This document shows, one piece after another, positions 1 to 64,000 of a DNA stretch of 64,000 nt. A program made the translations under genes and the position numbers. Origin of the DNA: Pseudomonadota bacterium (lineage in GTDB: Bacteria > Pseudomonadota > Gammaproteobacteria > Steroidobacterales > Steroidobacteraceae); NCBI GenBank assembly GCA_026398735.1, contig JAPLSH010000008.1:1-64000 (forward strand), read 5' to 3'. The notes beneath the pieces were generated by a model. The model was not told the DNA's origin. It saw only the letters and a program-made list of their open reading frames with translations, and searched no databases. Position 1 is the stretch's first letter; the number at the start of each line of letters is the position of its first letter.

Positions 1-540
1 TCCGCGCCCGAAGATCGCTGGATCAAAGCCCCGCCCAAAGAAGCCGTGCCCACGGTTACATTTCGCGATCGCGGCGAACTGACTGCCGGACCCGAACACA
101 TCGAGTTCGGTTATCTGCTCGAGGCGCACACACGCGGCGACTGCTATGTGTACCTGCGCGACAGCAACGTGCTGGCCGTGGGCGATGTGGCTTCACCGCT
201 GCGCGACCCAATGCTCGACTGGTTCACAGGCGCTTGGCTTGGCGGACGCGTTGATGCAATGGATGTGCTGCTGAAGCTGGCCAACGCGCAGACGCAGATC
301 GTGCCGGCCTATGGTGCAGTGATGACCCGCGCGCAGCTGCAAGCCGAGCGCGACCTCATGTTCAAGATTTACGAGCGCACCGCAGCGCTGACCGGCAAGG
401 GCAACAGCGCTCAAGACATGCTCGATGCCGGTGTGCTGGGTGATGTCGGCCGCACCTTCCAAGACCCCTACCGGTTTCTTTATGACGTCGCAAAAGGCTT
501 TCAAGCCCACTACACCAACTTCGGCGGCAATGTTGTCTAA
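1..540 (+). CDS. MBL-fold metallohydrolase-like protein, C-terminal part (5' truncated by window edge)
   Basis: Frame is open from base 1 (SAPEDRWIKAPPKEA...) through the 46-540 ORF; HIEFGYLLEAHTRGDCYVYLRDSNVLAVGDV resembles MBL-fold C-terminal halves. Confidence 0.6.
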   Translation, partial: SAPEDRWIKAPPKEAVPTVTFRDRGELTAGPEHIEFGYLLEAHTRGDCYVYLRDSNVLAVGDVASPLRDPMLDWFTGAWLGGRVDAMDVLLKLANAQTQIVPAYGAVMTRAQLQAERDLMFKIYERTAALTGKGNSAQDMLDAGVLGDVGRTFQDPYRFLYDVAKGFQAHYTNFGGNVV

Positions 541-2209
541 GCACAATCTCCGTACCGGGCGGACACTCCCGGCTCTCGTCGCACTGGCACTTAGCACCCT
601 GACATGGGGCGCAATGCTGCTACTGCCGTCCACCGGCAACGCCGCGACGCCGGCACAAGTCACCACCACCCCCAAGCTCACGCTGGGCGATCTGGTGCGT
701 GCCGGCAAACGCGACTCAGTGTTGGCGGCGATCACCTCACCGGACGTAGACGTCAACGAGAAGGCTCCTGATGGATCCACCGCGTTGATGTGGGCCACCT
801 TCAATGTCGATGTCGACATGGTGAAGGCACTGCTCAAGGCTGGCGCCAAAGCCGATGTCACCAACCGCTTTGGTGCCTCCGCGTTGGGCGAGGCCGTCAA
901 AGTCGATAACTTCGATCTGGTGAAGTTGTTGTTGGATGCCGGTGCCAACGTCAACTCACCCAATGCCGACGGCCAGACTGCACTGATGCTGGCCATCAGC
1001 ATCGGTTCACAGCCGGTGGCCAAGCTGCTCATCCAGCGCGGCGCAGACGTCAATGTGGTCGAAAGCTTCCGCAGTCAGAACGCGCTGATGTGGGCTGCTG
1101 GCGGCAACCTGCCCGAGACACTCGACCTGTTGTTGGCCCGTGGCGCCAAGAACGTGAACCTGCGCGCCCACAGTGATGACTGGGCCCGCCAGATGACCTC
1201 AGAGCCGCGCGCACAGTTCGGCAGTCGTCAGACTGGCGGCTTAACTGCGCTGCTCTATGCAACCCGCTCCGGCTGCTACAGCTGCGTTGTGTCGTTGCTC
1301 AAGGCCGGTGCCGACATCAACCTGCCCAATCCAGATGGCGTCACGCCGCTGATCAACGCGTTGGACAACCGGCGCTATGACATCGCGATGTTGCTCATTG
1401 AGAAGGGTGCCAACGTGCACACCTGGGATATGAGTGGCCGCACGCCCATCTACGTGGCCATCGACATGAACTCGTTCCGCGGTGATGGTGCTTTCGGTGG
1501 TCGCGTAGCGCCCGAGGGCATGGCCGGGGCCGCTGTCGGCAAAGAGCGCGCGCCTGTCAGTGCGATGGATGTGGTCAACCGTCTGTTGGCGATGAACGTC
1601 GATGTGAACCATGAGCTGACGCGCAAGCGCCCCTATGGTGCCGGCCGCAGCCGCTTCGCCGAATACGATCTGCGGGGCGGCGTCAGTGCGTTGTATGTCG
1701 CTTCGATTCGCCACGATCACGTTTCAATGCAGGCACTGCTGTCACATGGCGCTGAAGTGGATCTGGCCAATGTGTTTCGCATGACGCCGCTGATGGTAGC
1801 TGCGGGCATGAGCGGCGCAGCTCGCACCAATGGTGGTGGCGCTCTGGCACCCGGCGATGTGCAAGCCATGGCGATCAAGACCATCGACTTGCTGGTCGAT
1901 GCCGGGGCCAATATCAACGCGCAGGTCACAGACAGCCGCACCTATACGGCCAAGCTCAACTCGTATGTGCAGGGTCGCGATCAAGAAGGCCGCACAGCAC
2001 TGATGGCAGCGGTGGAGAACGGTCGTGATCGCGTGGTCAAGCATCTGCTGGAGCGCGGTGCTGATGTATCGATCAAAGATGCCGCTGGCAAAACTGCACT
2101 AGACATCGCACGTCTGCCTGCCGCGGCCGGACCCGGTGGTGCACCGCCCAGCGCTGCAGCGGCAGCATCGCGCAACGCGATCATCGCGCTGCTCGAAGCG
2201 CGCAAGTAA
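530..2209 (+). CDS. Exported ankyrin-repeat protein
   Basis: Multiple ankyrin repeats (DGSTALMWATFNVDVDMVKALLKAGAKADV etc.); internal ATG at 530 gives a signal peptide (MLSKHNLRTGRTLPALVALALSTL...) and overlaps the upstream stop. Confidence 0.88.
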   Translation: MLSKHNLRTGRTLPALVALALSTLTWGAMLLLPSTGNAATPAQVTTTPKLTLGDLVRAGKRDSVLAAITSPDVDVNEKAPDGSTALMWATFNVDVDMVKALLKAGAKADVTNRFGASALGEAVKVDNFDLVKLLLDAGANVNSPNADGQTALMLAISIGSQPVAKLLIQRGADVNVVESFRSQNALMWAAGGNLPETLDLLLARGAKNVNLRAHSDDWARQMTSEPRAQFGSRQTGGLTALLYATRSGCYSCVVSLLKAGADINLPNPDGVTPLINALDNRRYDIAMLLIEKGANVHTWDMSGRTPIYVAIDMNSFRGDGAFGGRVAPEGMAGAAVGKERAPVSAMDVVNRLLAMNVDVNHELTRKRPYGAGRSRFAEYDLRGGVSALYVASIRHDHVSMQALLSHGAEVDLANVFRMTPLMVAAGMSGAARTNGGGALAPGDVQAMAIKTIDLLVDAGANINAQVTDSRTYTAKLNSYVQGRDQEGRTALMAAVENGRDRVVKHLLERGADVSIKDAAGKTALDIARLPAAAGPGGAPPSAAAAASRNAIIALLEARK

Positions 2210-2240
2210 CACAACCCTTAAAAAGGCGCCCATAAAAAAG

Positions 2241-2260
2241 GCCGGCATCACTGCCGGCCT
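2241..2260 (-). terminator. Rho-independent terminator for the ALDH gene
   Basis: GGCCGGCA-TCAC-TGCCGGCC hairpin followed on the minus strand by TTTTTTATGG. Confidence 0.8.
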
Positions 2261-2302
2261 TGATTAAGTGTGGCCCCTACACGGGGCCACCGCCGCACCG
2301 CA

Positions 2303-3796
2303 TCAGTGGTGCATCGTCGCCAGCGTGGCGGCATCCAGATGCGAGATCGAGCGGGTGTCCTGGAAGGCACGAATACCCTCAATACCCTGCTCGCGACCGA
2401 TGCCCGAGAGCTTCATGCCGCCGAACGGCGCACGCAAGTCCAGGCGATTAGCGCCGTGGTCGTTGGTCCACACATAGCCGCAGACCAGCTGACCACCCAC
2501 GCGGTAAGCGGCCGCCGTATCGGCCGACCACACCGAGCCAGCCAGACCGGCCCACGTGTCATTGGCCATACGGATGGCCTCTTCTTCGGTATCGAAGGGG
2601 ATGACCGGAATCACGGGGCCGAACTGCTCTTCGGTCACCACGCGCAGCGAGTGCGACGGGTTGACCACAATGGCCGGGCGCACGAAGTTGCCGCCGGCCA
2701 TGTCACCACCGGGCAGCTCGCCGAACTCCAGCACCTGCGCACCGGAAGCCTTGGCTTCAGCGATCAGTTCATCGACGAACTTCTTCTGCACGGGTGAGTG
2801 CAGCGGGCCCATGGTGGTGGTCGGGTCCATGCCATAGCCGAGCTTGGCCTTGGCAAGACGATCCGACAGAGCCTTGACCACCTCATCCATGCGCGAACGG
2901 TGCACATAAACGCGCTTGGCGTTCATGCAGATCTGGCCCGTGGTATCAAAGATGGCCGCAAACAGACGATCCATGTGCGTGTCGTCGATGATCGCGTCCT
3001 TGAGGAAGATGGCGGCATCGTTGCCACCGAGCTCCAGCGTGACGCGCGTGAGGCTGGCCGAGGCCAGTTCCATCATCTTCTTGCCACCGCCTACCGAACC
3101 GGTGAAGCAGACCTTGGCCACGTCGGTGTTGCGGATCAACGCGCTCATGTTGGCGTCGGGACCGGTGACCACATTGAGCACGCCCGGCGGCAGCTTCTCG
3201 GCGATACGCTGCACCACGCGAGTGGTGGACAGCGGCGCGGTCAGCGGCGGCTTAACAATGACGGTGTTGCCAGCCAACAAGGCATGCGGCAGCGCCGCGC
3301 CCAGGATGGCGATGGGCCAGTTAAAGGGGACGATGATCGACACCACGCCCAGCGGCTGATAGCTGACGGTGGTCTCGGTGGCGATATGCCCCGGGACCGG
3401 CTTGAGCACCTTGCTGGCGTTGACTTCATCGGTATGCATCAGCGCCAGGTTCCAGCGGATCTGCAGCACCAGTGCATCGACCCAGCCTTCAATGCGGACC
3501 TTGCCGTTTTCCTGCGACAGCAGAGCGCCGTCTTCAGAGGCAAACGGATTGGGTGAATCGGGCACGCCTTCGATGGCAGCCTTCATGTGCTCGGCGCGCT
3601 GCTGCGGGGTGAGCGCAGACCAGGCCGGATAGGCGCCCTTGGCGGCAGCCACCGCATCGGCCACATCTTGGACAGTCGCCGAAGCGGCATAACCCACCAC
3701 ACCTCCGGCCCTGGCCGGATCAGCAATAGCCATCTTTTCGGCGGTCTGACGTTCCTTGCCACCGATGTACAACGCGGTCGTGACGGTCTCGGACAT
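2303..3796 (-). CDS. Aldehyde dehydrogenase family protein
   Basis: ALDH motifs VTLELGGNDAAIF and GQICMNAKRVYVH, C-terminal FGGMKLSGIGREQG; start chosen at MSETVTTALYIGGK. Confidence 0.92.
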   Translation of the reverse strand: MSETVTTALYIGGKERQTAEKMAIADPARAGGVVGYAASATVQDVADAVAAAKGAYPAWSALTPQQRAEHMKAAIEGVPDSPNPFASEDGALLSQENGKVRIEGWVDALVLQIRWNLALMHTDEVNASKVLKPVPGHIATETTVSYQPLGVVSIIVPFNWPIAILGAALPHALLAGNTVIVKPPLTAPLSTTRVVQRIAEKLPPGVLNVVTGPDANMSALIRNTDVAKVCFTGSVGGGKKMMELASASLTRVTLELGGNDAAIFLKDAIIDDTHMDRLFAAIFDTTGQICMNAKRVYVHRSRMDEVVKALSDRLAKAKLGYGMDPTTTMGPLHSPVQKKFVDELIAEAKASGAQVLEFGELPGGDMAGGNFVRPAIVVNPSHSLRVVTEEQFGPVIPVIPFDTEEEAIRMANDTWAGLAGSVWSADTAAAYRVGGQLVCGYVWTNDHGANRLDLRAPFGGMKLSGIGREQGIEGIRAFQDTRSISHLDAATLATMHH

Positions 3797-3934
3797 GTGG
3801 GTTCCCCTTCTCGATTTTGACGGGCCGTGAAGCAGCAAGTTTAACCACCTTTTTGTCGCTGGCGCTGCGCGCATGGCTCGCCCCCGCCGGCCCGCAGTGA
3901 TAGAACAGTACAGACGGCACAAGGGGGGATTCCA

Positions 3935-6136
3935 ATGCTGCGATCAGGACTGTCGATCTTTGCGGGCGGGCTGCTGCTGGGCGCCGCTGCGCCCAGTCAG
4001 GCCCAACGCCTGTTTGCCGGCGATTCTGCCGCCACCTTCACCACCGAACAGGCCACCCGCGGCCAAGCGGTCTACGCGCGCGTCTGTGTGTCCTGCCACG
4101 GCGCTGCGCTGGAAGGCACGCCCTTTGGAGTGCCGCTCAAGGGCGCCAGCTTCGAGGGCCATTGGCGCGACCGGTCGCGGGCCGACTTCTCGCAGCAGGT
4201 GCGCAGCACCATGCCGCCGCGCGGTCTGGGGTCGGTCAGCGGCCAGGCCTATGCCGATATCGAAGCTTGGGTGATGCAGATGAACGGTCACAAGCCCAGC
4301 GGCAGAGGCGCTGTGGCGGTCGCCGCAGCAGCACCGGCCGCCGCACCCGACGCACGCGTCGCTGGCGCCGCAGTGGGCCAGGTGCAACGCGTGGGTGGTA
4401 ACGATCCGGTGTTCCAGCAGATTCAGGCGGCACGCAAAGCACGTCTGGCCGCACTAACACCCGTCACCGACGCGATGCTGCGCGAACCCAGCGTCAACGA
4501 CTGGTTGATCTGGCGCCGTCGCTATGACGCACTGGGCTACAGCCCACTGGCGCAGATCAACCGCAGCAACGTCTCGCAATTGCGCCCCGCTTGGAGCTGG
4601 TCGCTACCCGAGAGCATGAACGAGATCACGCCACTGGTGCATGACGGCATCATGTTCATCTATAGCGGTCCGGTCGTGCAGGCCTTGGATGCCGCCACGG
4701 GCGATCTGCTGTGGCAGTACCTGCGCACACTGCCAGACGAGTTCGATAACGGCCGTGCAGCGCGCGTCAAAACGCTGGCCCTGCATGGCACCAGCCTGTA
4801 TGTGCCCACCACCGACGGCCATATGGTGTCGCTGGATGCGCGCAGTGGCGCCGTGCAGTGGGATAGCGAAGTAATCCCGATGGCGCAGCGCAGCAGCATC
4901 GGCAAGGCTGAGGGTGTGGCGCTGCACCTCAACGGTGGCCCTATCGTGGTGAAGGGCAAAGTCATCATGGGCGTCAGCCTTGGGCTGGAGAAGTCGCCGG
5001 GCGGTTGCTTCATCATTGCCCTCGATGCTGCAACGGGTCGCGAGCTGTGGCGCTTTCATACCATCGCCCGACCGGGTCAACCCGGTGGTGACAGCTGGAA
5101 CGGCGCACCGGTCAATGAGCGCTATGGCGGCGGTGTGTGGACCGCAGGCAGCTACGACCCGGAACTCGATCTACTCTATTTCGGTATCGGCAACACCTAC
5201 AACAGCGCCACACTGCTGGAGCCGCGACCCGGCGCCAAGGGCGTAAGCAACAACGATGGGCTGTATACCGATGCCACGGTCGCACTGCGTCCGGACACGG
5301 GCGAGCTGGCCTGGCATTACCAACACCATCGTCGCGATGTGTGGGACTTGGACTGGGTGTTCGAACAATCACTGGTCACGCTGCAAATCGATGGTAAGCC
5401 ACGCAAGCTGGTGGTGACTGCCGGCAAGACCGCACTGTTTGACGCATTAGATGCAGCAACCGGTGCCTTTGTGTTTGCCAAAGATCTGGGCGTGCAGAAC
5501 CTCGTCACGCATGTAGACCCGGTCACGGGCGAGAAGCATGTGAACCCCGCTGTGCAACCGGAGGCCGGCAAGGCCAAGCTGCTGTGCCCCTCCGCGGCCG
5601 GTGGTCGCAACTGGCCTGCCACAGCTATTAACCCCGATAGCGGCGTGCTGTTCGTGCCCATCACCGAAAGCTGCAGCGACTACACCTATGCGCCGCGCAG
5701 TGCGGCAGAGACCGCAGCCGGTGGCGCAGACATGCGCTTTGCACCGCGCCTACCGCCTGGCAGCGACGGCAAGTTTGGTCGCTTCGTGGCATTGGATCTG
5801 AAGACGCGTGAGATCCGCTGGGCCCATCGTCAACGCATGCCGATTGCAGGATCGGCATTGGCCACTGCCGGTGGTGTGGTGTTCAACGGTGATCTGGATC
5901 GGCACTTCACTGCCTATGATCAAGATAGCGGCGCAGTGCTGTGGCAAACGCGGCTTAACGCCGCGCCGGAGTCTTCACCGATTACCTACAGCGTGAACGG
6001 CAAGCAATACATTGCAGTGGTAGCCGGTGGCGGCAGTGCCTATGGTGCGATGGGTCGAGGGCTGGTACCCGAGCTGGCCTCACCAGCCGCCAACATCACG
6101 CTGACCGTGTTTGAGTTGCCGCAGGCACGTAACTGA
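3935..6136 (+). CDS. Quinoprotein (PQQ-dependent) dehydrogenase with N-terminal cytochrome c domain
   Basis: N-terminal heme motif CVSCH, then PQQ beta-propeller repeats (VQALDAATGDLLWQY, DLDWVFEQSLVTL, GGRNWPATAINPDSGVLFVPITESC). Confidence 0.88.
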   Translation: MLRSGLSIFAGGLLLGAAAPSQAQRLFAGDSAATFTTEQATRGQAVYARVCVSCHGAALEGTPFGVPLKGASFEGHWRDRSRADFSQQVRSTMPPRGLGSVSGQAYADIEAWVMQMNGHKPSGRGAVAVAAAAPAAAPDARVAGAAVGQVQRVGGNDPVFQQIQAARKARLAALTPVTDAMLREPSVNDWLIWRRRYDALGYSPLAQINRSNVSQLRPAWSWSLPESMNEITPLVHDGIMFIYSGPVVQALDAATGDLLWQYLRTLPDEFDNGRAARVKTLALHGTSLYVPTTDGHMVSLDARSGAVQWDSEVIPMAQRSSIGKAEGVALHLNGGPIVVKGKVIMGVSLGLEKSPGGCFIIALDAATGRELWRFHTIARPGQPGGDSWNGAPVNERYGGGVWTAGSYDPELDLLYFGIGNTYNSATLLEPRPGAKGVSNNDGLYTDATVALRPDTGELAWHYQHHRRDVWDLDWVFEQSLVTLQIDGKPRKLVVTAGKTALFDALDAATGAFVFAKDLGVQNLVTHVDPVTGEKHVNPAVQPEAGKAKLLCPSAAGGRNWPATAINPDSGVLFVPITESCSDYTYAPRSAAETAAGGADMRFAPRLPPGSDGKFGRFVALDLKTREIRWAHRQRMPIAGSALATAGGVVFNGDLDRHFTAYDQDSGAVLWQTRLNAAPESSPITYSVNGKQYIAVVAGGGSAYGAMGRGLVPELASPAANITLTVFELPQARN

Positions 6137-6817
6137 GCAGCAGGTAATCAGAGCCGCTGTCACCCAATTGGGGTGACAGCTCTTGCTGCAACTGCAGGCC
6201 GGCCTCTGCTGCCGCCTGCAGCACCTGCTCACGACTCCAGCAGCGCACCGTAAAGCGATCGACGTAACTGCCACCACCGAGCTCCTCGCCCAGCACGACT
6301 TTTTCGGTGTAATCGAACAAGTCACCGCCCAGCGGCTTCATGGTGACTGTGCGTTGCAGCCGGCGCTTGCGTACGCGGCGGTTATGAAAAAGCTCGCGCG
6401 CCGGCACATCGAGCAGCAGCAAGCCGCCGGACTGTGCATCGCCGCTTGCAGATCCTGTGGTGTCAGCAGATAGATCACTACGGTGAACACACACAGCGCC
6501 AAGTCATGGCGCGCGTCGCCGCTGTAGTCCTGCAGAGTGCTTTGGATGCACTCGATGTCAGCAGATGTATCTGATTGGCGCAGCAGGGCCAGCATCGGAC
6601 CGCTGGGCTCTACGGCAGTAACGCGATAACCCGCCTCGGCCAAAGGCAGCGCCATGCGCCCCGTGCCAGCACCAAACTCAATGATGGCAGCGCCTGCGGG
6701 CAGCAGATCGCGTATGACATCGACCGTGGTGTCGGTCAGCCAGTTATAGAACTCACCAAAGTCTTCTTGATAGACCAGGTCATAGACCGGCGCCAAAGTA
6801 TCGTGCGGGCGAGTCAT
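6096..6817 (-). pseudogene. Class I SAM-dependent methyltransferase, apparently frameshifted (ORFs 6338-6817 and 6096-6494)
   Basis: N-terminal ORF has IIEFGAGTGRMALPLAEAGYRVTAVEPSGPML; continuation SGGLLLLDVPARELFH...GGSYVDRFTVRCWSREQVLQAAAEAGL is in another frame; break near 6432-6446. Confidence 0.7.
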
Positions 6818-6826
6818 GCAAGCACG

Positions 6827-7600
6827 TCAGCGATCCATTGCACTGCGCACATCCAACAGCACCTGATCAATGGCATCAACGCGGATCAGCCCACGACGCG
6901 GATATTCCAAGTCCAAAATCACAGCCAGCGTCATGGCAACGACCACTGAAAAAAGCGAAATGTTGAACCAAGCGCGTGGGCCCATCGTGCGGGTGTTATA
7001 GCCGGTGAGCAGTGCCGCTATCAGCCCAAAGCACCCCAACATGTAATAGACAATCTGCGGCGGGTGGTTTTCGGTAGACGCTGTGCGCGTCGTGGTGATG
7101 TCTATCATAGCGTTGAGCGCAGGCAGCAGAAGCATTGCCGACTGGGGCGCAGCATCCGGCGAACGCACTGCCCCAACAGCAGCGGTCCATATTTGTGACT
7201 GCAGTTTTGCTGACTGTTCCAAAGCCACGCGGGTCGCCTGCAAATCTTCGACATCACGAAACGCCGCAATTCGCGCACTGGTGTAATCGCGAAATAGTTG
7301 ACGCAGCGCGGGCTGGGCCTCGGCGGGGAGCATGTCCAGACGCAGCCATGCCGTACCGATGTCGTTGGCCTCCTGGGTCACCAGATGGCGACGATCTTCT
7401 AACCGGGATGCAGCACCAAAGAAAGTAAAGCCCAGCAGTAGACCCAACATTGAAAACACTGCCGTCTCAGATGCACTGCCGCCTTTCTCTTCGTCAGTCG
7501 GACGCAAGCGCTGCGCCAGCTTCTGGCCCAGCAAATACATGCCTATCATCGCCATCAACAACGCAAACACACTCAGTGCGTTGATCGTCAGAAAGTTCAT
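6827..7600 (-). CDS. DUF4239/bestrophin-like membrane protein
   Basis: Hydrophobic N-terminus, GLLLGFTFFGAASRLEDRRHLVTQEANDIGTAWLRLDMLP, C-terminal TM segments. Confidence 0.65.
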   Translation of the reverse strand: MNFLTINALSVFALLMAMIGMYLLGQKLAQRLRPTDEEKGGSASETAVFSMLGLLLGFTFFGAASRLEDRRHLVTQEANDIGTAWLRLDMLPAEAQPALRQLFRDYTSARIAAFRDVEDLQATRVALEQSAKLQSQIWTAAVGAVRSPDAAPQSAMLLLPALNAMIDITTTRTASTENHPPQIVYYMLGCFGLIAALLTGYNTRTMGPRAWFNISLFSVVVAMTLAVILDLEYPRRGLIRVDAIDQVLLDVRSAMDR

Positions 7601-7623
7601 CGGCTAGCTCCCTTAACGGCCGG

Positions 7624-8859
7624 TCAGCGGAACAGTTTCAGATCTAATGCCTGCACCAGATACTGTTCGCCCGCCTCATTGGGGCCGAAGTTATTGGCGG
7701 TGTGCAAGCCTTCGCGAAAGCGCGTGGGCTTGTTCGGATCACGCAGTATTGCATCCATATCGATGACTGCATCAAACGCGCCGCTGCTGCGGATCCACTC
7801 ATTGAGCTGACCGCGCAGCTGCTCTTTCTGCGGCGACCAGAAGCCTGCAAACGGCACACCCTCAAAGGGCAGCACGGTGGCAGCGATCACCTTCACACCT
7901 GCTGCACGGGCACGCACAGCCAGCTGCAGATACGCCGCTGTCAGATCCTGCAGCGTCGGCATCAGCGCCGCATCAACCACCGCGCCGCCGGGCTGACCGA
8001 TATCGTTGGCTGCATCGGCCAAAATCACATGCGTGATGCCAGGCACGCCCAACACATCGCGATCAAAGCGCGTCAAGCCAGCATCACCACCACCGGGATA
8101 AGGGCGCGTGAGCGGGTTGGCCACCATCGACGCATTGACGACCGACACGTTGCGTCCTGCGGCCTGCAAACGTTTGGCTAGCAGTTCTGGCCAACGGCCC
8201 TCACCTGCTGTGCGTGTGGTGCCCAGCACCACTACTGTTGAGCCGCGCTTGACCGGCAGCACATCGAGTCGTGCCACAAACAAGCGTGCGCCGGCCTGTG
8301 CACCGGCCATGACGGCATCGCGTGTGTAGTCGCCCTCGGCGGAGACCTGCGCCTCGGGCGCGGTGGCTGCAGCGGCCTGATCCTGACCCGCCAGCGCACG
8401 GTGATAGGTCTCGGGCAGGGTTTCATCAGGCAGATACAGACTGATGAGCAGCTCTGCGCCAGCGGCAACCGAGATTGGCAGCGGATCACTGAAGGCCGGC
8501 GCACCCACCGGGACAACGATTGAAGGCGCTCCAGCGAAGCTCAGCGGCAACGCAGCACCCTCCCCTTGGCCGTTTCGTGCACGCAGTACGGTGGCGGCAG
8601 CAATGCGTAGCGGCTTAGTGCCATAGGCATTGGTGAGCACCACGCGCAGTGTGGAACCTGCGACAGAGACTTTGACTCGTTGGCGCACTGTCTGATTTTT
8701 GAGCGGCTTGAGCTGCCCCACCTGCGCCATGGGCGATGCCTGCCAAGCGCCCAACCAGCCCTGCGGCGCTGCCATCGCAGCGGTACCCACGCAGTTCGCG
8801 CTTAGCGCAACAGCGAGCAGCAGTGTTCGGCGCATGATCACATCTCCAAGTAGGGGCAT
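7624..8859 (-). CDS. Exported SGNH/GDSL hydrolase-like protein lacking canonical catalytic residues
   Basis: Family scaffold (VVVLG..., RWPELLAKRLQAAG, RFDRDVLGVPGITHVILADAANDIG, VIDMDAILRDPNKPTRF) but GDS is replaced by GTT and DxxH is absent. Start could be internal (MRRTLLLAVALSA). Confidence 0.75.
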   Translation of the reverse strand: MPLLGDVIMRRTLLLAVALSANCVGTAAMAAPQGWLGAWQASPMAQVGQLKPLKNQTVRQRVKVSVAGSTLRVVLTNAYGTKPLRIAAATVLRARNGQGEGAALPLSFAGAPSIVVPVGAPAFSDPLPISVAAGAELLISLYLPDETLPETYHRALAGQDQAAAATAPEAQVSAEGDYTRDAVMAGAQAGARLFVARLDVLPVKRGSTVVVLGTTRTAGEGRWPELLAKRLQAAGRNVSVVNASMVANPLTRPYPGGGDAGLTRFDRDVLGVPGITHVILADAANDIGQPGGAVVDAALMPTLQDLTAAYLQLAVRARAAGVKVIAATVLPFEGVPFAGFWSPQKEQLRGQLNEWIRSSGAFDAVIDMDAILRDPNKPTRFREGLHTANNFGPNEAGEQYLVQALDLKLFR

Positions 8860-8961
8860 AGCAGCCCGTGCGAGTGCGGGTAGAAAGGGTGCAGTATTAC
8901 TGTGCAGCAGCCCTCGCCGCCGCAGGGTGAAGTGTCACACCAATCGAGTCAGGAAATCGTC

Positions 8962-9750
8962 ATGGACATGGGCATACGCGGTCGCAGGGCTTTGATAAAC
9001 GGCGCCAGCGCTGGCATGGGCTTGGCCGCAGCGCAGTTTCTGGCCGCAGAAGGCGTGGATCTGGTGTTGGTGGCGCGCGGTGCCGATCGGCTCATGCAAG
9101 CCGCACAGCAGATAAGCGACAACTACGGCGTACACATCGCCACCGTCGCCGCCGACCACAGTACAGATGAAGGTCGGGAACGCATCCTTGCCGCGTGCCC
9201 CAACCCGGACATTCTGGTGGCCACCTGCTCGCCGCCGCCCATGACGCCTGACCATAGCGCTATCAGCATGGCCCAGTGGCAGGCCAGCCTCGACACCGGC
9301 CTCATGAGCCCGGTGCAGTTCATAGAGGCCGTGTTGCCGGGCATGGTGCAGCGCAAGTGGGGACGCATCGTCAACATCGCCACCATTGCTGCCAAGTATC
9401 CCTTGGAACTGCGCATCCTCAGCGGCGCGCCACGCGCTGCGCTGATCAACTACACCGTGGCCGTTGCGCGGCGCGTGGCTGCAGACAATGTGACACTCAA
9501 TGCCGTGTTGCCGGGCATGTTCCATACGGCCACTGTGCACGATCAATTCACGGCCACCGCGCAGCGCAACGGCACCAGCTACGACCAGGAAGTGGCCAAG
9601 TTCGTCGAAGCACATCAGATCCCGGCCAAACGCTTTGGTGAGCCGCGTGATGTAGGCTCGCTAGTGGCCTGGTTGTGCAGTGAGTTTGCCGGCTACATTA
9701 CCGGCCAGAGCATCGTGGTCGATGGCGCTACCACGCGGTCAACGTTCTAG
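8962..9750 (+). CDS. SDR family protein with atypical active-site motif
   Basis: Rossmann glycine motif NGASAGMGLAAA and C-terminal GYITGQSIVVDGA; the YxxxK region reads SGAPR. Confidence 0.82.
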   Translation: MDMGIRGRRALINGASAGMGLAAAQFLAAEGVDLVLVARGADRLMQAAQQISDNYGVHIATVAADHSTDEGRERILAACPNPDILVATCSPPPMTPDHSAISMAQWQASLDTGLMSPVQFIEAVLPGMVQRKWGRIVNIATIAAKYPLELRILSGAPRAALINYTVAVARRVAADNVTLNAVLPGMFHTATVHDQFTATAQRNGTSYDQEVAKFVEAHQIPAKRFGEPRDVGSLVAWLCSEFAGYITGQSIVVDGATTRSTF

Positions 9751-9761
9751 GACATGCGGCC

Positions 9762-10235
9762 ATGAGAACACTACAGCAGCATCTCTCAGCTTACGGCGCG
9801 TATCACCGCGACCGGCGCAATGTCATCACCCACTTCATCGGCATACCGATGATCGTGTTGGCTGTAGTCACGTTGCTGTCGCGACCGGCATCACTGGCTG
9901 TGGCAGTAGCCGCGGTGCTAGCGCTCTATTACCTGATTCTGGATCGCAAGCTGGGATTGATAATGACTGCCCTACTGGCACTGTCGGTGTGGATCGGCAA
10001 TGTCTTGGCGGCACTGCCCACTCATACATGGCTTGCAGTGAGCATCAGCGGCTTTGCCGTCGGCTGGGTGCTGCAGTTCATTGGCCATGTGTTTGAAGGC
10101 CGCAAGCCGGCGTTCATCGACGACATCATGAGCTTGGCCATCGGGCCACTGTTTGTAGTGGTGGAGGCGCTGTTTGCCTGTGGGCTGTTGCCGCAGCTCA
10201 AGGCCGAGCTGCACGCAGGGGCTGGAACGCCCTGA
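9762..10235 (+). CDS. Mpo1/DUF962 family membrane protein
   Basis: YGAYHRDRRNVITHFIGIPMIVLAVVTLL...VGWVLQFIGHVFEGRKPAF is typical of Mpo1-like proteins. Confidence 0.85.
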   Translation: MRTLQQHLSAYGAYHRDRRNVITHFIGIPMIVLAVVTLLSRPASLAVAVAAVLALYYLILDRKLGLIMTALLALSVWIGNVLAALPTHTWLAVSISGFAVGWVLQFIGHVFEGRKPAFIDDIMSLAIGPLFVVVEALFACGLLPQLKAELHAGAGTP

Positions 10236-10243
10236 GGCAGCGC

Positions 10244-10627
10244 TTAGATAATTTGGCGCGTGTGCCGGCGCAACCAAGCATCAAGGCGGTTCTTCTCAAA
10301 CGTTCTGGCTTCCAGAGAGCCGATCACAAAAGATAGCGTTGCCTTGCTTGATGCCTTGAGTTCAAGGCCATTGATACGCAGGAAAACATAGGTTGCCGCC
10401 AGGCCGACGCGCTTGTTACCGTCGATAAAGCCGTGGTTCATCGTCAGGCTTTCCCACAGTGCAGCAGCCTCTTCAATAAGGTCTTTATAGTAACCGGACT
10501 GAGGTCGAGCCAACGCTGCCTCAATCAATCCTGCGTCACGGATTCCCGGCGCACCGCCGAAATGCTCCAACTGGCGTTGGTGCAAGGCCAGCACATCCTG
10601 CATGTCCGGGTACCAAGTGGCGCCCAT
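10244..10627 (-). CDS. doc: Doc-family (Fic-fold) type II toxin
   Basis: HGFIDGNKRVGLAATYVFL Fic/Doc motif; downstream of a Phd-like gene. Confidence 0.9.
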   Translation of the reverse strand: MGATWYPDMQDVLALHQRQLEHFGGAPGIRDAGLIEAALARPQSGYYKDLIEEAAALWESLTMNHGFIDGNKRVGLAATYVFLRINGLELKASSKATLSFVIGSLEARTFEKNRLDAWLRRHTRQII

Positions 10628-10634
10628 ACCTGGA

Positions 10635-10865
10635 TTACTTGGCTAACGCTTTGTAGACCGCGCTGTACCGCTCGATGCTCTCTTCGTGATACCGGCGCAC
10701 CAGATCGCGAGTGCTGCCTTGACTCTGCTGCTGGTCGAACTGTGCCTTGGACATCACGACTGCCACATCACGGCCGTTCTTTTGGATCAGAACGGGCTCG
10801 CTGATGGCGTCTTCAAGAAGTTCACCAAAACGATTCTTGGCATCGGTGGCTTGCATGACTTTCAT
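10635..10865 (-). CDS. phd: Phd/YefM family antitoxin
   Basis: MKVMQATDAKNRFGELLEDAISEPVLIQKNGRDVAVVMS. Confidence 0.9.
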   Translation of the reverse strand: MKVMQATDAKNRFGELLEDAISEPVLIQKNGRDVAVVMSKAQFDQQQSQGSTRDLVRRYHEESIERYSAVYKALAK

Positions 10866-10912
10866 GATCAGCGCCTCGCCCTAGGGCAGACAAACAGGCT
10901 ATCTAACCTAAA

Positions 10913-10927
10913 TAGCTAAATTAGCTA
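10913..10927. promoter_or_regulatory. Perfect inverted repeat upstream of phd-doc (candidate operator)
   Basis: TAGCTAA-A-TTAGCTA, 48 bp upstream of the phd start. Confidence 0.6.
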
Positions 10928-10951
10928 GTTGAGTCAACCGATCCTGTCTGG

Positions 10952-12517
10952 TTACGGCAGGCGTACTGGCGCTGGCACACCGGGCGAGTGCTCCGGTCTT
11001 GCGCCACGCGGCGCGGCACTGCACACCCAGTCCACCGGCTGCTCGCCGTTGCCACCTTGCAGGTGCGCGACGTTCGGGTAGGCACACATCGTACGTGTGC
11101 CGGCCTTGGGCAGGTGCTGGGCCAGCACCACTTCCGGTGCGCGCGCACCCTCCACCCACTGCTCAAGGGTGCTGATCCAGTCAACGCTGTAGGCACCACT
11201 GCAATGACCCATCGCTGGCACCAAGAACAATCGGTAAAAGCTTTGGGTCTGCGGCAGACCGCCCTGCTTGGCCACTACGCTCTCGTAGTAGTTGATGGTC
11301 TGTTCAGTGGGAATGCCCGGGTCGGCCCAGCCGTGGTAGCTAACGATGCGGCCACCGCGTGACTTGAAAGCCGACAGGTCTGTGTTGAGCGCATCCAAGC
11401 CCGGTGCTCCACGTCGCGCCGCGATTAAGTCGCGCGCGGGATCGAGGCTGTACAGATCCCACTGCGGTGCATTCAATGCCACTGCAAACGTATCGACGGC
11501 CACATCCGACAAGCGCGACACGCTGCTACCCCAACCACTCTCGCTGCCCGGCGCCAGCCCCGGCGAAATCAGCTCGCCTGTCTTGGGATTGCGCAGTGCG
11601 CCAGAGATGCGATCGGCCACGGCCACCTGCTCTGCGGTCAAGCAACTGCCCGGCGCATCACCGGCCTTGCACGCAAGGCTGCTGGCTTTGAAGTCGCAGG
11701 CACGCGGGTCTTGTATCTCGCCGTCTTTGAGTCCATCGCGTGCATCGCACTGGGCCAAGGCACCCTTGTGCAGCAGGGCGAACTGGTCCGGCCCCAGCAC
11801 CGCTGGTTTGTCCTTGGGCAAGTTCGCCACCAGCGTACTGGTCCAACGTGCCTGCTGACGCATCCAATCATTGGCCGGTGCGCCAACCACCACGCCATCA
11901 AAATCTTCGGGGTATTGCTGCACGGCCTTAAGGCCTTGCTTGCCACCGGATGAACAACCATTCCAATAGGCATAGCGTGGCTGACCGCCATAGAACGCAG
12001 CGGTCAATGCCTTGCCCTTCACAACAGTCTCGTGCACGGCACGATGCGAGAAGTCGATGAGCTTTTCCGGATGACCAAACGCAAAGCTGCCACGACCGCC
12101 TTCATGGCCAGTGTCTGTGCCGGCTACTGCATAACCGCGACGCAGCGGCTCGCTCATGGCCGGCATCGGCACCGCACCACTCCAGCCACCGTTGCCCACC
12201 ATCATGAACTTGCCGTTCCAGCCCGATAGCGGCAGCCACAGCTGCATCTTGATGTCGGAGTCGGTGCTGGGAGTGAGGGTGACTGACACACGGCAATGCG
12301 CGGGCTGATCGCCCTCAGCCTTAAAGCTGACCGCAGCGGTAATGCGTGCCTGCGGCACTACCTGCTGCAGCACTGCATCACAGGAGAGCACAGGCGACTG
12401 ACCGGCGCGGGCCACACCTGCAGTCAGTGCACCTACACGGTGAAGAGGCTGTGCGGCAAAGGTGGTAGCAGCCAGCAGGGCTGCAGCGACGCTGCAAGCT
12501 ACGGTGCGTTTAACCAC
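10952..12517 (-). CDS. Tannase/feruloyl esterase family protein (copy 1)
   Basis: GCSSGGKQGLKAVQQYPEDFDGVVVGAPAN, TDTGHEGG, HGWADPGIPTEQTINYYE; GTG start at 12517 overlaps the upstream stop and gives a signal peptide; the ORF stays open to 12652. Confidence 0.88.
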   Translation of the reverse strand: MVKRTVACSVAAALLAATTFAAQPLHRVGALTAGVARAGQSPVLSCDAVLQQVVPQARITAAVSFKAEGDQPAHCRVSVTLTPSTDSDIKMQLWLPLSGWNGKFMMVGNGGWSGAVPMPAMSEPLRRGYAVAGTDTGHEGGRGSFAFGHPEKLIDFSHRAVHETVVKGKALTAAFYGGQPRYAYWNGCSSGGKQGLKAVQQYPEDFDGVVVGAPANDWMRQQARWTSTLVANLPKDKPAVLGPDQFALLHKGALAQCDARDGLKDGEIQDPRACDFKASSLACKAGDAPGSCLTAEQVAVADRISGALRNPKTGELISPGLAPGSESGWGSSVSRLSDVAVDTFAVALNAPQWDLYSLDPARDLIAARRGAPGLDALNTDLSAFKSRGGRIVSYHGWADPGIPTEQTINYYESVVAKQGGLPQTQSFYRLFLVPAMGHCSGAYSVDWISTLEQWVEGARAPEVVLAQHLPKAGTRTMCAYPNVAHLQGGNGEQPVDWVCSAAPRGARPEHSPGVPAPVRLP

Positions 12518-12896
12518 CGGCAGCACGCAGGGTATGACTGGCCAGAGGCGCTGCACTGCCATCGGCCCGCAGGATTTGGAAGTCGATCGCATCGGCACTG
12601 ACTTTGCCAATGTAATTGAAGCGCACGTCGGCATTGGCAATGCGACGCACACCCCAGAAGGTCAGCAGGTCTACGTCGAGCTTGCCGTCCATGATCTGCA
12701 CGTCGGGTGCACCGTTGATCCCAGCCAACTTGCCCGTTACCACCTGGCCTTGTTGGCTGAGCTCGACGATGAAAGGCACCGCCTGACCCGTCGGCAACTT
12801 GACCTCACCGGTCCACTTACCGGTGATATCTGCCGCCCAGGTCTGGGCGCTGCACAGCAGCGCCACCGCGATTCCCAACAGCAACTGCTTACGCAT
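12510..12896 (-). CDS. Small exported protein of unknown function
   Basis: Signal peptide MRKQLLLGIAVALLCSAQTWA; DITGKWTGEVKLPTGQAVPFIVELSQQGQ... Confidence 0.7.
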   Translation of the reverse strand: MRKQLLLGIAVALLCSAQTWAADITGKWTGEVKLPTGQAVPFIVELSQQGQVVTGKLAGINGAPDVQIMDGKLDVDLLTFWGVRRIANADVRFNYIGKVSADAIDFQILRADGSAAPLASHTLRAAGG

Positions 12897-12928
12897 GACC
12901 CCGGGCCTCAGTGGTGACTGTTTACAGA

Positions 12929-14614
12929 TCAGGGCGACGAGATAGGCGCACCGAGTTTGGCTGGCGAGTGATCAGGCCGCGCGCCGCGCGGACCTGCACT
13001 GCACACCCAGTCAACCGGCTGTTCGCCGTTACCACCCTGCAAGCGCGCCACATTCGGATAAGCGCACATCGTGCGCGTGCCGAATTGCGGCGCGAACACC
13101 ACCGCACCCGGCGGCGGTGTTGCGGGCGCTTGACCCGGCGGCGGCAAATGCTGTGCGAGCACAACATCGGGCGCACGTGCACCCTCAACCCACTGCTCCA
13201 GCGTGCTGATCCAATCAAAGCTGTAAGCACCACCGCAATGGCCCATCGCCGGCACCAGGAACAAGCGATAGAAATCCTGCGCCTGTGCCATGCCACCTTG
13301 CTTGGCCACCACGCTCTCGTAGTAGTTGATGCTGTTCTCGGTGGGGATGAACGGATCCGCCCAGCCGTGATAGCCGACTATCTTGCCGCCACGTGCCTTA
13401 AAGGCTGACAAATCGGTTGAGGTAGCACGCAGCGTACCGATCACCGAGCGCTCGGCGGCCAGCACATCCTTGGACACATCAAGCGTGTTGTAGTCCCAGT
13501 CTTGATTGTTGGCAGCCAAGGCGAACGTATCGGCACCCGTGTCCCAGCGACGGCTTACCACCGGTCCCCAGGTCATCTCGCTGCCCGGCGGCATGCCCGG
13601 GTACACCAGTTCGCCCGATGCCATGCGCACCGGGGCATAGATTTTGTCGGCTACTGCAGCCTGCTCTGCCGTCAAGCAACTGCCGGCCGCATCACCGGCC
13701 TTACACACCAAGCTGCTGGCCTTGAAGTCACAGGCGCGCGGGTCCTGCACTTCGCCATCTTTGAGTCCATCGCGCGCATCGCACTGCGCCAACACACCCT
13801 TGTTGAGGATGGCGAACTGACTGGTACCGAGCACAGCCGATTGCCCCTTGGGCAAGTTGGCAATGTTGGCAACCAACGACTGCGCTTGCAGACGCACCCA
13901 GTTGTTGGCCGGTGCGCCAGCGATGACGCCATCAAAGTCCTCGGGGTAAGCCTGCACTTCCTTGAGGCCTTGCTTGCCACCGGATGAACAGCCGTTCCAA
14001 TACGAATAGCGCGGTTGACCGCCATAGAACGCCGTGGTGAGTGCTTTGCCCTTGACCACAGTCTCGTGCACCGCCCGCTGCGCGAAGTCAGTGAGCTTTT
14101 CGGGATGACCAAAGGCAAACGTGCCGCGGCCGCCTTCATGACCTGTGTCGGTGCCGGCAACGGCATAACCACGGCGCAGCGGCTCGGTCATGGCAGGCAG
14201 CGGCAGCGCGCCATTCCAGCCGCCGTTACCGACCATCATGAACTTGCCGTTCCACTTCTCGAGCGGCAACCACAGTTCCATCTTGATGTCCGAATCGCTA
14301 CTCGGCGCCAGCGTGGCCGCGATGCGGCAATGCGCCGGCAGATCGACGGGCTTGGTGCCTGCGGCGGCGCCCGGCGGTGTGAACGGACCGGCTTTGACCG
14401 ACACCGCGCTGGTGATGCGTGCTTGCGGCAGCGCCTGCTGCGCGAGCTTGTCGCAGGACAGCGCTGGTGCCTGACCAGCGCGAGCGATATCGGCTGTGAG
14501 CGCACCCACGCGACGTGCAGCAGGCTGTGCGGCCAGTGCTGCACTGACCGCCACGGCGACTGCGCCGGTGGTGAACAACGCGAGCTTCAAGGTCTTTGCA
14601 GAGTAATGAGTCAT
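12929..14614 (-). CDS. Tannase/feruloyl esterase family protein (copy 2, tandem paralogue)
   Basis: Same motifs as copy 1 (GCSSGGKQGLKEVQAYPEDFDGVIAGAPANNW, HGWADPFIPTENSINYYE); start at MTHYSAKTLKLALF. Confidence 0.9.
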   Translation of the reverse strand: MTHYSAKTLKLALFTTGAVAVAVSAALAAQPAARRVGALTADIARAGQAPALSCDKLAQQALPQARITSAVSVKAGPFTPPGAAAGTKPVDLPAHCRIAATLAPSSDSDIKMELWLPLEKWNGKFMMVGNGGWNGALPLPAMTEPLRRGYAVAGTDTGHEGGRGTFAFGHPEKLTDFAQRAVHETVVKGKALTTAFYGGQPRYSYWNGCSSGGKQGLKEVQAYPEDFDGVIAGAPANNWVRLQAQSLVANIANLPKGQSAVLGTSQFAILNKGVLAQCDARDGLKDGEVQDPRACDFKASSLVCKAGDAAGSCLTAEQAAVADKIYAPVRMASGELVYPGMPPGSEMTWGPVVSRRWDTGADTFALAANNQDWDYNTLDVSKDVLAAERSVIGTLRATSTDLSAFKARGGKIVGYHGWADPFIPTENSINYYESVVAKQGGMAQAQDFYRLFLVPAMGHCGGAYSFDWISTLEQWVEGARAPDVVLAQHLPPPGQAPATPPPGAVVFAPQFGTRTMCAYPNVARLQGGNGEQPVDWVCSAGPRGARPDHSPAKLGAPISSP

Positions 14615-14624
14615 GGCGTGTACC

Positions 14625-15824
14625 TCAGCGCTTGTCGACGACAACACGGCCGGCCTTAAGCACGACCTTGGTCTTTAGAAAATCATGAAAATCTACTAGC
14701 GGATTGCCATCAAGCAGCACGATGTCCGCGCGCTTGCCCGGCTCCAGCGTGCCGACTTCATCCTGCATGTTCAGATAGGCGGCCGTGTTAGGACCCAGAA
14801 TGCGCAGCACGTCCTGCGCCGAGAACATCACCATCAAAGACTTCAGCTGATGTTCGAGCACATCTTTGACCGGGAAGTTCTGGTCCGAGCCATAGCCCAA
14901 CGCCGTGCCGCCGCTGGCATCCCAGATGCGGCGTGCATTGATCAGCGTATAGGCACCCTCGGTGCCCAATGCACGACCCTTCTCATCACGATTGGCACCA
15001 GCGATGGTCTCTGGCCACGCAAGACCCGTGCGAAAGCGCGGCAGGTTGTCCTTGGCAAAGACATCGATGACCGGTGCACCAAAGCTGACTAACTCCAGCA
15101 CGATGGTGCCGGGCTTCACGATGGCATCGGCATCATCAAAGCCCATGAAGTCTTTGTTGGGCAGATGCACCTGACGACGCACGCCTGCCTGCGTGGCGGC
15201 AACCATGGCGGGCGTAGAGACCGCGTGCACATTGATCTGCACGCCTGCCTTAGCGCCCTCGTCTACCGCAGCGCGCAGCAGATCCAGTTCTGCAAAAGGC
15301 GTGAACGGCTCTGGCGTGATGGCGATCTCACCGGTGTGGCGGATGCCCTTGGCGGCCATCGCGCGGATCGCGGCGCGCGCTTCCTCGGGTGTGCCGCGCA
15401 GATTCAGGCGCTCTGAAGGCAGCACCCGCGGGCCGTTGAGCTCGCCCTTGTCGATCTTGTCGCGCAGCACGATGTTGCCATCACCAGGACCGCCGCCCGA
15501 CAGCACGGTGGTAAAGCCAGCCTCGATCAGCTCGGCCATCTGCTGCTTTTCGAGCGGCCCGGTGTTGATGTGCTTGTGGGCGTCCAAAAAGCCCGGAACC
15601 GCCGTCATGCCGCGGGCATCTATGACAGTGCCAACCTTCTGGCTGGGCGCACCCGGCGTGACTTCGACGATCTTGCCGCCGCGCACGACGATGGCGCCGG
15701 ACTCAAACACCACGCCATTGGCGATCATGATGCGTGCGTTGATGACGGTGGCGTCCTGCGCGGTTGCCGGCAGTGCCAGCGGCAGGACCAGGCCCGTGAA
15801 CAGGCCAATCAGATAGCGTTTCAT
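14625..15824 (-). CDS. Exported amidohydrolase family protein
   Basis: Signal peptide MKRYLIGLFTGLVLPLALPATAQ; VPGFLDAHKHINTGP metal motif; GTLEPGKRADIVLLDGNPL C-terminus. Confidence 0.88.
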   Translation of the reverse strand: MKRYLIGLFTGLVLPLALPATAQDATVINARIMIANGVVFESGAIVVRGGKIVEVTPGAPSQKVGTVIDARGMTAVPGFLDAHKHINTGPLEKQQMAELIEAGFTTVLSGGGPGDGNIVLRDKIDKGELNGPRVLPSERLNLRGTPEEARAAIRAMAAKGIRHTGEIAITPEPFTPFAELDLLRAAVDEGAKAGVQINVHAVSTPAMVAATQAGVRRQVHLPNKDFMGFDDADAIVKPGTIVLELVSFGAPVIDVFAKDNLPRFRTGLAWPETIAGANRDEKGRALGTEGAYTLINARRIWDASGGTALGYGSDQNFPVKDVLEHQLKSLMVMFSAQDVLRILGPNTAAYLNMQDEVGTLEPGKRADIVLLDGNPLVDFHDFLKTKVVLKAGRVVVDKR

Positions 15825-15911
15825 TCGACGTTGCTCCCCAAAGCTGCCTTTGCAGAACATACGTTACAGCGGGGCTGGCGCGGACATCGCGGGGGGGGGC
15901 TATTGGGCGGC

Positions 15912-16313
15912 CTAGCGCACTTCGGACAGCAACTCCGGGTGCCGATCCAGCACCTTCAGCAGTTTGACCAGCGCCAACGGTGGCTTGGCCTTGCCGTTTT
16001 CGTAACGCGAGAACGCATTGACACCACCCCCGAAGATTTCCGCGGCCTCGCGCTGATCAAGATCGAGCTTCTTGCGAACGCTCGCGATGAACTGCGGGTC
16101 AACCAATGAGGCATTGACCAGCTTGTTGAAGGCCTGGATACCGTCCATCACGCGACGGGACTGGTCAGCGTCCAACACGGCCTCGTCACAGGCCGGACAA
16201 AAATCGCCCGTGACATTCACAATGACTGTCGATTGACCCTTATAAACATGGGTCAAATCGCGAGTTTCATGCAGCAACTTTGCAGCTGCGCAATTCGGAC
16301 ATTTCATGTTCAC
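15912..16313 (-). CDS. mqsA: MqsA-type antitoxin (CXXC zinc domain + HTH)
   Basis: MKCPNCAAAKL...GDFCPACDEAVL plus HTH DLDQREAAEIFGGGVNAFSRYENGKAKPPLALVKLLKVLDRHPELL. Confidence 0.92.
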   Translation of the reverse strand: MNMKCPNCAAAKLLHETRDLTHVYKGQSTVIVNVTGDFCPACDEAVLDADQSRRVMDGIQAFNKLVNASLVDPQFIASVRKKLDLDQREAAEIFGGGVNAFSRYENGKAKPPLALVKLLKVLDRHPELLSEVR

Positions 16314-16606
16314 AGCTCCTTGAACGACACGATCAACACGTCGTCGACCACGGTCAGCTTCAAATAGATCTGGCCTCGCGACGTATAGGGCCTATAGACG
16401 TCCTGCCATATCCGGTGGTCACCATGCGATGTCATGCTCTTGTAGAAGTCCGATGGTGTCAGTGACTTCACAACCTCCACCATGCCATCGAAATCCAAGC
16501 CGATGGCCAATGCGCCATCACGCGCGCTTCGGGTCGTGCGCACCCGCCCCGCAATTGCCAAAGCGTGCACAGCCGAGAGCTTGCAATGAGGCGCGTATTT
16601 CTCCAT
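16310..16606 (-). CDS. mqsR: MqsR-type mRNA interferase toxin
   Basis: MEKYAPHCKLSAVHALA...MVEVVKSLTPSDFYKSMTSHGDHRIWQDVYRPYT...IYLKLTVVDDVLIVSFKEL; toxin-first order. Confidence 0.93.
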   Translation of the reverse strand: MEKYAPHCKLSAVHALAIAGRVRTTRSARDGALAIGLDFDGMVEVVKSLTPSDFYKSMTSHGDHRIWQDVYRPYTSRGQIYLKLTVVDDVLIVSFKEL

Positions 16607-16612
16607 TTAAAT

Positions 16613-16629
16613 TTAACCTAGTTGGTTAA
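16613..16629. promoter_or_regulatory. Candidate MqsA operator palindrome
   Basis: TTAACC-TAGTT-GGTTAA immediately upstream of mqsR. Confidence 0.65.
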
Positions 16630-16730
16630 TAACAGCAAGTAAGCGCTCGGGCGCTGCTGACGAGGCTAAGCGCATGGTGTGGAGGTGTCGGTAAGGAAAA
16701 CGGCCGGATTTACGCAGTTTCAGCTAATGC

Positions 16731-17258
16731 TCAACGTGGCGGCGGGCACTCGATGGGCGGGACGGAACTGTCGGGCTGGGAGGCTGCCCTCATGTCGTCA
16801 AACAGGTGGCTGTAGGCCTCTTCCTTGTCCTGGCCCAAGCCACGCAGCTTGCCCCCGGTTGACGGCTTCTCGGACTCAAACCGGAATGCACTGGGCGGTG
16901 TTTTGCACGGTTTGGCCAGCGCGCGCGGCGCCGGACTGAAGGTGGCTTTGCCATCGTCGACGGCAGGCTTGGGCACGCTGCGACTTGCAGCGCCACTGAG
17001 TTCGCTCTGCCAATCGAGCGATATCGCCGTTGACGGCGGCTCTGCCGGCGCTTCGGCTACCGGTGTTACTGGCACCTGTGGCTGGCGATTCCGCGGCGCG
17101 CTGCGCACCGGTGGCGCGGCCCTGACTGCGGAGTCTGATGCCGGCGGCGGCAGCCACACAGTAATAGGCAAGGCACGCATGTCTTGTGTCGTGCCGTGTG
17201 ATGCGGGGCCACGCGTTGACCACAATGCCAACACCAACAGCGCATGCACCAGCAGCAC
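16731..17258 (-). CDS. Hypothetical Pro/Ala-rich exported protein
   Basis: Hydrophobic N-terminus LLVHALLVLALWS then low-complexity region; no family recognised. Confidence 0.45.
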   Translation of the reverse strand: MLLVHALLVLALWSTRGPASHGTTQDMRALPITVWLPPPASDSAVRAAPPVRSAPRNRQPQVPVTPVAEAPAEPPSTAISLDWQSELSGAASRSVPKPAVDDGKATFSPAPRALAKPCKTPPSAFRFESEKPSTGGKLRGLGQDKEEAYSHLFDDMRAASQPDSSVPPIECPPPR

Positions 17259-17382
17259 TGCAAGGAGCCCTGCGATGCGTCGACCTTGGTGGCGGGCAGT
17301 GGTGTGTGAAATACAGATGCCCGGTGTGAAGTGGTCGTATTAACCAGACTCGCTGCGATGCCAGAGGTTCCCGGTTTGCAGC

Positions 17383-17401
17383 TATACGTCTATGCCGTAT
17401 A
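17383..17401. promoter_or_regulatory. Inverted repeat upstream of HTH antitoxin-like gene
   Basis: TATACG-TCTATGC-CGTATA. Confidence 0.45.
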
Positions 17402-17435
17402 CGATAAAGCTCATAAAACATCCGCGAGGAAATAG

Positions 17436-17708
17436 ATGGCTAAGGCAAAGCGCAATGTTGGCCTGGAGATACTCAAGGGCATTCGCGAGATCAATCGAGG
17501 AGAGCCCGGACGGATCGCCAAAGTACCGGCTGTGGCGGATGTGCGGGCGCGAACGGGGCTTTCGCAATCAGCGTTTGCGAGACTTATGGGCGTCTCGGTG
17601 CGCACTCTGCAGGAATGGGAACAGGGACGCCGTGCGCCGTCAGGCGCAGCACGCACATTGATTCTGGTAGCAGCTAAAAACCCAGCGGCCCTTGCTGAAG
17701 TGGCTTAG
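17436..17708 (+). CDS. NadS/HigA-like HTH antitoxin (orphan)
   Basis: DVRARTGLSQSAFARLMGVSVRTLQEWEQGRRAPSGAARTLI; no toxin ORF adjacent. Confidence 0.8.
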   Translation: MAKAKRNVGLEILKGIREINRGEPGRIAKVPAVADVRARTGLSQSAFARLMGVSVRTLQEWEQGRRAPSGAARTLILVAAKNPAALAEVA

Positions 17709-17749
17709 CGCGCTATCCTGCGGGCTCAAACAAAAAACCGGGGATTCAC

Positions 17750-18244
17750 ATGAAGTCGATCATCAAGACTGTGGCCATCGCTGCGTTAGCCTGCCTGTCG
17801 CTGCCGGCACTGGCAGATGTGTCGCTCAACGGCGTGCGTGTTGGCGCCAAAGACTCGGCCGCTGTCGCAAAGTTTTATCAGGCTGCTTTCGGCATGCAGG
17901 AAGTGCAGCGCATCCAAACGCCGCAGATGCTCGAGATCATGTTGAACTTCGGTGCGACACCCGTTGCTGCACAAGCCACGCGTGCCGCAAGGGATGGCAG
18001 CGACATCGTGATCATGTCGCGCCCTGCAGACGACAGCAAAGACGTGATGCCTCACATCGTGCTCAACGTGACCGACATGGCAGCAACAGTGAAGGCATTA
18101 AAAGCCGCCGGCGGCACGATGGAGCGCGAGCCGTTTGAGTTTGGCAAGACCGGCATCTTTATCGGGATGGCGATCGACCCGGCTGGCAATCACGTTGAGC
18201 TGATTCAGCAGCCCAAGGCTGCGGCTGCGCCATCCAAGAAATAG
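17750..18244 (+). CDS. Exported VOC (glyoxalase-fold) family protein
   Basis: Signal peptide MKSIIKTVAIAALACLSLPALA; VOC pattern ...AKFYQAAFGMQEVQ..., IFIGMAIDPAGNHVELIQQP. Confidence 0.82.
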   Translation: MKSIIKTVAIAALACLSLPALADVSLNGVRVGAKDSAAVAKFYQAAFGMQEVQRIQTPQMLEIMLNFGATPVAAQATRAARDGSDIVIMSRPADDSKDVMPHIVLNVTDMAATVKALKAAGGTMEREPFEFGKTGIFIGMAIDPAGNHVELIQQPKAAAAPSKK

Positions 18245-18275
18245 CTTGAGTGCCCCTCGCGCAGAGGTGCCTTGA

Positions 18276-18974
18276 TCAGACGGATAAGCCCACAACCCGG
18301 CTCACACAACTGCGGTGGATCTGCCGCAGTTGCTCCGCATACAGCCCTTGCAGCGTAGGCAACTGATGGTGCCCCACCCCTGCGGGGATCGGCACCAACT
18401 GCGGCACCGTCAGCGTGACGCAGCCTGCCGCATGGGCAGAACGCGCGCCGGTGGGTGAGTCCTCTATAGCAAGACAGTGCTGCGGCGCTACGCCCAAGCG
18501 CGATGCCGCAGTCAGATACGCCTCTGGATGTGGCTTGCCTTGGCTCACATCGTCGCCGGCCACCACGGTGGCAAACGAGCCAGCAGGCAACGCAGGCAGC
18601 AGCGCATCAACAAATCGCCGCCAAGACATCGTGACCAGCGCGCAGGGAATACCCGCTGCGCCAAGGTCTGCGAGCAACTCCCGCGCGCCCGGTCGCCAAG
18701 GCACACGCTGACGCACACGTTCAATCACGCCATCGAGCAACAGATGAACAATATCGTCGATGGGCAGTTGCAGCTCGCCATGCAGTGCCATGTAGCGTGC
18801 CGAGTCGCGCAGATCACGACCCACCAACGCATGACCATGCGCTTGCGTCCACGCGCCATTGCCATGCTCGGCCACAATCTCGAATTCGCGTGCGATCCAA
18901 TAGTCTTCGGTGTCGACCAACGTGCCGTCCATGTCCCACAGCACTGCGGCGAGCGGCGAATGCAGATCGGTCAC
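18276..18974 (-). CDS. HAD family hydrolase (phosphoglycolate phosphatase/beta-PGM-like)
   Basis: VLWDMDGTLVDTEDYW, LVTMSWRR, GKPHPEAYLTAASRLGVAPQHCLAIEDSPTGARSAHAAG. Confidence 0.9.
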   Translation of the reverse strand: MTDLHSPLAAVLWDMDGTLVDTEDYWIAREFEIVAEHGNGAWTQAHGHALVGRDLRDSARYMALHGELQLPIDDIVHLLLDGVIERVRQRVPWRPGARELLADLGAAGIPCALVTMSWRRFVDALLPALPAGSFATVVAGDDVSQGKPHPEAYLTAASRLGVAPQHCLAIEDSPTGARSAHAAGCVTLTVPQLVPIPAGVGHHQLPTLQGLYAEQLRQIHRSCVSRVVGLSV

Positions 18975-19990
18975 TGCTGACGCTGGGCCGCTTGTGCAGC
19001 CTGAGCGGCCTTGCGCAGGCGATCCTCGCGCGCGGCGATGCGCTCGCGGATGCGCGGCACTGCGGCCAATGCCGCCTTCTCGCCTTCAAGGATGGCCAAG
19101 TGCCGACTGTCAAAGCTGGCACTTGCCAGTTCTGCCGTTGCCGGCGACACAACGACGTCTGCGCTCTGCAACTCTTGCGCGGCGATCGTGCGGCCCATGA
19201 TCAGGAAGGTTTGCAGCAGCACATCGATGGTGCCCTGCACTTTGGCGCGCAGCGGCTCTTGCGAAATATCGACTGCAATCACGATGTCGGCGCCCATGTC
19301 GCGTGCGGCTTTCACCGGCACTGGGCTGGTGAGCCCACCATCCACAAATTCGCGACCATCAATGATGACCGGTTGAAACACGCCCGGCACGCTGCTGGAA
19401 GCACGCACCGCCATGCCAGTGTTACCGCGCCTGAACACTACCGACTCGCCTGAATGCAGGTCGGTGGCCACCACGCCCAGCGGCTTGGCCAGCTTGTCGA
19501 TGGCCCGACCTTTTACTGCATCGTTGATGTACTTCTGTAGCGACTCGCCCTTGATGAAGCCGCGATTGGGCAACGCCCAATCACTGACAGACTTCTCGTC
19601 CAGATCCAGCGCGCGACGCTGCAGATCAAAGCCCGTGATGCCAGCCGCATACAGCGCGCCCACCACACTGCCTGCACTGGTGCCGACAATCATGTCGGGC
19701 GCCAAGCCTTGTGATTCGAGCATCTTGATCACGCCCACATGCGCAAAGCCACGCGCTGCGCCACCGCCGAGTACCAGTGCGATTTTGGGCGGCGGGATGA
19801 CGATGGGACGCGGAGGTGGCGGTGGTGGTGGCAGCAACGAAGGCGGCACACTGACCGGCGCAACCACCGGCGCAGTGACCGGCACCGGTTGCTGCCCAAT
19901 GGGCGCTTCGGGCTTACGCGGTGCGCTGCCGCAGGCGGCAAGCGTCAGGCTGATGACAAGTAGAAGGGTCGCGCGCGCACAAGCCGCCAT
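18971..19990 (-). CDS. Patatin-like phospholipase, lipoprotein
   Basis: Lipobox LAAC; GGGAARGFAHVG, GTSAGSVVGALYAAG, DGGLTSPVPV; poly-Pro linker. Confidence 0.9.
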   Translation of the reverse strand: MAACARATLLLVISLTLAACGSAPRKPEAPIGQQPVPVTAPVVAPVSVPPSLLPPPPPPPRPIVIPPPKIALVLGGGAARGFAHVGVIKMLESQGLAPDMIVGTSAGSVVGALYAAGITGFDLQRRALDLDEKSVSDWALPNRGFIKGESLQKYINDAVKGRAIDKLAKPLGVVATDLHSGESVVFRRGNTGMAVRASSSVPGVFQPVIIDGREFVDGGLTSPVPVKAARDMGADIVIAVDISQEPLRAKVQGTIDVLLQTFLIMGRTIAAQELQSADVVVSPATAELASASFDSRHLAILEGEKAALAAVPRIRERIAAREDRLRKAAQAAQAAQRQQ

Positions 19991-20006
19991 CGACTGGCGG
20001 TTTGAT

Positions 20007-20798
20007 CTACGGGAATACGGGTTCGCCGTTAGATCCCACGTTGCGGTTGTTCTCGGCACAAACAAATTCCTGCAGCCTCAGTTCGGGCCGATGGCGGTAT
20101 CGGCGCACATGTGTCCAAGGCGTTTCAAACACCTTGGGATCGGTGACAGTGATCTCGGCAACAAGAATGCCGGGCTCTTTGAGGTAGATGCGCTCGGTGA
20201 TCCGCTGGGCATCACTGACAGGGAGACCCGATTGATCGATGAGCACGTCGTCACGCACGCCCACTGTATCAACAACCAGCGTGTCCCCTTCCCAATGTCC
20301 TACCGAATGCCCTGCAAAGGTGGCCAGCAACTCGTCTTCGGGCGGATGCTTCGTGCCATCGGTCCAAATACGTCTGGAGGCGGCCTGCCACTCTGACGTG
20401 ATGGTCACCTGTCCGGCAGTCTGCAGCAGCTCCATGCCGTAGATGGCCCCCATCATCCGGGGCATCCCCGGGGGCATGCATAGACCCGTCGGGTCATATC
20501 GCACGATGCCCGCCGCTGCGTCCTTGAGTCCGGTCTCGTACTTTTCCTTGTAAGGGGATTTAAGGGGCGAATGCGGACTGCGCGGAATCTGTGCGCCCTG
20601 GGCACCAGTCGTTTTGGCAACCTCTGCACCGGGACCGAAGTTGCGGTCCAGCAGCCCGCCGACGGGCGACCAGAATCCGGTCATGTTTGGTTTGCCGTCC
20701 GGCAGGCGCGCCGGCTTCGGACCCGGCGACACATCTGCACCAGCAGCAAGCACCGGCACTGCCAGCAGCATAAGCCCAAGCGTCAGCAGCGCACGCAT
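20007..20798 (-). CDS. Exported protein of unknown function, module partner (copy 3)
   Basis: Signal peptide; LCMPPGMPR..., FAGHSVGHWEGDTLVVDTVG, LQEFVCAENNRN; homologous to 21194-22087 and 22423-23169. Confidence 0.85.
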   Translation of the reverse strand: MRALLTLGLMLLAVPVLAAGADVSPGPKPARLPDGKPNMTGFWSPVGGLLDRNFGPGAEVAKTTGAQGAQIPRSPHSPLKSPYKEKYETGLKDAAAGIVRYDPTGLCMPPGMPRMMGAIYGMELLQTAGQVTITSEWQAASRRIWTDGTKHPPEDELLATFAGHSVGHWEGDTLVVDTVGVRDDVLIDQSGLPVSDAQRITERIYLKEPGILVAEITVTDPKVFETPWTHVRRYRHRPELRLQEFVCAENNRNVGSNGEPVFP

Positions 20799-21172
20799 CA
20801 GGCGCCACCGCCGAGTTTGGTGCCGTCAGGCAAAGTGACCAGCAGCAGATTGCCGCCCGCATTACCGTCGCGCAGTGGGTTGATCAGCAGCTTGATGCGA
20901 TCACCAGGTTTGAGCGTGTTCTTTTTCCAACCCGCGCGTCCCAGCACGTTAGGACTTAAGGCCTCGATCGACCACTCTTTCGGTGCTCCACCATCTGCCG
21001 GCGTGACCATCACCTGGATCCAGGAGTGCGGATTGGTGAACTGAAACTCCTTCACCACACCCTCGATCTCTACCTGCGCATTACGGTCGAACATCGCAAA
21101 GGAGTGGTGTGCAAAGGCGGGCCACGCGAGCAGCACACCAGACAACAGAGCAGCCAATGTGTGCTTGCGCAT
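20798..21172 (-). CDS. DUF6152-like small exported protein (copy 3)
   Basis: AWPAFA|HHSFAMFDRNAQVEIEGVVKEFQFTNPHSWIQVMV. Confidence 0.85.
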   Translation of the reverse strand: MRKHTLAALLSGVLLAWPAFAHHSFAMFDRNAQVEIEGVVKEFQFTNPHSWIQVMVTPADGGAPKEWSIEALSPNVLGRAGWKKNTLKPGDRIKLLINPLRDGNAGGNLLLVTLPDGTKLGGGA

Positions 21173-21193
21173 AAGGTTTATCCGGCTCCGGTG

Positions 21194-22087
21194 CTACTTG
21201 CTGGAAGGCGTGGCGATCGGACGCAGGATGCCCTTTTCGTCCGACGCGTAGTGGTTGTCTTCCTGCAGGCAAACAAACTCCTGCAATTCAGCATCAGACT
21301 TTTTGTATTGCTTGGCCGTGACCCAAGGCTTGGTCAGGATGCTGGGGTCGTGCATCGTCAACTCGTCAACAAAGCCATCTTTGGTCAGCGAGAACCGCTC
21401 GACAATACGCAACTGCTCGGTATGCGGAACACCCGGCTGGATATCCGGTGCGGTGTTCATGCCCACGGTGTCCACGACCAGCGTGTTGCCCTCCCACCAG
21501 CCAATGGAATGACCATAGTAGGTAGGAATCAGATCGTCACCCTGCGGGTGATCGCGGCCATCGAGCCAGATCCAACGAACAGCGTTGTAATACTCGTGGA
21601 TGATCGTGATCAGCTTTGGCGTATGGATGATCTGGATCGGGTACACGCGCGTCAGGATCAACGGAAAGCCCGGCGGCGCGCAGGTGCCTGTCTTGTCACG
21701 CGCGTTAAAGCCCTCTGCGCGCAGGCGCAGCACTTCGTCCAGTACAGCCTGAGCCTCGGGCTTCAGCGGCGGGTCGGGCTTAAAGCCTGCAGCACCTTCC
21801 GGCTGCGTCACCCACCACACACCGTTCAGGTCAAAGGCCTGCTTATCCGACTTGCGGTTGGACTTAACAACACCAGGAGTCTTTTGCTGGGCAGCGGGCG
21901 GCGCGATGACGCCAGTGGTGGCGTTCTGTGCAGCAGCTGAAGTCAGCTGCAGGCAACAGGCAATGGCAGCTACCGAGGCAGCAAGGGTCGTGCGACGCAA
22001 AGTAATCATGACAACCTCAACGCTCAGTCCAGACGGAACCATCAGCCTTGGTGACCGAGACAACCCGGCCACTGGATGAACCATCAC
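21194..22087 (-). CDS. Exported protein of unknown function, module partner (copy 2)
   Basis: TCAPPGFPLILTRVYPIQIIH, YYGHSIGWWEGNTLVVDTVGMN, LTKPWVTAKQYKKSDAELQEFVC; N-terminal start uncertain (internal MITLRRTTLAASVAAIACCLQL fits better). Confidence 0.8.
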   Translation of the reverse strand: MMVHPVAGLSRSPRLMVPSGLSVEVVMITLRRTTLAASVAAIACCLQLTSAAAQNATTGVIAPPAAQQKTPGVVKSNRKSDKQAFDLNGVWWVTQPEGAAGFKPDPPLKPEAQAVLDEVLRLRAEGFNARDKTGTCAPPGFPLILTRVYPIQIIHTPKLITIIHEYYNAVRWIWLDGRDHPQGDDLIPTYYGHSIGWWEGNTLVVDTVGMNTAPDIQPGVPHTEQLRIVERFSLTKDGFVDELTMHDPSILTKPWVTAKQYKKSDAELQEFVCLQEDNHYASDEKGILRPIATPSSK

Positions 22088-22397
22088 GCATAGGATTGGT
22101 GACGACCGTTACCTTGTCGCCCACTTGGAAAGTAGTGGGACGCCAGCCGCGCCGAAGCAGCAGGTTCGGGCTGGTCAGCTCTACGCCGTATTCCACTTCC
22201 GCGCCCTCTGCATTCTTGACGGACAAGAAAAGCCAGCCATGCGGATTGGTCCACTGGTATTTCTTGACGGTAGCCTCGTATGTCTCCGTCTTGCGGAAAT
22301 CAAACATAGAGGCAGAGTGGTGGGCGATGGCGGTCTGGGCACAGGCCAGGAGCAACACGCCCGAGGCCAGCCAGCCAGTGACAGTGGTTTTGTTCAT
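22017..22397 (-). CDS. DUF6152-like small exported protein (copy 2)
   Basis: AQTAIA|HHSASMFDFRKTETYEATVKKYQWTNPHGWLFLSVK. Confidence 0.85.
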   Translation of the reverse strand: MNKTTVTGWLASGVLLLACAQTAIAHHSASMFDFRKTETYEATVKKYQWTNPHGWLFLSVKNAEGAEVEYGVELTSPNLLLRRGWRPTTFQVGDKVTVVTNPMRDGSSSGRVVSVTKADGSVWTER

Positions 22398-22422
22398 GGG
22401 TTTTTACTCAAGAATGCTGATG

Positions 22423-23169
22423 CTAGGGCACTCCTGTGAAACCGGTCGTACCGTCGGCGTTCACAGGGTTGCGGTTGTTCTCGGCACACACGTATTCAAG
22501 CAAGCGCTCGCCGGGCTTGCGGGTATAGGTGCGAACCACAGTCCAAGGTTTGGTCAAGGCCTTGGCGTCGTTCAGGGTGATGCTGATTTCCAACTTATCC
22601 GGACCCGTAAGACGCATCCGCTCGGTCACTTTCAGTACGTCGCTATGCGGAAAATGAGTCGTGTCGAGCACAGACTTCGGGTTCATATCGATGGTATCGA
22701 TGACCAGCGTGTCGCCTTCCCACTTGCCGGTCGAATGCCCGTTGAACGTGGGCGCACCCAGCGGAGCCGGACCTGAACCATCCAAGCCGATGAGCCGCAT
22801 CTGACTCATGTACTCGTACAGGATGTAGACGGTCTTTGCGGTGACGACCACTTCGAAAGGAAACGGCGACGCAAGAATGCGCGGCACGCCAGGAGGCATG
22901 CACTGCGTCGTCGGATCTGCCTTGGGCTTACCGCGGGCGGCAGCATCAAGCGACTGCTGGTAACGCGCCACGTACTCTGGTGTGAACGGGGCCTTGGTCT
23001 TCTCGCCGGCCTTAACCGACGTGTCCCATAGCACCCCTTGATCACCAGACCAGATACCGTTGAACGCTGCTTTGTCGACCTCTGCAGCGACGCTGAGACT
23101 GCTCGCAGCGGTCAGAGCCAGCAATGCCATGGTGCAAGTCAAAATCGTACTGGCGCGCATAGCACTCAT
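22423..23169 (-). CDS. Exported protein of unknown function, module partner (copy 1)
   Basis: QCMPPGVPRILASPFPFEVV, FNGHSTGKWEGDTLVIDTIDMN, LTKPWTVVRTYTRKPGERLLEYVCAENNRN. Confidence 0.85.
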   Translation of the reverse strand: MSAMRASTILTCTMALLALTAASSLSVAAEVDKAAFNGIWSGDQGVLWDTSVKAGEKTKAPFTPEYVARYQQSLDAAARGKPKADPTTQCMPPGVPRILASPFPFEVVVTAKTVYILYEYMSQMRLIGLDGSGPAPLGAPTFNGHSTGKWEGDTLVIDTIDMNPKSVLDTTHFPHSDVLKVTERMRLTGPDKLEISITLNDAKALTKPWTVVRTYTRKPGERLLEYVCAENNRNPVNADGTTGFTGVP

Positions 23170-23576
23170 CCCGGCACTGTGGAGTTGAGGTTGCCCAGCG
23201 TCCGGCCATCCGGGAAACGGGCATGTACGAAGTTCGCGCCCCGGCCACCATCGCGCAACGGATTGACGGTCAGACTGACCTTATCACCGGGTTTGAAGCT
23301 TTCCCGGGTCCAGCCTTGGCGCATCAGCATGTTGGGACTGGCGCCTTCGATGCTCCACTCCTCCTCAACACCCTTGTCGTTGCGGACCATGACCTGCACA
23401 AAGATATGCGGATTGGTCCACTGAAACTCCCGCACCACGCCTTCCAGCATGATGCGAGTGCTGCGGTCAAAGACCGCAAACGAATGATGCGCTCGTGCCG
23501 GCAGTGCAGACCCTGCGAGCACTACGCCCGCAAGTTGCAGCACAGACCTGCGTGTGTGCTTTCCGTCAGAAGCCAA
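23166..23576 (-). CDS. DUF6152-like small exported protein (copy 1), Tat-like signal
   Basis: TRRSVLQLAGVVLAGSALPARA|HHSFAVFDRSTRIMLEGVVREFQWTNPHIFVQVMVR; probable TTG start at 23576 overlapping the receptor stop; the ORF stays open to 23690. Confidence 0.78.
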   Translation of the reverse strand: MASDGKHTRRSVLQLAGVVLAGSALPARAHHSFAVFDRSTRIMLEGVVREFQWTNPHIFVQVMVRNDKGVEEEWSIEGASPNMLMRQGWTRESFKPGDKVSLTVNPLRDGGRGANFVHARFPDGRTLGNLNSTVPG

Positions 23577-26500
23577 ACCGCACCCCCAGCTTGTAGGTGC
23601 GACCGATGAGGTCATACAGACTCGCATTGGTCGGGTTGTTGCCGGCGAACGGCGGCGGATCACGATCGAGCAGGTTGTTGACGACACCAAAGAGTTGCAA
23701 CGTGCCGCCCGCGCTCTCGATCAGATCGTACTGGCCAGACAGATTGACGTAGCTGACCGGCTTGCGCACGTTGATGTTGATGCTGTTGCTCAACGTGGGG
23801 CTATAGGCCGGATCGTCAGGTCCGATCAATTCGACATCCTGCTTGGTCTCACCCACATAGCGCAGCTGCGCAGTGGCAGACAAGCGATTGACGCGGTAGG
23901 TCAGGCTGCCATTGGCAGACCACTTGGGAACAGTCTGATAGATGCGGTTGATCGCGCCATTCGGATCGGTTGTTGTCAACTCGTTGACGAAGGTACCAAA
24001 GCCGCGCATCTGCAAGCGACCCGGCAGACCCACGCGACCCATGTCGAAGTTGTAAGACAACTCCAGGTCAACACCACTGGTCTCCAGAGAGTTGAAGTTG
24101 ACCTGACGGTTGTTGATCGACGTAATCGTCTTGCCCGTCCCGAAGACGATGTTGCTGCACAGACTGGCAACACCCGCATAGCAACGATCAACGGTCAGCT
24201 GTGAGCTGAACTGGGAGATGACGTTCTGCAGGTCGATGCGGTAGTAGTCCACCGACGCGCGAAGACCCTCCAGCCATTCCGGCTGGTAGAGCACGCCGGC
24301 GGTTAACGTATCGGCATTCTCTGGCGTCAGCGCATCATTGCCACTGGTGAACTGGTCGATCTGCAGACCGCCTTGGCCAGTCCAAGGGTTCGTGACGCTA
24401 ACGCGAGAAGACACTGCGACGGAGTACAACTCGCTGATGTTCGGCGCGCGAATGTCGCGGGACTGCGTAGCACGCAACTTCAGTTGCGAGTTCGGCTCGT
24501 AGCCCAAGCCGATCTTCCAAGTCGTCACCGGACCACTGGTGCTGTAGTCGGTATGACGCGCTGCGGTGTTGAGCTCTAGCTTACGTACCAGCGGCTTGTC
24601 GACCAGCAGCGGCAGCACCGCCTCGACATACGCCTCGCGCGTCGAATACTCGCCATTGAGTGGCTTGTAGTTGCCCAGATCGAATCGGCTCAGCTCCGAG
24701 TCCTTGTCAACGACTGACACCGACTTCTCGCTGCGGTATTCCAAACCCGCAGCCAGCGACAGGTCGCCGGCCCACAACGTGACCGGCGAACCGGTGATGT
24801 TGGCGGCAGCCACGCTCGTGGTCGTGGTCTGGTCGTTGACGCCAGCACGACGCACGTAATCTACGGCGGCCTGTGAGGGCGAATTGCGTCCGAAGATGTT
24901 GAAGGGTACGCAGCCGGGATCGGCAGTCGTGACAGTGCCACGACAGACAATTGCACCGCTGGCATTCACGACGGCATCGGTGGCCGCTGTGTAGTTGGAG
25001 TTGATGGTGCCCTGATCGCGCTGCCAGATCTTGTTCTGGCCCCGCTGATAATTGGCGTTCCATGACCAGCCACGTGCCAACTCACCCTTAAGGCCAAAGA
25101 CCACGCGCTCCATCGTCTGGTCTGAGTTGCGGGTGTAGAAGCCGTAGTTGTCATCGAACGCAATACGGCCGACCGTGATCGACGTCAGCTTGTTCGTCAC
25201 CATCTGTTGGCGAACTGCTGCCGGCAAGTAGGCATTGTCGACCTTGATCGACAGCGACGCATCGTCGCGACGGCTGGCAGATAGGCCGCGGAACCGCGTG
25301 CCGCCAGTGGAGGCTTCTACGAAGCTCTCGATATAGTCGTTGAAACGGAAATTGGCTCGCGTGAGCAAGGCATAGCGTTCGATCGGATTGACCAGATTCG
25401 AGCCACCGGTGAAATAGATGCCGGGGTTGCTGGCAGCGCCGCCACCCACCATCTGGTTGCCGCCGACAACAGAGCCCGGCACAAACACAGTGGTCTGACC
25501 ATTAGTCAGGAACTCGATGTTATCGAGCGGACCACCGACGATGATGCCGCCGGGCGCCATGCGGTCCGAGATGCGCACATCTTGCGCAACGATGCGCGAC
25601 GCCAGACCGGCGGTGCGGGTCGTGCCCAGACTGACAGTACCCCAGGCCTCACGACCCCAATCACGCGTGACATAGCCGTCTGGCACGCCCTCGTTATCGA
25701 CGTACTCGGCACCGAAAACGATATGGCCACGACCATCGGCGAACGGCGTACCGGCTGCCAGCGACACGGCAACTTCGTTGAAGTCGGACTGAGCGGACTG
25801 ACCGCGCGTCACGCTGCCCTCAACCCCGTTGAGGCGATCCTTCAGGATGAGGTTGACCACACCGGCTACGGCATCAGAGCCCCAGGCTGCAGAGGCGCCA
25901 CCGGTCACCACTTCAGTGCGCTCGATGAGGCTGGAGGGAATCAGATTGAGATCGACCTGACCCTTGGCGTTGGAGGAGGTAAAGCGGCGGCCATCAACCA
26001 GTACCAAGGTACGTGGCGTGGCAGTCGGTCCCTGACCGTTCAGGCCGCGAAGATCGAGAAAGCTGCCACCGTTGGTGCTGCCGCCGCGCGCTGCGGCAGC
26101 AGGCGTCTGGCTGGCGCGAAACGCCGGGATCTCGTTGAGCACTTCGGTGATGTTGCTGGCAGCACGACTGCGAATCTCTTCGCTACCAATGATTGTGGTG
26201 GGCGTAGGTGCCGTGAAGCCATCGCGAGCAACGCGCGAACCGGTCACGACGATTTCTTCGGCCACATCGGCAGAGGCTGCAGGGGCTGCGGGGGCTGCTG
26301 CTGCTGCAGGTTCTGCAGAGCGCTGGGCCACTTTCAGAAAGCCGGGTGTTGTCTTGGGGGCAGTCTGGACCGGCGGCAATCCTGCTCGGCGGCGGATCAT
26401 CCAAGTGCCGGTAGGGGAGCGTTCGGCGACCAGCACCGTGCCCTCAAACAGTTGCCGCAGGTCGGCGCCATCGGTCAGTTCGCCGCGCAGTGAGGCTATC

Positions 26501-26685
26501 GTGAGGCCCTCGACCACATCTTCGGTGAACATGATCTGCTGGCCATTGCGCTGGCTGAAGTTGCGCAGCGCCTGCGACAGCGACTGCTGGGGCGCGGTCA
26601 CTTTGGCAGACAAGTCGGCGGCCATCGAGCCGGACGCCAACGCAAGACCTAAGACCGCAGACACGGCCAACCTGACTGTGAGCAT
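23566..26685 (-). CDS. TonB-dependent receptor with N-terminal STN (signalling) domain
   Basis: STN-like APQQSLSQALRNFSQRNGQQIMFTEDVVEGL; TonB box/plug EEIVVTGSRVARDGFTAPTPTTIIGSEEIRSRAASNITEVLNEIPAF; C-terminal YKLGVRFGF. Start chosen at the ATG preceded by GGGGG. Confidence 0.93.
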   Translation of the reverse strand: MLTVRLAVSAVLGLALASGSMAADLSAKVTAPQQSLSQALRNFSQRNGQQIMFTEDVVEGLTIASLRGELTDGADLRQLFEGTVLVAERSPTGTWMIRRRAGLPPVQTAPKTTPGFLKVAQRSAEPAAAAAPAAPAASADVAEEIVVTGSRVARDGFTAPTPTTIIGSEEIRSRAASNITEVLNEIPAFRASQTPAAAARGGSTNGGSFLDLRGLNGQGPTATPRTLVLVDGRRFTSSNAKGQVDLNLIPSSLIERTEVVTGGASAAWGSDAVAGVVNLILKDRLNGVEGSVTRGQSAQSDFNEVAVSLAAGTPFADGRGHIVFGAEYVDNEGVPDGYVTRDWGREAWGTVSLGTTRTAGLASRIVAQDVRISDRMAPGGIIVGGPLDNIEFLTNGQTTVFVPGSVVGGNQMVGGGAASNPGIYFTGGSNLVNPIERYALLTRANFRFNDYIESFVEASTGGTRFRGLSASRRDDASLSIKVDNAYLPAAVRQQMVTNKLTSITVGRIAFDDNYGFYTRNSDQTMERVVFGLKGELARGWSWNANYQRGQNKIWQRDQGTINSNYTAATDAVVNASGAIVCRGTVTTADPGCVPFNIFGRNSPSQAAVDYVRRAGVNDQTTTTSVAAANITGSPVTLWAGDLSLAAGLEYRSEKSVSVVDKDSELSRFDLGNYKPLNGEYSTREAYVEAVLPLLVDKPLVRKLELNTAARHTDYSTSGPVTTWKIGLGYEPNSQLKLRATQSRDIRAPNISELYSVAVSSRVSVTNPWTGQGGLQIDQFTSGNDALTPENADTLTAGVLYQPEWLEGLRASVDYYRIDLQNVISQFSSQLTVDRCYAGVASLCSNIVFGTGKTITSINNRQVNFNSLETSGVDLELSYNFDMGRVGLPGRLQMRGFGTFVNELTTTDPNGAINRIYQTVPKWSANGSLTYRVNRLSATAQLRYVGETKQDVELIGPDDPAYSPTLSNSININVRKPVSYVNLSGQYDLIESAGGTLQLFGVVNNLLDRDPPPFAGNNPTNASLYDLIGRTYKLGVRFGF

Positions 26686-26786
26686 GATTCCCCCGGTAAT
26701 GTTCAATGTCCCATTTGCGCTATACGCAGGACTTAGCTAGGAAGACGACACGAATTAAGAAATCCTCCACCAGCCTGCAATAGAAT

Positions 26787-27800
26787 TCAATTGGCAGGTA
26801 GCGGACGGATTTCGATACCTCCACGGCTCGTAATGGTGGCGGCCAGCGGCAGATAGGCGGTTACCGTGGCGACGAAGCCATCCAAGTCCTGGATCAGGAA
26901 GACGCCACTGATTCGCTGCTCGGCGACGCCCTCGCCCACCAGCTGTAACTGCCTAGAGCTGTAGCGATTAAACCGGGCTGCGACGACCCCCAGCGTCTCG
27001 CCCTCGAACACCAGCCGACCGTTTTCCCAAGCCGTTGCATGACTGACGTCGGTTACACGCAGCACCGGCTGTGCATCTTCGCTAAGCAGCAACTGCTGGC
27101 CCGGCTCCATATCAATGCTCTGCGCGGACTTGACCTCATCCCGGCGCACCCGCACGCGCCCCTCGATGAGCGTCACAGCCAGCGTGTTACCCAGCAGGTC
27201 CATGTTGAACGCAGTGCCGACAGCACGAACCAATTGACCCCCCGCATGCACCACAAAAGGACGCGAAGGATCTTTGCTGACGTTGAACCGGGCCTGTCCG
27301 TCGACCAACTGCACGTCCCGCTCGGAGCGGCTATAGCGAACGCGTACCTTGGTACGAGAGTCGAGCACCAACTGCGAGCCGTCACTAAGCGTGACCGTGC
27401 GCCGCTCTCCGGCCTGCGTGGTGTAGGTGTCTGAGTGCTTGAAAATCGCGTAATAAGACGAGCCGCCCGCAATCACTAGGACCACCGTTGCGGCCAACGC
27501 CTGTAGCGACCTGTACCAAGGTCTGGCGCTATGCGCCTTGGCTCTAGTCTGGCGTGCCTCGCGTGCATGGCCCAGCGCCTCTTCGCGCAGCGCCAACACT
27601 TCGGGCTGCGCGGCGTGCTCACCCAGCAATTGCCACGATGCATGGACCTGCTGCCAAGCGTGCTTGTTGGCAGGATGCGCGGCCAGCCATGCCTCAAAAT
27701 CGGCGCCGGATGCATCGCCCTGGGCAAGCCGCATCTGCCAGGTAGCCGCTTCAACCAGCCTGGTATCGATCACGGTCGCGTTTATGGACGACTTAGTCAT
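26787..27800 (-). CDS. FecR family anti-sigma/regulatory protein
   Basis: N-terminal ATWQMRLAQGDASGADFEAWLAAHPANKHAWQQV; TQAGERRTVTLSDGSQLVLDSRTKVRVRYS FecR core. Confidence 0.93.
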   Translation of the reverse strand: MTKSSINATVIDTRLVEAATWQMRLAQGDASGADFEAWLAAHPANKHAWQQVHASWQLLGEHAAQPEVLALREEALGHAREARQTRAKAHSARPWYRSLQALAATVVLVIAGGSSYYAIFKHSDTYTTQAGERRTVTLSDGSQLVLDSRTKVRVRYSRSERDVQLVDGQARFNVSKDPSRPFVVHAGGQLVRAVGTAFNMDLLGNTLAVTLIEGRVRVRRDEVKSAQSIDMEPGQQLLLSEDAQPVLRVTDVSHATAWENGRLVFEGETLGVVAARFNRYSSRQLQLVGEGVAEQRISGVFLIQDLDGFVATVTAYLPLAATITSRGGIEIRPLPAN

Positions 27801-27808
27801 GCGGGGTG

Positions 27809-28339
27809 CTAACGCTCAACACGGGTGGTCAGATGCAGCATGGCTTTCATCACATGCTTTTCAACGGTGCTCTGCCCAATTCCGTATAACGCGGCGATGT
27901 CCTTCTGCTTCATGTTTTCTAGGCGGAACAAGATGAAGATGTTGCGGGTCAGGACGCCCAGCTCTGCGAGTGCAGCAAGCACATCAGAAAGCGCGTCCCT
28001 GCCTAGCAAGACGCGCTCCGGCGTAATTTCCTCCACCAGATGCCCATCAGCCTGCAGGGCTTCGGCCTCTTCGATGGACAAATACCCCTGAACACCCTGA
28101 CGGACCGCTTGACGATGTCGGTCACGCAACAGGTTGCGAGCAGTGGTGAAGATGTAGGCTTCTGCGTCGCGGATGTCGGGGCTGGCTGAGGCGCGCAGCA
28201 CCTTTAGCAGCACTTCTTGCACCAGGTCTTCCACTTCTGCCTGGTTGCGAATGCGTCTGGAGAAATAGCTCTTGAGCGGCCCGCGAAAACGAGCGCTTAA
28301 GTCCAGCGCAAGAGTTGCGTGCTGCGGATCAGCTTTCAT
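27809..28339 (-). CDS. ECF-type RNA polymerase sigma factor
   Basis: QAEVEDLVQEVLLKVLRA (region 2); LAELGVLTRNIFILFRLENMKQKDIAALYGIGQSTVEKHVMKAM (region 4). Confidence 0.93.
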   Translation of the reverse strand: MKADPQHATLALDLSARFRGPLKSYFSRRIRNQAEVEDLVQEVLLKVLRASASPDIRDAEAYIFTTARNLLRDRHRQAVRQGVQGYLSIEEAEALQADGHLVEEITPERVLLGRDALSDVLAALAELGVLTRNIFILFRLENMKQKDIAALYGIGQSTVEKHVMKAMLHLTTRVER

Positions 28340-28410
28340 AAACTTCTTGCCCCCCCCTTGCTCAAATGCGGCCTTGTTTCTATCACACAGTGCCGCTGCC
28401 GGAGGGTGAT

Positions 28411-29016
28411 CTACGGATGGCCCACAAGTTTGGCAAAGTCCTCTTCGGTGCCTTTGACCCACAAGCGCGGCTTGGTCAGCAGTTGCACAGCAAACGCATC
28501 TTGTAGCAGCAGTAGCTGCGCAAACTCCGAATTGGTGTACATCACCGGATTAATCTGGCACCCCAGATCCTGCTGCAACGGATACAAGACCTGCACCAAC
28601 TCAGCAAAGGCCACGTCGCCAAACACCAGCAAGTCGATGTTGCTGCCAGCAACCTGGGTGCCCGCGGCCATCGACTCAATGACGCATGCCAAGGCCACGC
28701 TGTCGCCCAATAGCTGTAGGGCCCGCTCCAATGCCGCGGTGGTGCCGTGTGTCTTGCGAAACAGGGCGGCCAGATCGGTAAACAGTGGGTGAGCGGCTTC
28801 GGCCTGGTAACAAACCTGATTACCCTGCTTTATGCGACGCAACAGGCCCGTGTGACTGAGTTTGTCCAACTCGCGCATCAGCGTACCGGCGTGGCTGCCT
28901 GTCTGGCGGGCCAGTTCGCGCAAGTGCAGACGCTGGTCCGGCCTCAGCAACAGCACGGCCAGCACACGCTGACGGGCCTGGGAGAACAGAACATCCATCA
29001 GGTTATCGTTGCTCAT
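28411..29016 (-). CDS. HTH regulator fused to degenerate nucleotidyltransferase (MNT-like) domain
   Basis: wHTH QRVLAVLLLRPDQRLHLRELARQTGSHAGTLMRELDKL plus ESMAAGTQVAGSNIDLLVFG (cf. GSxARGxxxxxSDIDLLV); start at MSNDNLMD. Confidence 0.75.
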   Translation of the reverse strand: MSNDNLMDVLFSQARQRVLAVLLLRPDQRLHLRELARQTGSHAGTLMRELDKLSHTGLLRRIKQGNQVCYQAEAAHPLFTDLAALFRKTHGTTAALERALQLLGDSVALACVIESMAAGTQVAGSNIDLLVFGDVAFAELVQVLYPLQQDLGCQINPVMYTNSEFAQLLLLQDAFAVQLLTKPRLWVKGTEEDFAKLVGHP

Positions 29017-29045
29017 ATGGCAACAAGTGTTGCTCAATAAGCAAC
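29008..29045. promoter_or_regulatory. Two tandem GTTGC-N7-GCAAC dyads, 21 bp apart
   Basis: GTTGCTCATATGGCAAC (29008-29024) and GTTGCTCAATAAGCAAC (29029-29045), overlapping the start codon of the 28411-29016 gene. Confidence 0.7.
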
Positions 29046-29157
29046 TAACAACAAGATGGCGTTGCCAGACTGACCCGGTGGCGTCGTAGCCTAGTGATCT
29101 GAATTGCCCTCATCGCACCACTTTGCCAAATTTTGTCATGCCGGCTAACCTGCCAGC

Positions 29158-29409
29158 ATGAGCACCATGAATATCTCCCTGCCCGACACGCTCAAGGCCT
29201 TCGTTGATGAGCAGGTCAGTCAAGGCAGCTACGGCACCAGCAGCGAATACGTGCGAGAGCTGATTCGCAGAGATCGCGATCGCCTGCAGCTGCGCGGGCT
29301 GCTGATGGCGGGCGCGGCGTCTGCACCGGCAGCCCCGGCCGATGCAGGCTATTTCGCGTCGCTGCGTGATCGGGTGCGCAAGTCCGCCAAGGCGGGCGCG
29401 GGCGAGTGA
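29158..29409 (+). CDS. parD: ParD-family antitoxin
   Basis: MNISLPDTLKAFVDEQVSQGSYGTSSEYVRELIRRDRDR. Confidence 0.92.
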   Translation: MSTMNISLPDTLKAFVDEQVSQGSYGTSSEYVRELIRRDRDRLQLRGLLMAGAASAPAAPADAGYFASLRDRVRKSAKAGAGE

Positions 29410-29729
29410 CGGCGAAGCCTGTCGTTCCGCGTGAGCTAGCCCATCGAGACATTGATGACGCAATTGCCCATTACCTGCGCGAAGGCGCTGAACAGGCGGC
29501 ACTGGCATTCATTGACGTGCTGCAGCAGGCCCATGCGCACATCAGTCGCCATCCGGCCAGCGGGTCGCCGCGCTACGCCCACGCATTGAATCTGCCGGGT
29601 CTGCGTGTCTGGCCGCTATCGCACTATCCGCACTTGGTGTTCTACGTCGAGCATCCAGGCCACATTGATGTGTGGCGCGTGCTGCACGGCCAACGCGACA
29701 TACCGGCGTGGATGCAGGAGTCCAAGTAA
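29406..29729 (+). CDS. parE: ParE-family toxin
   Basis: RELAHRDIDDAIAHYLREGAEQAALAFIDVLQQAHAHISRHPASGSPRY...; overlaps parD. Confidence 0.9.
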   Translation: MTAKPVVPRELAHRDIDDAIAHYLREGAEQAALAFIDVLQQAHAHISRHPASGSPRYAHALNLPGLRVWPLSHYPHLVFYVEHPGHIDVWRVLHGQRDIPAWMQESK

Positions 29730-29803
29730 CCCACTGGGATTTCAGCGAAATTGCAATACAATGTATCTCAAAGTATCTCCATTTATCGCGATCTGAGGCA
29801 GTC

Positions 29804-30085
29804 ATGGCAGCCACCACCACAATGATCCACGTCCGCGTTGATGAGAACGTTAAGGCAATGGCCACCGAAACACTGGCATCGATGGGCCTTACGGTCTCAG
29901 ATGCAATCCGCGTATTCCTGACGCGCGTGGTGGCCGATAACGAACTGCCGTTCGCGCTCAAGGCACCCAACGCCGCTAGCCGTACTGCGATCGCAGAGGC
30001 CAACAAGATCATCAAGACCCGTCGCCCCCGCTTCGCTACTGCAGACGCCCTGCTGCATGACCTCGAAAAAGCCAGCGGCAAATAA
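29804..30085 (+). CDS. dinJ: RelB/DinJ-family antitoxin
   Basis: MIHVRVDENVKAMATETLASMGLTVSDAIRVFLTRVVADNELPFALKAPN. Confidence 0.9.
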   Translation: MAATTTMIHVRVDENVKAMATETLASMGLTVSDAIRVFLTRVVADNELPFALKAPNAASRTAIAEANKIIKTRRPRFATADALLHDLEKASGK

Positions 30086-30385
30086 GCGGGCAAACCTGCC
30101 GCGCGCGTCGGACTACACCAAGAGTTTCCTCAAAGACTGGCAGCGCCTGCCCCATTCCGGCCGGTATGACCTGAACCTGCTCAAGCAAGCCATGGCGCTG
30201 CTGGTCGCCAACGACGGTCCGCTGCCCCAGAGTGGCTTGACCATCCGCTGTCAGGAGACTGGGCCGGCCATCGGGAGTGCCATATAGGCGGCGACTTTCT
30301 GCTGATCTACACGCTGGATGACTCTGCCAAGCGCGGCATGGTGGTGTTTGTTCGCAGCGGAACGCACTCAGAGCTGTTCTCGTAA
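30057..30385 (+). pseudogene. yafQ: YafQ-type toxin, frameshifted at a CCCC run
   Basis: YTKSFLKDWQRLPHSGRYDLNLLKQAMALLVANDGPLP continues one frame over as PEWLDHPLSGDWAGHRECHIGGDFLLIYTLDDSAKRGMVVFVRSGTHSELFS*. Confidence 0.88.
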
Positions 30386-30508
30386 CAACGCCTGCCCTAT
30401 GGGTACCAGACGCTGATCAATCAGGCCTTACGACGTATTGCCGGTGTCGTCACTGTCGACGAAGCCATGTTGCGGCGTGTGATCAGAGAAGAATTGAAGG
30501 CTGGTTGA
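30386..30508 (+). pseudogene. C-terminal fragment of an RHH/BrnA-like antitoxin
   Basis: QRLPYGYQTLINQALRRIAGVVTVDEAMLRRVIREELKAG*, in frame after the yafQ stop, with no start codon or N-terminal half. Confidence 0.5.
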
Positions 30509-30511
30509 GGC

Positions 30512-30802
30512 TCACACTGCCAACGCAGAAAGCACAGCCTTTGGGTCGTTGCGGATGGCGCGCAGCAGCGCCTTTGCCGGACCCGTGGGCTCACGACGCC
30601 CCTGCTCCCAGTTGCGCAGCGTGCCCAGGTCCACGCTCAGCAGTGCCGCAAACTTCGCCTGACTCAGTTCAAGGCTGGCACGCAGCGCCTTGATGGACGT
30701 GGCATCGACCTGAAACTTGCGTGATGGCGCGCGAATGCCGCGCAGAATCTCATCCGCCTGCATCACGCTCTGAAGAAGCTTTATGGAGTTTCTGGTCGTC
30801 AT
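30512..30802 (-). CDS. NadS/HigA2-like HTH antitoxin
   Basis: SIKALRASLELSQAKFAALLSVDLGTLRNWEQGRREPTGPAKALLRAI. Confidence 0.85.
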   Translation of the reverse strand: MTTRNSIKLLQSVMQADEILRGIRAPSRKFQVDATSIKALRASLELSQAKFAALLSVDLGTLRNWEQGRREPTGPAKALLRAIRNDPKAVLSALAV

Positions 30803-30896
30803 GCCCACTTATCTACGATCTTTTCAAGATGGCCTTATCGCAATCCAAATGGCTTTTGACGTCGCCGGTGAAGAGCGACGTTTCGACGAAGATCAA
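30799..30896 (-). pseudogene. HigB2/RelE-like toxin with internal deletion (N- and C-terminal ends only)
   Basis: N-terminal LIFVETSLFTGDVKSHLD and, in another frame, C-terminal HLEKIVDKWA* whose stop overlaps the antitoxin start (ATGA). Confidence 0.65.
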
Positions 30897-30914
30897 GGCG
30901 CCACCGTACGCCGC

Positions 30915-30930
30915 TGACTTATATAAGTCA
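30915..30930. promoter_or_regulatory. 16-bp perfect palindrome, candidate TA operator
   Basis: TGACTTATATAAGTCA upstream of the deleted toxin/antitoxin pair. Confidence 0.65.
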
Positions 30931-31213
30931 ATGGCGTAGTCGTGACGGCAACCCCTGTCTTGGGTTCGTTGCTTGTCTGTCGCTGGTGGGATTTCACACC
31001 CCACTCTGCTGCACCGGCTCAGCGGCTAACAGCTACATTTCTGCTGGGTTTAGATCGATACAGCCAACGCCCAGTCGTCTTGCGGCCTCGGTAACACTGA
31101 TCAGACCGAAGACCCTCATCAAGGACCCTTGGATGAAGAAGCTGCTTGGCCATCTGAGCGGCCGTTTACAGGCGGCGGTACATGTCAGCCAGGCACAATG
31201 GCTCACTCCGGCG

Positions 31214-31345
31214 TCATGCGACTCGCTTCGCATCCACGGTCTGTGCCTTGAGCACGACCTTGAGGCACTTGCTGGGCGTGAGCGTTGCCGCTTAGTCGAG
31301 CAGCACCATGGTGTGTGCTTCTTTCGCCCGTTGTACTCAACGTCT
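31214..31345 (-). pseudogene. Internally deleted copy of the antidote gene at 31965-32327
   Basis: Direct alignment: gcatccac.gtctgtgccttgagcacgaccttgaggcacttgctgg / gcgtgagcgttgcc / gcttagtcgagcagc / accatggtgtgtgcttctttcgcccgttgtactcaacgt match separated blocks of 32010-32360. Confidence 0.85.
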
Positions 31346-31404
31346 TGATCCAGAAAAACCCCACGTTTGTGGGGAAGACGCACTTGGGGCTAGCCGCAGG
31401 CGAC

Positions 31405-31710
31405 TTACCCGCGTCGACCAATGAGCTCTTTATCGAGCAATCGCTCGCCTCGAACAACATGCACGATATGGACCGTGCTCTGTTCGTGCCGATAAATGAT
31501 GCGACAGGGCGGCTCAATGATCTGGCGATAACGCCACCCTCGAAACTCAGGAAGCTTCGGTCCGCTCAAGGGATGGGCTGCCAATTGCTCGACGTGATCA
31601 AACACCCGTCTCACCAGTTCACTGGCAGCCTTCGGATTTTCCAACGCAATGTAGTCAGCGATAGCGTCCAGATCAGCGAGCGCGGGCTCCGTCCAGATCA
31701 CTTCAGCCAT
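31405..31710 (-). CDS. RelE/ParE-family toxin
   Basis: MAEVIWTEPALADLDAIADYIALENPKAASELVRRVFDHVEQLAAHPLSGPKLPEFRGWRYRQI... Confidence 0.9.
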   Translation of the reverse strand: MAEVIWTEPALADLDAIADYIALENPKAASELVRRVFDHVEQLAAHPLSGPKLPEFRGWRYRQIIEPPCRIIYRHEQSTVHIVHVVRGERLLDKELIGRRG

Positions 31711-31955
31711 CGAGCCATCCGCTTTTTCGCATCGACTTGGGAGACAGTCCGGCCTTCTTCGATGGCCTTTTCGCCGCGAGCAATGCCTTCAAGCAGCGTC
31801 ATCCGACGCTGTAACAACTCATAAGTCGCAACGTCCACAAGATAAGCGCTGGGAAGCCCATGCTGAGTGATCAGAATGGGCTCGCGGCTACGCTCCAGCT
31901 CATCCAGAAGTTCGGTAGCTTTACGCTTCAGGGTCGTAACGAGTTCAGTGCGCAT
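31698..31955 (-). CDS. YefM/Phd-like antitoxin
   Basis: MRTELVTTLKRKATELLDELERSREPILITQHGLPSAYLVDVATYELLQRR; overlaps the toxin start. Confidence 0.87.
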   Translation of the reverse strand: MRTELVTTLKRKATELLDELERSREPILITQHGLPSAYLVDVATYELLQRRMTLLEGIARGEKAIEEGRTVSQVDAKKRMARWLK

Positions 31956-31958
31956 GAA

Positions 31959-31976
31959 GTGATACTAAAGTATCAC
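31959..31976. promoter_or_regulatory. 18-bp inverted repeat, candidate operator of the YefM/ParE-like pair
   Basis: GTGATACT-AA-AGTATCAC 4 bp upstream of the 31955 start; contains the stop codon of the upstream antidote gene. Confidence 0.65.
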
Positions 31977-32327
31977 TCTTGCCGAGGCAAGGCGGCGGCC
32001 GACCCGTTTCGCATCCACCGCCTGTGCCTTGAGCCCGACCTTGAGGCACTTGCTGGTCGCCTCAAAAATAGCGGCAAGGTTATCCATGCTCGGATTGCCT
32101 TTGGGCGACAGCATGCGGTGAAGGCTTTTGCTGGGCGTGAGCGTTGCCTTCGAGAGCCCCTCAAAGCCCAACGTGGCGTTCACCAGATCACGCAGGATCA
32201 AGCGCGCCGTTTCTGGCTCACCGTTCAGAAACAACGTTGCCGCTTCGTCCAGCAGCGTATTGGCAAACGCCGGGTCACGCTCGACTCTGGCAATAACGGT
32301 GTTTTTGAAGTCGCGAGTCAGCGCCAT
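31965..32327 (-). CDS. HigA-like addiction-module antidote protein
   Basis: MALTRDFKNTVIARVERDPAFANTLLDEAATLFLNGEPETARLILRDLVNATLGFEGLSKATLTPSKSLHRMLSPKGNPSMDNLAAIFEA. Confidence 0.85.
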   Translation of the reverse strand: MALTRDFKNTVIARVERDPAFANTLLDEAATLFLNGEPETARLILRDLVNATLGFEGLSKATLTPSKSLHRMLSPKGNPSMDNLAAIFEATSKCLKVGLKAQAVDAKRVGRRLASARVIL

Positions 32328-32445
32328 GGTGTGTACTTCTTTCGCCTCTTGTACTCAGCGTACAAAGCCATCGCCCGATCGATATCTGTCTGCTGTCGCC
32401 GCTTGCGCATCCAAGCTGTTGAACCAGTCCGCATAGGGACATGAC
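32318..32445 (-). pseudogene. RelE-type 'killer' toxin with internal deletion
   Basis: N-terminal PYADWFNSLDAQAA and C-terminal KRRQQTDIDRAMALYAEYKRRKKYTPWR* in different frames; stop overlaps the antidote start. Confidence 0.7.
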
Positions 32446-32462
32446 CCGTCGGCGCGAAGGCG

Positions 32463-32618
32463 ACTATGTGGCGCGTTCAGGCCAATAGAGTGCCGGCGAT
32501 TGCTGGTCGGTCATCGTCTGGTGGGTCTTAGCGGCACCGGCAGTTGTTGCAAAAAATGCAACAGCTCCTGCCGACCTCGCTTTGCAGGTGTAGACCAACC
32601 GATAGCTCTCTTGGGGGA
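32463..32618 (-). pseudogene. Possible ParE-like toxin fragment lacking its N-terminus
   Basis: VELIPQESYRLVYT, similar to the ParE TRELVxHxxYRLVY core, directly after the ParD-like antitoxin stop; remainder not convincing. Confidence 0.35.
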
Positions 32619-32873
32619 TTAGCTCGACGCGGCACGGCCCTCGACGGCGGCGCTGTCTGCAACGTGGCCGGCGGCGATCTGCGCGCGAGCGGTATCGACC
32701 TTGGCGCGCAGGAACGACTCATAGTCGCGTGCCTTCTGCTGACGGTCGACGAACTCGCGCATCAACTCCCTTACCACTTGCGACGCGGGGCGGTGGCTGG
32801 CCTGAGCCTCGGCCATGAAGGCGTCGCGCAACTCGGGCTCCAGCTTCATGTTGAAGACAGCTTCTTTGGACAT
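32619..32873 (-). CDS. ParD-like/CopG antitoxin
   Basis: MSKEAVFNMKLEPELRDAFMAEAQASHRPASQVVRELMREFVDRQQKARDYESFLRAKV. Confidence 0.83.
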   Translation of the reverse strand: MSKEAVFNMKLEPELRDAFMAEAQASHRPASQVVRELMREFVDRQQKARDYESFLRAKVDTARAQIAAGHVADSAAVEGRAASS

Positions 32874-33035
32874 GAGCCACTCCAAGCAGATTGGTATGAC
32901 CAACGTCTTAACAAAGTCAGTACCCATTGAGCAGCGGCCAACCCCTCGACTGGGGTACCGGGTGCGACAGGTGACAAACGGTCGACGAACTTTTGCGCCG
33001 TCTCCAGGGTGAAGACCCCCCACCATCGAAGCGCG

Positions 33036-33395
33036 CTAGCGCACGCCAGCCAGCAGTGTCTCGTAAGGAATCTGCAGCCCGTCGTGCAGGCGTTTGACCA
33101 TGCGCAAGCTCAGCGAGCGCTTGCGATTGAGCACCTCTGACACGCGGCCGCTCTGGCCGATGTAGGGCTCGAGATCGCGCGGGGTCAGCCCCCCCTGCTC
33201 CATTCGGAACTTGATCGCCTCCACCGGGTCCGCCGGGCCGAAGTCGTAGTGCTTGTTCTCGTAGGCTTCGATCAGCGTCACAAGCACGTCGCGTTCATCT
33301 GCCTGCGAGGTGCCCTCCTCGGCCTGGAATATCTTTTCCAGCCGCTTGAACGCGCGCTGCAGGTCGTCGTCGCTGCGGATCGGCTTAATACTCAT
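33036..33395 (-). CDS. higA: HigA antitoxin
   Basis: ADPVEAIKFRMEQGGLTPRDLEPYIGQSGRVSEVLNRKRSLSLRMVKRLHDGLQIPYETLL. Confidence 0.92.
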   Translation of the reverse strand: MSIKPIRSDDDLQRAFKRLEKIFQAEEGTSQADERDVLVTLIEAYENKHYDFGPADPVEAIKFRMEQGGLTPRDLEPYIGQSGRVSEVLNRKRSLSLRMVKRLHDGLQIPYETLLAGVR

Positions 33396-33693
33396 TGACG
33401 GTCTCCACGTCGATTCGGTCGTACTGCGCGTGGGTCCCCACGAATTTCACCCAGACGATGCCAGCCTGGTACTGGATCTCGACCACCAGCCGGTACTTGT
33501 TGCCGCCCACGTTGAACACCACCCGGTTGTTGCCGCAAATGCTGGCGCTGGCGTACTGGTCCTTGATGTCCTGAGGCGTGCGCCATGTCGCCTTGACGGC
33601 CTCGACGTACCAGCTGTGCAGTGGCCCCCGCGCGTCAGCACACCCCGGTCGCTCCCAGAACTTCTGCAGGCTGCTCTTCGCGATGACCCTCAT
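33385..33693 (-). CDS. higB: HigB toxin
   Basis: MRVIAKSSLQKFWERPGCADARGPLHSWYVEAVKATWRTPQDIKDQYASASICGNNRVVFNVGGNKYRLVVEIQY... Confidence 0.93.
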   Translation of the reverse strand: MRVIAKSSLQKFWERPGCADARGPLHSWYVEAVKATWRTPQDIKDQYASASICGNNRVVFNVGGNKYRLVVEIQYQAGIVWVKFVGTHAQYDRIDVETVNEY

Positions 33694-33702
33694 CAATAGT
33701 AT

Positions 33703-33717
33703 CTCCCATTTTGGGAG
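33703..33717. promoter_or_regulatory. Inverted repeat upstream of higBA
   Basis: CTCCCA-TTT-TGGGAG. Confidence 0.55.
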
Positions 33718-33787
33718 GCCTGCGCAAGCTGCAGGCGCCACGGCCACACAGAGCGAGCCGTTCGCTGGACACAGGTTTGGCCGTACT

Positions 33788-34210
33788 TCAACGCGCCTGC
33801 AACTGATCGGACATCGCCTGGATGATGAACGCCCGCAGGCGGTCATAGCGGCCCAGCCGAATCATGTCCCTGGGCGAAACATCACCCAGCAGTGGGTTGC
33901 GGGCCTTGAACCAGGTGGCTGTCTTTTCTTGGTCGCCATTGAACTGTTTGGCCACCAGATTGATGGTGGATGCGATCTCTTCGAGGCGCAGTCGGACCTG
34001 CTCTGGAATGTGCGCGTCGTAGCGCACGGAGGATTCGGCCACCGCGGATATGCGGCCCACATCGGCCTTCTTGAGCGAGAGAAACTTGGCCGCCTTCAGC
34101 GCATCAAAGGATTGGCCGTAGCCGAACTGGAGCAAGTCGTCGGGCACTGTGTCGAACAACCCATAGCCAGCTTTGCCGGCCGCTTTGCTCACAGACTTGG
34201 GATATTGCAT
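33788..34210 (-). CDS. MbcA/ParS/Xre-like antitoxin (DUF2384-type), no RES toxin adjacent
   Basis: FDALKAAKFLSLKKADVGRISAVAESSVRYD and C-terminal TATWFKARNPLLGDVSPRDMIRLGRYDRLRAFI. Confidence 0.7.
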   Translation of the reverse strand: MQYPKSVSKAAGKAGYGLFDTVPDDLLQFGYGQSFDALKAAKFLSLKKADVGRISAVAESSVRYDAHIPEQVRLRLEEIASTINLVAKQFNGDQEKTATWFKARNPLLGDVSPRDMIRLGRYDRLRAFIIQAMSDQLQAR

Positions 34211-34244
34211 GAGATGCCTGCTAACGGACTGGCGGAGACCTTAG

Positions 34245-34277
34245 ACCACGATTAAACCACGTTTTAACCATGTTTTA
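34245..34277. repeat. Three tandem 11-bp direct repeats upstream of the Xre-like gene
   Basis: ACCACGATTAA / ACCACGTTTTA / ACCATGTTTTA, contiguous. Confidence 0.7.
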
Positions 34278-34491
34278 CAGGGGCGTGTGGGTCGATCAAT
34301 GGTGTCTCGAACACAGGCGACCCATGCTGCCCCCGCACACCCCCACCGTCGACTGGCGTATCGGGTGTGATCAGGCACAAAACCCCGTGTGACACTCATC
34401 CTCGGAATTGATGCCGCGTGAGCAGCCACTGAGCCTTTTGATAATCGACGCGCGGCAGACGACGTGGTCTCGACGGAGTTCGGCGCGCGAC

Positions 34492-34642
34492 ACTGTGGCG
34501 CCCACTCCCCCACTGAAGAAAGGCCCGGCCCCCAAGGCGCAGCGTTCTCTGAGGCGTTTGCCGCACTGAGCTATGCCGTGGGCACCACCGCCACCGCCGT
34601 ACAGTCCTACCCGCGACTGCTAGAGGTGTATCCGCATAAGCA
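34492..34642. repeat. 151-bp direct repeat, copy A
   Basis: actgtggcgcccactcccccactgaagaaaggcccggcccccaaggcgcagcg...gtgtatccgcataagca; gap-free match to 36921-37071 with only a handful of mismatches. Confidence 0.9.
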
Positions 34643-34832
34643 GAAGATGCGATAGATGCGTTGATCTGCTGTTGGGTGGGCACGCTCTACGCTGAAGGTA
34701 ATGCCAGGCCGTTGGGGGATAACACGGCGGCTATTTGGTGTCCGCTGCAGTAGGAGCGGATATAGGTGAGCCACTCAGCTGAGACCGTGTGGCCTCCTAC
34801 ACGTCAGTTACTGCCACACCTCAAGGCTGCAC

Positions 34833-35714
34833 TCACAACTCTGCTAGCAGTTCCTGCAAAGTGCCGAACGCGCGTCGATACGCGTCGAACGAAGTACGCG
34901 AGGCCTCCAGCACACCCACTACTGCGATGGCGTGCGCTTCCGGCAGATATGCCTCGATGCTCTCAAGGCCTCGCCGTGCCGAAGCGGCATACCGCAAACG
35001 CACTTCGGGTTCCAGAGATTGCAGGACCACTGCCCACTGCTGCATCCATTTCGTTGCAGCAACCGGGGACTGCTCCCGCGCCAGCCACCACAACGACACC
35101 GCACGACCCACATCCTTCACGAAGCGTGACGGGCCGCCTGGAAGGCTTGCGATCGGCGTTGTGTCAGGTTCGGCGTGCTCCAGCAAGTGCGCGAGAGCCA
35201 TGCAGGCCGGACGAGCCACGCGTAGGCCCCACTCCGTGCTCTCGGCTGCGTTTATCGCAACGCCCAGATATCGGAAGCTGGGCAGCCCGAACGTACCGGA
35301 CGATGTCTCGAATCGACGCCAGTACTTTCGGTCGCCTTGCCACGCCGGCGGCTCAGCAAGCAACTCCACGAACCATTGGCCATCGCCCTCCGGCGGCCTG
35401 AGCCTCAGGGCCGGCAATGCGTGATCCGGGGTGTCGGCAGTGGCGGGCAGCACACCGTCCGGGTAGTGCGGCGACCAACGGTGGGCAAGCAACTTCGCGC
35501 CGAGCGTTTCAGCCGTTGAGACTGCATCCACCGAGGGTCGAAGCAACAGGTCGATATCCTTCGTGGCCACTGCCCGACGATCCATCACATCGCGGAAAGC
35601 CCAGGCGGTTGCGATGCTGCCGATGACAACGACGTTGTCGCGCAGTGGCTCGGGGATGCGCAGGGCAACTGCCTGCAGCAGCTCCGCGGGATCCAGCAGT
35701 GACTGCGCAGTCAT
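34833..35714 (-). CDS. AbiEii-like nucleotidyltransferase family protein
   Basis: VVVIGSIATAWAFRDVMDRRAVATKDIDLLLRPS (GS...KDIDLL NTase motif); start at MTAQSLLDPAELL, overlapping the upstream stop. Confidence 0.6.
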   Translation of the reverse strand: MTAQSLLDPAELLQAVALRIPEPLRDNVVVIGSIATAWAFRDVMDRRAVATKDIDLLLRPSVDAVSTAETLGAKLLAHRWSPHYPDGVLPATADTPDHALPALRLRPPEGDGQWFVELLAEPPAWQGDRKYWRRFETSSGTFGLPSFRYLGVAINAAESTEWGLRVARPACMALAHLLEHAEPDTTPIASLPGGPSRFVKDVGRAVSLWWLAREQSPVAATKWMQQWAVVLQSLEPEVRLRYAASARRGLESIEAYLPEAHAIAVVGVLEASRTSFDAYRRAFGTLQELLAEL

Positions 35715-36664
35715 GCCAGCGACCTTACGTAATGCAAAGCTTGGTCGCGCAGGCCCATATCGAGCAGCGAGAGGAACACGTCGGCCCGGCATGCCCGCCA
35801 GTCGTGGACCGCCGACGGCTCCGGCTTGAAATGCGAATCGGCGCGGACCAAGGTCAGGACAACGGGCGTGGACGCCAAGGGGTTCGGCTCGTACTCCAGG
35901 CCATCATCCAGTTGGCGCAGCAGACCCGCATCAAAGTGTGTGTCTGAACGGGGAACATGAACCGTCAAGTCCAGGCGAGGCGTACCGATCAGGTCCAGGC
36001 CCGTCACGTCTGCCAGAGCCGCGGGCGTTCCGGACAGCGCGAACTCAATACCGTCTTTGGCCTTCTGTTGCTGCAGCCATGCGGTCGCCCGCTCAACCAA
36101 TGCATCTGCAGCCCGTGGCACTACACCGCGTTCGTACCGGAATCGAAGCACCTGGGGCATGGCACGGACGGTTGCCAGGCGTTCGCGCGACAGCTGCTGC
36201 AGGTTCAGCTGCAGGCCCTGTGTCCAGCGCGTGATCATTCCTGCCCGCAACAACTCCATGATTGCCTCACGGACCGGCGTCTGCGATGACCCCAGTTCGC
36301 CTACCAGCTGTCGGACCGTCGACGCTTCGGCGTGCATCAACTGCGCATCCAGAATAAGGCGCAAGACTTCATGGCGGAAATTCGGGCGCTCTACACGGAT
36401 CCGGTCCGGATCGAGCTGCCTGGCCGAGGCCTTTTGGAGCGATTCGATCTCCAGGACCATCCGCCTGCCGATATCGGGCCGGATCGCCTGCAGCATCCGA
36501 TCCCACTCGGCACGTACAGTGACCTCGCTGACCACCGGATCGCGGACGATGAGCATTGCGGTGTGGGGCCCCTCGGAAAGGTCCGAGGCGAGCAGCAACA
36601 TCTCGGCGCGCAAGTCGCGCGTATTGCGGAGTCGTAATAACGTCCTGTCGACGGATCGGTGCAT
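35711..36664 (-). CDS. wHTH regulator-like protein paired with the NTase (AbiEi-like antitoxin candidate)
   Basis: wHTH LVGELGSSQTPVREAIMELLRAGMITRWTQGLQL; overlaps the NTase start by 4 bp; start chosen at MHRSVDRTLLRL. Confidence 0.55.
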   Translation of the reverse strand: MHRSVDRTLLRLRNTRDLRAEMLLLASDLSEGPHTAMLIVRDPVVSEVTVRAEWDRMLQAIRPDIGRRMVLEIESLQKASARQLDPDRIRVERPNFRHEVLRLILDAQLMHAEASTVRQLVGELGSSQTPVREAIMELLRAGMITRWTQGLQLNLQQLSRERLATVRAMPQVLRFRYERGVVPRAADALVERATAWLQQQKAKDGIEFALSGTPAALADVTGLDLIGTPRLDLTVHVPRSDTHFDAGLLRQLDDGLEYEPNPLASTPVVLTLVRADSHFKPEPSAVHDWRACRADVFLSLLDMGLRDQALHYVRSLA

Positions 36665-36672
36665 GCTTATAT

Positions 36673-36718
36673 TATGCAGAATACTTTTATCTCTGCAAGT
36701 AATCTTTAATTCTGCATA
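36673..36718. promoter_or_regulatory. 10-bp perfect inverted repeat flanking the wHTH/NTase promoter
   Basis: TATGCAGAAT (36673-36682) and ATTCTGCATA (36709-36718), with a further TCTGCA half-site between. Confidence 0.65.
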
Positions 36719-36805
36719 TACATTACGTGTCATACATCTTTACAGCGCCAACTCGGCCCATGTGCGAGCTAAATTCCTGATCCTCCCCTCCCCCACACTC
36801 CCGCC

Positions 36806-37126
36806 ATGCCCTCCTGGTTCCGCGCCCTCACCGGCTTTGAAGAGCGCGACTACGCCGACACGCAGTCGCGGTTGCGGGTCGTGGGCGATCGGCTGCACAG
36901 CCTGGTCAACGAGGACAGCCACTGCGGCGCCCACTCCCCCACTAAAGAAAGGCCCGGCCCCCAAGGCGCAGCGTTCTCTGAGGCGTTTGCCGCACTGGGC
37001 TATGCCGTGGGCACCACCGCCACAGCCGTACAGTCTTACCCGCGACTGCTAGAGGTGTATCCGCATAAGCAATCGAAGTCCAAGGCCTACAAGGTAACGC
37101 CAGACCGCTGGGCGATTACCGTTTAG
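36806..37126 (+). pseudogene. Remnant ORF containing repeat copy B (possible DUF429-like fragment)
   Basis: MPSWFRALTGFEERDYADTQSRLRVVGDRLHSLVNED... fused to ...GYAVGTTATAVQSYPRLLEVYPH; LLEVYPH resembles DUF429. Confidence 0.35.
36921..37071. repeat. 151-bp direct repeat, copy B
   Basis: Same orientation and length as 34492-34642. Confidence 0.9.
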
Positions 37127-37671
37127 ACCGATACTGCGAACGCGTCAGCCTTCTTCTCTCGCCAGATTTGCTGAACGAACGGGTCAGTCACACCGTACAT
37201 GCCGTGCCCACGGCGCATGATTAGGTTCGAGGCAAGAAGGTCGTTCACGACCGGTTGAATCTCCTCGATTCGCACCTCTCGCCCAATGGCCTTCGTGTAC
37301 TCCGCCGCCGCCTCCGACGAAAAGACACCTCGCACGTCTCCATCCGACGCAGCGACGCGTTCGAAGATCGCCGTTGCGAGGCCTCCAAGCTGCTCCACAT
37401 TCGTCAACTCGATGTCGGCTGCGGTCGATCGAAGCGTCGCTGCGATGACAGGCAGATGTTCATCAGGTTTTGCGCCGGGTGGCAACGGCGACCGATGGCA
37501 ATGGTGCGGCCCCCTCCTGCGGGCCGTCAGTTCGTTCACAAGCGCGCGGTGTGACCCCGTTCCGATGAACGGGATGAGATCGTTCAGCAGGAAAGTCGTC
37601 TTGCCCGTGCGGCGCACGCCGGACAAGAACAAGCCCGACCGAAGGCCCTCATCTAGCCTCACGGCCCCCAC
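37123..37671 (-). pseudogene. Remnant of AAA/archaeal-type ATPase
   Basis: Walker A SGVRRTGKTTFLLNDLIP joined directly to FIGTGSHRALVNELTARR; no recognisable Walker B; C-terminal EYTKAIGREVRIEEIQPVVNDLLASNLIMRRGHGMYGVTDPFVQQIW. Confidence 0.6.
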
Positions 37672-37680
37672 CCAAGTTCC

Positions 37681-38040
37681 TCAGGAGCCCTCTCCACGCA
37701 CCTTGCGCCCCTGCTTCTCAACCTCCACCAGTGGTGTGAGGTCCGCCGCGGCCTCCAAGTCCTTCTCCGCCGCGCTGGGTAGGTCGTCCAGCCACTGGCG
37801 AAACCTTTCGTACTCGGCGTGCGCCTTAGACAGTGCCTTTTCGTGACTCACCTTGCCCGCGTGCTCGAGCACATCACGATCCATCAAGCGCAGGAAGTCG
37901 TCCAATTTGACGACCCACTGCGCCATCGTCATCGGGCGCCGGCGCAAAGCCTGGCCTTCGGCGAATTCGAGGTAGAGGTTGACGATGCGGTTCAGCGCGG
38001 GTAATCCCCCCTCTTTGAAGCACTCTGAGAGGTAGAAATT
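37681..38040 (-). pseudogene. RhuM-family protein, C-terminal fragment
   Basis: NFYLSECFKEGGLPALNRIVNLYLEFAEGQALRRRPMTMAQWVVKLDDFLRLMDRDVLEHAGKVSHEKALSKAHAEYERFR. Confidence 0.75.
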
Positions 38041-38117
38041 TCCAAATAACCTCAGTATTGCTTGAGCGAGCCCCAATCGCCAAAGTGGTGCCTCGCCAAA
38101 AAGGCAGTTGGCCGCAA

Positions 38118-40469
38118 ATGATCGTCTACCAAGCCACAAAGACAGACTTCCTGCATCACGCGCTCCGCGATGATATTGAGGATGTCATCCTGAAGAACTT
38201 CCGCAGCGTCACTGGCCATGGTGTCAGCGAGGCGGAAATCAGGGCTTGGCGACACTCTCTCGCTGAGATGGGGAAGGTCCTCAGTGATGAGGAGATTCCG
38301 GACACAGCAGGCGTGGCCATCGAATATCAGTTGCCGCAGAGTTCTAAGCGTATCGACTTCATTCTCACCGGAGAGGATGCCGATGGCGCCAGCAAGGTAG
38401 TCATCGTCGAGTTGAAGCAATGGTCTGATTCGCGCCGCAGTGAAAAGGACGGGATCATCTGGGCGCGGCGAGGTGGCCCAAGCGGTGAGCGTGAAGGGCC
38501 GCATCCCTCCTATCAGGCGTGGTCATACGCGGCTTACCTGGAGGACTTCAACGCTGCGGTCCAGGATTCCGATATCAAGCTGCAGCCCTGCGCGTATCTC
38601 CACAACCACCCACGTAATGGCGAGATCGATCACCCCCACTACGCTGCGCACACCGCTAAAGCGCCCCTGTTCATGGCGAAGGAGCGGGCGAAGCTGCAGG
38701 CTTTTATCCGGCAGCACGTTAAGTATGGTGACCGCAGAAATACGCTCTATGCCATAGAGAACGGCAGGATTCGCCCTTCCAAGATGCTGGCGGACAGCGT
38801 TGCGGGTTTGCTTCAGGGTAAGCCTGAATTCACGTTGATCGACGACCAAAAGGTCGTTCACGAAACCATTCTCCAGGTTGCAACGGCCGCAGAAAGCCAG
38901 AAGCAGGTTGTCATCGTCAAAGGGGGCCCTGGTACGGGGAAGTCTGTGATTGCCGTAAACCTGCTCGGTGCACTGCTGAAGCGGGGGAAAAACGCCCGGT
39001 ATGTTTCTAAAAACGCAGCACCCCGATCTGTGTACGCAGCAAAACTGGCCGGAACCTTCACCAAAACCCGCATCAACAATCTGTTCGGCGGCTCAGGCGG
39101 GTTCGTCGACAGCGCGGCAGACAGTTATGACGTACTGATTGTCGATGAGGCCCATCGTCTTAACGAGAAGAGCGGCCTCTATCAGAACCTGGGCGACAAC
39201 CAGATTCGCGAAGTCATACGCTCGGCTCGCTGCACCGTGTTCTTTGCGGATGACGATCAGCGTGTGACGCTACTGGACATTGGTGACACCGAGTCCTTGC
39301 GCATAGCAGCACAGCACGCAGGAGCACAGGTCACCGAGTTGGAACTGACATCGCAGTTTCGATGCAGCGGATCGGACGGCTATTTGGCTTGGCTCGATGA
39401 CGTCCTTGCGATCCGGCCCACCGCCAATCCAACGCTGGATACTCGGGAATATGACTTTCGGGTCTTTGATAACCCGCAGCAAATGCATGAGCTGCTGGAG
39501 CACAAGAATAGAGCTCGCAACAGAGCCCGCGTTGTCGCCGGGTACTGCTGGAAATGGGTCAGCAAAAAAAATCCTGATGCTTGGGATATAGAACTGGGGC
39601 AGTTCAACTACCGCAGACGTTGGAACCTCGAAAAGGACGGCAGTCTTTGGATGATCGCTCCGGAGTCTGTCAGTGAAGTAGGTTGCATTCACACGTGTCA
39701 GGGACTCGAAGTCGATTACATCGGCGTCATCATCGGGCCGGACCTGGGCTATGTGAACGGCCAAATCGTCACCGACGGCAGCAAGCGAGCCACATCCGAC
39801 AAATCCGTCCGCGGCCTGCGACAACTTCTACGGACAGACCCTGCCAAAGCTCAGATGTTGGCCGACCGCATCATCAAGAACACGTATCGCGCACTGATGA
39901 CCCGCGGCATGAAGGGCTGTTATGTGTATTGCACTGACCCTGCACTTGCACAGTTTCTCCGCTCCAGGCTTATCACTGCCGGCAAGGTTCAAAACGATAG
40001 CCCCGAAGATCTTGTTTCACCTGGCGCCGGGCCTGCCCTGACGTCGGTCATTCCGCTAAACCGCGTGTCGCAAGAGCAGCACGCGCTTGGCAAACCCAGT
40101 GCGCCGCTGATCAATGCAGCGACAGCCGGCGCGCTGTTCTCCCAACTAAAAGTCGCGGACTCAGACGTAGAGCGAGTGGAGCTACCGGATTGGATAACGC
40201 CAACACCAGACCTATTTATCGCTCAAGTGGTGGGCGATTCAGGTGATGCGCGCATTCCGGCCAACGCCTGGTGTCTGTTCCGGGCAGTGAAGCCAGCAGC
40301 AGGCTCCACGCAAGGAATCCTGATCGCTTACCTGGGAGATAGGGCTAATAGTGACGATCATCCGTACGGCGTTCGTGTCCAACACAAGAACTCGGGTGGT
40401 TCGCGGTTAGGCATTGGTGATCAGCCAAGCGGCCATGCCGAACTGTTAGTTGTGTTGAAGGCAGATTAA
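38118..40469 (+). CDS. DUF2075-type DNA/RNA helicase with N-terminal PD-(D/E)XK-like nuclease and C-terminal S24/LexA-like domain
   Basis: RIDFILTGEDADGASKVVIVELKQW (D...ExK); Walker A KGGPGTGKSVIAVNLL, Walker B YDVLIVDEAHRLN, FADDDQRVT, THTCQGLEVDYIGVI; C-terminal DLFIAQVVGDSGDARIPANAWCLFRAV. Confidence 0.82.
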   Translation: MIVYQATKTDFLHHALRDDIEDVILKNFRSVTGHGVSEAEIRAWRHSLAEMGKVLSDEEIPDTAGVAIEYQLPQSSKRIDFILTGEDADGASKVVIVELKQWSDSRRSEKDGIIWARRGGPSGEREGPHPSYQAWSYAAYLEDFNAAVQDSDIKLQPCAYLHNHPRNGEIDHPHYAAHTAKAPLFMAKERAKLQAFIRQHVKYGDRRNTLYAIENGRIRPSKMLADSVAGLLQGKPEFTLIDDQKVVHETILQVATAAESQKQVVIVKGGPGTGKSVIAVNLLGALLKRGKNARYVSKNAAPRSVYAAKLAGTFTKTRINNLFGGSGGFVDSAADSYDVLIVDEAHRLNEKSGLYQNLGDNQIREVIRSARCTVFFADDDQRVTLLDIGDTESLRIAAQHAGAQVTELELTSQFRCSGSDGYLAWLDDVLAIRPTANPTLDTREYDFRVFDNPQQMHELLEHKNRARNRARVVAGYCWKWVSKKNPDAWDIELGQFNYRRRWNLEKDGSLWMIAPESVSEVGCIHTCQGLEVDYIGVIIGPDLGYVNGQIVTDGSKRATSDKSVRGLRQLLRTDPAKAQMLADRIIKNTYRALMTRGMKGCYVYCTDPALAQFLRSRLITAGKVQNDSPEDLVSPGAGPALTSVIPLNRVSQEQHALGKPSAPLINAATAGALFSQLKVADSDVERVELPDWITPTPDLFIAQVVGDSGDARIPANAWCLFRAVKPAAGSTQGILIAYLGDRANSDDHPYGVRVQHKNSGGSRLGIGDQPSGHAELLVVLKAD

Positions 40470-40516
40470 CTTCAGCGGTTTTCCTACGAGTAATCCGTAG
40501 GACGAGCCACAAAAAA

Positions 40517-40538
40517 AGCCCGGCATCTCTGCCGGGCT
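40517..40538 (-). terminator. Rho-independent terminator of groESL
   Basis: AGCCCGGCA-GAGA-TGCCGGGCT followed on the minus strand by a T-rich tract. Confidence 0.8.
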
Positions 40539-40590
40539 TCTTCTTCCGCTCCCTAAAGTCAGGAATCGATGGTCTAAGTAAGGCTTGGCC

Positions 40591-42482
<1,892 letters not shown>

Positions 42483-42555
42483 GCGTGACACTCCTTTTAT
42501 GTTGGTTGAAAAGAAAACCCGAATAAGGGGACGGGCACCCGGAGGCGACGCGTTG

Positions 42556-42582
42556 TTAGCACTCTCTACCCCCGGCTGCTAA
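42556..42582. promoter_or_regulatory. CIRCE-like (HrcA) operator upstream of groESL
   Basis: TTAGCACTC-N9-GGCTGCTAA versus CIRCE TTAGCACTC-N9-GAGTGCTAA. Confidence 0.75.
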
Positions 42583-42655
42583 CCGGGGCTTATCATAGCG
42601 GCGCAATCTGTCATTTCAAGGCTTACAGCCCTCGCCCGTGACATACTTTTTCGAC

Positions 42656-44470
42656 ATGAAGCCCATCAGCACCCCGACACCCCGCTCCAAGCGGCCCTTG
42701 GTGGCTCTGGCCACCCTGTTGCTGGGCCTGCTGAGCCTGGCCGCCAGCCCGGTGCCGGCCGCCGACGGGTTGCAAAACGACTTCCTGCCACCAGACCAAG
42801 CCTTCAAGGTCTTTGTACAGGCCACTGCCCCCGACCGCATTGAGGTCAGTTACGCAGTCACCGACGGCTATTACCTGTACCGCGACAAGCTCAAGTTCGC
42901 CCTTGCCGCCGAGGTGCAGGGCGTGGCGCTGGGTCAGCCGCAAATGCCCAAGGGCGAGATCAAAACCGACGATTACTTCGGCACCCAAGAGGTGTGGCAC
43001 CACGACTTCACGGTGCAGCTGCCGGTCTCGCGTGCCGGTGGCCCGGCGCTGCCGCTGACACTAAACCTGACTTGGCAGGGCTGCGCCGATGCGGGTCTGT
43101 GCTATCCGCCGCAGCGCGCCAAGTTCGAGGTCACGTTGCCGGCGGCCGATAGCAGCAGCAAGGTGGCTGTGGCCGAAGCGCCCTATGTATCGGAACAAGA
43201 CTGGCTGGCGGGCTTGGTGCGCAGCGGCAGTCTGTTCACGCTGCTGGGTATGTTCTTCCTGTCGGGCTTAGGGCTGGCGTTTACGCCCTGCGTATTGCCG
43301 ATGGTGCCGATCATCTCGGGGATCATCGCGGGCCACGGCGCCAACATGACCCGGCTTAAAGGCTTCTCGCTATCGCTGACCTATGTGCTGGGCATGGCTG
43401 CTACCTATACCGCTGCGGGCATGGCGTTTGCGGCCGCAGGTCAGCAGGCGCAGTCGTTGTTTCAGCAGCCGTGGATCATCAGCCTGTTCGCGGTGCTGTT
43501 TGTGACGATGGCCGCGTCGATGTTCGGCTTTTTCACCGTGCAGATGCCGTCGTTTGTGCAGACGCGCCTGGCCGAGCTGAGCAATCGCCAACGTGCCGGC
43601 AGCTATGCGGGCGTGGCGGTGATGGGCGCGTTGTCGGCGCTGATCGTCACCACCTGCGTGGGCCCTGCACTGGTGGCCGCACTGTCGGTCATCGGCCAAA
43701 GCGGCCAGATGCTGCGCGGTGGCTTGGCACTGTTTGCGATGGCGATGGGCATGGGCACACCGCTGCTGGTGGTGGGCGCGTCGGCCGGCCAACTGCTACC
43801 GCGTGCCGGTGCGTGGATGGAGACGGTCAAACAACTCTTTGGTGCACTGCTGCTGGCAGTGGCTGCGTGGATGCTGGCGCGCATCGTGCCAGAGCGCATC
43901 GCGCTGCTGCTGTGGGCGCTGCCGGCGCTGGCTGCGGCGGTGGTGCTGCTGCGCGCGACGCTGCGTAGCAACCTGCCGCGCCTGCTGGTACGCACGATTG
44001 CTGCGGCCGCGCTGCTGTGGGCGGTGCTGCTGGTGGTGGGCGGTGTGCGCGGTGCCACCGATCCGCTGGCACCGTGGGCGCTGGCCCCGGCGCATGTCGA
44101 GCTGCCGTTTGTCACCATCAAGTCGGTAGCCGATCTGGAGCGCGAAGTGGCTGCGGCACAGGCCGCAGGCAAGCCACTTCTGCTGGATTTTTATGCCGAC
44201 TGGTGCGTGTCCTGCAAAGAGATGGAGCGCTACACCTTCCCCGATGCACAGGTGCGTCAGGTACTGGCCAACACCGTGCTGCTGCGCGCCGACGTGACCG
44301 CTAACGACGAGGCCGATCAGGCACTGCTGGCCAAGTTCGGCATCTTCGGGCCGCCGACCATCGCCTTTTACGGCAGTGATGGCATCGAGCGCAGCACGCT
44401 GCGCGTGGTGGGCTATATGAAGGCGGCAGAGTTTGCGGCGGTGGCGGCTCGCGCTACAGTGAGCCCATGA
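42656..44470 (+). CDS. dsbD: Thiol:disulfide interchange protein DsbD
   Basis: N-terminal DsbD alpha domain, multi-TM region, C-terminal DFYADWCVSCKEMERYTF. Confidence 0.95.
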   Translation: MKPISTPTPRSKRPLVALATLLLGLLSLAASPVPAADGLQNDFLPPDQAFKVFVQATAPDRIEVSYAVTDGYYLYRDKLKFALAAEVQGVALGQPQMPKGEIKTDDYFGTQEVWHHDFTVQLPVSRAGGPALPLTLNLTWQGCADAGLCYPPQRAKFEVTLPAADSSSKVAVAEAPYVSEQDWLAGLVRSGSLFTLLGMFFLSGLGLAFTPCVLPMVPIISGIIAGHGANMTRLKGFSLSLTYVLGMAATYTAAGMAFAAAGQQAQSLFQQPWIISLFAVLFVTMAASMFGFFTVQMPSFVQTRLAELSNRQRAGSYAGVAVMGALSALIVTTCVGPALVAALSVIGQSGQMLRGGLALFAMAMGMGTPLLVVGASAGQLLPRAGAWMETVKQLFGALLLAVAAWMLARIVPERIALLLWALPALAAAVVLLRATLRSNLPRLLVRTIAAAALLWAVLLVVGGVRGATDPLAPWALAPAHVELPFVTIKSVADLEREVAAAQAAGKPLLLDFYADWCVSCKEMERYTFPDAQVRQVLANTVLLRADVTANDEADQALLAKFGIFGPPTIAFYGSDGIERSTLRVVGYMKAAEFAAVAARATVSP

Positions 44471-45198
44471 ACACCCGCAAAGTCGTCACGATCGCCGCTG
44501 TTGTTGTTGTTGCCGGCGCCGGCGGCTGGTTAGTGCAACGCCAGATGCAACCGGCCCCCACCATCACTGCCGCCGAGCCGGTAGCAGCTGCACCGGCAGC
44601 GGCGGCAGCGACCGCTGAGGCCAGCGCCAGCACCGAGGGTGGCGCCGACAAGGTGCTGGGTGCTGCCCCGCGCAAGCCGCTGCCCGAGATCCTGCCCGAC
44701 TTCAAACTGGCCGACCGCGACGGCAAGCTGCGCCAGCTGTCGGACTGGGCCGGCCGGCCGCTGGTGGTCAACTATTGGGCCACTTGGTGCCCGCCCTGCG
44801 TGCGCGAAATCCCGCTGCTGAGCAAACTGCGCAAGGATCGTGCCGGCATGAAGCTGGAAGTAGTCGGCATCGCCGTCGATTTCCGCGAAGACGTGCTGGC
44901 CTTTGCCAATCGCGAAAAGCTCGATTATCCGCTGCTGATCGGCGAAGAAGACGGCTTAGCCGCCGTAGATGCCGTCGGAATGACGCCCGCCTTCCCGTTT
45001 ACGCTGTTTACCGACAGCAAGCACCGCGTCATTGCCCTCAAAGTGGGCGAACTGCACCAGCCAGAACTGGATCTGATCCTCAACACCGTGCAGCAGGTGG
45101 ATGCGGGCAGCCTGTCGCCGGCCGATGCGCGCACCCGCATCAGCGAAGGCCTCAAAACGCTGGCAGTAGACAAGGCCACTGGTACACCGGCGGCCTGA
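44467..45198 (+). CDS. TlpA-family thioredoxin-like protein
   Basis: NYWATWCPPCVREIPLLSKLRKD; N-terminal membrane anchor. Confidence 0.92.
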   Translation: MNTRKVVTIAAVVVVAGAGGWLVQRQMQPAPTITAAEPVAAAPAAAAATAEASASTEGGADKVLGAAPRKPLPEILPDFKLADRDGKLRQLSDWAGRPLVVNYWATWCPPCVREIPLLSKLRKDRAGMKLEVVGIAVDFREDVLAFANREKLDYPLLIGEEDGLAAVDAVGMTPAFPFTLFTDSKHRVIALKVGELHQPELDLILNTVQQVDAGSLSPADARTRISEGLKTLAVDKATGTPAA

Positions 45199-45341
45199 TC
45201 CGAGGGCCTTGGGGCGCAGCAGCGCCAATCCGGCAGCTTGCCGGACAATTCGCCGATCAAGCCGACAACTTCCGCGAAAAACGGGGTAAGATCCGCCCCT
45301 CTCAAGGGTCGCCCGCGGGCGCCGCAGACAGGAATATAAGC

Positions 45342-45797
45342 ATGGACATCCGCAAGGTTAAGAAGCTCATCGAACTGCTCGAAGAGTCGGGCATCGCCGA
45401 AATCGAAATCAAGGAAGGCGAAGAGTCGGTGCGCATCAGCCGTCAGGGCAGCCATCCGCCCGCGCAGCAGTACTACGCCCCACCCGCCCCGGCCCCTGTG
45501 GCCGCCGCACCGGTCGCCGCCGCTGCCGCGCCGGTCGCCGTGCCGGTTGCTGCCCCCAAGGCAGAGAACGTCGTCCCCTCGCCCATGGTCGGCACTTTTT
45601 ATGCCGCCGCCACGCCCACCTCGGCACCGTTCGTATCGATCGGTGATGAGGTCAAGCCCGGCCAGGTGATGTGCATCATCGAAGCGATGAAAATGATGAA
45701 CCAGATCGAAGCCGATCGCGGCGGTCGCGTCACGGCCATCCTGGCCAAGAACGGCGACCCGGTCGAATTCGGCCAGCCGCTGTTCGTGCTGGCCTGA
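45342..45797 (+). CDS. accB: Biotin carboxyl carrier protein of acetyl-CoA carboxylase
   Basis: [49 protein letters not shown] biotinyl motif. Confidence 0.97.
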
Positions 45798-45814
45798 CGG
45801 GGCCGGCTGCACGC

Positions 45815-47158
45815 ATGCTCGACAAAATCGTCATTGCCAACCGCGGCGAAATTGCGCTGCGCATCCTGCGCGCCTGCCGCGAGTTGGGAATCAAGACCGT
45901 GGCCGTCCACTCCACGGCCGACAACAACCTCAAACACGTGCTGCTGGCCGACGAAACCGTCTGCATCGGCCCGGCACCCTCGCCGCTGAGCTACCTCAAC
46001 ATGCCGGCGATCATCAGCGCCGCAGAGGTCACCGACTCGGTCGGCATCCACCCGGGTTATGGCTTCTTGTCCGAGAACGCGGACTTCGCCGAACGCGTCG
46101 AGAAGAGCGGCTTTGTGTTCATCGGCCCCAAGGCCGAGACCATCCGCATGATGGGCGACAAAGTGTCGGCCATCCGCGCCATGAAAAAAGCCGGCGTACC
46201 TTGCGTGCCCGGCTCCGATGGCCCGTTGGGCGAAGACCCCGATACCAATCTGCGCATCGCACGCCAGATCGGCTATCCGGTCATCATCAAAGCCTCGGGT
46301 GGTGGTGGTGGTCGTGGCATGCGCGTGGTGCATGTCGAGGCCGCACTGCTCAATGCCATCACACTGACGCAGCAAGAGGCGCTGGCCGCCTTTGGCAATG
46401 GCGCTGTGTACATGGAAAAGTTTCTCGAGAAGCCGCGCCATATCGAGTTCCAAGTCATCGCTGACAACTTCGGCAACGTGGTGCACTTGGGCGAGCGCGA
46501 TTGCTCTATGCAGCGTCGTCACCAGAAGGTGATGGAAGAAGCGCCCGCACCGGGCCTGACGCCCAAGCAGCGCAAGCAGATGGGCGAGCGTTGCGTGGAG
46601 GCCTGCAAGGCCGTCGGCTATCGCAGTGCGGGCACCTTCGAGTTCCTATACGAAGAGGGCGAGTTCTATTTCATCGAAATGAACACGCGCATTCAGGTGG
46701 AGCATCCGGTCACCGAGATGATCACCGGTATCGATCTGGTCAAGACACAGTTGCTGATTGCCTCGGGCGAAAAGCTGCCGTTTAGCCAAGGCGATATTCA
46801 GATCCGCGGTCATGCCATTGAGTGCCGCATCAACGCCGAAGACGCGCGCACGTTTGTGCCGTCACCGGGTAACGTGAAGTTGTGGCATGCACCGGGTGGT
46901 CCTGGTGTGCGAGTCGATAGCCATCTGTATTCGGGCTACACCGTGCCGCCCAACTACGACTCGATGGTCGCCAAGCTAATCGCTCACGGCGAGGATCGCG
47001 ACAGCGCGTTGGCGCGCATGCGTAACGCGCTCAACGAAATGGTGCTCGAGGGCATCAACTGCAACAAGGCGCTCCATCAAGAGATCCTGTCGCATAGCGC
47101 CTTTCGCACCGGTGGCCTCGACATCCACTACCTCGAGCGTCGCCTGGGTCTTAAGTAA
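45815..47158 (+). CDS. accC: Biotin carboxylase subunit of acetyl-CoA carboxylase
   Basis: [36 protein letters not shown]...[14 protein letters not shown]. Confidence 0.98.
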
Positions 47159-47175
47159 GGACATCGGTCACCGCT

Positions 47176-48063
47176 GTGCCCTACCTCTCGCTGCGCGTTG
47201 ATCTGGAGGGCCGTGACCCTGCTGCGGCCGAAGACGCCTGCTTTGCCGCAGGCGCGCTGTCGGTCACGCTGACCGACGCCGTCGACGACGCCATTCTCGA
47301 ACCTGCTCCCGGTGAGCTGCGGCTGTGGCCGCGCACGGTGTTGCAGGTGATGTTTGATCCCGATGTCGCCGGTGTCGATGTCGTGCTCACGCTGGCAGGT
47401 GCACTGGGTGTTGCTGCCGATGCGATCCGCATAGAGCGCATCGAAGATCGCGTGTGGGAACGCGAGTGGCTCAAAGACTTTCACGCCATGCAATTTGGTC
47501 AGCGACTGTGGATCGTGCCGCGTCATGAACCACTGCCCGCCGATCCGCAGGCTGTGTGTGTGCGCTTGGATCCGGGCTTGGCCTTTGGCACCGGCACGCA
47601 TCCTTCTACAGCGCTGTGTCTGCAATGGCTGGACCACGGCCTCAAGCCCGGCGCCACGGTCATCGACTATGGCTGCGGCTCGGGTGTGCTGGCGATTGCC
47701 GCTGCCTTGCTGGGCGCAGCGCAAGTGCACTGCTACGACATCGATCCGCAGGCGATGATCGCCACCGCCGACAACGCCGCCGATAACGGCGTAAGTGCGC
47801 AACTGCGACTGCACGACAGCCCCGCCACCTTGCCGCAAGGCTGTGATGTGCTGCTGGCCAACATCATCTCGGGCGTGCTGTGCGAACTGCAGCCGTCGTT
47901 CAAGCCCTTGCTGGCCCCCGGTGGCTGGCTGGTGCTGGCAGGCCTGCTCGATGAGCAGGTCGATGCGGTCGTGGCGGCCTATGCACCGTGGATCACGCTG
48001 CGCCCCTGTGGCGGCCGTGACGGCTGGACGGCGTTGGCCGGTCAGCGCGTCGCGCCGGGCTGA
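47176..48063 (+). CDS. prmA: Ribosomal protein L11 methyltransferase
   Basis: LDPGLAFGTGTHPSTALCLQWL, DYGCGSGVLAIAAALLGA; GTG start. Confidence 0.95.
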   Translation: MPYLSLRVDLEGRDPAAAEDACFAAGALSVTLTDAVDDAILEPAPGELRLWPRTVLQVMFDPDVAGVDVVLTLAGALGVAADAIRIERIEDRVWEREWLKDFHAMQFGQRLWIVPRHEPLPADPQAVCVRLDPGLAFGTGTHPSTALCLQWLDHGLKPGATVIDYGCGSGVLAIAAALLGAAQVHCYDIDPQAMIATADNAADNGVSAQLRLHDSPATLPQGCDVLLANIISGVLCELQPSFKPLLAPGGWLVLAGLLDEQVDAVVAAYAPWITLRPCGGRDGWTALAGQRVAPG

Positions 48064-48068
48064 CGGCG

Positions 48069-49010
48069 ATGTACACCACCTGCCCGCACTGCACACTGCT
48101 GATGGGCGTGAACGTGCAGGAGCTGCGTCAGGGTCAGGGCTATGTGCGCTGCCCGCGCTGCTACAGCATCTTTAACGCGCTGAGCAGCCTGGGTCCCAAT
48201 ACCGCCCAGAGCGGCGCCGGCGAGCCACCGCAAGCGCTGCCAGCCGCCGCGTTGCCCGACCAAGCGCAACCCGTGGCAGCCGCAGCGCCCGAACCAGCTG
48301 CGCCTGCTCCAGCGCCTACGCCAACGCCAACGCCAACGCCAACGCCAGCTACTGCGGCTGAACCGTCACCACCCAAGCCCAAGCCCAAGCCCAAACGCCA
48401 GGCTCGTCGCGATCTGGGCCTGTCGCTGGATGTAGGGCTGGATGCGCCCAGTCAGGAAGATCCCTTACACCTGCGCGATCGCCCCGGCGTCAGCGGTAGC
48501 TGGCGCTGGGTCATCGTGGTGGTCGCCATGCTGGTTGTGCTGGCGCTGGCGGGGCGCGCAGTGCACGACCTGCGGCAGGAACTGGTGGCGGTGCCTGCGC
48601 TCAAGCAGCCGCTGACGCGTCTGTATGCGCTGTTTGGTGTGGCACTAGAGCCGCACTGGGATCTGTCGGCCTATGACGTGCGGCAGATGGGTGCCGAGGC
48701 ACAAGAAGGCGAGCCGCCACGCGTGCACATCCGCATCAGCATTGCCAACACCGGCCTGCGCGCGATGCCGGATCCGGTCCTGCGCGTCACGCTGATGGAC
48801 CGCTTCGGCAATCGCGTGGGTCTGCGCGAACTGACGCCGCGTGAATACCTGCGCGATCTGCCCGAGACCGGTGTCGCCCCGGGCGCACGGCGCGACATCA
48901 CTTTGCAGGTGCCCAACACCGGCAGCAGAGCCGAGGGCTTCGAGATTGATCCCTGCCTGACGACCGGGCAGGGCCAATTGCGCTGCGCCCACGATCCACC
49001 GCAAAGCTGA
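48069..49010 (+). CDS. Zinc-ribbon DUF3426 domain-containing protein
   Basis: MYTTCPHCTLLMGVNVQELRQGQGYVRCPRCYSIFNAL; central TM; DUF3426-type C-terminus. Confidence 0.88.
   Translation: MYTTCPHCTLLMGVNVQELRQGQGYVRCPRCYSIFNALSSLGPNTAQSGAGEPPQALPAAALPDQAQPVAAAAPEPAAPAPAPTPTPTPTPTPATAAEPSPPKPKPKPKRQARRDLGLSLDVGLDAPSQEDPLHLRDRPGVSGSWRWVIVVVAMLVVLALAGRAVHDLRQELVAVPALKQPLTRLYALFGVALEPHWDLSAYDVRQMGAEAQEGEPPRVHIRISIANTGLRAMPDPVLRVTLMDRFGNRVGLRELTPREYLRDLPETGVAPGARRDITLQVPNTGSRAEGFEIDPCLTTGQGQLRCAHDPPQS
48318..48347. repeat. Five tandem copies of hexamer ACGCCA in a coding linker
   Basis: acgccaacgccaacgccaacgccaacgcca encoding PTPTPT. Confidence 0.9.
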
Positions 49011-49017
49011 CCGCCTG

Positions 49018-50070
49018 ATGCGCATTGGCCCCTGGCAGATCCCGGCGCAAGCGGTACTGGCACCGATGGCCGGTGTCACCGACCGGCCGTTTCGCGTGCT
49101 GTGCCGGCAATTGGGCGCAGGCCTTGCTGCATCCGAGATGCTCAGCGCCGACCAAAGCCTGTGGCACACCACCAAATCGCGCCAGCGCATGAACCACGAG
49201 GGCGAGCCCGAGCCGCGCGTGGTGCAACTGGCCGGTAACGATCCGCAGCAACTGGCCGATGCGGCCCGCGCCAATGTCGAGCAAGGCGCGCAGATCATCG
49301 ACATCAACATGGGCTGCCCGGCCAAAAAGGTCTACGGCAAGTTGTGCGGCTCGGCGCTGCTGGGCGATGAGCCACTGGTGGCCCGGTTACTCGATGCGGT
49401 GGTCGCTGCGGTAGACGTACCGGTGACGCTCAAGATCCGTACCGGCATAGACCGTCAGCACATCAATGGCGTGCAGATCGCACGTATTGCCGAGGCCGCC
49501 GGCATTGCCGCGCTGGCCGTGCATGGCCGCACCCGCGCCGATTTTTATACCGGCGAGGCCGAATACGAGACGATTGCGGCGATCTGCGCCACGGTGCGTA
49601 TCCCGGTGACTGCCAATGGCGACATCACCTCACCGGTCAAGGCGCGCGCCGTGCTCGATTACACCGGGGCTGCGGCGGTCATGCTGGGGCGAGCGGCCCA
49701 AGGGGCCCCATGGATCTTTAGGGATGTCAACGCATACCTATCTGGAGGCGCTTTGCCGCCGCCGCTCTTGCGCAGTCAAAAGAGAGACATCATCCTTGCC
49801 CACCTTGCCAGCCTTTATGACTTCCACGGTGAAGTGACTGGGCTGCGCATCGCACGCAAACACCTCGGCTGGTACTGCCAGCACAACCCCCGGACTGCCG
49901 GCTTCAGGCCATCGCTTATGGCCGCGGAATCGTCATCGGTGCAGTTTGCGTTGGCGCGTGAATGTTTTGATCAGTGGGTGCAAGAGAGTGACGCAGGAGA
50001 GCCCGGGCATGATGGCAACAACTCACAAGACGCCAGCGGTAACGCCCACTCAGGACCTGCCGCTGCGTAG
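49018..50070 (+). CDS. dusB: tRNA-dihydrouridine synthase DusB
   Basis: QAVLAPMAGVTDRPFRVLCRQLGAGLAASEMLSA; DINMGCPAKKVYGKLCGSALL. Confidence 0.95.
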   Translation: MRIGPWQIPAQAVLAPMAGVTDRPFRVLCRQLGAGLAASEMLSADQSLWHTTKSRQRMNHEGEPEPRVVQLAGNDPQQLADAARANVEQGAQIIDINMGCPAKKVYGKLCGSALLGDEPLVARLLDAVVAAVDVPVTLKIRTGIDRQHINGVQIARIAEAAGIAALAVHGRTRADFYTGEAEYETIAAICATVRIPVTANGDITSPVKARAVLDYTGAAAVMLGRAAQGAPWIFRDVNAYLSGGALPPPLLRSQKRDIILAHLASLYDFHGEVTGLRIARKHLGWYCQHNPRTAGFRPSLMAAESSSVQFALARECFDQWVQESDAGEPGHDGNNSQDASGNAHSGPAAA

Positions 50071-50284
50071 CCACGCCGAGCGAGCGCTGCGCGTGTATTT
50101 CGCCAATCTCAACGGCCATCCGCCGGCCAACCTGTATGACTTGGTGCTGCGCGAAATCGAAGAGCCGTTGTTACGCGCTGCACTGGACTACGCCGGTGGC
50201 AACCAAAGCCAAACCGCCGTGATCTTGGGCATCAACCGCGGCACGCTGCGCAAAAAGCTGCGGCAGTTCGGGTTGGCCTCGTGA
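50009..50284 (+). CDS. fis: Fis-family nucleoid protein
   Basis: [71 protein letters not shown]. Confidence 0.93.
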
Positions 50285-51846
50285 GCGGCACTGTCGCGCT
50301 GCGTCGCGCGTTGCTATCGGTCTCTGATAAAACCGGCATCGTCGAGCTGGCCCGCGCGCTGGCTGCACAAGGCGTAGAGCTGCTCTCTACCGGTGGCACT
50401 GCAGCACTGCTGACTGCGCAAGGTTTGCAGGTACGTGAAGTAGCGCAGCACACCGGCTTCCCCGAAATCATGGACGGTCGCGTCAAAACACTGCATCCCA
50501 AGATCCACGGCGGTCTGCTGGGCCGTCGCGGTACAGACGAAGTGGTGATGGCCGAACACGACATCGCGCCCATCGACCTGTTGGTGGTCAACCTGTATCC
50601 GTTTGCGCGCACGGTGGCGCGGCCTGACGTGACGTGGGATGAGGCCATCGAGAACATCGACATCGGTGGACCGGCGATGCTGCGTGCTGCGGCCAAGAAC
50701 CACGACTCGGTGGCGGTGGTGGTAGACCCTGCCGACTATGACGCGCTGCTGGCCAGTCTGCAGACCGGCGGCACTACGCTTGCGCAGCGTCGCGTGCTGG
50801 CCGCCAAGGCCTATGCACACACTGCAGACTATGACGGTCGCGTAGCGCAGTGGTTGCAGCAGGCACTGCACATAGAGTCAGAGCCCTTCCCGCAAACGCT
50901 GACACGCCGCTATGAGCGCGCCAGTGTGCTGCGCTATGGCGAGAACCCGCATCAGCGCGGCGCGTTTTATCGCGATGCAACGATCAGCGACGCGTGTGTG
51001 GCCACTGCTGCAGTGGTGCAAGGCAAAGAACTCTCGTTCAACAACATCGCCGATGCCGACACGGCACTGGAATGTGTGCGGCAGTTTGATGCGCCGGCGT
51101 GTGTGATCGTCAAACATGCCAACCCTTGCGGCGTGGCCATCGGCGCCACCTTGGCCGAGGCTTATGAGGCTGCGTGGCGCACCGATCCCACATCAGCCTT
51201 TGGCGGCATCATCGCTTTTAACAGGCCGCTAGACGGCGACACTGCGCGCCACATCCTGGGCAAGCAGTTCGTCGAAGTGCTGCTGGCCACTGCGCTGCTG
51301 CCCGGCGCTGCCCAAGCACTGGCCACCAAGCCCAATGTGCGCGTGCTGATTACCGGTGATCTGACGCGCGCTGCCGCTGTGCCGGTTGAATATCGCAGTG
51401 TCAGTGGTGGTCTGCTGGCACAAGATGCAGACCGCGGCATGATCGACATTGCCGACATGCGCTGCGTCACCACGCGTCAACCCACTGCGGCAGAGCTGCG
51501 CGACTTGGCCTTTGCCTGGCGCGTGTGCAAATACGTCAAGTCCAACGCCATCGTGTTTGCGCGTGAGCAAGCCACCATGGGTGTGGGCGCAGGCCAGATG
51601 AGCCGTGTGTATTCCAGTCGCATCGCTGCCATCAAGGCCGCTGATGCCGGCTTGCAAGTCAGCGGTGCAGTGGTGGCCTCCGATGCATTCTTTCCGTTTC
51701 GCGATGGCATCGATGTATCGGCGTCGCAAGGCGTCACGGCAGTGATCCAACCGGGCGGCTCGATGCGCGACGATGAAGTCATCGCTGCGGCCAACGAACA
51801 CAACCTTGCCATGCTGTTTACCGGCATGCGCCACTTCAGGCACTGA
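50281..51846 (+). CDS. purH: AICAR transformylase/IMP cyclohydrolase
   Basis: [50 protein letters not shown]. Confidence 0.98.
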
Positions 51847-51847
51847 T

Positions 51848-53128
51848 ATGAAACTGCTGGTCATCGGCGGCGGCGGGCGCGAACACGCGCTGGCTTGGAA
51901 GCTGGCTCAATCTGCGCGCGTCACCGAAGTACTGGTGGCGCCGGGTAACGCAGGCACTGCCATCGAACCACGTCTGCGCAATGTGGCCGTGGCAGCCGAT
52001 GATCTGCCGGGTCTGTTGGCACTGGCGCAACGCGAACAGATCGCCCTCACGGTAGTGGGCCCCGAAGTGCCGCTGGTGCTGGGCATCACCGATTTGTTTA
52101 CGCAGCACGGGCTGCGCTGCTTTGGCCCATCCAAGGCTGCTGCACAACTGGAAGGCTCTAAGGCCTTCACCAAAGAGTTTTTGCGTCGTCACGCCATACC
52201 CACTGCGGGCTATCGCACCTTTACAGCAGACAACTTTGATGCCGCATGGCTTGCCGCGCAGCCGGTGCCCATCGTGGTCAAAGCCAGTGGCTTGGCCTCG
52301 GGCAAGGGCGTCATCATTGCGCAGAGCAGTGCCGAGGCACTCGATGCCGTGCAGTCCATCTTCAACGGTCGCTTTGGCAGCGCTGGCACCGAAGTGGTTA
52401 TCGAAGAGTTTTTGCAGGGCGAGGAAGCCAGCTTCATCGTCATCTGTGATGGCACGCATGTGCTGCCTATGGCCAGCTCACAAGATCACAAGCGTCTGCT
52501 CGATGACGATGCAGGCCCCAACACCGGCGGCATGGGCGCGTATTCACCGGCACCGGTAGTCACCCCTGCCGTGCATGATCGCGTGATGCGCGAAGTCATC
52601 GAGCCCACCATGGCCGGCCTTGCTGCCGATGGCATGCCGTTCACTGGCTTTTTATATGCGGGCCTGATGATCGACGACAGCGGCGCGCCCAAGGTCATCG
52701 AATACAACGTGCGCTTTGGTGATCCAGAAACGCAGCCCATCATGATGCGGCTCGACAGCGATCTGCTGACGCTGTGCGAAGCAGCGCTTGATGGGGCGCT
52801 GAGCAAGGCAACTGTGCAGTGGAACCCACAGGCCGCATTGGGTGTGGTGATCGCCGCCGGCGGCTATCCCGATGACGTGCGCAAGGGCGATGTCATCAGC
52901 GGTCTGGATGCAGCCGCTGCACTGCCGGGCAAGGTGTTTCATGCCGGCACTGCGCTGCGCAATGACCAAGTGGTCACTGCCGGTGGCCGCGTGCTGTGTG
53001 CCGTGGGCTTAGGCGACACAGTCACGGCAGCGCGCACTCAGGCCTATGCACTGGTCGATGCATTGCAGTTTGAAGGTGCGCAAGCGCGTCGTGACATCGG
53101 CTATCGCGCCGTCGCACGCGGCGCCTGA
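51848..53128 (+). CDS. purD: Phosphoribosylamine-glycine ligase
   Basis: [38 protein letters not shown]. Confidence 0.98.
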
Positions 53129-53133
53129 TCACC

Positions 53134-54012
53134 ATGACAGTGCCGGCACGCACCCTGCCGCACGTATCAGCGCGACTCAAGAAGCTATTGCAACGCGGCT
53201 TTGCCGTGCTGCAGGCCTGCAACACACAACTGACTGCACGCGCCGCGCTTGAGCTGTATCTGCATCCCTTGCATCGCGAGGTTGATGCCGTTGACCGCGA
53301 TTGCTTGGCCCGCGCCTGCGTGCAGTGGATGCCCTTGGGCAATGGCCAGTCGCGCGTGCTGACTTGGGGCACTGGCCCTCGCACTGTGGTGCTGCTGCAT
53401 GGCTGGGGCTCGCATGCACCGCGCTGGTCCAACATGGTTGAGCAATTGTTGGCACAAGGCTGGCGTGTGATCGCCTTTGATGCGCCGGGTCACGGCAAAT
53501 CCAGCGGTAGCGGCTCCAGCTTGCCGCAGTTCGAAGCGGCATTGGGCGCAGTGCTGGCCACTCATGCGCCCGTGCATGCGCTCATCGCCCACTCGCTGGG
53601 CGCACTGGCGGCTGCGGCTGTGTTGTCGCGCACACCACCTGTCACGCTGCGCGCTGCGGTGCTGGTGAGCCTGCCGCACGATATCGCCTATCTGATGGAA
53701 AGCTATGAGCAGATGCTGCAGTTGCGCGCTCCGGCGCGTGAGCGTCTGGTGCAGCTGTTCGTGCAGCGCTTTGGCGTACGCCCCGAAGAGGTTACTGCGC
53801 GCAGTCTGCTGCCGGGCATCGCTTGCCCGGTGCTGCTGGTGCACGATCGTGAAGATGATGTGGTGCCGCTGGAACAGGCTCAGCAGTTGGCGCCGCTGCT
53901 GCAACATGGCTCGCTGCACATCACCCAGGGACTGGGCCACAGCGAGTTGTTGCGCGACCCCGCGATGATCGGGGCCGCCGTTGGGTTTATTGGAGCGGCG
54001 CTGCGCGATTGA
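53134..54012 (+). CDS. Alpha/beta hydrolase
   Basis: VVLLHGWGSHAPRWSNMVEQLLAQGWRVIAFDAPGHGKSSG; ALIAHSLGALAA; VLLVHDREDDVVPLEQ. Confidence 0.92.
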   Translation: MTVPARTLPHVSARLKKLLQRGFAVLQACNTQLTARAALELYLHPLHREVDAVDRDCLARACVQWMPLGNGQSRVLTWGTGPRTVVLLHGWGSHAPRWSNMVEQLLAQGWRVIAFDAPGHGKSSGSGSSLPQFEAALGAVLATHAPVHALIAHSLGALAAAAVLSRTPPVTLRAAVLVSLPHDIAYLMESYEQMLQLRAPARERLVQLFVQRFGVRPEEVTARSLLPGIACPVLLVHDREDDVVPLEQAQQLAPLLQHGSLHITQGLGHSELLRDPAMIGAAVGFIGAALRD

Positions 54013-54033
54013 CGCAAACGCCGCCGCGCTGCC

Positions 54034-55524
54034 TCAGCGCTTCATGGCCTCGAAGAACTCCGCGTTGGTCTTGGTGTCCTTCATCTTGTCGAGCAGGAAC
54101 TCGATAGCGGCCAACTCATCCATGGGATGCAGCAGCTTGCGCAGGATCCACATCTTGGCCAGCTCGGTCGGGTCGGTGATGAGCTCTTCCTTGCGGGTGC
54201 CCGAGCGGTTGATGTTGAACGCCGGGAAGGTGCGCTTTTCGGCGATGCGACGATCCAAGTGGATTTCGCTGTTGCCGGTGCCCTTGAACTCTTCGTAGAT
54301 CACATCGTCCATCTTCGAGCCGGTGTCGATGAGCGCTGTGGCAAGAATGGTGAGCGAGCCACCCTCCTCGATATTGCGCGCCGCACCAAAGAAGCGCTTG
54401 GGGCGCTGCAATGCGTTGGCATCCACACCACCGGTGAGCACCTTGCCGGAGCTGGGCACCACGGTGTTGTAAGCGCGAGCCAGTCGCGTGATGGAATCGA
54501 GCAGGATGACCACATCCTTCTTGTGCTCGACCAGACGCTTGGCCTTTTCGATGACCATCTCGGCCACTTGCACGTGACGCGCGGCGGGTTCATCGAAGGT
54601 GGAAGACACCACCTCGCCCTTGACCGTGCGCTGCATCTCGGTGACCTCTTCCGGGCGCTCGTCGATGAGCAGCACGATGAGGTAGACCTCTGGGTGATTT
54701 GCCGTGATGGCTGTGGCGATGTTCTGCAGCAGCATCGTCTTGCCGGCCTTAGGCGGCGACACGATAAGACCACGCTGGCCCTTGCCGATGGGCGAGACCA
54801 GATCGATGGTGCGCGCCGTCAGGTCTTCGGTGCTGCCATTGCCGCGCTGCAGCTTGAGCCGCGACGTGGGATGAAACGGCGTGAGGTTCTCGAACAGCAC
54901 CTTGTTGCGTGAGCTTTCGGGTGAGTCAAAGTTGATCTCGCCGACTTTCATCAGCGCGAAATAGCGTTCGCCATCCTTGGGCGGACGGATCAGACCCGAC
55001 AGCGAATCGCCGGTGCGCAGGTTAAAGCGACGCACCTGCTGCGGGCTGATGTAGATGTCATCGGGGCCGGCCAGATACGACGCATCGGCCGAACGCAGGA
55101 AGCCGAAGCCGTCCTGCAAAATTTCGAGCACGCCTTCGCCGTAGATGTTCTCGCCGTTGCGCGCATGCGCCTTGAGGATCGAGAAGATGATGTCTTGCTT
55201 GCGCGAGCGAGCCAGGCTCTCGAGGCCCATCGAGTCGGCAACCTTGACCAACTCGTGGATGGGCTTGGCCTTGAGCTCGTTGAGGTTCATCGACAGACGC
55301 GATTGCGCCAAATCGGCCCGGCTGATGATCTCGCCGTCGTCGGCCGGATCAAACGGCTCGGGGGCATAGACCTCTTCGGGACGGCCGCCCAGATTGCCGT
55401 TTACGTTGCGGTCACCGCCACCGCCACCTGAGCGATTGCCATCACGATGACGGCCACCGCCGCCACCACCACCGCCGCCTTTGCCAGAGCGATTGCGCCC
55501 TTGATTACCCAGGTAGCCCCTCAC
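54034..55524 (-). CDS. rho: Transcription termination factor Rho with Gly/Arg/Asn-rich N-terminal extension
   Basis: [67 protein letters not shown] is preceded by 78 aa including [37 protein letters not shown] start overlaps the trxA stop. Confidence 0.97.
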
Positions 55525-55850
55525 AGATTGCTATCCAGGAAGGCGGTGAGCTGCGATTTGGACAGCGACCCGACCTTCTGGCCCTGGACCGTGCCGTCTT
55601 TGAACAGCATCAGCGTGGGAATGCTGCGAATGGCGTACTTCATCATGGTCTGGGGATTCTCGTCGACGTTGAGTTTGGCGATGCGGACACGGCCCTGATA
55701 GGGGGCGGCGAGCTCATCGAGTAGCGGCGCGATGGCCTTGCAGGGACCACACCACTCTGCCCAAAAGTCGAGCAACACCGGCTCCGGGGACTTGAGGACG
55801 TCGCTTTCGAAGGTAGCGTCCGTGGTGTGGACGATTAGCGGGCTGCTCAC
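55521..55850 (-). CDS. trxA: Thioredoxin
   Basis: [46 protein letters not shown] start. Confidence 0.96.
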
Positions 55851-56109
55851 GATGAGGCCTCCATAGGGACCGGTATGTGGGAACGCTGCTCTAACGAGCG
55901 GATGGACAAATATCGATATGGGATTGGGCTTGGTGGTCTGGACTGCGGGCAAATACCGCGCCACGGACCGAGTTCAAGCAGTTACACTAGTGGTTCGGGT
56001 GGGTAAGAAGGCTGGCTGGAAAGCCGCCAACTCTTGAAGGCTTTTTTAGCCTGTCCTGCCCCGATTTGCAAGCATCCGGCCAGACCGGTCACAACCGGCG
56101 CGAAGTCTT

Positions 56110-57600
56110 ATGATCATTAAGCTGTTCAAGAAACTCTTTGGCGGCAGCCCGCAACAGCAGGCTACACCGCAAACCTCACCCCCGGCAGACGCCTCACAAG
56201 GCCACTCCGCCCCGCGTCCGCCGCGCAAACCGCGCTCCAGATCGCCCAAGCCCGCCGCCAACACACCGGCCGCCGCTGCCAAGCCCGTCGATACCGGCCC
56301 GCCCAAGCGCTCTCTGGCTGTCGCCGACGATGCGCCCACCTATGCCAGCTTCAACCTGCACCCCAATCTGGCGCGCGGCATCGCCGATGCGGGTTTTGAA
56401 CATTGCACCGCCATTCAGGCCCAAACACTGCCCATCGCCCTGACCGGCAAAGATGTGGCGGGCCAAGCGCAAACCGGCACCGGCAAGACCGCTGCGTTTC
56501 TGGTGTCGATGTTCCAAACACTGCTCACCAAGCCGGCGCGTGAAGACCGTCCCGCAGGCTCGCTGCGCGCCATCATCATTGCGCCCACGCGCGAGCTGGC
56601 TGTGCAGATCCACAACGACGCCTTAGTACTGGGCAAGCACACCGGCTTGAAGCTGGCCTGCGTGTTCGGTGGTGTCGATTACGAAAAGCAGCGTCGCCAG
56701 TTCGATGACGGCGCTGATGTGCTCATCGGCACGCCGGGTCGCATCATCGATTACTACCGTCAGGGTGTGTACGAACTCACAGCCATTCAGGTGGTCGTGC
56801 TCGACGAAGCCGATCGCATGTTCGATCTGGGCTTCATCGACGACATCCGCAAGCTGCTGCGCCGCATGCCGGTGCCGGCAGAGCGTCAGTCCATGCTGTT
56901 CTCAGCCACGCTGTCGCAGCGCGTGCTCGAACTGGCCTACGAAGACATGAACAGCCCGGAGACGGTGCGCATCGAGCCCGATCGCATCACCGCAGACAAA
57001 GTGCGTCAGCTGATCTACTTCCCGGCCATGGAAGAGAAGCTGCCGCTGCTGATCGGTCTGCTGCGCAGCGCCGAAGCGCATCGCACCATGGTGTTCGTCA
57101 ACACACGCCGCGCGGCAGATCGCCTTGAAGACGTACTGCGCGCCAACAACATCAACGCGCAGGCCATCTCGGGCGACGTGCCGCAGAACAAGCGTCTGCG
57201 TTACCTCAAAGAGTTTCACAGCGGCGAACTGGCCGTGCTGATCGCCACCGATGTCGCCTCACGCGGCCTGCACATCCCCGATGTCAGCCACGTCTACAAC
57301 TTCGATCTGCCGCAGGACTGCGCAGACTATGTGCATCGCATCGGCCGCACGGCACGCGCGGGCACCGAAGGCGACGCGATCAGCTTCGGCTGCGAAGACT
57401 ACGCACACTGTCTGCCCGAGATCGAAACCTACATCGGCCACAAGGTTCCGCGCGGCACCATCAGCGCAGAGATTGTTGCCACCGATGTGGTGTTCCCCAA
57501 GCGCCGTCCTCGCGAAGACGAGCCGCCGCGTCGCAGTGGCGGCGGCGGTGGTGGCCCGCGTCGCGGTCCGCCCCGCAGCGGTGGTGGCGGCCGCCGCTGA
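56110..57600 (+). CDS. rhlB: DEAD-box RNA helicase RhlB-like with Gly/Arg-rich C-terminus
   Basis: AQTGTGKTAAFL, PTRELAVQ, VLDEADRMFDLGF, SATLS, HRIGRTARAG; divergent from trxA-rho as in other Gammaproteobacteria; tail RRSGGGGGGPRRGPPRSGGGGRR. Confidence 0.93.
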   Translation: MIIKLFKKLFGGSPQQQATPQTSPPADASQGHSAPRPPRKPRSRSPKPAANTPAAAAKPVDTGPPKRSLAVADDAPTYASFNLHPNLARGIADAGFEHCTAIQAQTLPIALTGKDVAGQAQTGTGKTAAFLVSMFQTLLTKPAREDRPAGSLRAIIIAPTRELAVQIHNDALVLGKHTGLKLACVFGGVDYEKQRRQFDDGADVLIGTPGRIIDYYRQGVYELTAIQVVVLDEADRMFDLGFIDDIRKLLRRMPVPAERQSMLFSATLSQRVLELAYEDMNSPETVRIEPDRITADKVRQLIYFPAMEEKLPLLIGLLRSAEAHRTMVFVNTRRAADRLEDVLRANNINAQAISGDVPQNKRLRYLKEFHSGELAVLIATDVASRGLHIPDVSHVYNFDLPQDCADYVHRIGRTARAGTEGDAISFGCEDYAHCLPEIETYIGHKVPRGTISAEIVATDVVFPKRRPREDEPPRRSGGGGGGPRRGPPRSGGGGRR

Positions 57601-57619
57601 CCTTGCCTTGGCCCGGCTG

Positions 57620-58282
57620 TTACAGCTGGGCCACTGCCGATACCCACTCATAGTCCAGCGGCGCAGCCTTTGGCGGCTGCGTGGTGTCGGGATGGGTGAT
57701 CGCAATCAACTGCGACACACCTGCCGCACGTCCTGCCGCCAGCACTCGCAGGTTGTCATCCAGAAACGCCGTGCGCGACAGGTCGATGGGCTCGACCGCC
57801 AGAAAGCCCGACCAGAACGTCGGGTCTTCTTTGGGTGCACCAAACGGATGTGAGCTGTAGATCGCATCCAGATGCGGCGTCAGATCGATCTGCGTCATCT
57901 TGATGCGCAGTGTCTCGGGGTGTGAGTTGGTGGCCAGCACCAAGCGTCGCCCCGCCGCACGCTGACGCTGCAGAAACTCACAGGCACCGGGCAACCAGGC
58001 GACGCGATCGGCGTGCTGCTGTTTGAGCGCCGACAGATCCAGCTCGAGCACCCGCGACCAATGGTCCAGGCAATACCACGGCAAGGTGCCTTCGACCTCG
58101 GCCAGCTTGGGCATGAACTGCGCCAAGGCCTGCTCGCGCGTCAGGCCGCGCGCAGCGCCCCAGGCGTCGGGCACTACTGTCAGCCAGAAGCGAGAATCAA
58201 AGGCCAGATCGAACAAGGTGCCGTCCAGATCGAGCAACAAGGTGTCGATGTGATCGGCAATGCGGACGGTGTGTGTTTGCAT
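57620..58282 (-). CDS. yrfG: HAD-family GMP/IMP nucleotidase (YrfG-like)
   Basis: DTLLLDLDGTLFDLAFDSRFWLTVVPDAWGAARGLTREQAL; LVLATNSHPETLRIKM. Confidence 0.88.
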   Translation of the reverse strand: MQTHTVRIADHIDTLLLDLDGTLFDLAFDSRFWLTVVPDAWGAARGLTREQALAQFMPKLAEVEGTLPWYCLDHWSRVLELDLSALKQQHADRVAWLPGACEFLQRQRAAGRRLVLATNSHPETLRIKMTQIDLTPHLDAIYSSHPFGAPKEDPTFWSGFLAVEPIDLSRTAFLDDNLRVLAAGRAAGVSQLIAITHPDTTQPPKAAPLDYEWVSAVAQL

Positions 58283-58304
58283 GGGCGGGTATCATAAACG
58301 CCAG

Positions 58305-59147
58305 ATGTCCGAACTCATCGACCTGCATACCCACAGCTATCACTCAGATGGCGTCCTTGCGCCTGCGGCGCTGGTGGAGCTTGCCGCCAAGCGCAAGGTG
58401 AGCGTGCTGGCACTGACCGACCACGACACCAGCGTCGGGTGCGCAGAGGCCGCCGCAGCCTGCGCCCAGCACGGCATCGGCTTTGTGCCGGGCATCGAGT
58501 TCACTGCCGGCTGGCGCGGGCAGGAAATCCACATCGTCGGCTTAGGCATCAACACCGAACACGCGGCAGTGCAGGCGCGCTGCACAGAGCTGCTGACGCT
58601 GCGACGGGCGCGTATCGCCGCCATAGGCGAACTGCTGTCACGCGAGCGGGCGCTGGGCGGCCAGAACATCGCCACTGACCTGCTGCAACAGCCGGGCGTG
58701 CCCACACGATTGCACCTGGCTCGCGAGCTGCTCAAGCGCGGTCTGGCCCGCGACCAGCAGGATGCGTTTGACCGCTGGCTGGGGCGCAAGCGCCCGGGTC
58801 ATGTGCCGCAACAGTGGCCGGGTATCGAGGGCGCCATCGAGGCCATCGTGGCCGCCGGTGGCATTGCCGTGCTGGCCCATGCGCACCGCTACAAGTTTTC
58901 CAACGGCGTACTGGGCGAGCTGTGCGCGGCTTTCAAGGCCGCCGGGGGCGGCGGCATCGAAGTCAGTCTGCCCGGCACGTCGCCCAACGATACGGCGCGC
59001 CTGCTGCGCCAAGCGCGGCTGCAGGGCCTGGCAGGCTCGGTAGGGTCAGACTTTCACCAGCCGGGCTTTGCATGGCGTCCGGTGGGGCGCTTCGCTAAGC
59101 TACCCGAGGACATCGCGCCAGTACTGGCGCAGCTTAGGCCGCAGTAA
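58305..59147 (+). CDS. PHP-domain phosphoesterase (YciV/nucleoside bisphosphatase-like)
   Basis: MSELIDLHTHSYHSDGVLAPAALVELAAKRKVSVLALTDHDTSVGC; PGIEFTAGWRGQEIHIVGLGIN. Confidence 0.92.
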   Translation: MSELIDLHTHSYHSDGVLAPAALVELAAKRKVSVLALTDHDTSVGCAEAAAACAQHGIGFVPGIEFTAGWRGQEIHIVGLGINTEHAAVQARCTELLTLRRARIAAIGELLSRERALGGQNIATDLLQQPGVPTRLHLARELLKRGLARDQQDAFDRWLGRKRPGHVPQQWPGIEGAIEAIVAAGGIAVLAHAHRYKFSNGVLGELCAAFKAAGGGGIEVSLPGTSPNDTARLLRQARLQGLAGSVGSDFHQPGFAWRPVGRFAKLPEDIAPVLAQLRPQ

Positions 59148-59173
59148 CCCGGCAAAGGTCGATCCACACGCGC

Positions 59174-59401
59174 ATGACGGACGACAGCCTCGATAACATC
59201 GATCGCGAGTTGTTTCGCAACATAGAGAAACTGCGTGCGCTGCGCATAGAGCACCGCGATCTCGATCAAATCATCGAACGCCTAGCTCTCGATATGCACA
59301 GCGATGAAGTGCAGATGCGCCGCCTCAAAAAACGCAAGCTGATGCTCAAAGACCAGATCCATCGCCTGCTCAGCGAATCCATACCGGACCTCAATGCCTG
59401 A
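59174..59401 (+). CDS. DUF465/YdcH family protein
   Basis: LRALRIEHRDLDQIIERLALDMHSDEVQMRRLKKRKLMLKDQIHRLL. Confidence 0.85.
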   Translation: MTDDSLDNIDRELFRNIEKLRALRIEHRDLDQIIERLALDMHSDEVQMRRLKKRKLMLKDQIHRLLSESIPDLNA

Positions 59402-60698
59402 AACCAATCTCTTTGCTGATTTCGCACCGCTGCCAGTGGGCATCGCGTTGATGCAGGTGCTGCTGGCGCTGTGCGCAGCAGTTGCCGGCATCTTGGCGGG
59501 CCATCTGGCCTCGCGTGGCGCACGGGCAGCGTTGCAGTCCGGCCGTACAGGCTGGCGGTTGTGGCTGCCAGAGCTGCTGGCAGTGGGCGTCGGCCCATTC
59601 ATCACTGCGGTCGTGCTGGTGGGCTGCCGCGCGCTGCCTGCCGTAGCGGCATGGCCGCTGACAGTGCTTGATGACTCGCTGTACCTGACACTGTTGTGGC
59701 TGTTGTGCCGCATCGGTTTGTGGCTACTGGCACTGGCTGCAGGGCGCGGCAGTTGGCTCGGACGGCATGAGTTGGTCTTCACCTGGTTAGCTTGGGTAGT
59801 CGGCTTGGCCTCGTTCATCGGTCTGCTCGAGGTGCTCGAAAGCACACTCGATACCATCGATCTGATTCCGGGCAAGGGCGTGTTCAGTCTGTGGTCGCTG
59901 CTCAAAGGCCTGGCAGTGGTGGCGCTGTTTCTGGCTATCACCAGCATCGTGTCGCGTGCCATCGAGCGGCGCGTCATGCGCATCGAAGCACTGGCGCCCT
60001 CCACGCGTATCGGCATCGCCAAGTTCAGTTACTTCTTCCTGACGTCGCTGGGCCTGCTGATCGGCATCAATGCCGCAGGTGTCGATCTGACTGCGCTCAC
60101 CGTGCTGACTGGCGCCATCGGCATCGGTTTGGGCTTCGGCTTGCAGTCCATCGCCAGCAATTTTGTCAGCGGCTTTGTGCTGCTGCTCGATAAGTCCATC
60201 AAGCCTGGCGATGTGATCAGCTTCACCGGCATGACTGGCACCAGCACCGAGAACTTCGGCTGGGTGCAAGAACTGCGCGGCCGTTATGTGGTGGTGCGTG
60301 ACCGCGATGGCGTAGAGACGCTGGTGCCCAACCAGAACCTCATCACCAACCCGGTCATCAACTGGAGCTATAGCGACCGCAAGGTGCGTCTTAAGCTGCC
60401 AGTACGCATCAGCTATGCCGACGATCCAGAGCAGGCGCTGACGTTGCTGGTGGAAGCCGCTTACTGCAGCCCGCGTGTGCTGCGCGATCCGGCGCCCGTG
60501 TCGCGACTGATGCACTTTAGCGACCACGGTATCGATCTGGAGCTGCGCTTCTGGATCACCGACCCGGCAGACGGCGTCAACAACGTGCGCTCTGATGTGA
60601 ACCGCTCGATCTGGAAACATTTCAAACAAGCCGGCATCACCATACCGGTGGCGCAATACGATGTACGGGTCGTACAGACGCGCGGTGGCGGCGCGTGA
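59394..60698 (+). CDS. MscS-family mechanosensitive ion channel
   Basis: GIGLGFGLQSIASNFVSGFVLLLDKSIKPGDVISF...YVVVRDRDGVETLVPNQNLITNPVINWS. Confidence 0.93.
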   Translation: MPETNLFADFAPLPVGIALMQVLLALCAAVAGILAGHLASRGARAALQSGRTGWRLWLPELLAVGVGPFITAVVLVGCRALPAVAAWPLTVLDDSLYLTLLWLLCRIGLWLLALAAGRGSWLGRHELVFTWLAWVVGLASFIGLLEVLESTLDTIDLIPGKGVFSLWSLLKGLAVVALFLAITSIVSRAIERRVMRIEALAPSTRIGIAKFSYFFLTSLGLLIGINAAGVDLTALTVLTGAIGIGLGFGLQSIASNFVSGFVLLLDKSIKPGDVISFTGMTGTSTENFGWVQELRGRYVVVRDRDGVETLVPNQNLITNPVINWSYSDRKVRLKLPVRISYADDPEQALTLLVEAAYCSPRVLRDPAPVSRLMHFSDHGIDLELRFWITDPADGVNNVRSDVNRSIWKHFKQAGITIPVAQYDVRVVQTRGGGA

Positions 60699-61105
60699 AG
60701 CCGCTGGTCCTGCCCGACGCGGATATCAGCATCAGCTTTGTGCGCGCCACAGGTCCCGGCGGTCAGAACGTCAACAAGCTCTCTACTGCTGCGCAACTGC
60801 GGTTTGATGTTGCCGGCACCACCGTACTGGACGAGGCGTCCAAGGCGCGTCTGCGCGTGTTGGCAGGGCGCCGCGTCACCGACGAAGATGAACTGCTGAT
60901 CATTGCGCGCAACCATCGCACCCAGGAAGGCAATCGCCGCGAAGCCTTGGCGCGTTTGCAGGCACTGGTTGAAGCGGCGCGCATTGCGCCAGTGCCACGC
61001 CGCGCCACGCGCCCTACCCGCGCGTCAAAACAGCGGCGCTTACAAACCAAAGCCCACGATCAACGCGTCAAGCAGATGCGCGGCAAAGTGCGCGATCGCG
61101 ACTAA
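60695..61105 (+). CDS. arfB: Alternative ribosome-rescue factor ArfB-like peptidyl-tRNA hydrolase
   Basis: ATGPGGQNVNKLSTAAQLRFD (GGQ motif) with basic C-terminal tail. Confidence 0.92.
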   Translation: MKPLVLPDADISISFVRATGPGGQNVNKLSTAAQLRFDVAGTTVLDEASKARLRVLAGRRVTDEDELLIIARNHRTQEGNRREALARLQALVEAARIAPVPRRATRPTRASKQRRLQTKAHDQRVKQMRGKVRDRD

Positions 61106-63546
61106 GAATGAGTGACCTGCAGGATGCTGTGACGCAGCGTCTCGGACAGCACCAGCTGCGCGTCATCGACTATGCGCAGCACCACTTCGTCAAACAGCAG
61201 TCGTCCTTCGGCATCGGCGCTCAACACACCGCGCTTGCGCAGCAGACTGATGAAGGCCTCATGCAGGCTGCGATCAAAAAACTCGGGGGCGTAATAGCCA
61301 TACAGCGCCACCATTTGCTTGGCAGTGCGTTCGCAGCGCTTTTGCAACTCGGAGGCGGTCAGCACGCCGCTGCCGGCTTGCTGCAACAACGCCAGCGGCA
61401 AGTAATAGCGCTCGATCACCTGAATGGTCGGCTGCGACAGCAGTGACAACTGCATGGCCTCGGCGCTGTCGGCGCGCGGCCTCTGCCACCAGCCCTGCTC
61501 CACGCTGCCTTCCAGCACGCCCAAGCCGCCAAGCACCTGCAACGTGTGGATCGTGACCTCGGCCAACTGCTCCTCCGTCCAACGCAGGAACAGCTCGTTG
61601 CCAATGTACGGATAGATGCGCCACGCCAGACGATGGATGTCTTCGGTGCGCAGGCGCGGGTTGGCGATGAAGCAGCAAGCGATCAGCGACGGCAACGCAA
61701 ACAGATGCAGCACGTTGTTGCGGTAATAGGTCATCGCCGGGGCATGCGCCGGCTCCAAACCGACCAATTCTCCGGCACCAGAACTCTCGGCCGCCGACCG
61801 CACGACAGCACTCATGCCCTCGCCATAGGCAATGATGCCTGCCGCGTCCAGCTCTGTGACTGTCACCCGCTCTGAATAAGGCAAGGCCTGCAACAGCCGC
61901 AGATACAGCTGCAGCTGACCTTGCAGATCTGCCTCACGCAGCACATTGCGTGGTGTGGCCAGCAGTGTCAGCGCCAGCAGATTAATGGGCGTGACCGAGG
62001 CCGCAGCATTGATGTTGCGCATGATGCGCCCGGCCAATTCATCGACAACCGGCGCCACCCACGGCGCGCGACCTTGATCATCGACCGGCTGCTGGCGCCA
62101 ATCTGCTTGATGCTGGTTGAGCAACTCATTTAGGTGCACGGGCTCACCTAGGTTGACGTGCACGCGACCAAAGCGCTCACGCAAACGTCGCAGCGAGCGC
62201 ACCAAGCCCATGAAGGATTCTTTTTGCTTGGGCTTGCCAGACAACTCGCCCACGTAGCTGTCCACTTCCATCACGCGCTCGTAGCCGAAATACACCGGCA
62301 CAAACACCACCGGGCGCACCGGCTGCCGCAGGAAACTGCGCACCGTCATCGACAACATGCCGGTCTTAGGTGCCAGCAAGCGGCCAGTGCGGCTGCGACC
62401 ACCCTCAATAAAATATTCGACTGGATGGCCGCGCGACATGATCACGGCGAGATAATTCATGAACACGACGGCATAGAGGGCGTTGCCGCGAAAGCTGCGA
62501 CGGATGAAGAACGCGCCAGCCTTGCGCAGGTAACGCCCCACCACCGGGATGTTGAGGTTGATGCCGGCAGCAATGTGCGGGATGGCAAAGCCCTGCTTGT
62601 AGATCGCATACGACAGCAGCAGATAATCAATGTGACTGCGATGGCAGGGCACATAGATGATCTCGTTGCCGGGCGCCACATCGCGCAGCGTTTGCGCGTG
62701 CCGGAACTCCACACCGTCATAGACGCGCGTCCACAGCCTGGTGAACACCACTTCGCACAGGCGCACAAAAGCGTTGGAATAGTTGGCAGCGATCTCTTCG
62801 AACAGTTCGCGAGCCTGCAGCAGTCCGCGGCGACGCGCGTCTTTGCCATCACCTGCCTGCTGCGCCACGGCACTGCGTACAGCGCGCGTGCGCAGCACCT
62901 GCGTGAGCAGCGTGCGTTGGTGCGATAAATTGGGCCCGATGTGTGCCGCGCGCGCATGACTGAACTGCTGTTGCAACAGCTTGGCAATGCGCCGGGCTGC
63001 TAAGTTGCCCGCAGCTTCACCGCCCAGCAACGCGCGCAACGACTGCCCTGGCCCGAACTGCACCAGCGTGTCGCGACTGTTGAACAGCAACGTCAGTAAC
63101 CGATGCACACGACCGACCAAGGCAGAGTCTTCGGCAAGCGCCAAGCGCCACCAAGAACCTTGCCTCTGCGGTGCCCGCCCCCAATAAACGGCCGCCGTGA
63201 CCAGCGTCACGTCGAAGCCCGGATCTGCGGCAATACGGCGCAGCAAGGGCAGCAGTTGCAAGGCCGGCCTGCGGTCCATGCGCTGACGCAGCAGACCCAC
63301 GGGCCGAGCCAGCGCGATGACGGCTGGCTGCGTTGCTTGAGCACCCTCTATAGACAGCGTGCGCATGGGCAACGGCAAGCCCGCGCGCTCACATGCCTGA
63401 CGCAACACCGTCGCATCGCCGCGGCTCTGGCGTTCGAGCACATAGCACACAGGTGCCGGCGCCGCGGACAGACGCTCAGCCGCATCCTGTGGCAACGATG
63501 TAAATCGCAGCCAGGGCAACCAGAGACGTCCGGAAAGTCTGCTCAT
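61102..63546 (-). CDS. plsB: Glycerol-3-phosphate 1-O-acyltransferase
   Basis: YVPCHRSHIDYLLLSYAIYKQGFAIPHIAAGINLNIPVVGRYLRKAGAFFIRRSF; FIEGGRSRTGRLL. Confidence 0.96.
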   Translation of the reverse strand: MSRLSGRLWLPWLRFTSLPQDAAERLSAAPAPVCYVLERQSRGDATVLRQACERAGLPLPMRTLSIEGAQATQPAVIALARPVGLLRQRMDRRPALQLLPLLRRIAADPGFDVTLVTAAVYWGRAPQRQGSWWRLALAEDSALVGRVHRLLTLLFNSRDTLVQFGPGQSLRALLGGEAAGNLAARRIAKLLQQQFSHARAAHIGPNLSHQRTLLTQVLRTRAVRSAVAQQAGDGKDARRRGLLQARELFEEIAANYSNAFVRLCEVVFTRLWTRVYDGVEFRHAQTLRDVAPGNEIIYVPCHRSHIDYLLLSYAIYKQGFAIPHIAAGINLNIPVVGRYLRKAGAFFIRRSFRGNALYAVVFMNYLAVIMSRGHPVEYFIEGGRSRTGRLLAPKTGMLSMTVRSFLRQPVRPVVFVPVYFGYERVMEVDSYVGELSGKPKQKESFMGLVRSLRRLRERFGRVHVNLGEPVHLNELLNQHQADWRQQPVDDQGRAPWVAPVVDELAGRIMRNINAAASVTPINLLALTLLATPRNVLREADLQGQLQLYLRLLQALPYSERVTVTELDAAGIIAYGEGMSAVVRSAAESSGAGELVGLEPAHAPAMTYYRNNVLHLFALPSLIACCFIANPRLRTEDIHRLAWRIYPYIGNELFLRWTEEQLAEVTIHTLQVLGGLGVLEGSVEQGWWQRPRADSAEAMQLSLLSQPTIQVIERYYLPLALLQQAGSGVLTASELQKRCERTAKQMVALYGYYAPEFFDRSLHEAFISLLRKRGVLSADAEGRLLFDEVVLRIVDDAQLVLSETLRHSILQVTHS

Positions 63547-63556
63547 TGGATGACGC

Positions 63557-64000
63557 TCAGGCCAGCGGTGCAGGCATATCGAGCGAGATCAGGAAGTACT
63601 CGAACTGGTACTTGATGAAGGGGATCTGCGTATGCAGCCGATGATCTGCATCAACCAAATGCAAGGTCGCCTTGTGCTCGGCGGCAAACCGAATGCTGTC
63701 CTGAACAGGCACCACCTCATCGCCCCAACCATGCACGATGGTAGTGGGACAGTCTGTGGTGGGAACGCGCAGCGGCGGCAAGCCGGGCATGTAGATGGCC
63801 GGCGCCATCAAAAATACGCCGCGTACATGCAAAACCGAGGCGTTGGCCAACGACACATAGCCACCTAGGCTGCTGCCCACCAGCACCAACTCACCGCTGA
63901 TGTTCTTGCAGACGTCGGCCAGACGCTGCGCACGATCTGTCGGCGAATCTATTCCGCGGTAATCGACCGATTCGACTTCATAGCCTTCGCTTTTGGCAGC
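63557..64000 (-). CDS. Small alpha/beta hydrolase (YqiA/RBBP9-like), 5' truncated by window edge
   Basis: Frame open to 64000 (AAKSEGYEVESVDYRGIDSPTDRAQRLADVCKNISGELVLVGSSLGGYVSL...); TIVHGWGDEVVPVQDS, HRL. Confidence 0.8.
   Translation of the reverse strand, partial: AAKSEGYEVESVDYRGIDSPTDRAQRLADVCKNISGELVLVGSSLGGYVSLANASVLHVRGVFLMAPAIYMPGLPPLRVPTTDCPTTIVHGWGDEVVPVQDSIRFAAEHKATLHLVDADHRLHTQIPFIKYQFEYFLISLDMPAPLA

Follow-up and report, generated by a model that had tools for sequence, protein, structure and literature searches.

We report a gene cluster at positions 20,007 to 28,339 of the window (the whole 64,000-nucleotide stretch of Steroidobacteraceae DNA that was analyzed), which we tentatively read as an operon for TonB-dependent uptake with an undescribed two-protein unit as its putative periplasmic arm. 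One member of the unit, the DUF6152 protein (D), would be an OB protein with a metal site, and the other, its partner protein (Q), would be a calycin-like carrier. Three D/Q pairs lie 3' of the receptor gene.

Results

All ten genes of the original prediction were found on the minus strand at the positions claimed, apart from small corrections of starts. The series opens with a FecI-like ECF sigma gene (27809..28339), whose product has both ECF regions in Pfam (Sigma70_r2, 2e-12; Sigma70_r4_2, 2e-10) and matches TIGR02937 at 4e-21. The adjoining gene (26787..27800) encodes a FecR anti-sigma/transducer protein (PF04773, 8e-22; DUF4880, 8e-8) and is followed by a gap of 101 bp (26686..26786), the widest in the series, which is probably the site of a sigma-dependent promoter. 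A promoter and terminator scan, in which the scanner used the sigma-70 consensus only, stayed at or below the level of shuffled sequence. The TonB-dependent receptor gene comes next (23566..26685; Plug, 4e-21; TonB_dep_Rec_b-barrel, 1e-31), with its start corrected to the ATG at 26685. The Pfam STN model gave no match on this receptor; when phmmer was run against PDB sequences, the N-terminal residues 22-103 (26377..26622) matched the solved signaling domains of HasR (2m5j, 1.7e-4) and PupA (2a02, 8e-3) and, weakly, those of PupB and FecA. The predicted ECF-FecR-STN cascade is intact in the sequence.

The D/Q pairs follow closely, and the whole series would be transcribed as an operon. D1 (23166..23576; PF19649, 1e-34) most likely starts at the TTG at 23576, which overlaps the receptor stop, and the start of Q1 (22423..23169) overlaps the D1 stop (ATGA). 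D2 (22017..22397; 4e-31) precedes Q2 (21194..22009), whose start is the ATG at 22009 instead of the earlier 22087. D3 (20798..21172; 7e-35) precedes Q3 (20007..20798), whose start overlaps the D3 stop. The DUF6152 matches of D1-D3 (1e-31 to 1e-35) score 107-120 bits against a gathering score of 27; Q1-Q3 were assigned by iterated profile searches. Our analysis agreed with the prediction that these proteins are exported and have no described function: a literature search for DUF6152 found no paper and no published function, and Q1-Q3 have no match in Pfam or NCBIfam.

The pairs had been described as three tandem copies, which is correct for their layout but not for their history. Identity between the three pairs is only about 32-50%, whereas D2, Q2, D3 and Q3 are 60-76% identical (D2 60%, Q2 76%) to their positional counterparts in a genome of the same genus, which rules out a recent tandem duplication. 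The three pairs are therefore divergent paralogues. In that second genome, the orthologous receptor, which lacks STN, is followed by the D2-Q2-D3-Q3 orthologues in the same order.

This related operon also bears on the sigma cascade, which had been taken for an integral part of the system. FecR gave a single match genome-wide, despite 22 D copies in the same genome, and STN was detectable in 4 of 46 receptors from D/Q loci. FecR and ECF genes were rarely found beside D/Q, in contrast to TonB receptors. Together with the same-genus operon without STN, this rarity indicates that the receptor and D/Q form the core and that the cascade is a local add-on.

D and Q have evolved as a unit. Among 120 genomes of the family, 38 had both, 4 only D (each resting on weak D matches), 3 only Q, and 75 neither (p=4e-23). 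Of the 139 unfused D genes, 95 had a Q gene no more than 400 bp away in the same orientation, and in 61 of these cases the two genes overlapped or were separated by 4 bp or less. For 18 D genes that do not lie near a contig end, neither strand carried a Q at such a distance. D was N-terminal in all nine natural D-Q fusions, while the gene order of unfused pairs was about 50:45, as would be expected if a free D N-terminus matters. The tree distances of D and Q were also correlated over 17 paralogous pairs (r=0.70; shuffles 0.00 +/- 0.19, with 0 of 5000 reaching 0.70), all taken from this one genome so that species history was constant. Correlated trees of this kind are also expected from block duplication without physical contact.

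We compared 148 D sequences. All of them start with His-His directly after the signal-peptide motif, and in nearly all an AxA-type cleavage motif directly precedes the two histidines; the signal peptide of D1, for example, ends in PARA before HHSFAVFD. The first His is thus probably residue 1 of mature D, as judged from the cleavage motif, and D2 and D3 would start with HHSASMFD and HHSFAMFD. The His of an NPH motif is conserved in 147 and Glu49 in 146 of the sequences, and these two residues together with the His-His N-terminus form a candidate metal site. A crude twin-arginine pattern occurred in only 4 of the 148, which excludes the Tat route as a rule; the signal peptide of D1 itself contains RR. 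No homologue of the D sequence was found among solved structures. An AF2 model of D3 (pLDDT 94.9) had the strand and helix order b1-b2-b3-a-b4-b5 of an OB barrel, and Foldseek matched it to OB proteins, among them SSB and LysRS OB domains (E about 2e-3). D is therefore predicted to have an OB fold.

Q gave no match to PDB sequences, and none of 80 Q members matched Pfam. In the alignment of Q, a GxW motif on the first strand and two Cys residues are nearly invariant. In a Foldseek search of the PDB with the Q3 model (pLDDT 88.5), all 50 matches listed were FABP, CRBP, CRABP or related calycins, the best at E 3.6e-4; these matches were weak (E 1e-3 to 1e-4, TM 0.43-0.62 on the target, aligned rmsd mostly 5-9 A). 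By its model, then, Q looks like the cytosolic fatty-acid- and retinoid-binding proteins and could be a calycin-like ligand carrier.

The pair is found next to TonB receptors elsewhere too, as the original prediction required. Receptor genes accounted for 8.2% (36/438) of genes at a distance of one or two genes from D/Q and for 1.3% (10/766) at greater distances (p=5e-9), and in Croceibacterium atlanticum (RefSeq) the order is D-D-Q-receptor. Most D/Q loci, nonetheless, have no recognizable receptor. Other neighbors, diverse and annotated from a few representatives, include genes for LigAB ring-cleavage dioxygenase, RPE65-type oxygenase, PQQ/cytochrome c dehydrogenase and Mo-hydroxylase-like proteins, and in Novosphingobium humi the context is a beta-oxidation-like operon. 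Pairs of DUF6644 membrane proteins directly adjoin D/Q in a number of loci. A literature search for DUF6644 found no papers, and a CopD-like character, which was a by-eye impression only, is not claimed.

The number of copies is high. This 2.77 Mb genome has 22 copies of DUF6152, whereas only 4 of the 185 genomes sampled from the class, this one counted, have any, a difference far beyond chance. D/Q is amplified in some Acidobacteria, SAR86, and Caulobacteraceae and relatives. One group 5 acidobacterium has 94 D and at least 150 Q, a Bryobacteraceae genome has 118 Q, and Q exceeds D in several genomes (77 versus 17, 46 versus 6), suggesting that Q also acts without D.

Discussion

The original prediction called the exported pair an effector or processing arm. 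This was a reasonable guess, and a more specific form is now possible, with D as a putative metal-site protein and Q as a putative carrier. We suggest that the receptor brings a specific compound, probably hydrophobic or aromatic, across the outer membrane, and that the barrel of Q would hold it in the periplasm. D, through a metal site formed by its free N-terminal His-His, the NPH His and the Glu, may work on the same complex, either by delivering a metal or by helping with redox chemistry or hand-off. The three divergent pairs could allow one receptor to serve several ligands or successive steps, and in this genome the unit would be under ligand-induced control through the ECF-FecR-STN cascade.

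The same genes could be read as a system for metal acquisition, in which a metal (copper or nickel) or its metallophore enters through the receptor, D captures metal in the periplasm at a site that includes its N-terminal His, Q binds the metallophore or a partner, and the DUF6644 proteins provide the inner-membrane step. The N-terminal-His proteins DUF4198, DUF6702 and the anglerases do bind Ni or Cu, DUF4198 genes adjoin TonB receptors (PMC12537917), DUF6644 pairs are direct neighbors of D/Q, and iron carriers are described as the classic cargo of ECF-FecR-TonB cascades in PMC9249621. We consider this reading unlikely, because a single metal would hardly call for ten to ninety paralogues in a genome and because the neighbors are mostly carbon-catabolic; the only metal regulator or transporter seen among them was a P-type ATPase about 8 kb away in Croceibacterium.

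The LigAB, RPE65, PQQ dehydrogenase and Mo-hydroxylase-like neighbors, the invariant His/His/His/Glu set and the D N-terminus left free in fusions would fit a periplasmic redox enzyme, with D as a small histidine-brace copper oxygenase or oxidase that modifies incoming aromatics and Q as the substrate-presenting subunit. We think this less probable still, since no redox partner is strictly linked to D/Q. To our knowledge, no OB-fold oxygenase of such a kind has been described. The characterized N-terminal-His analogues, DUF4198 and DUF6702, moreover looked like proteins for binding or transport and not like enzymes (PMC12537917). It is least probable, in our judgment, that D and Q have a general role in the envelope or in stress and that their link to receptors reflects no more than the many such loci of TonB-rich bacteria. 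Q often occurs without a receptor and paralogues are very numerous, as such a role would have it, but the receptor enrichment was measured inside the same loci, against more distant genes, and the order receptor-D2-Q2-D3-Q3 is kept between species.

As in FecI-FecR-FecA, the proposed uptake operon has genes for an ECF sigma factor, FecR and a TonB receptor with STN, and their order is the canonical one. It differs in having D/Q pairs downstream and no ABC iron importer, and in that the related operon of the same genus lacks the regulators. We know of no D/Q pair or sigma cascade in the system of DdvT of Sphingobium SYK-6. DdvT, a TonB receptor through which a lignin-derived aromatic is taken up (PMC6874591), resembles the receptor described here in its aromatic-catabolism context. 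D shares with DUF4198, DUF6702 and the anglerases the export, the predicted N-terminal His of the mature protein and an internal conserved His, and with DUF4198 also the neighboring TonB receptors. The N-terminal His is found in 148 of 148 D sequences, versus a reported 79% of DUF4198 and 65% of DUF6702; D also has a partner of its own with which it co-evolves, and its predicted fold is OB, in contrast to the beta-sandwich of the solved DUF4198, an architecture said to be common to DUF6702 and the anglerases as well. DUF6152 is absent from the main text of that study (PMC12537917). Q would be like the FABP/CRBP calycins in the antiparallel barrel predicted for it, in which helices lie between strands A and B, and is like the lipocalins in the GxW on its first strand. 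It differs from the FABP/CRBP proteins in being exported, in its domain of about 210 residues and in its two near-invariant Cys, and no sequence relation to them was detectable.

No other system in the genome is FecR-regulated, so whatever induces this operon should point to the ligand, which makes it a good test case. Although D is known only by a DUF number and Q belongs to no named family, TonB-rich bacteria from soil, lake and marine habitats have tens to more than a hundred Q per genome. D may stand for a new fold class (OB) of N-terminal-histidine metal protein, adding one more fold to these metalloproteins if so, and may form with Q a periplasmic machine, widespread but undescribed, that handles compounds imported through TonB receptors. 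Should D/Q prove to be the periplasmic arm of specific uptake systems, a large block of environmental "hypothetical" proteins would become interpretable, and the D/Q subtype may allow the substrates of the receptors to be predicted.

Organization of the probable operon

The gene order of the original prediction is present on the minus strand, from 28339 to 20007: an ECF sigma factor, FecR, an STN-bearing TonB receptor, and then D1, Q1, D2, Q2, D3 and Q3, where D is a DUF6152 protein and Q its exported partner. By the gene coordinates, the receptor gene runs at its end into D1, as D1 does into Q1 and D3 into Q3, and the remaining gaps from the receptor through Q3 are 7 to 25 bp; this part therefore looks like a single transcription unit. 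The widest gap, 101 bp, precedes the receptor gene and is where one would expect a promoter under sigma control. A patatin-like, RssA-related, lipoprotein-looking gene (18971-20065) directly follows Q3 on the same strand and is perhaps co-transcribed with it. Toxin-antitoxin genes lie on both sides, upstream at 29158-32327 (ParD/ParE, RelB, an HTH protein, and ParE with Phd/YefM) and downstream at 15912-16606 (MqsR/MqsA), and the window holds imperfect direct repeats (31210/31991 and 31301/32319). With these flanks and repeats, the region is possibly a mobile island.

The sigma cascade as a probable addition to a receptor-D/Q core

The layout of three tandem copies was confirmed, but not a fresh duplication, because the closer counterparts are positional ones in G276, a genome of the same genus. 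There, a receptor 61% identical to that of the window is followed, in the same order, by counterparts of D2 (60% identical), Q2 (76%), D3 (69%) and Q3 (67%), which ruled out fresh duplicates. The G276 receptor begins at the plug, without STN, and its 16-kb surroundings showed no detectable homologue of either FecR or the sigma factor. Because, in addition, a genome-wide search found a single FecR in the window's genome and STN was detectable in only 4 of 46 receptors of D/Q loci, the cascade is best taken as an addition to a core of receptor and D/Q. The cascade genes of the predicted sigma-driven system are present, but they do not appear integral to D/Q. No close FecR was found in other genomes of the genus; sigma/FecR genes adjoin D/Q again in two Caulobacteraceae loci (L071, L077).

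D and Q form a recurrent unit

The presence of D and Q agreed in 113 of 120 genomes of the family. Across 92 loci, Q lay within 400 bp on the same strand, in either gene order, for 95 of the 139 unfused D genes, and nine genes were D-Q fusions, all with D N-terminal, although several are mutual orthologues and do not count as independent cases. For 17 pairs in the window's genome, the trees of D and Q were correlated (r=0.70, reached by none of 5000 shuffles), which block duplication alone could explain. Taken together, we hold the D-Q linkage with high confidence. For some D genes (L061, L056, L078, L111 and other D-only loci), neither strand carries a Q within 400 bp, and D may act alone as well.

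Certain lineages had very large copy numbers: 47 D and 118 Q in a Bryobacteraceae genome, 69 and 118 in Candidatus Sulfopaludibacter, 94 and at least 150 in a group 5 acidobacterium, and 25 and 42 in SAR86, with the scoring of Q capped at 150. In the acidobacterial genomes of L062, L081 and L106 (G313, G304, G312; 47-94 DUF6152, 118 to at least 150 Q), these copies make up an exported paralogue family of very large size, in which Q has no name.

The proposed check, recurrence of D/Q beside TonB receptors elsewhere, gave an enrichment one or two genes away (36/438, versus 10/766 further out), and we regard this association with high confidence. Other recurrent neighbours, judged by representatives, were RPE65-type oxygenase, LigAB, PQQ/cytochrome c dehydrogenase, metallo-beta-lactamase-fold, MFS-like and DUF6644 proteins. 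Among cultured organisms in RefSeq, Croceibacterium atlanticum has D-D-Q-TonB receptor and Novosphingobium humi has DUF6644-DUF6644 near Q-D, alongside a beta-oxidation-like operon; in both, Q is labelled 'hypothetical protein'. DUF6644 membrane protein pairs adjoin Q/D at L016, L047, L063, L066, L084, L087, L094 and L129, and DUF6644 is likely an inner-membrane partner. A mixed neighbour cluster, fam2 (L009, L011, L066, L084, L087, L090, L104), comprises exported proteins of SnoaL/NTF2-like appearance that begin with 'CD..C', a number of them fused to esterase-like domains, along with a separate esterase-like protein; its tested representative had no Pfam match.

Predicted properties of Q and D

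Q1, Q2 and Q3 matched nothing in Pfam or NCBIfam. Among 80 diverse members, none matched a Pfam family and one gave a marginal, irrelevant NCBIfam match. Q is modelled as an antiparallel barrel of nine strands, with helices placed between strands one and two. All 50 listed PDB matches were fatty-acid or retinoid-binding proteins or related calycins, but the best E-value among the matches listed was 3.6e-4. Near-invariant are GxW on strand A, Gly163, Arg142, Glu202, Arg203, Asp220, and Cys107 and Cys247, possibly a disulphide. Given the calycin-like model, a ligand carrier would be the natural reading of Q.

D1, D2 and D3 were assigned to DUF6152 (PF19649). In the 22 copies of the window's genome, predicted mature D begins with His-His directly after an AxA-type motif (xxV in one copy). 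His-His was kept in 148/148 sequences, part of which were fetched by a pattern containing HHS; the 22 copies, found by profile, are therefore the less biased set. Beyond His-His, only the NPH His (147/148) and Glu49 (146/148) were near-invariant among potential metal ligands, with Asp8 in 140/148, and the divergent member L024 retains AHHG and NPH. AlphaFold2 gave a confident OB topology, and Foldseek returned OB proteins. Judged by strand numbering alone, His28 (first part of strand 2) and Glu49 (last part of strand 3) would lie next to each other on the same face. We place moderate confidence in a candidate metal site on D. A precedent comes from the N-terminal-His exported proteins found by signal-strapping, which bind Ni or Cu; DUF4198 adjoins TonB receptors in the same study, whose main text does not mention DUF6152 (PMC12537917).

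Overall, our confidence is low for the identity of the ligand and the chemistry of the system, and moderate for the chain as a whole, in which a TonB-receptor uptake operon would import a probably hydrophobic or aromatic ligand, Q would carry it in the periplasm, and D would act with Q as an N-terminal-His metal protein. The predicted gene arrangement is real and recurrent; its sigma cascade is ordinary and local, and the D/Q unit is the remarkable part.
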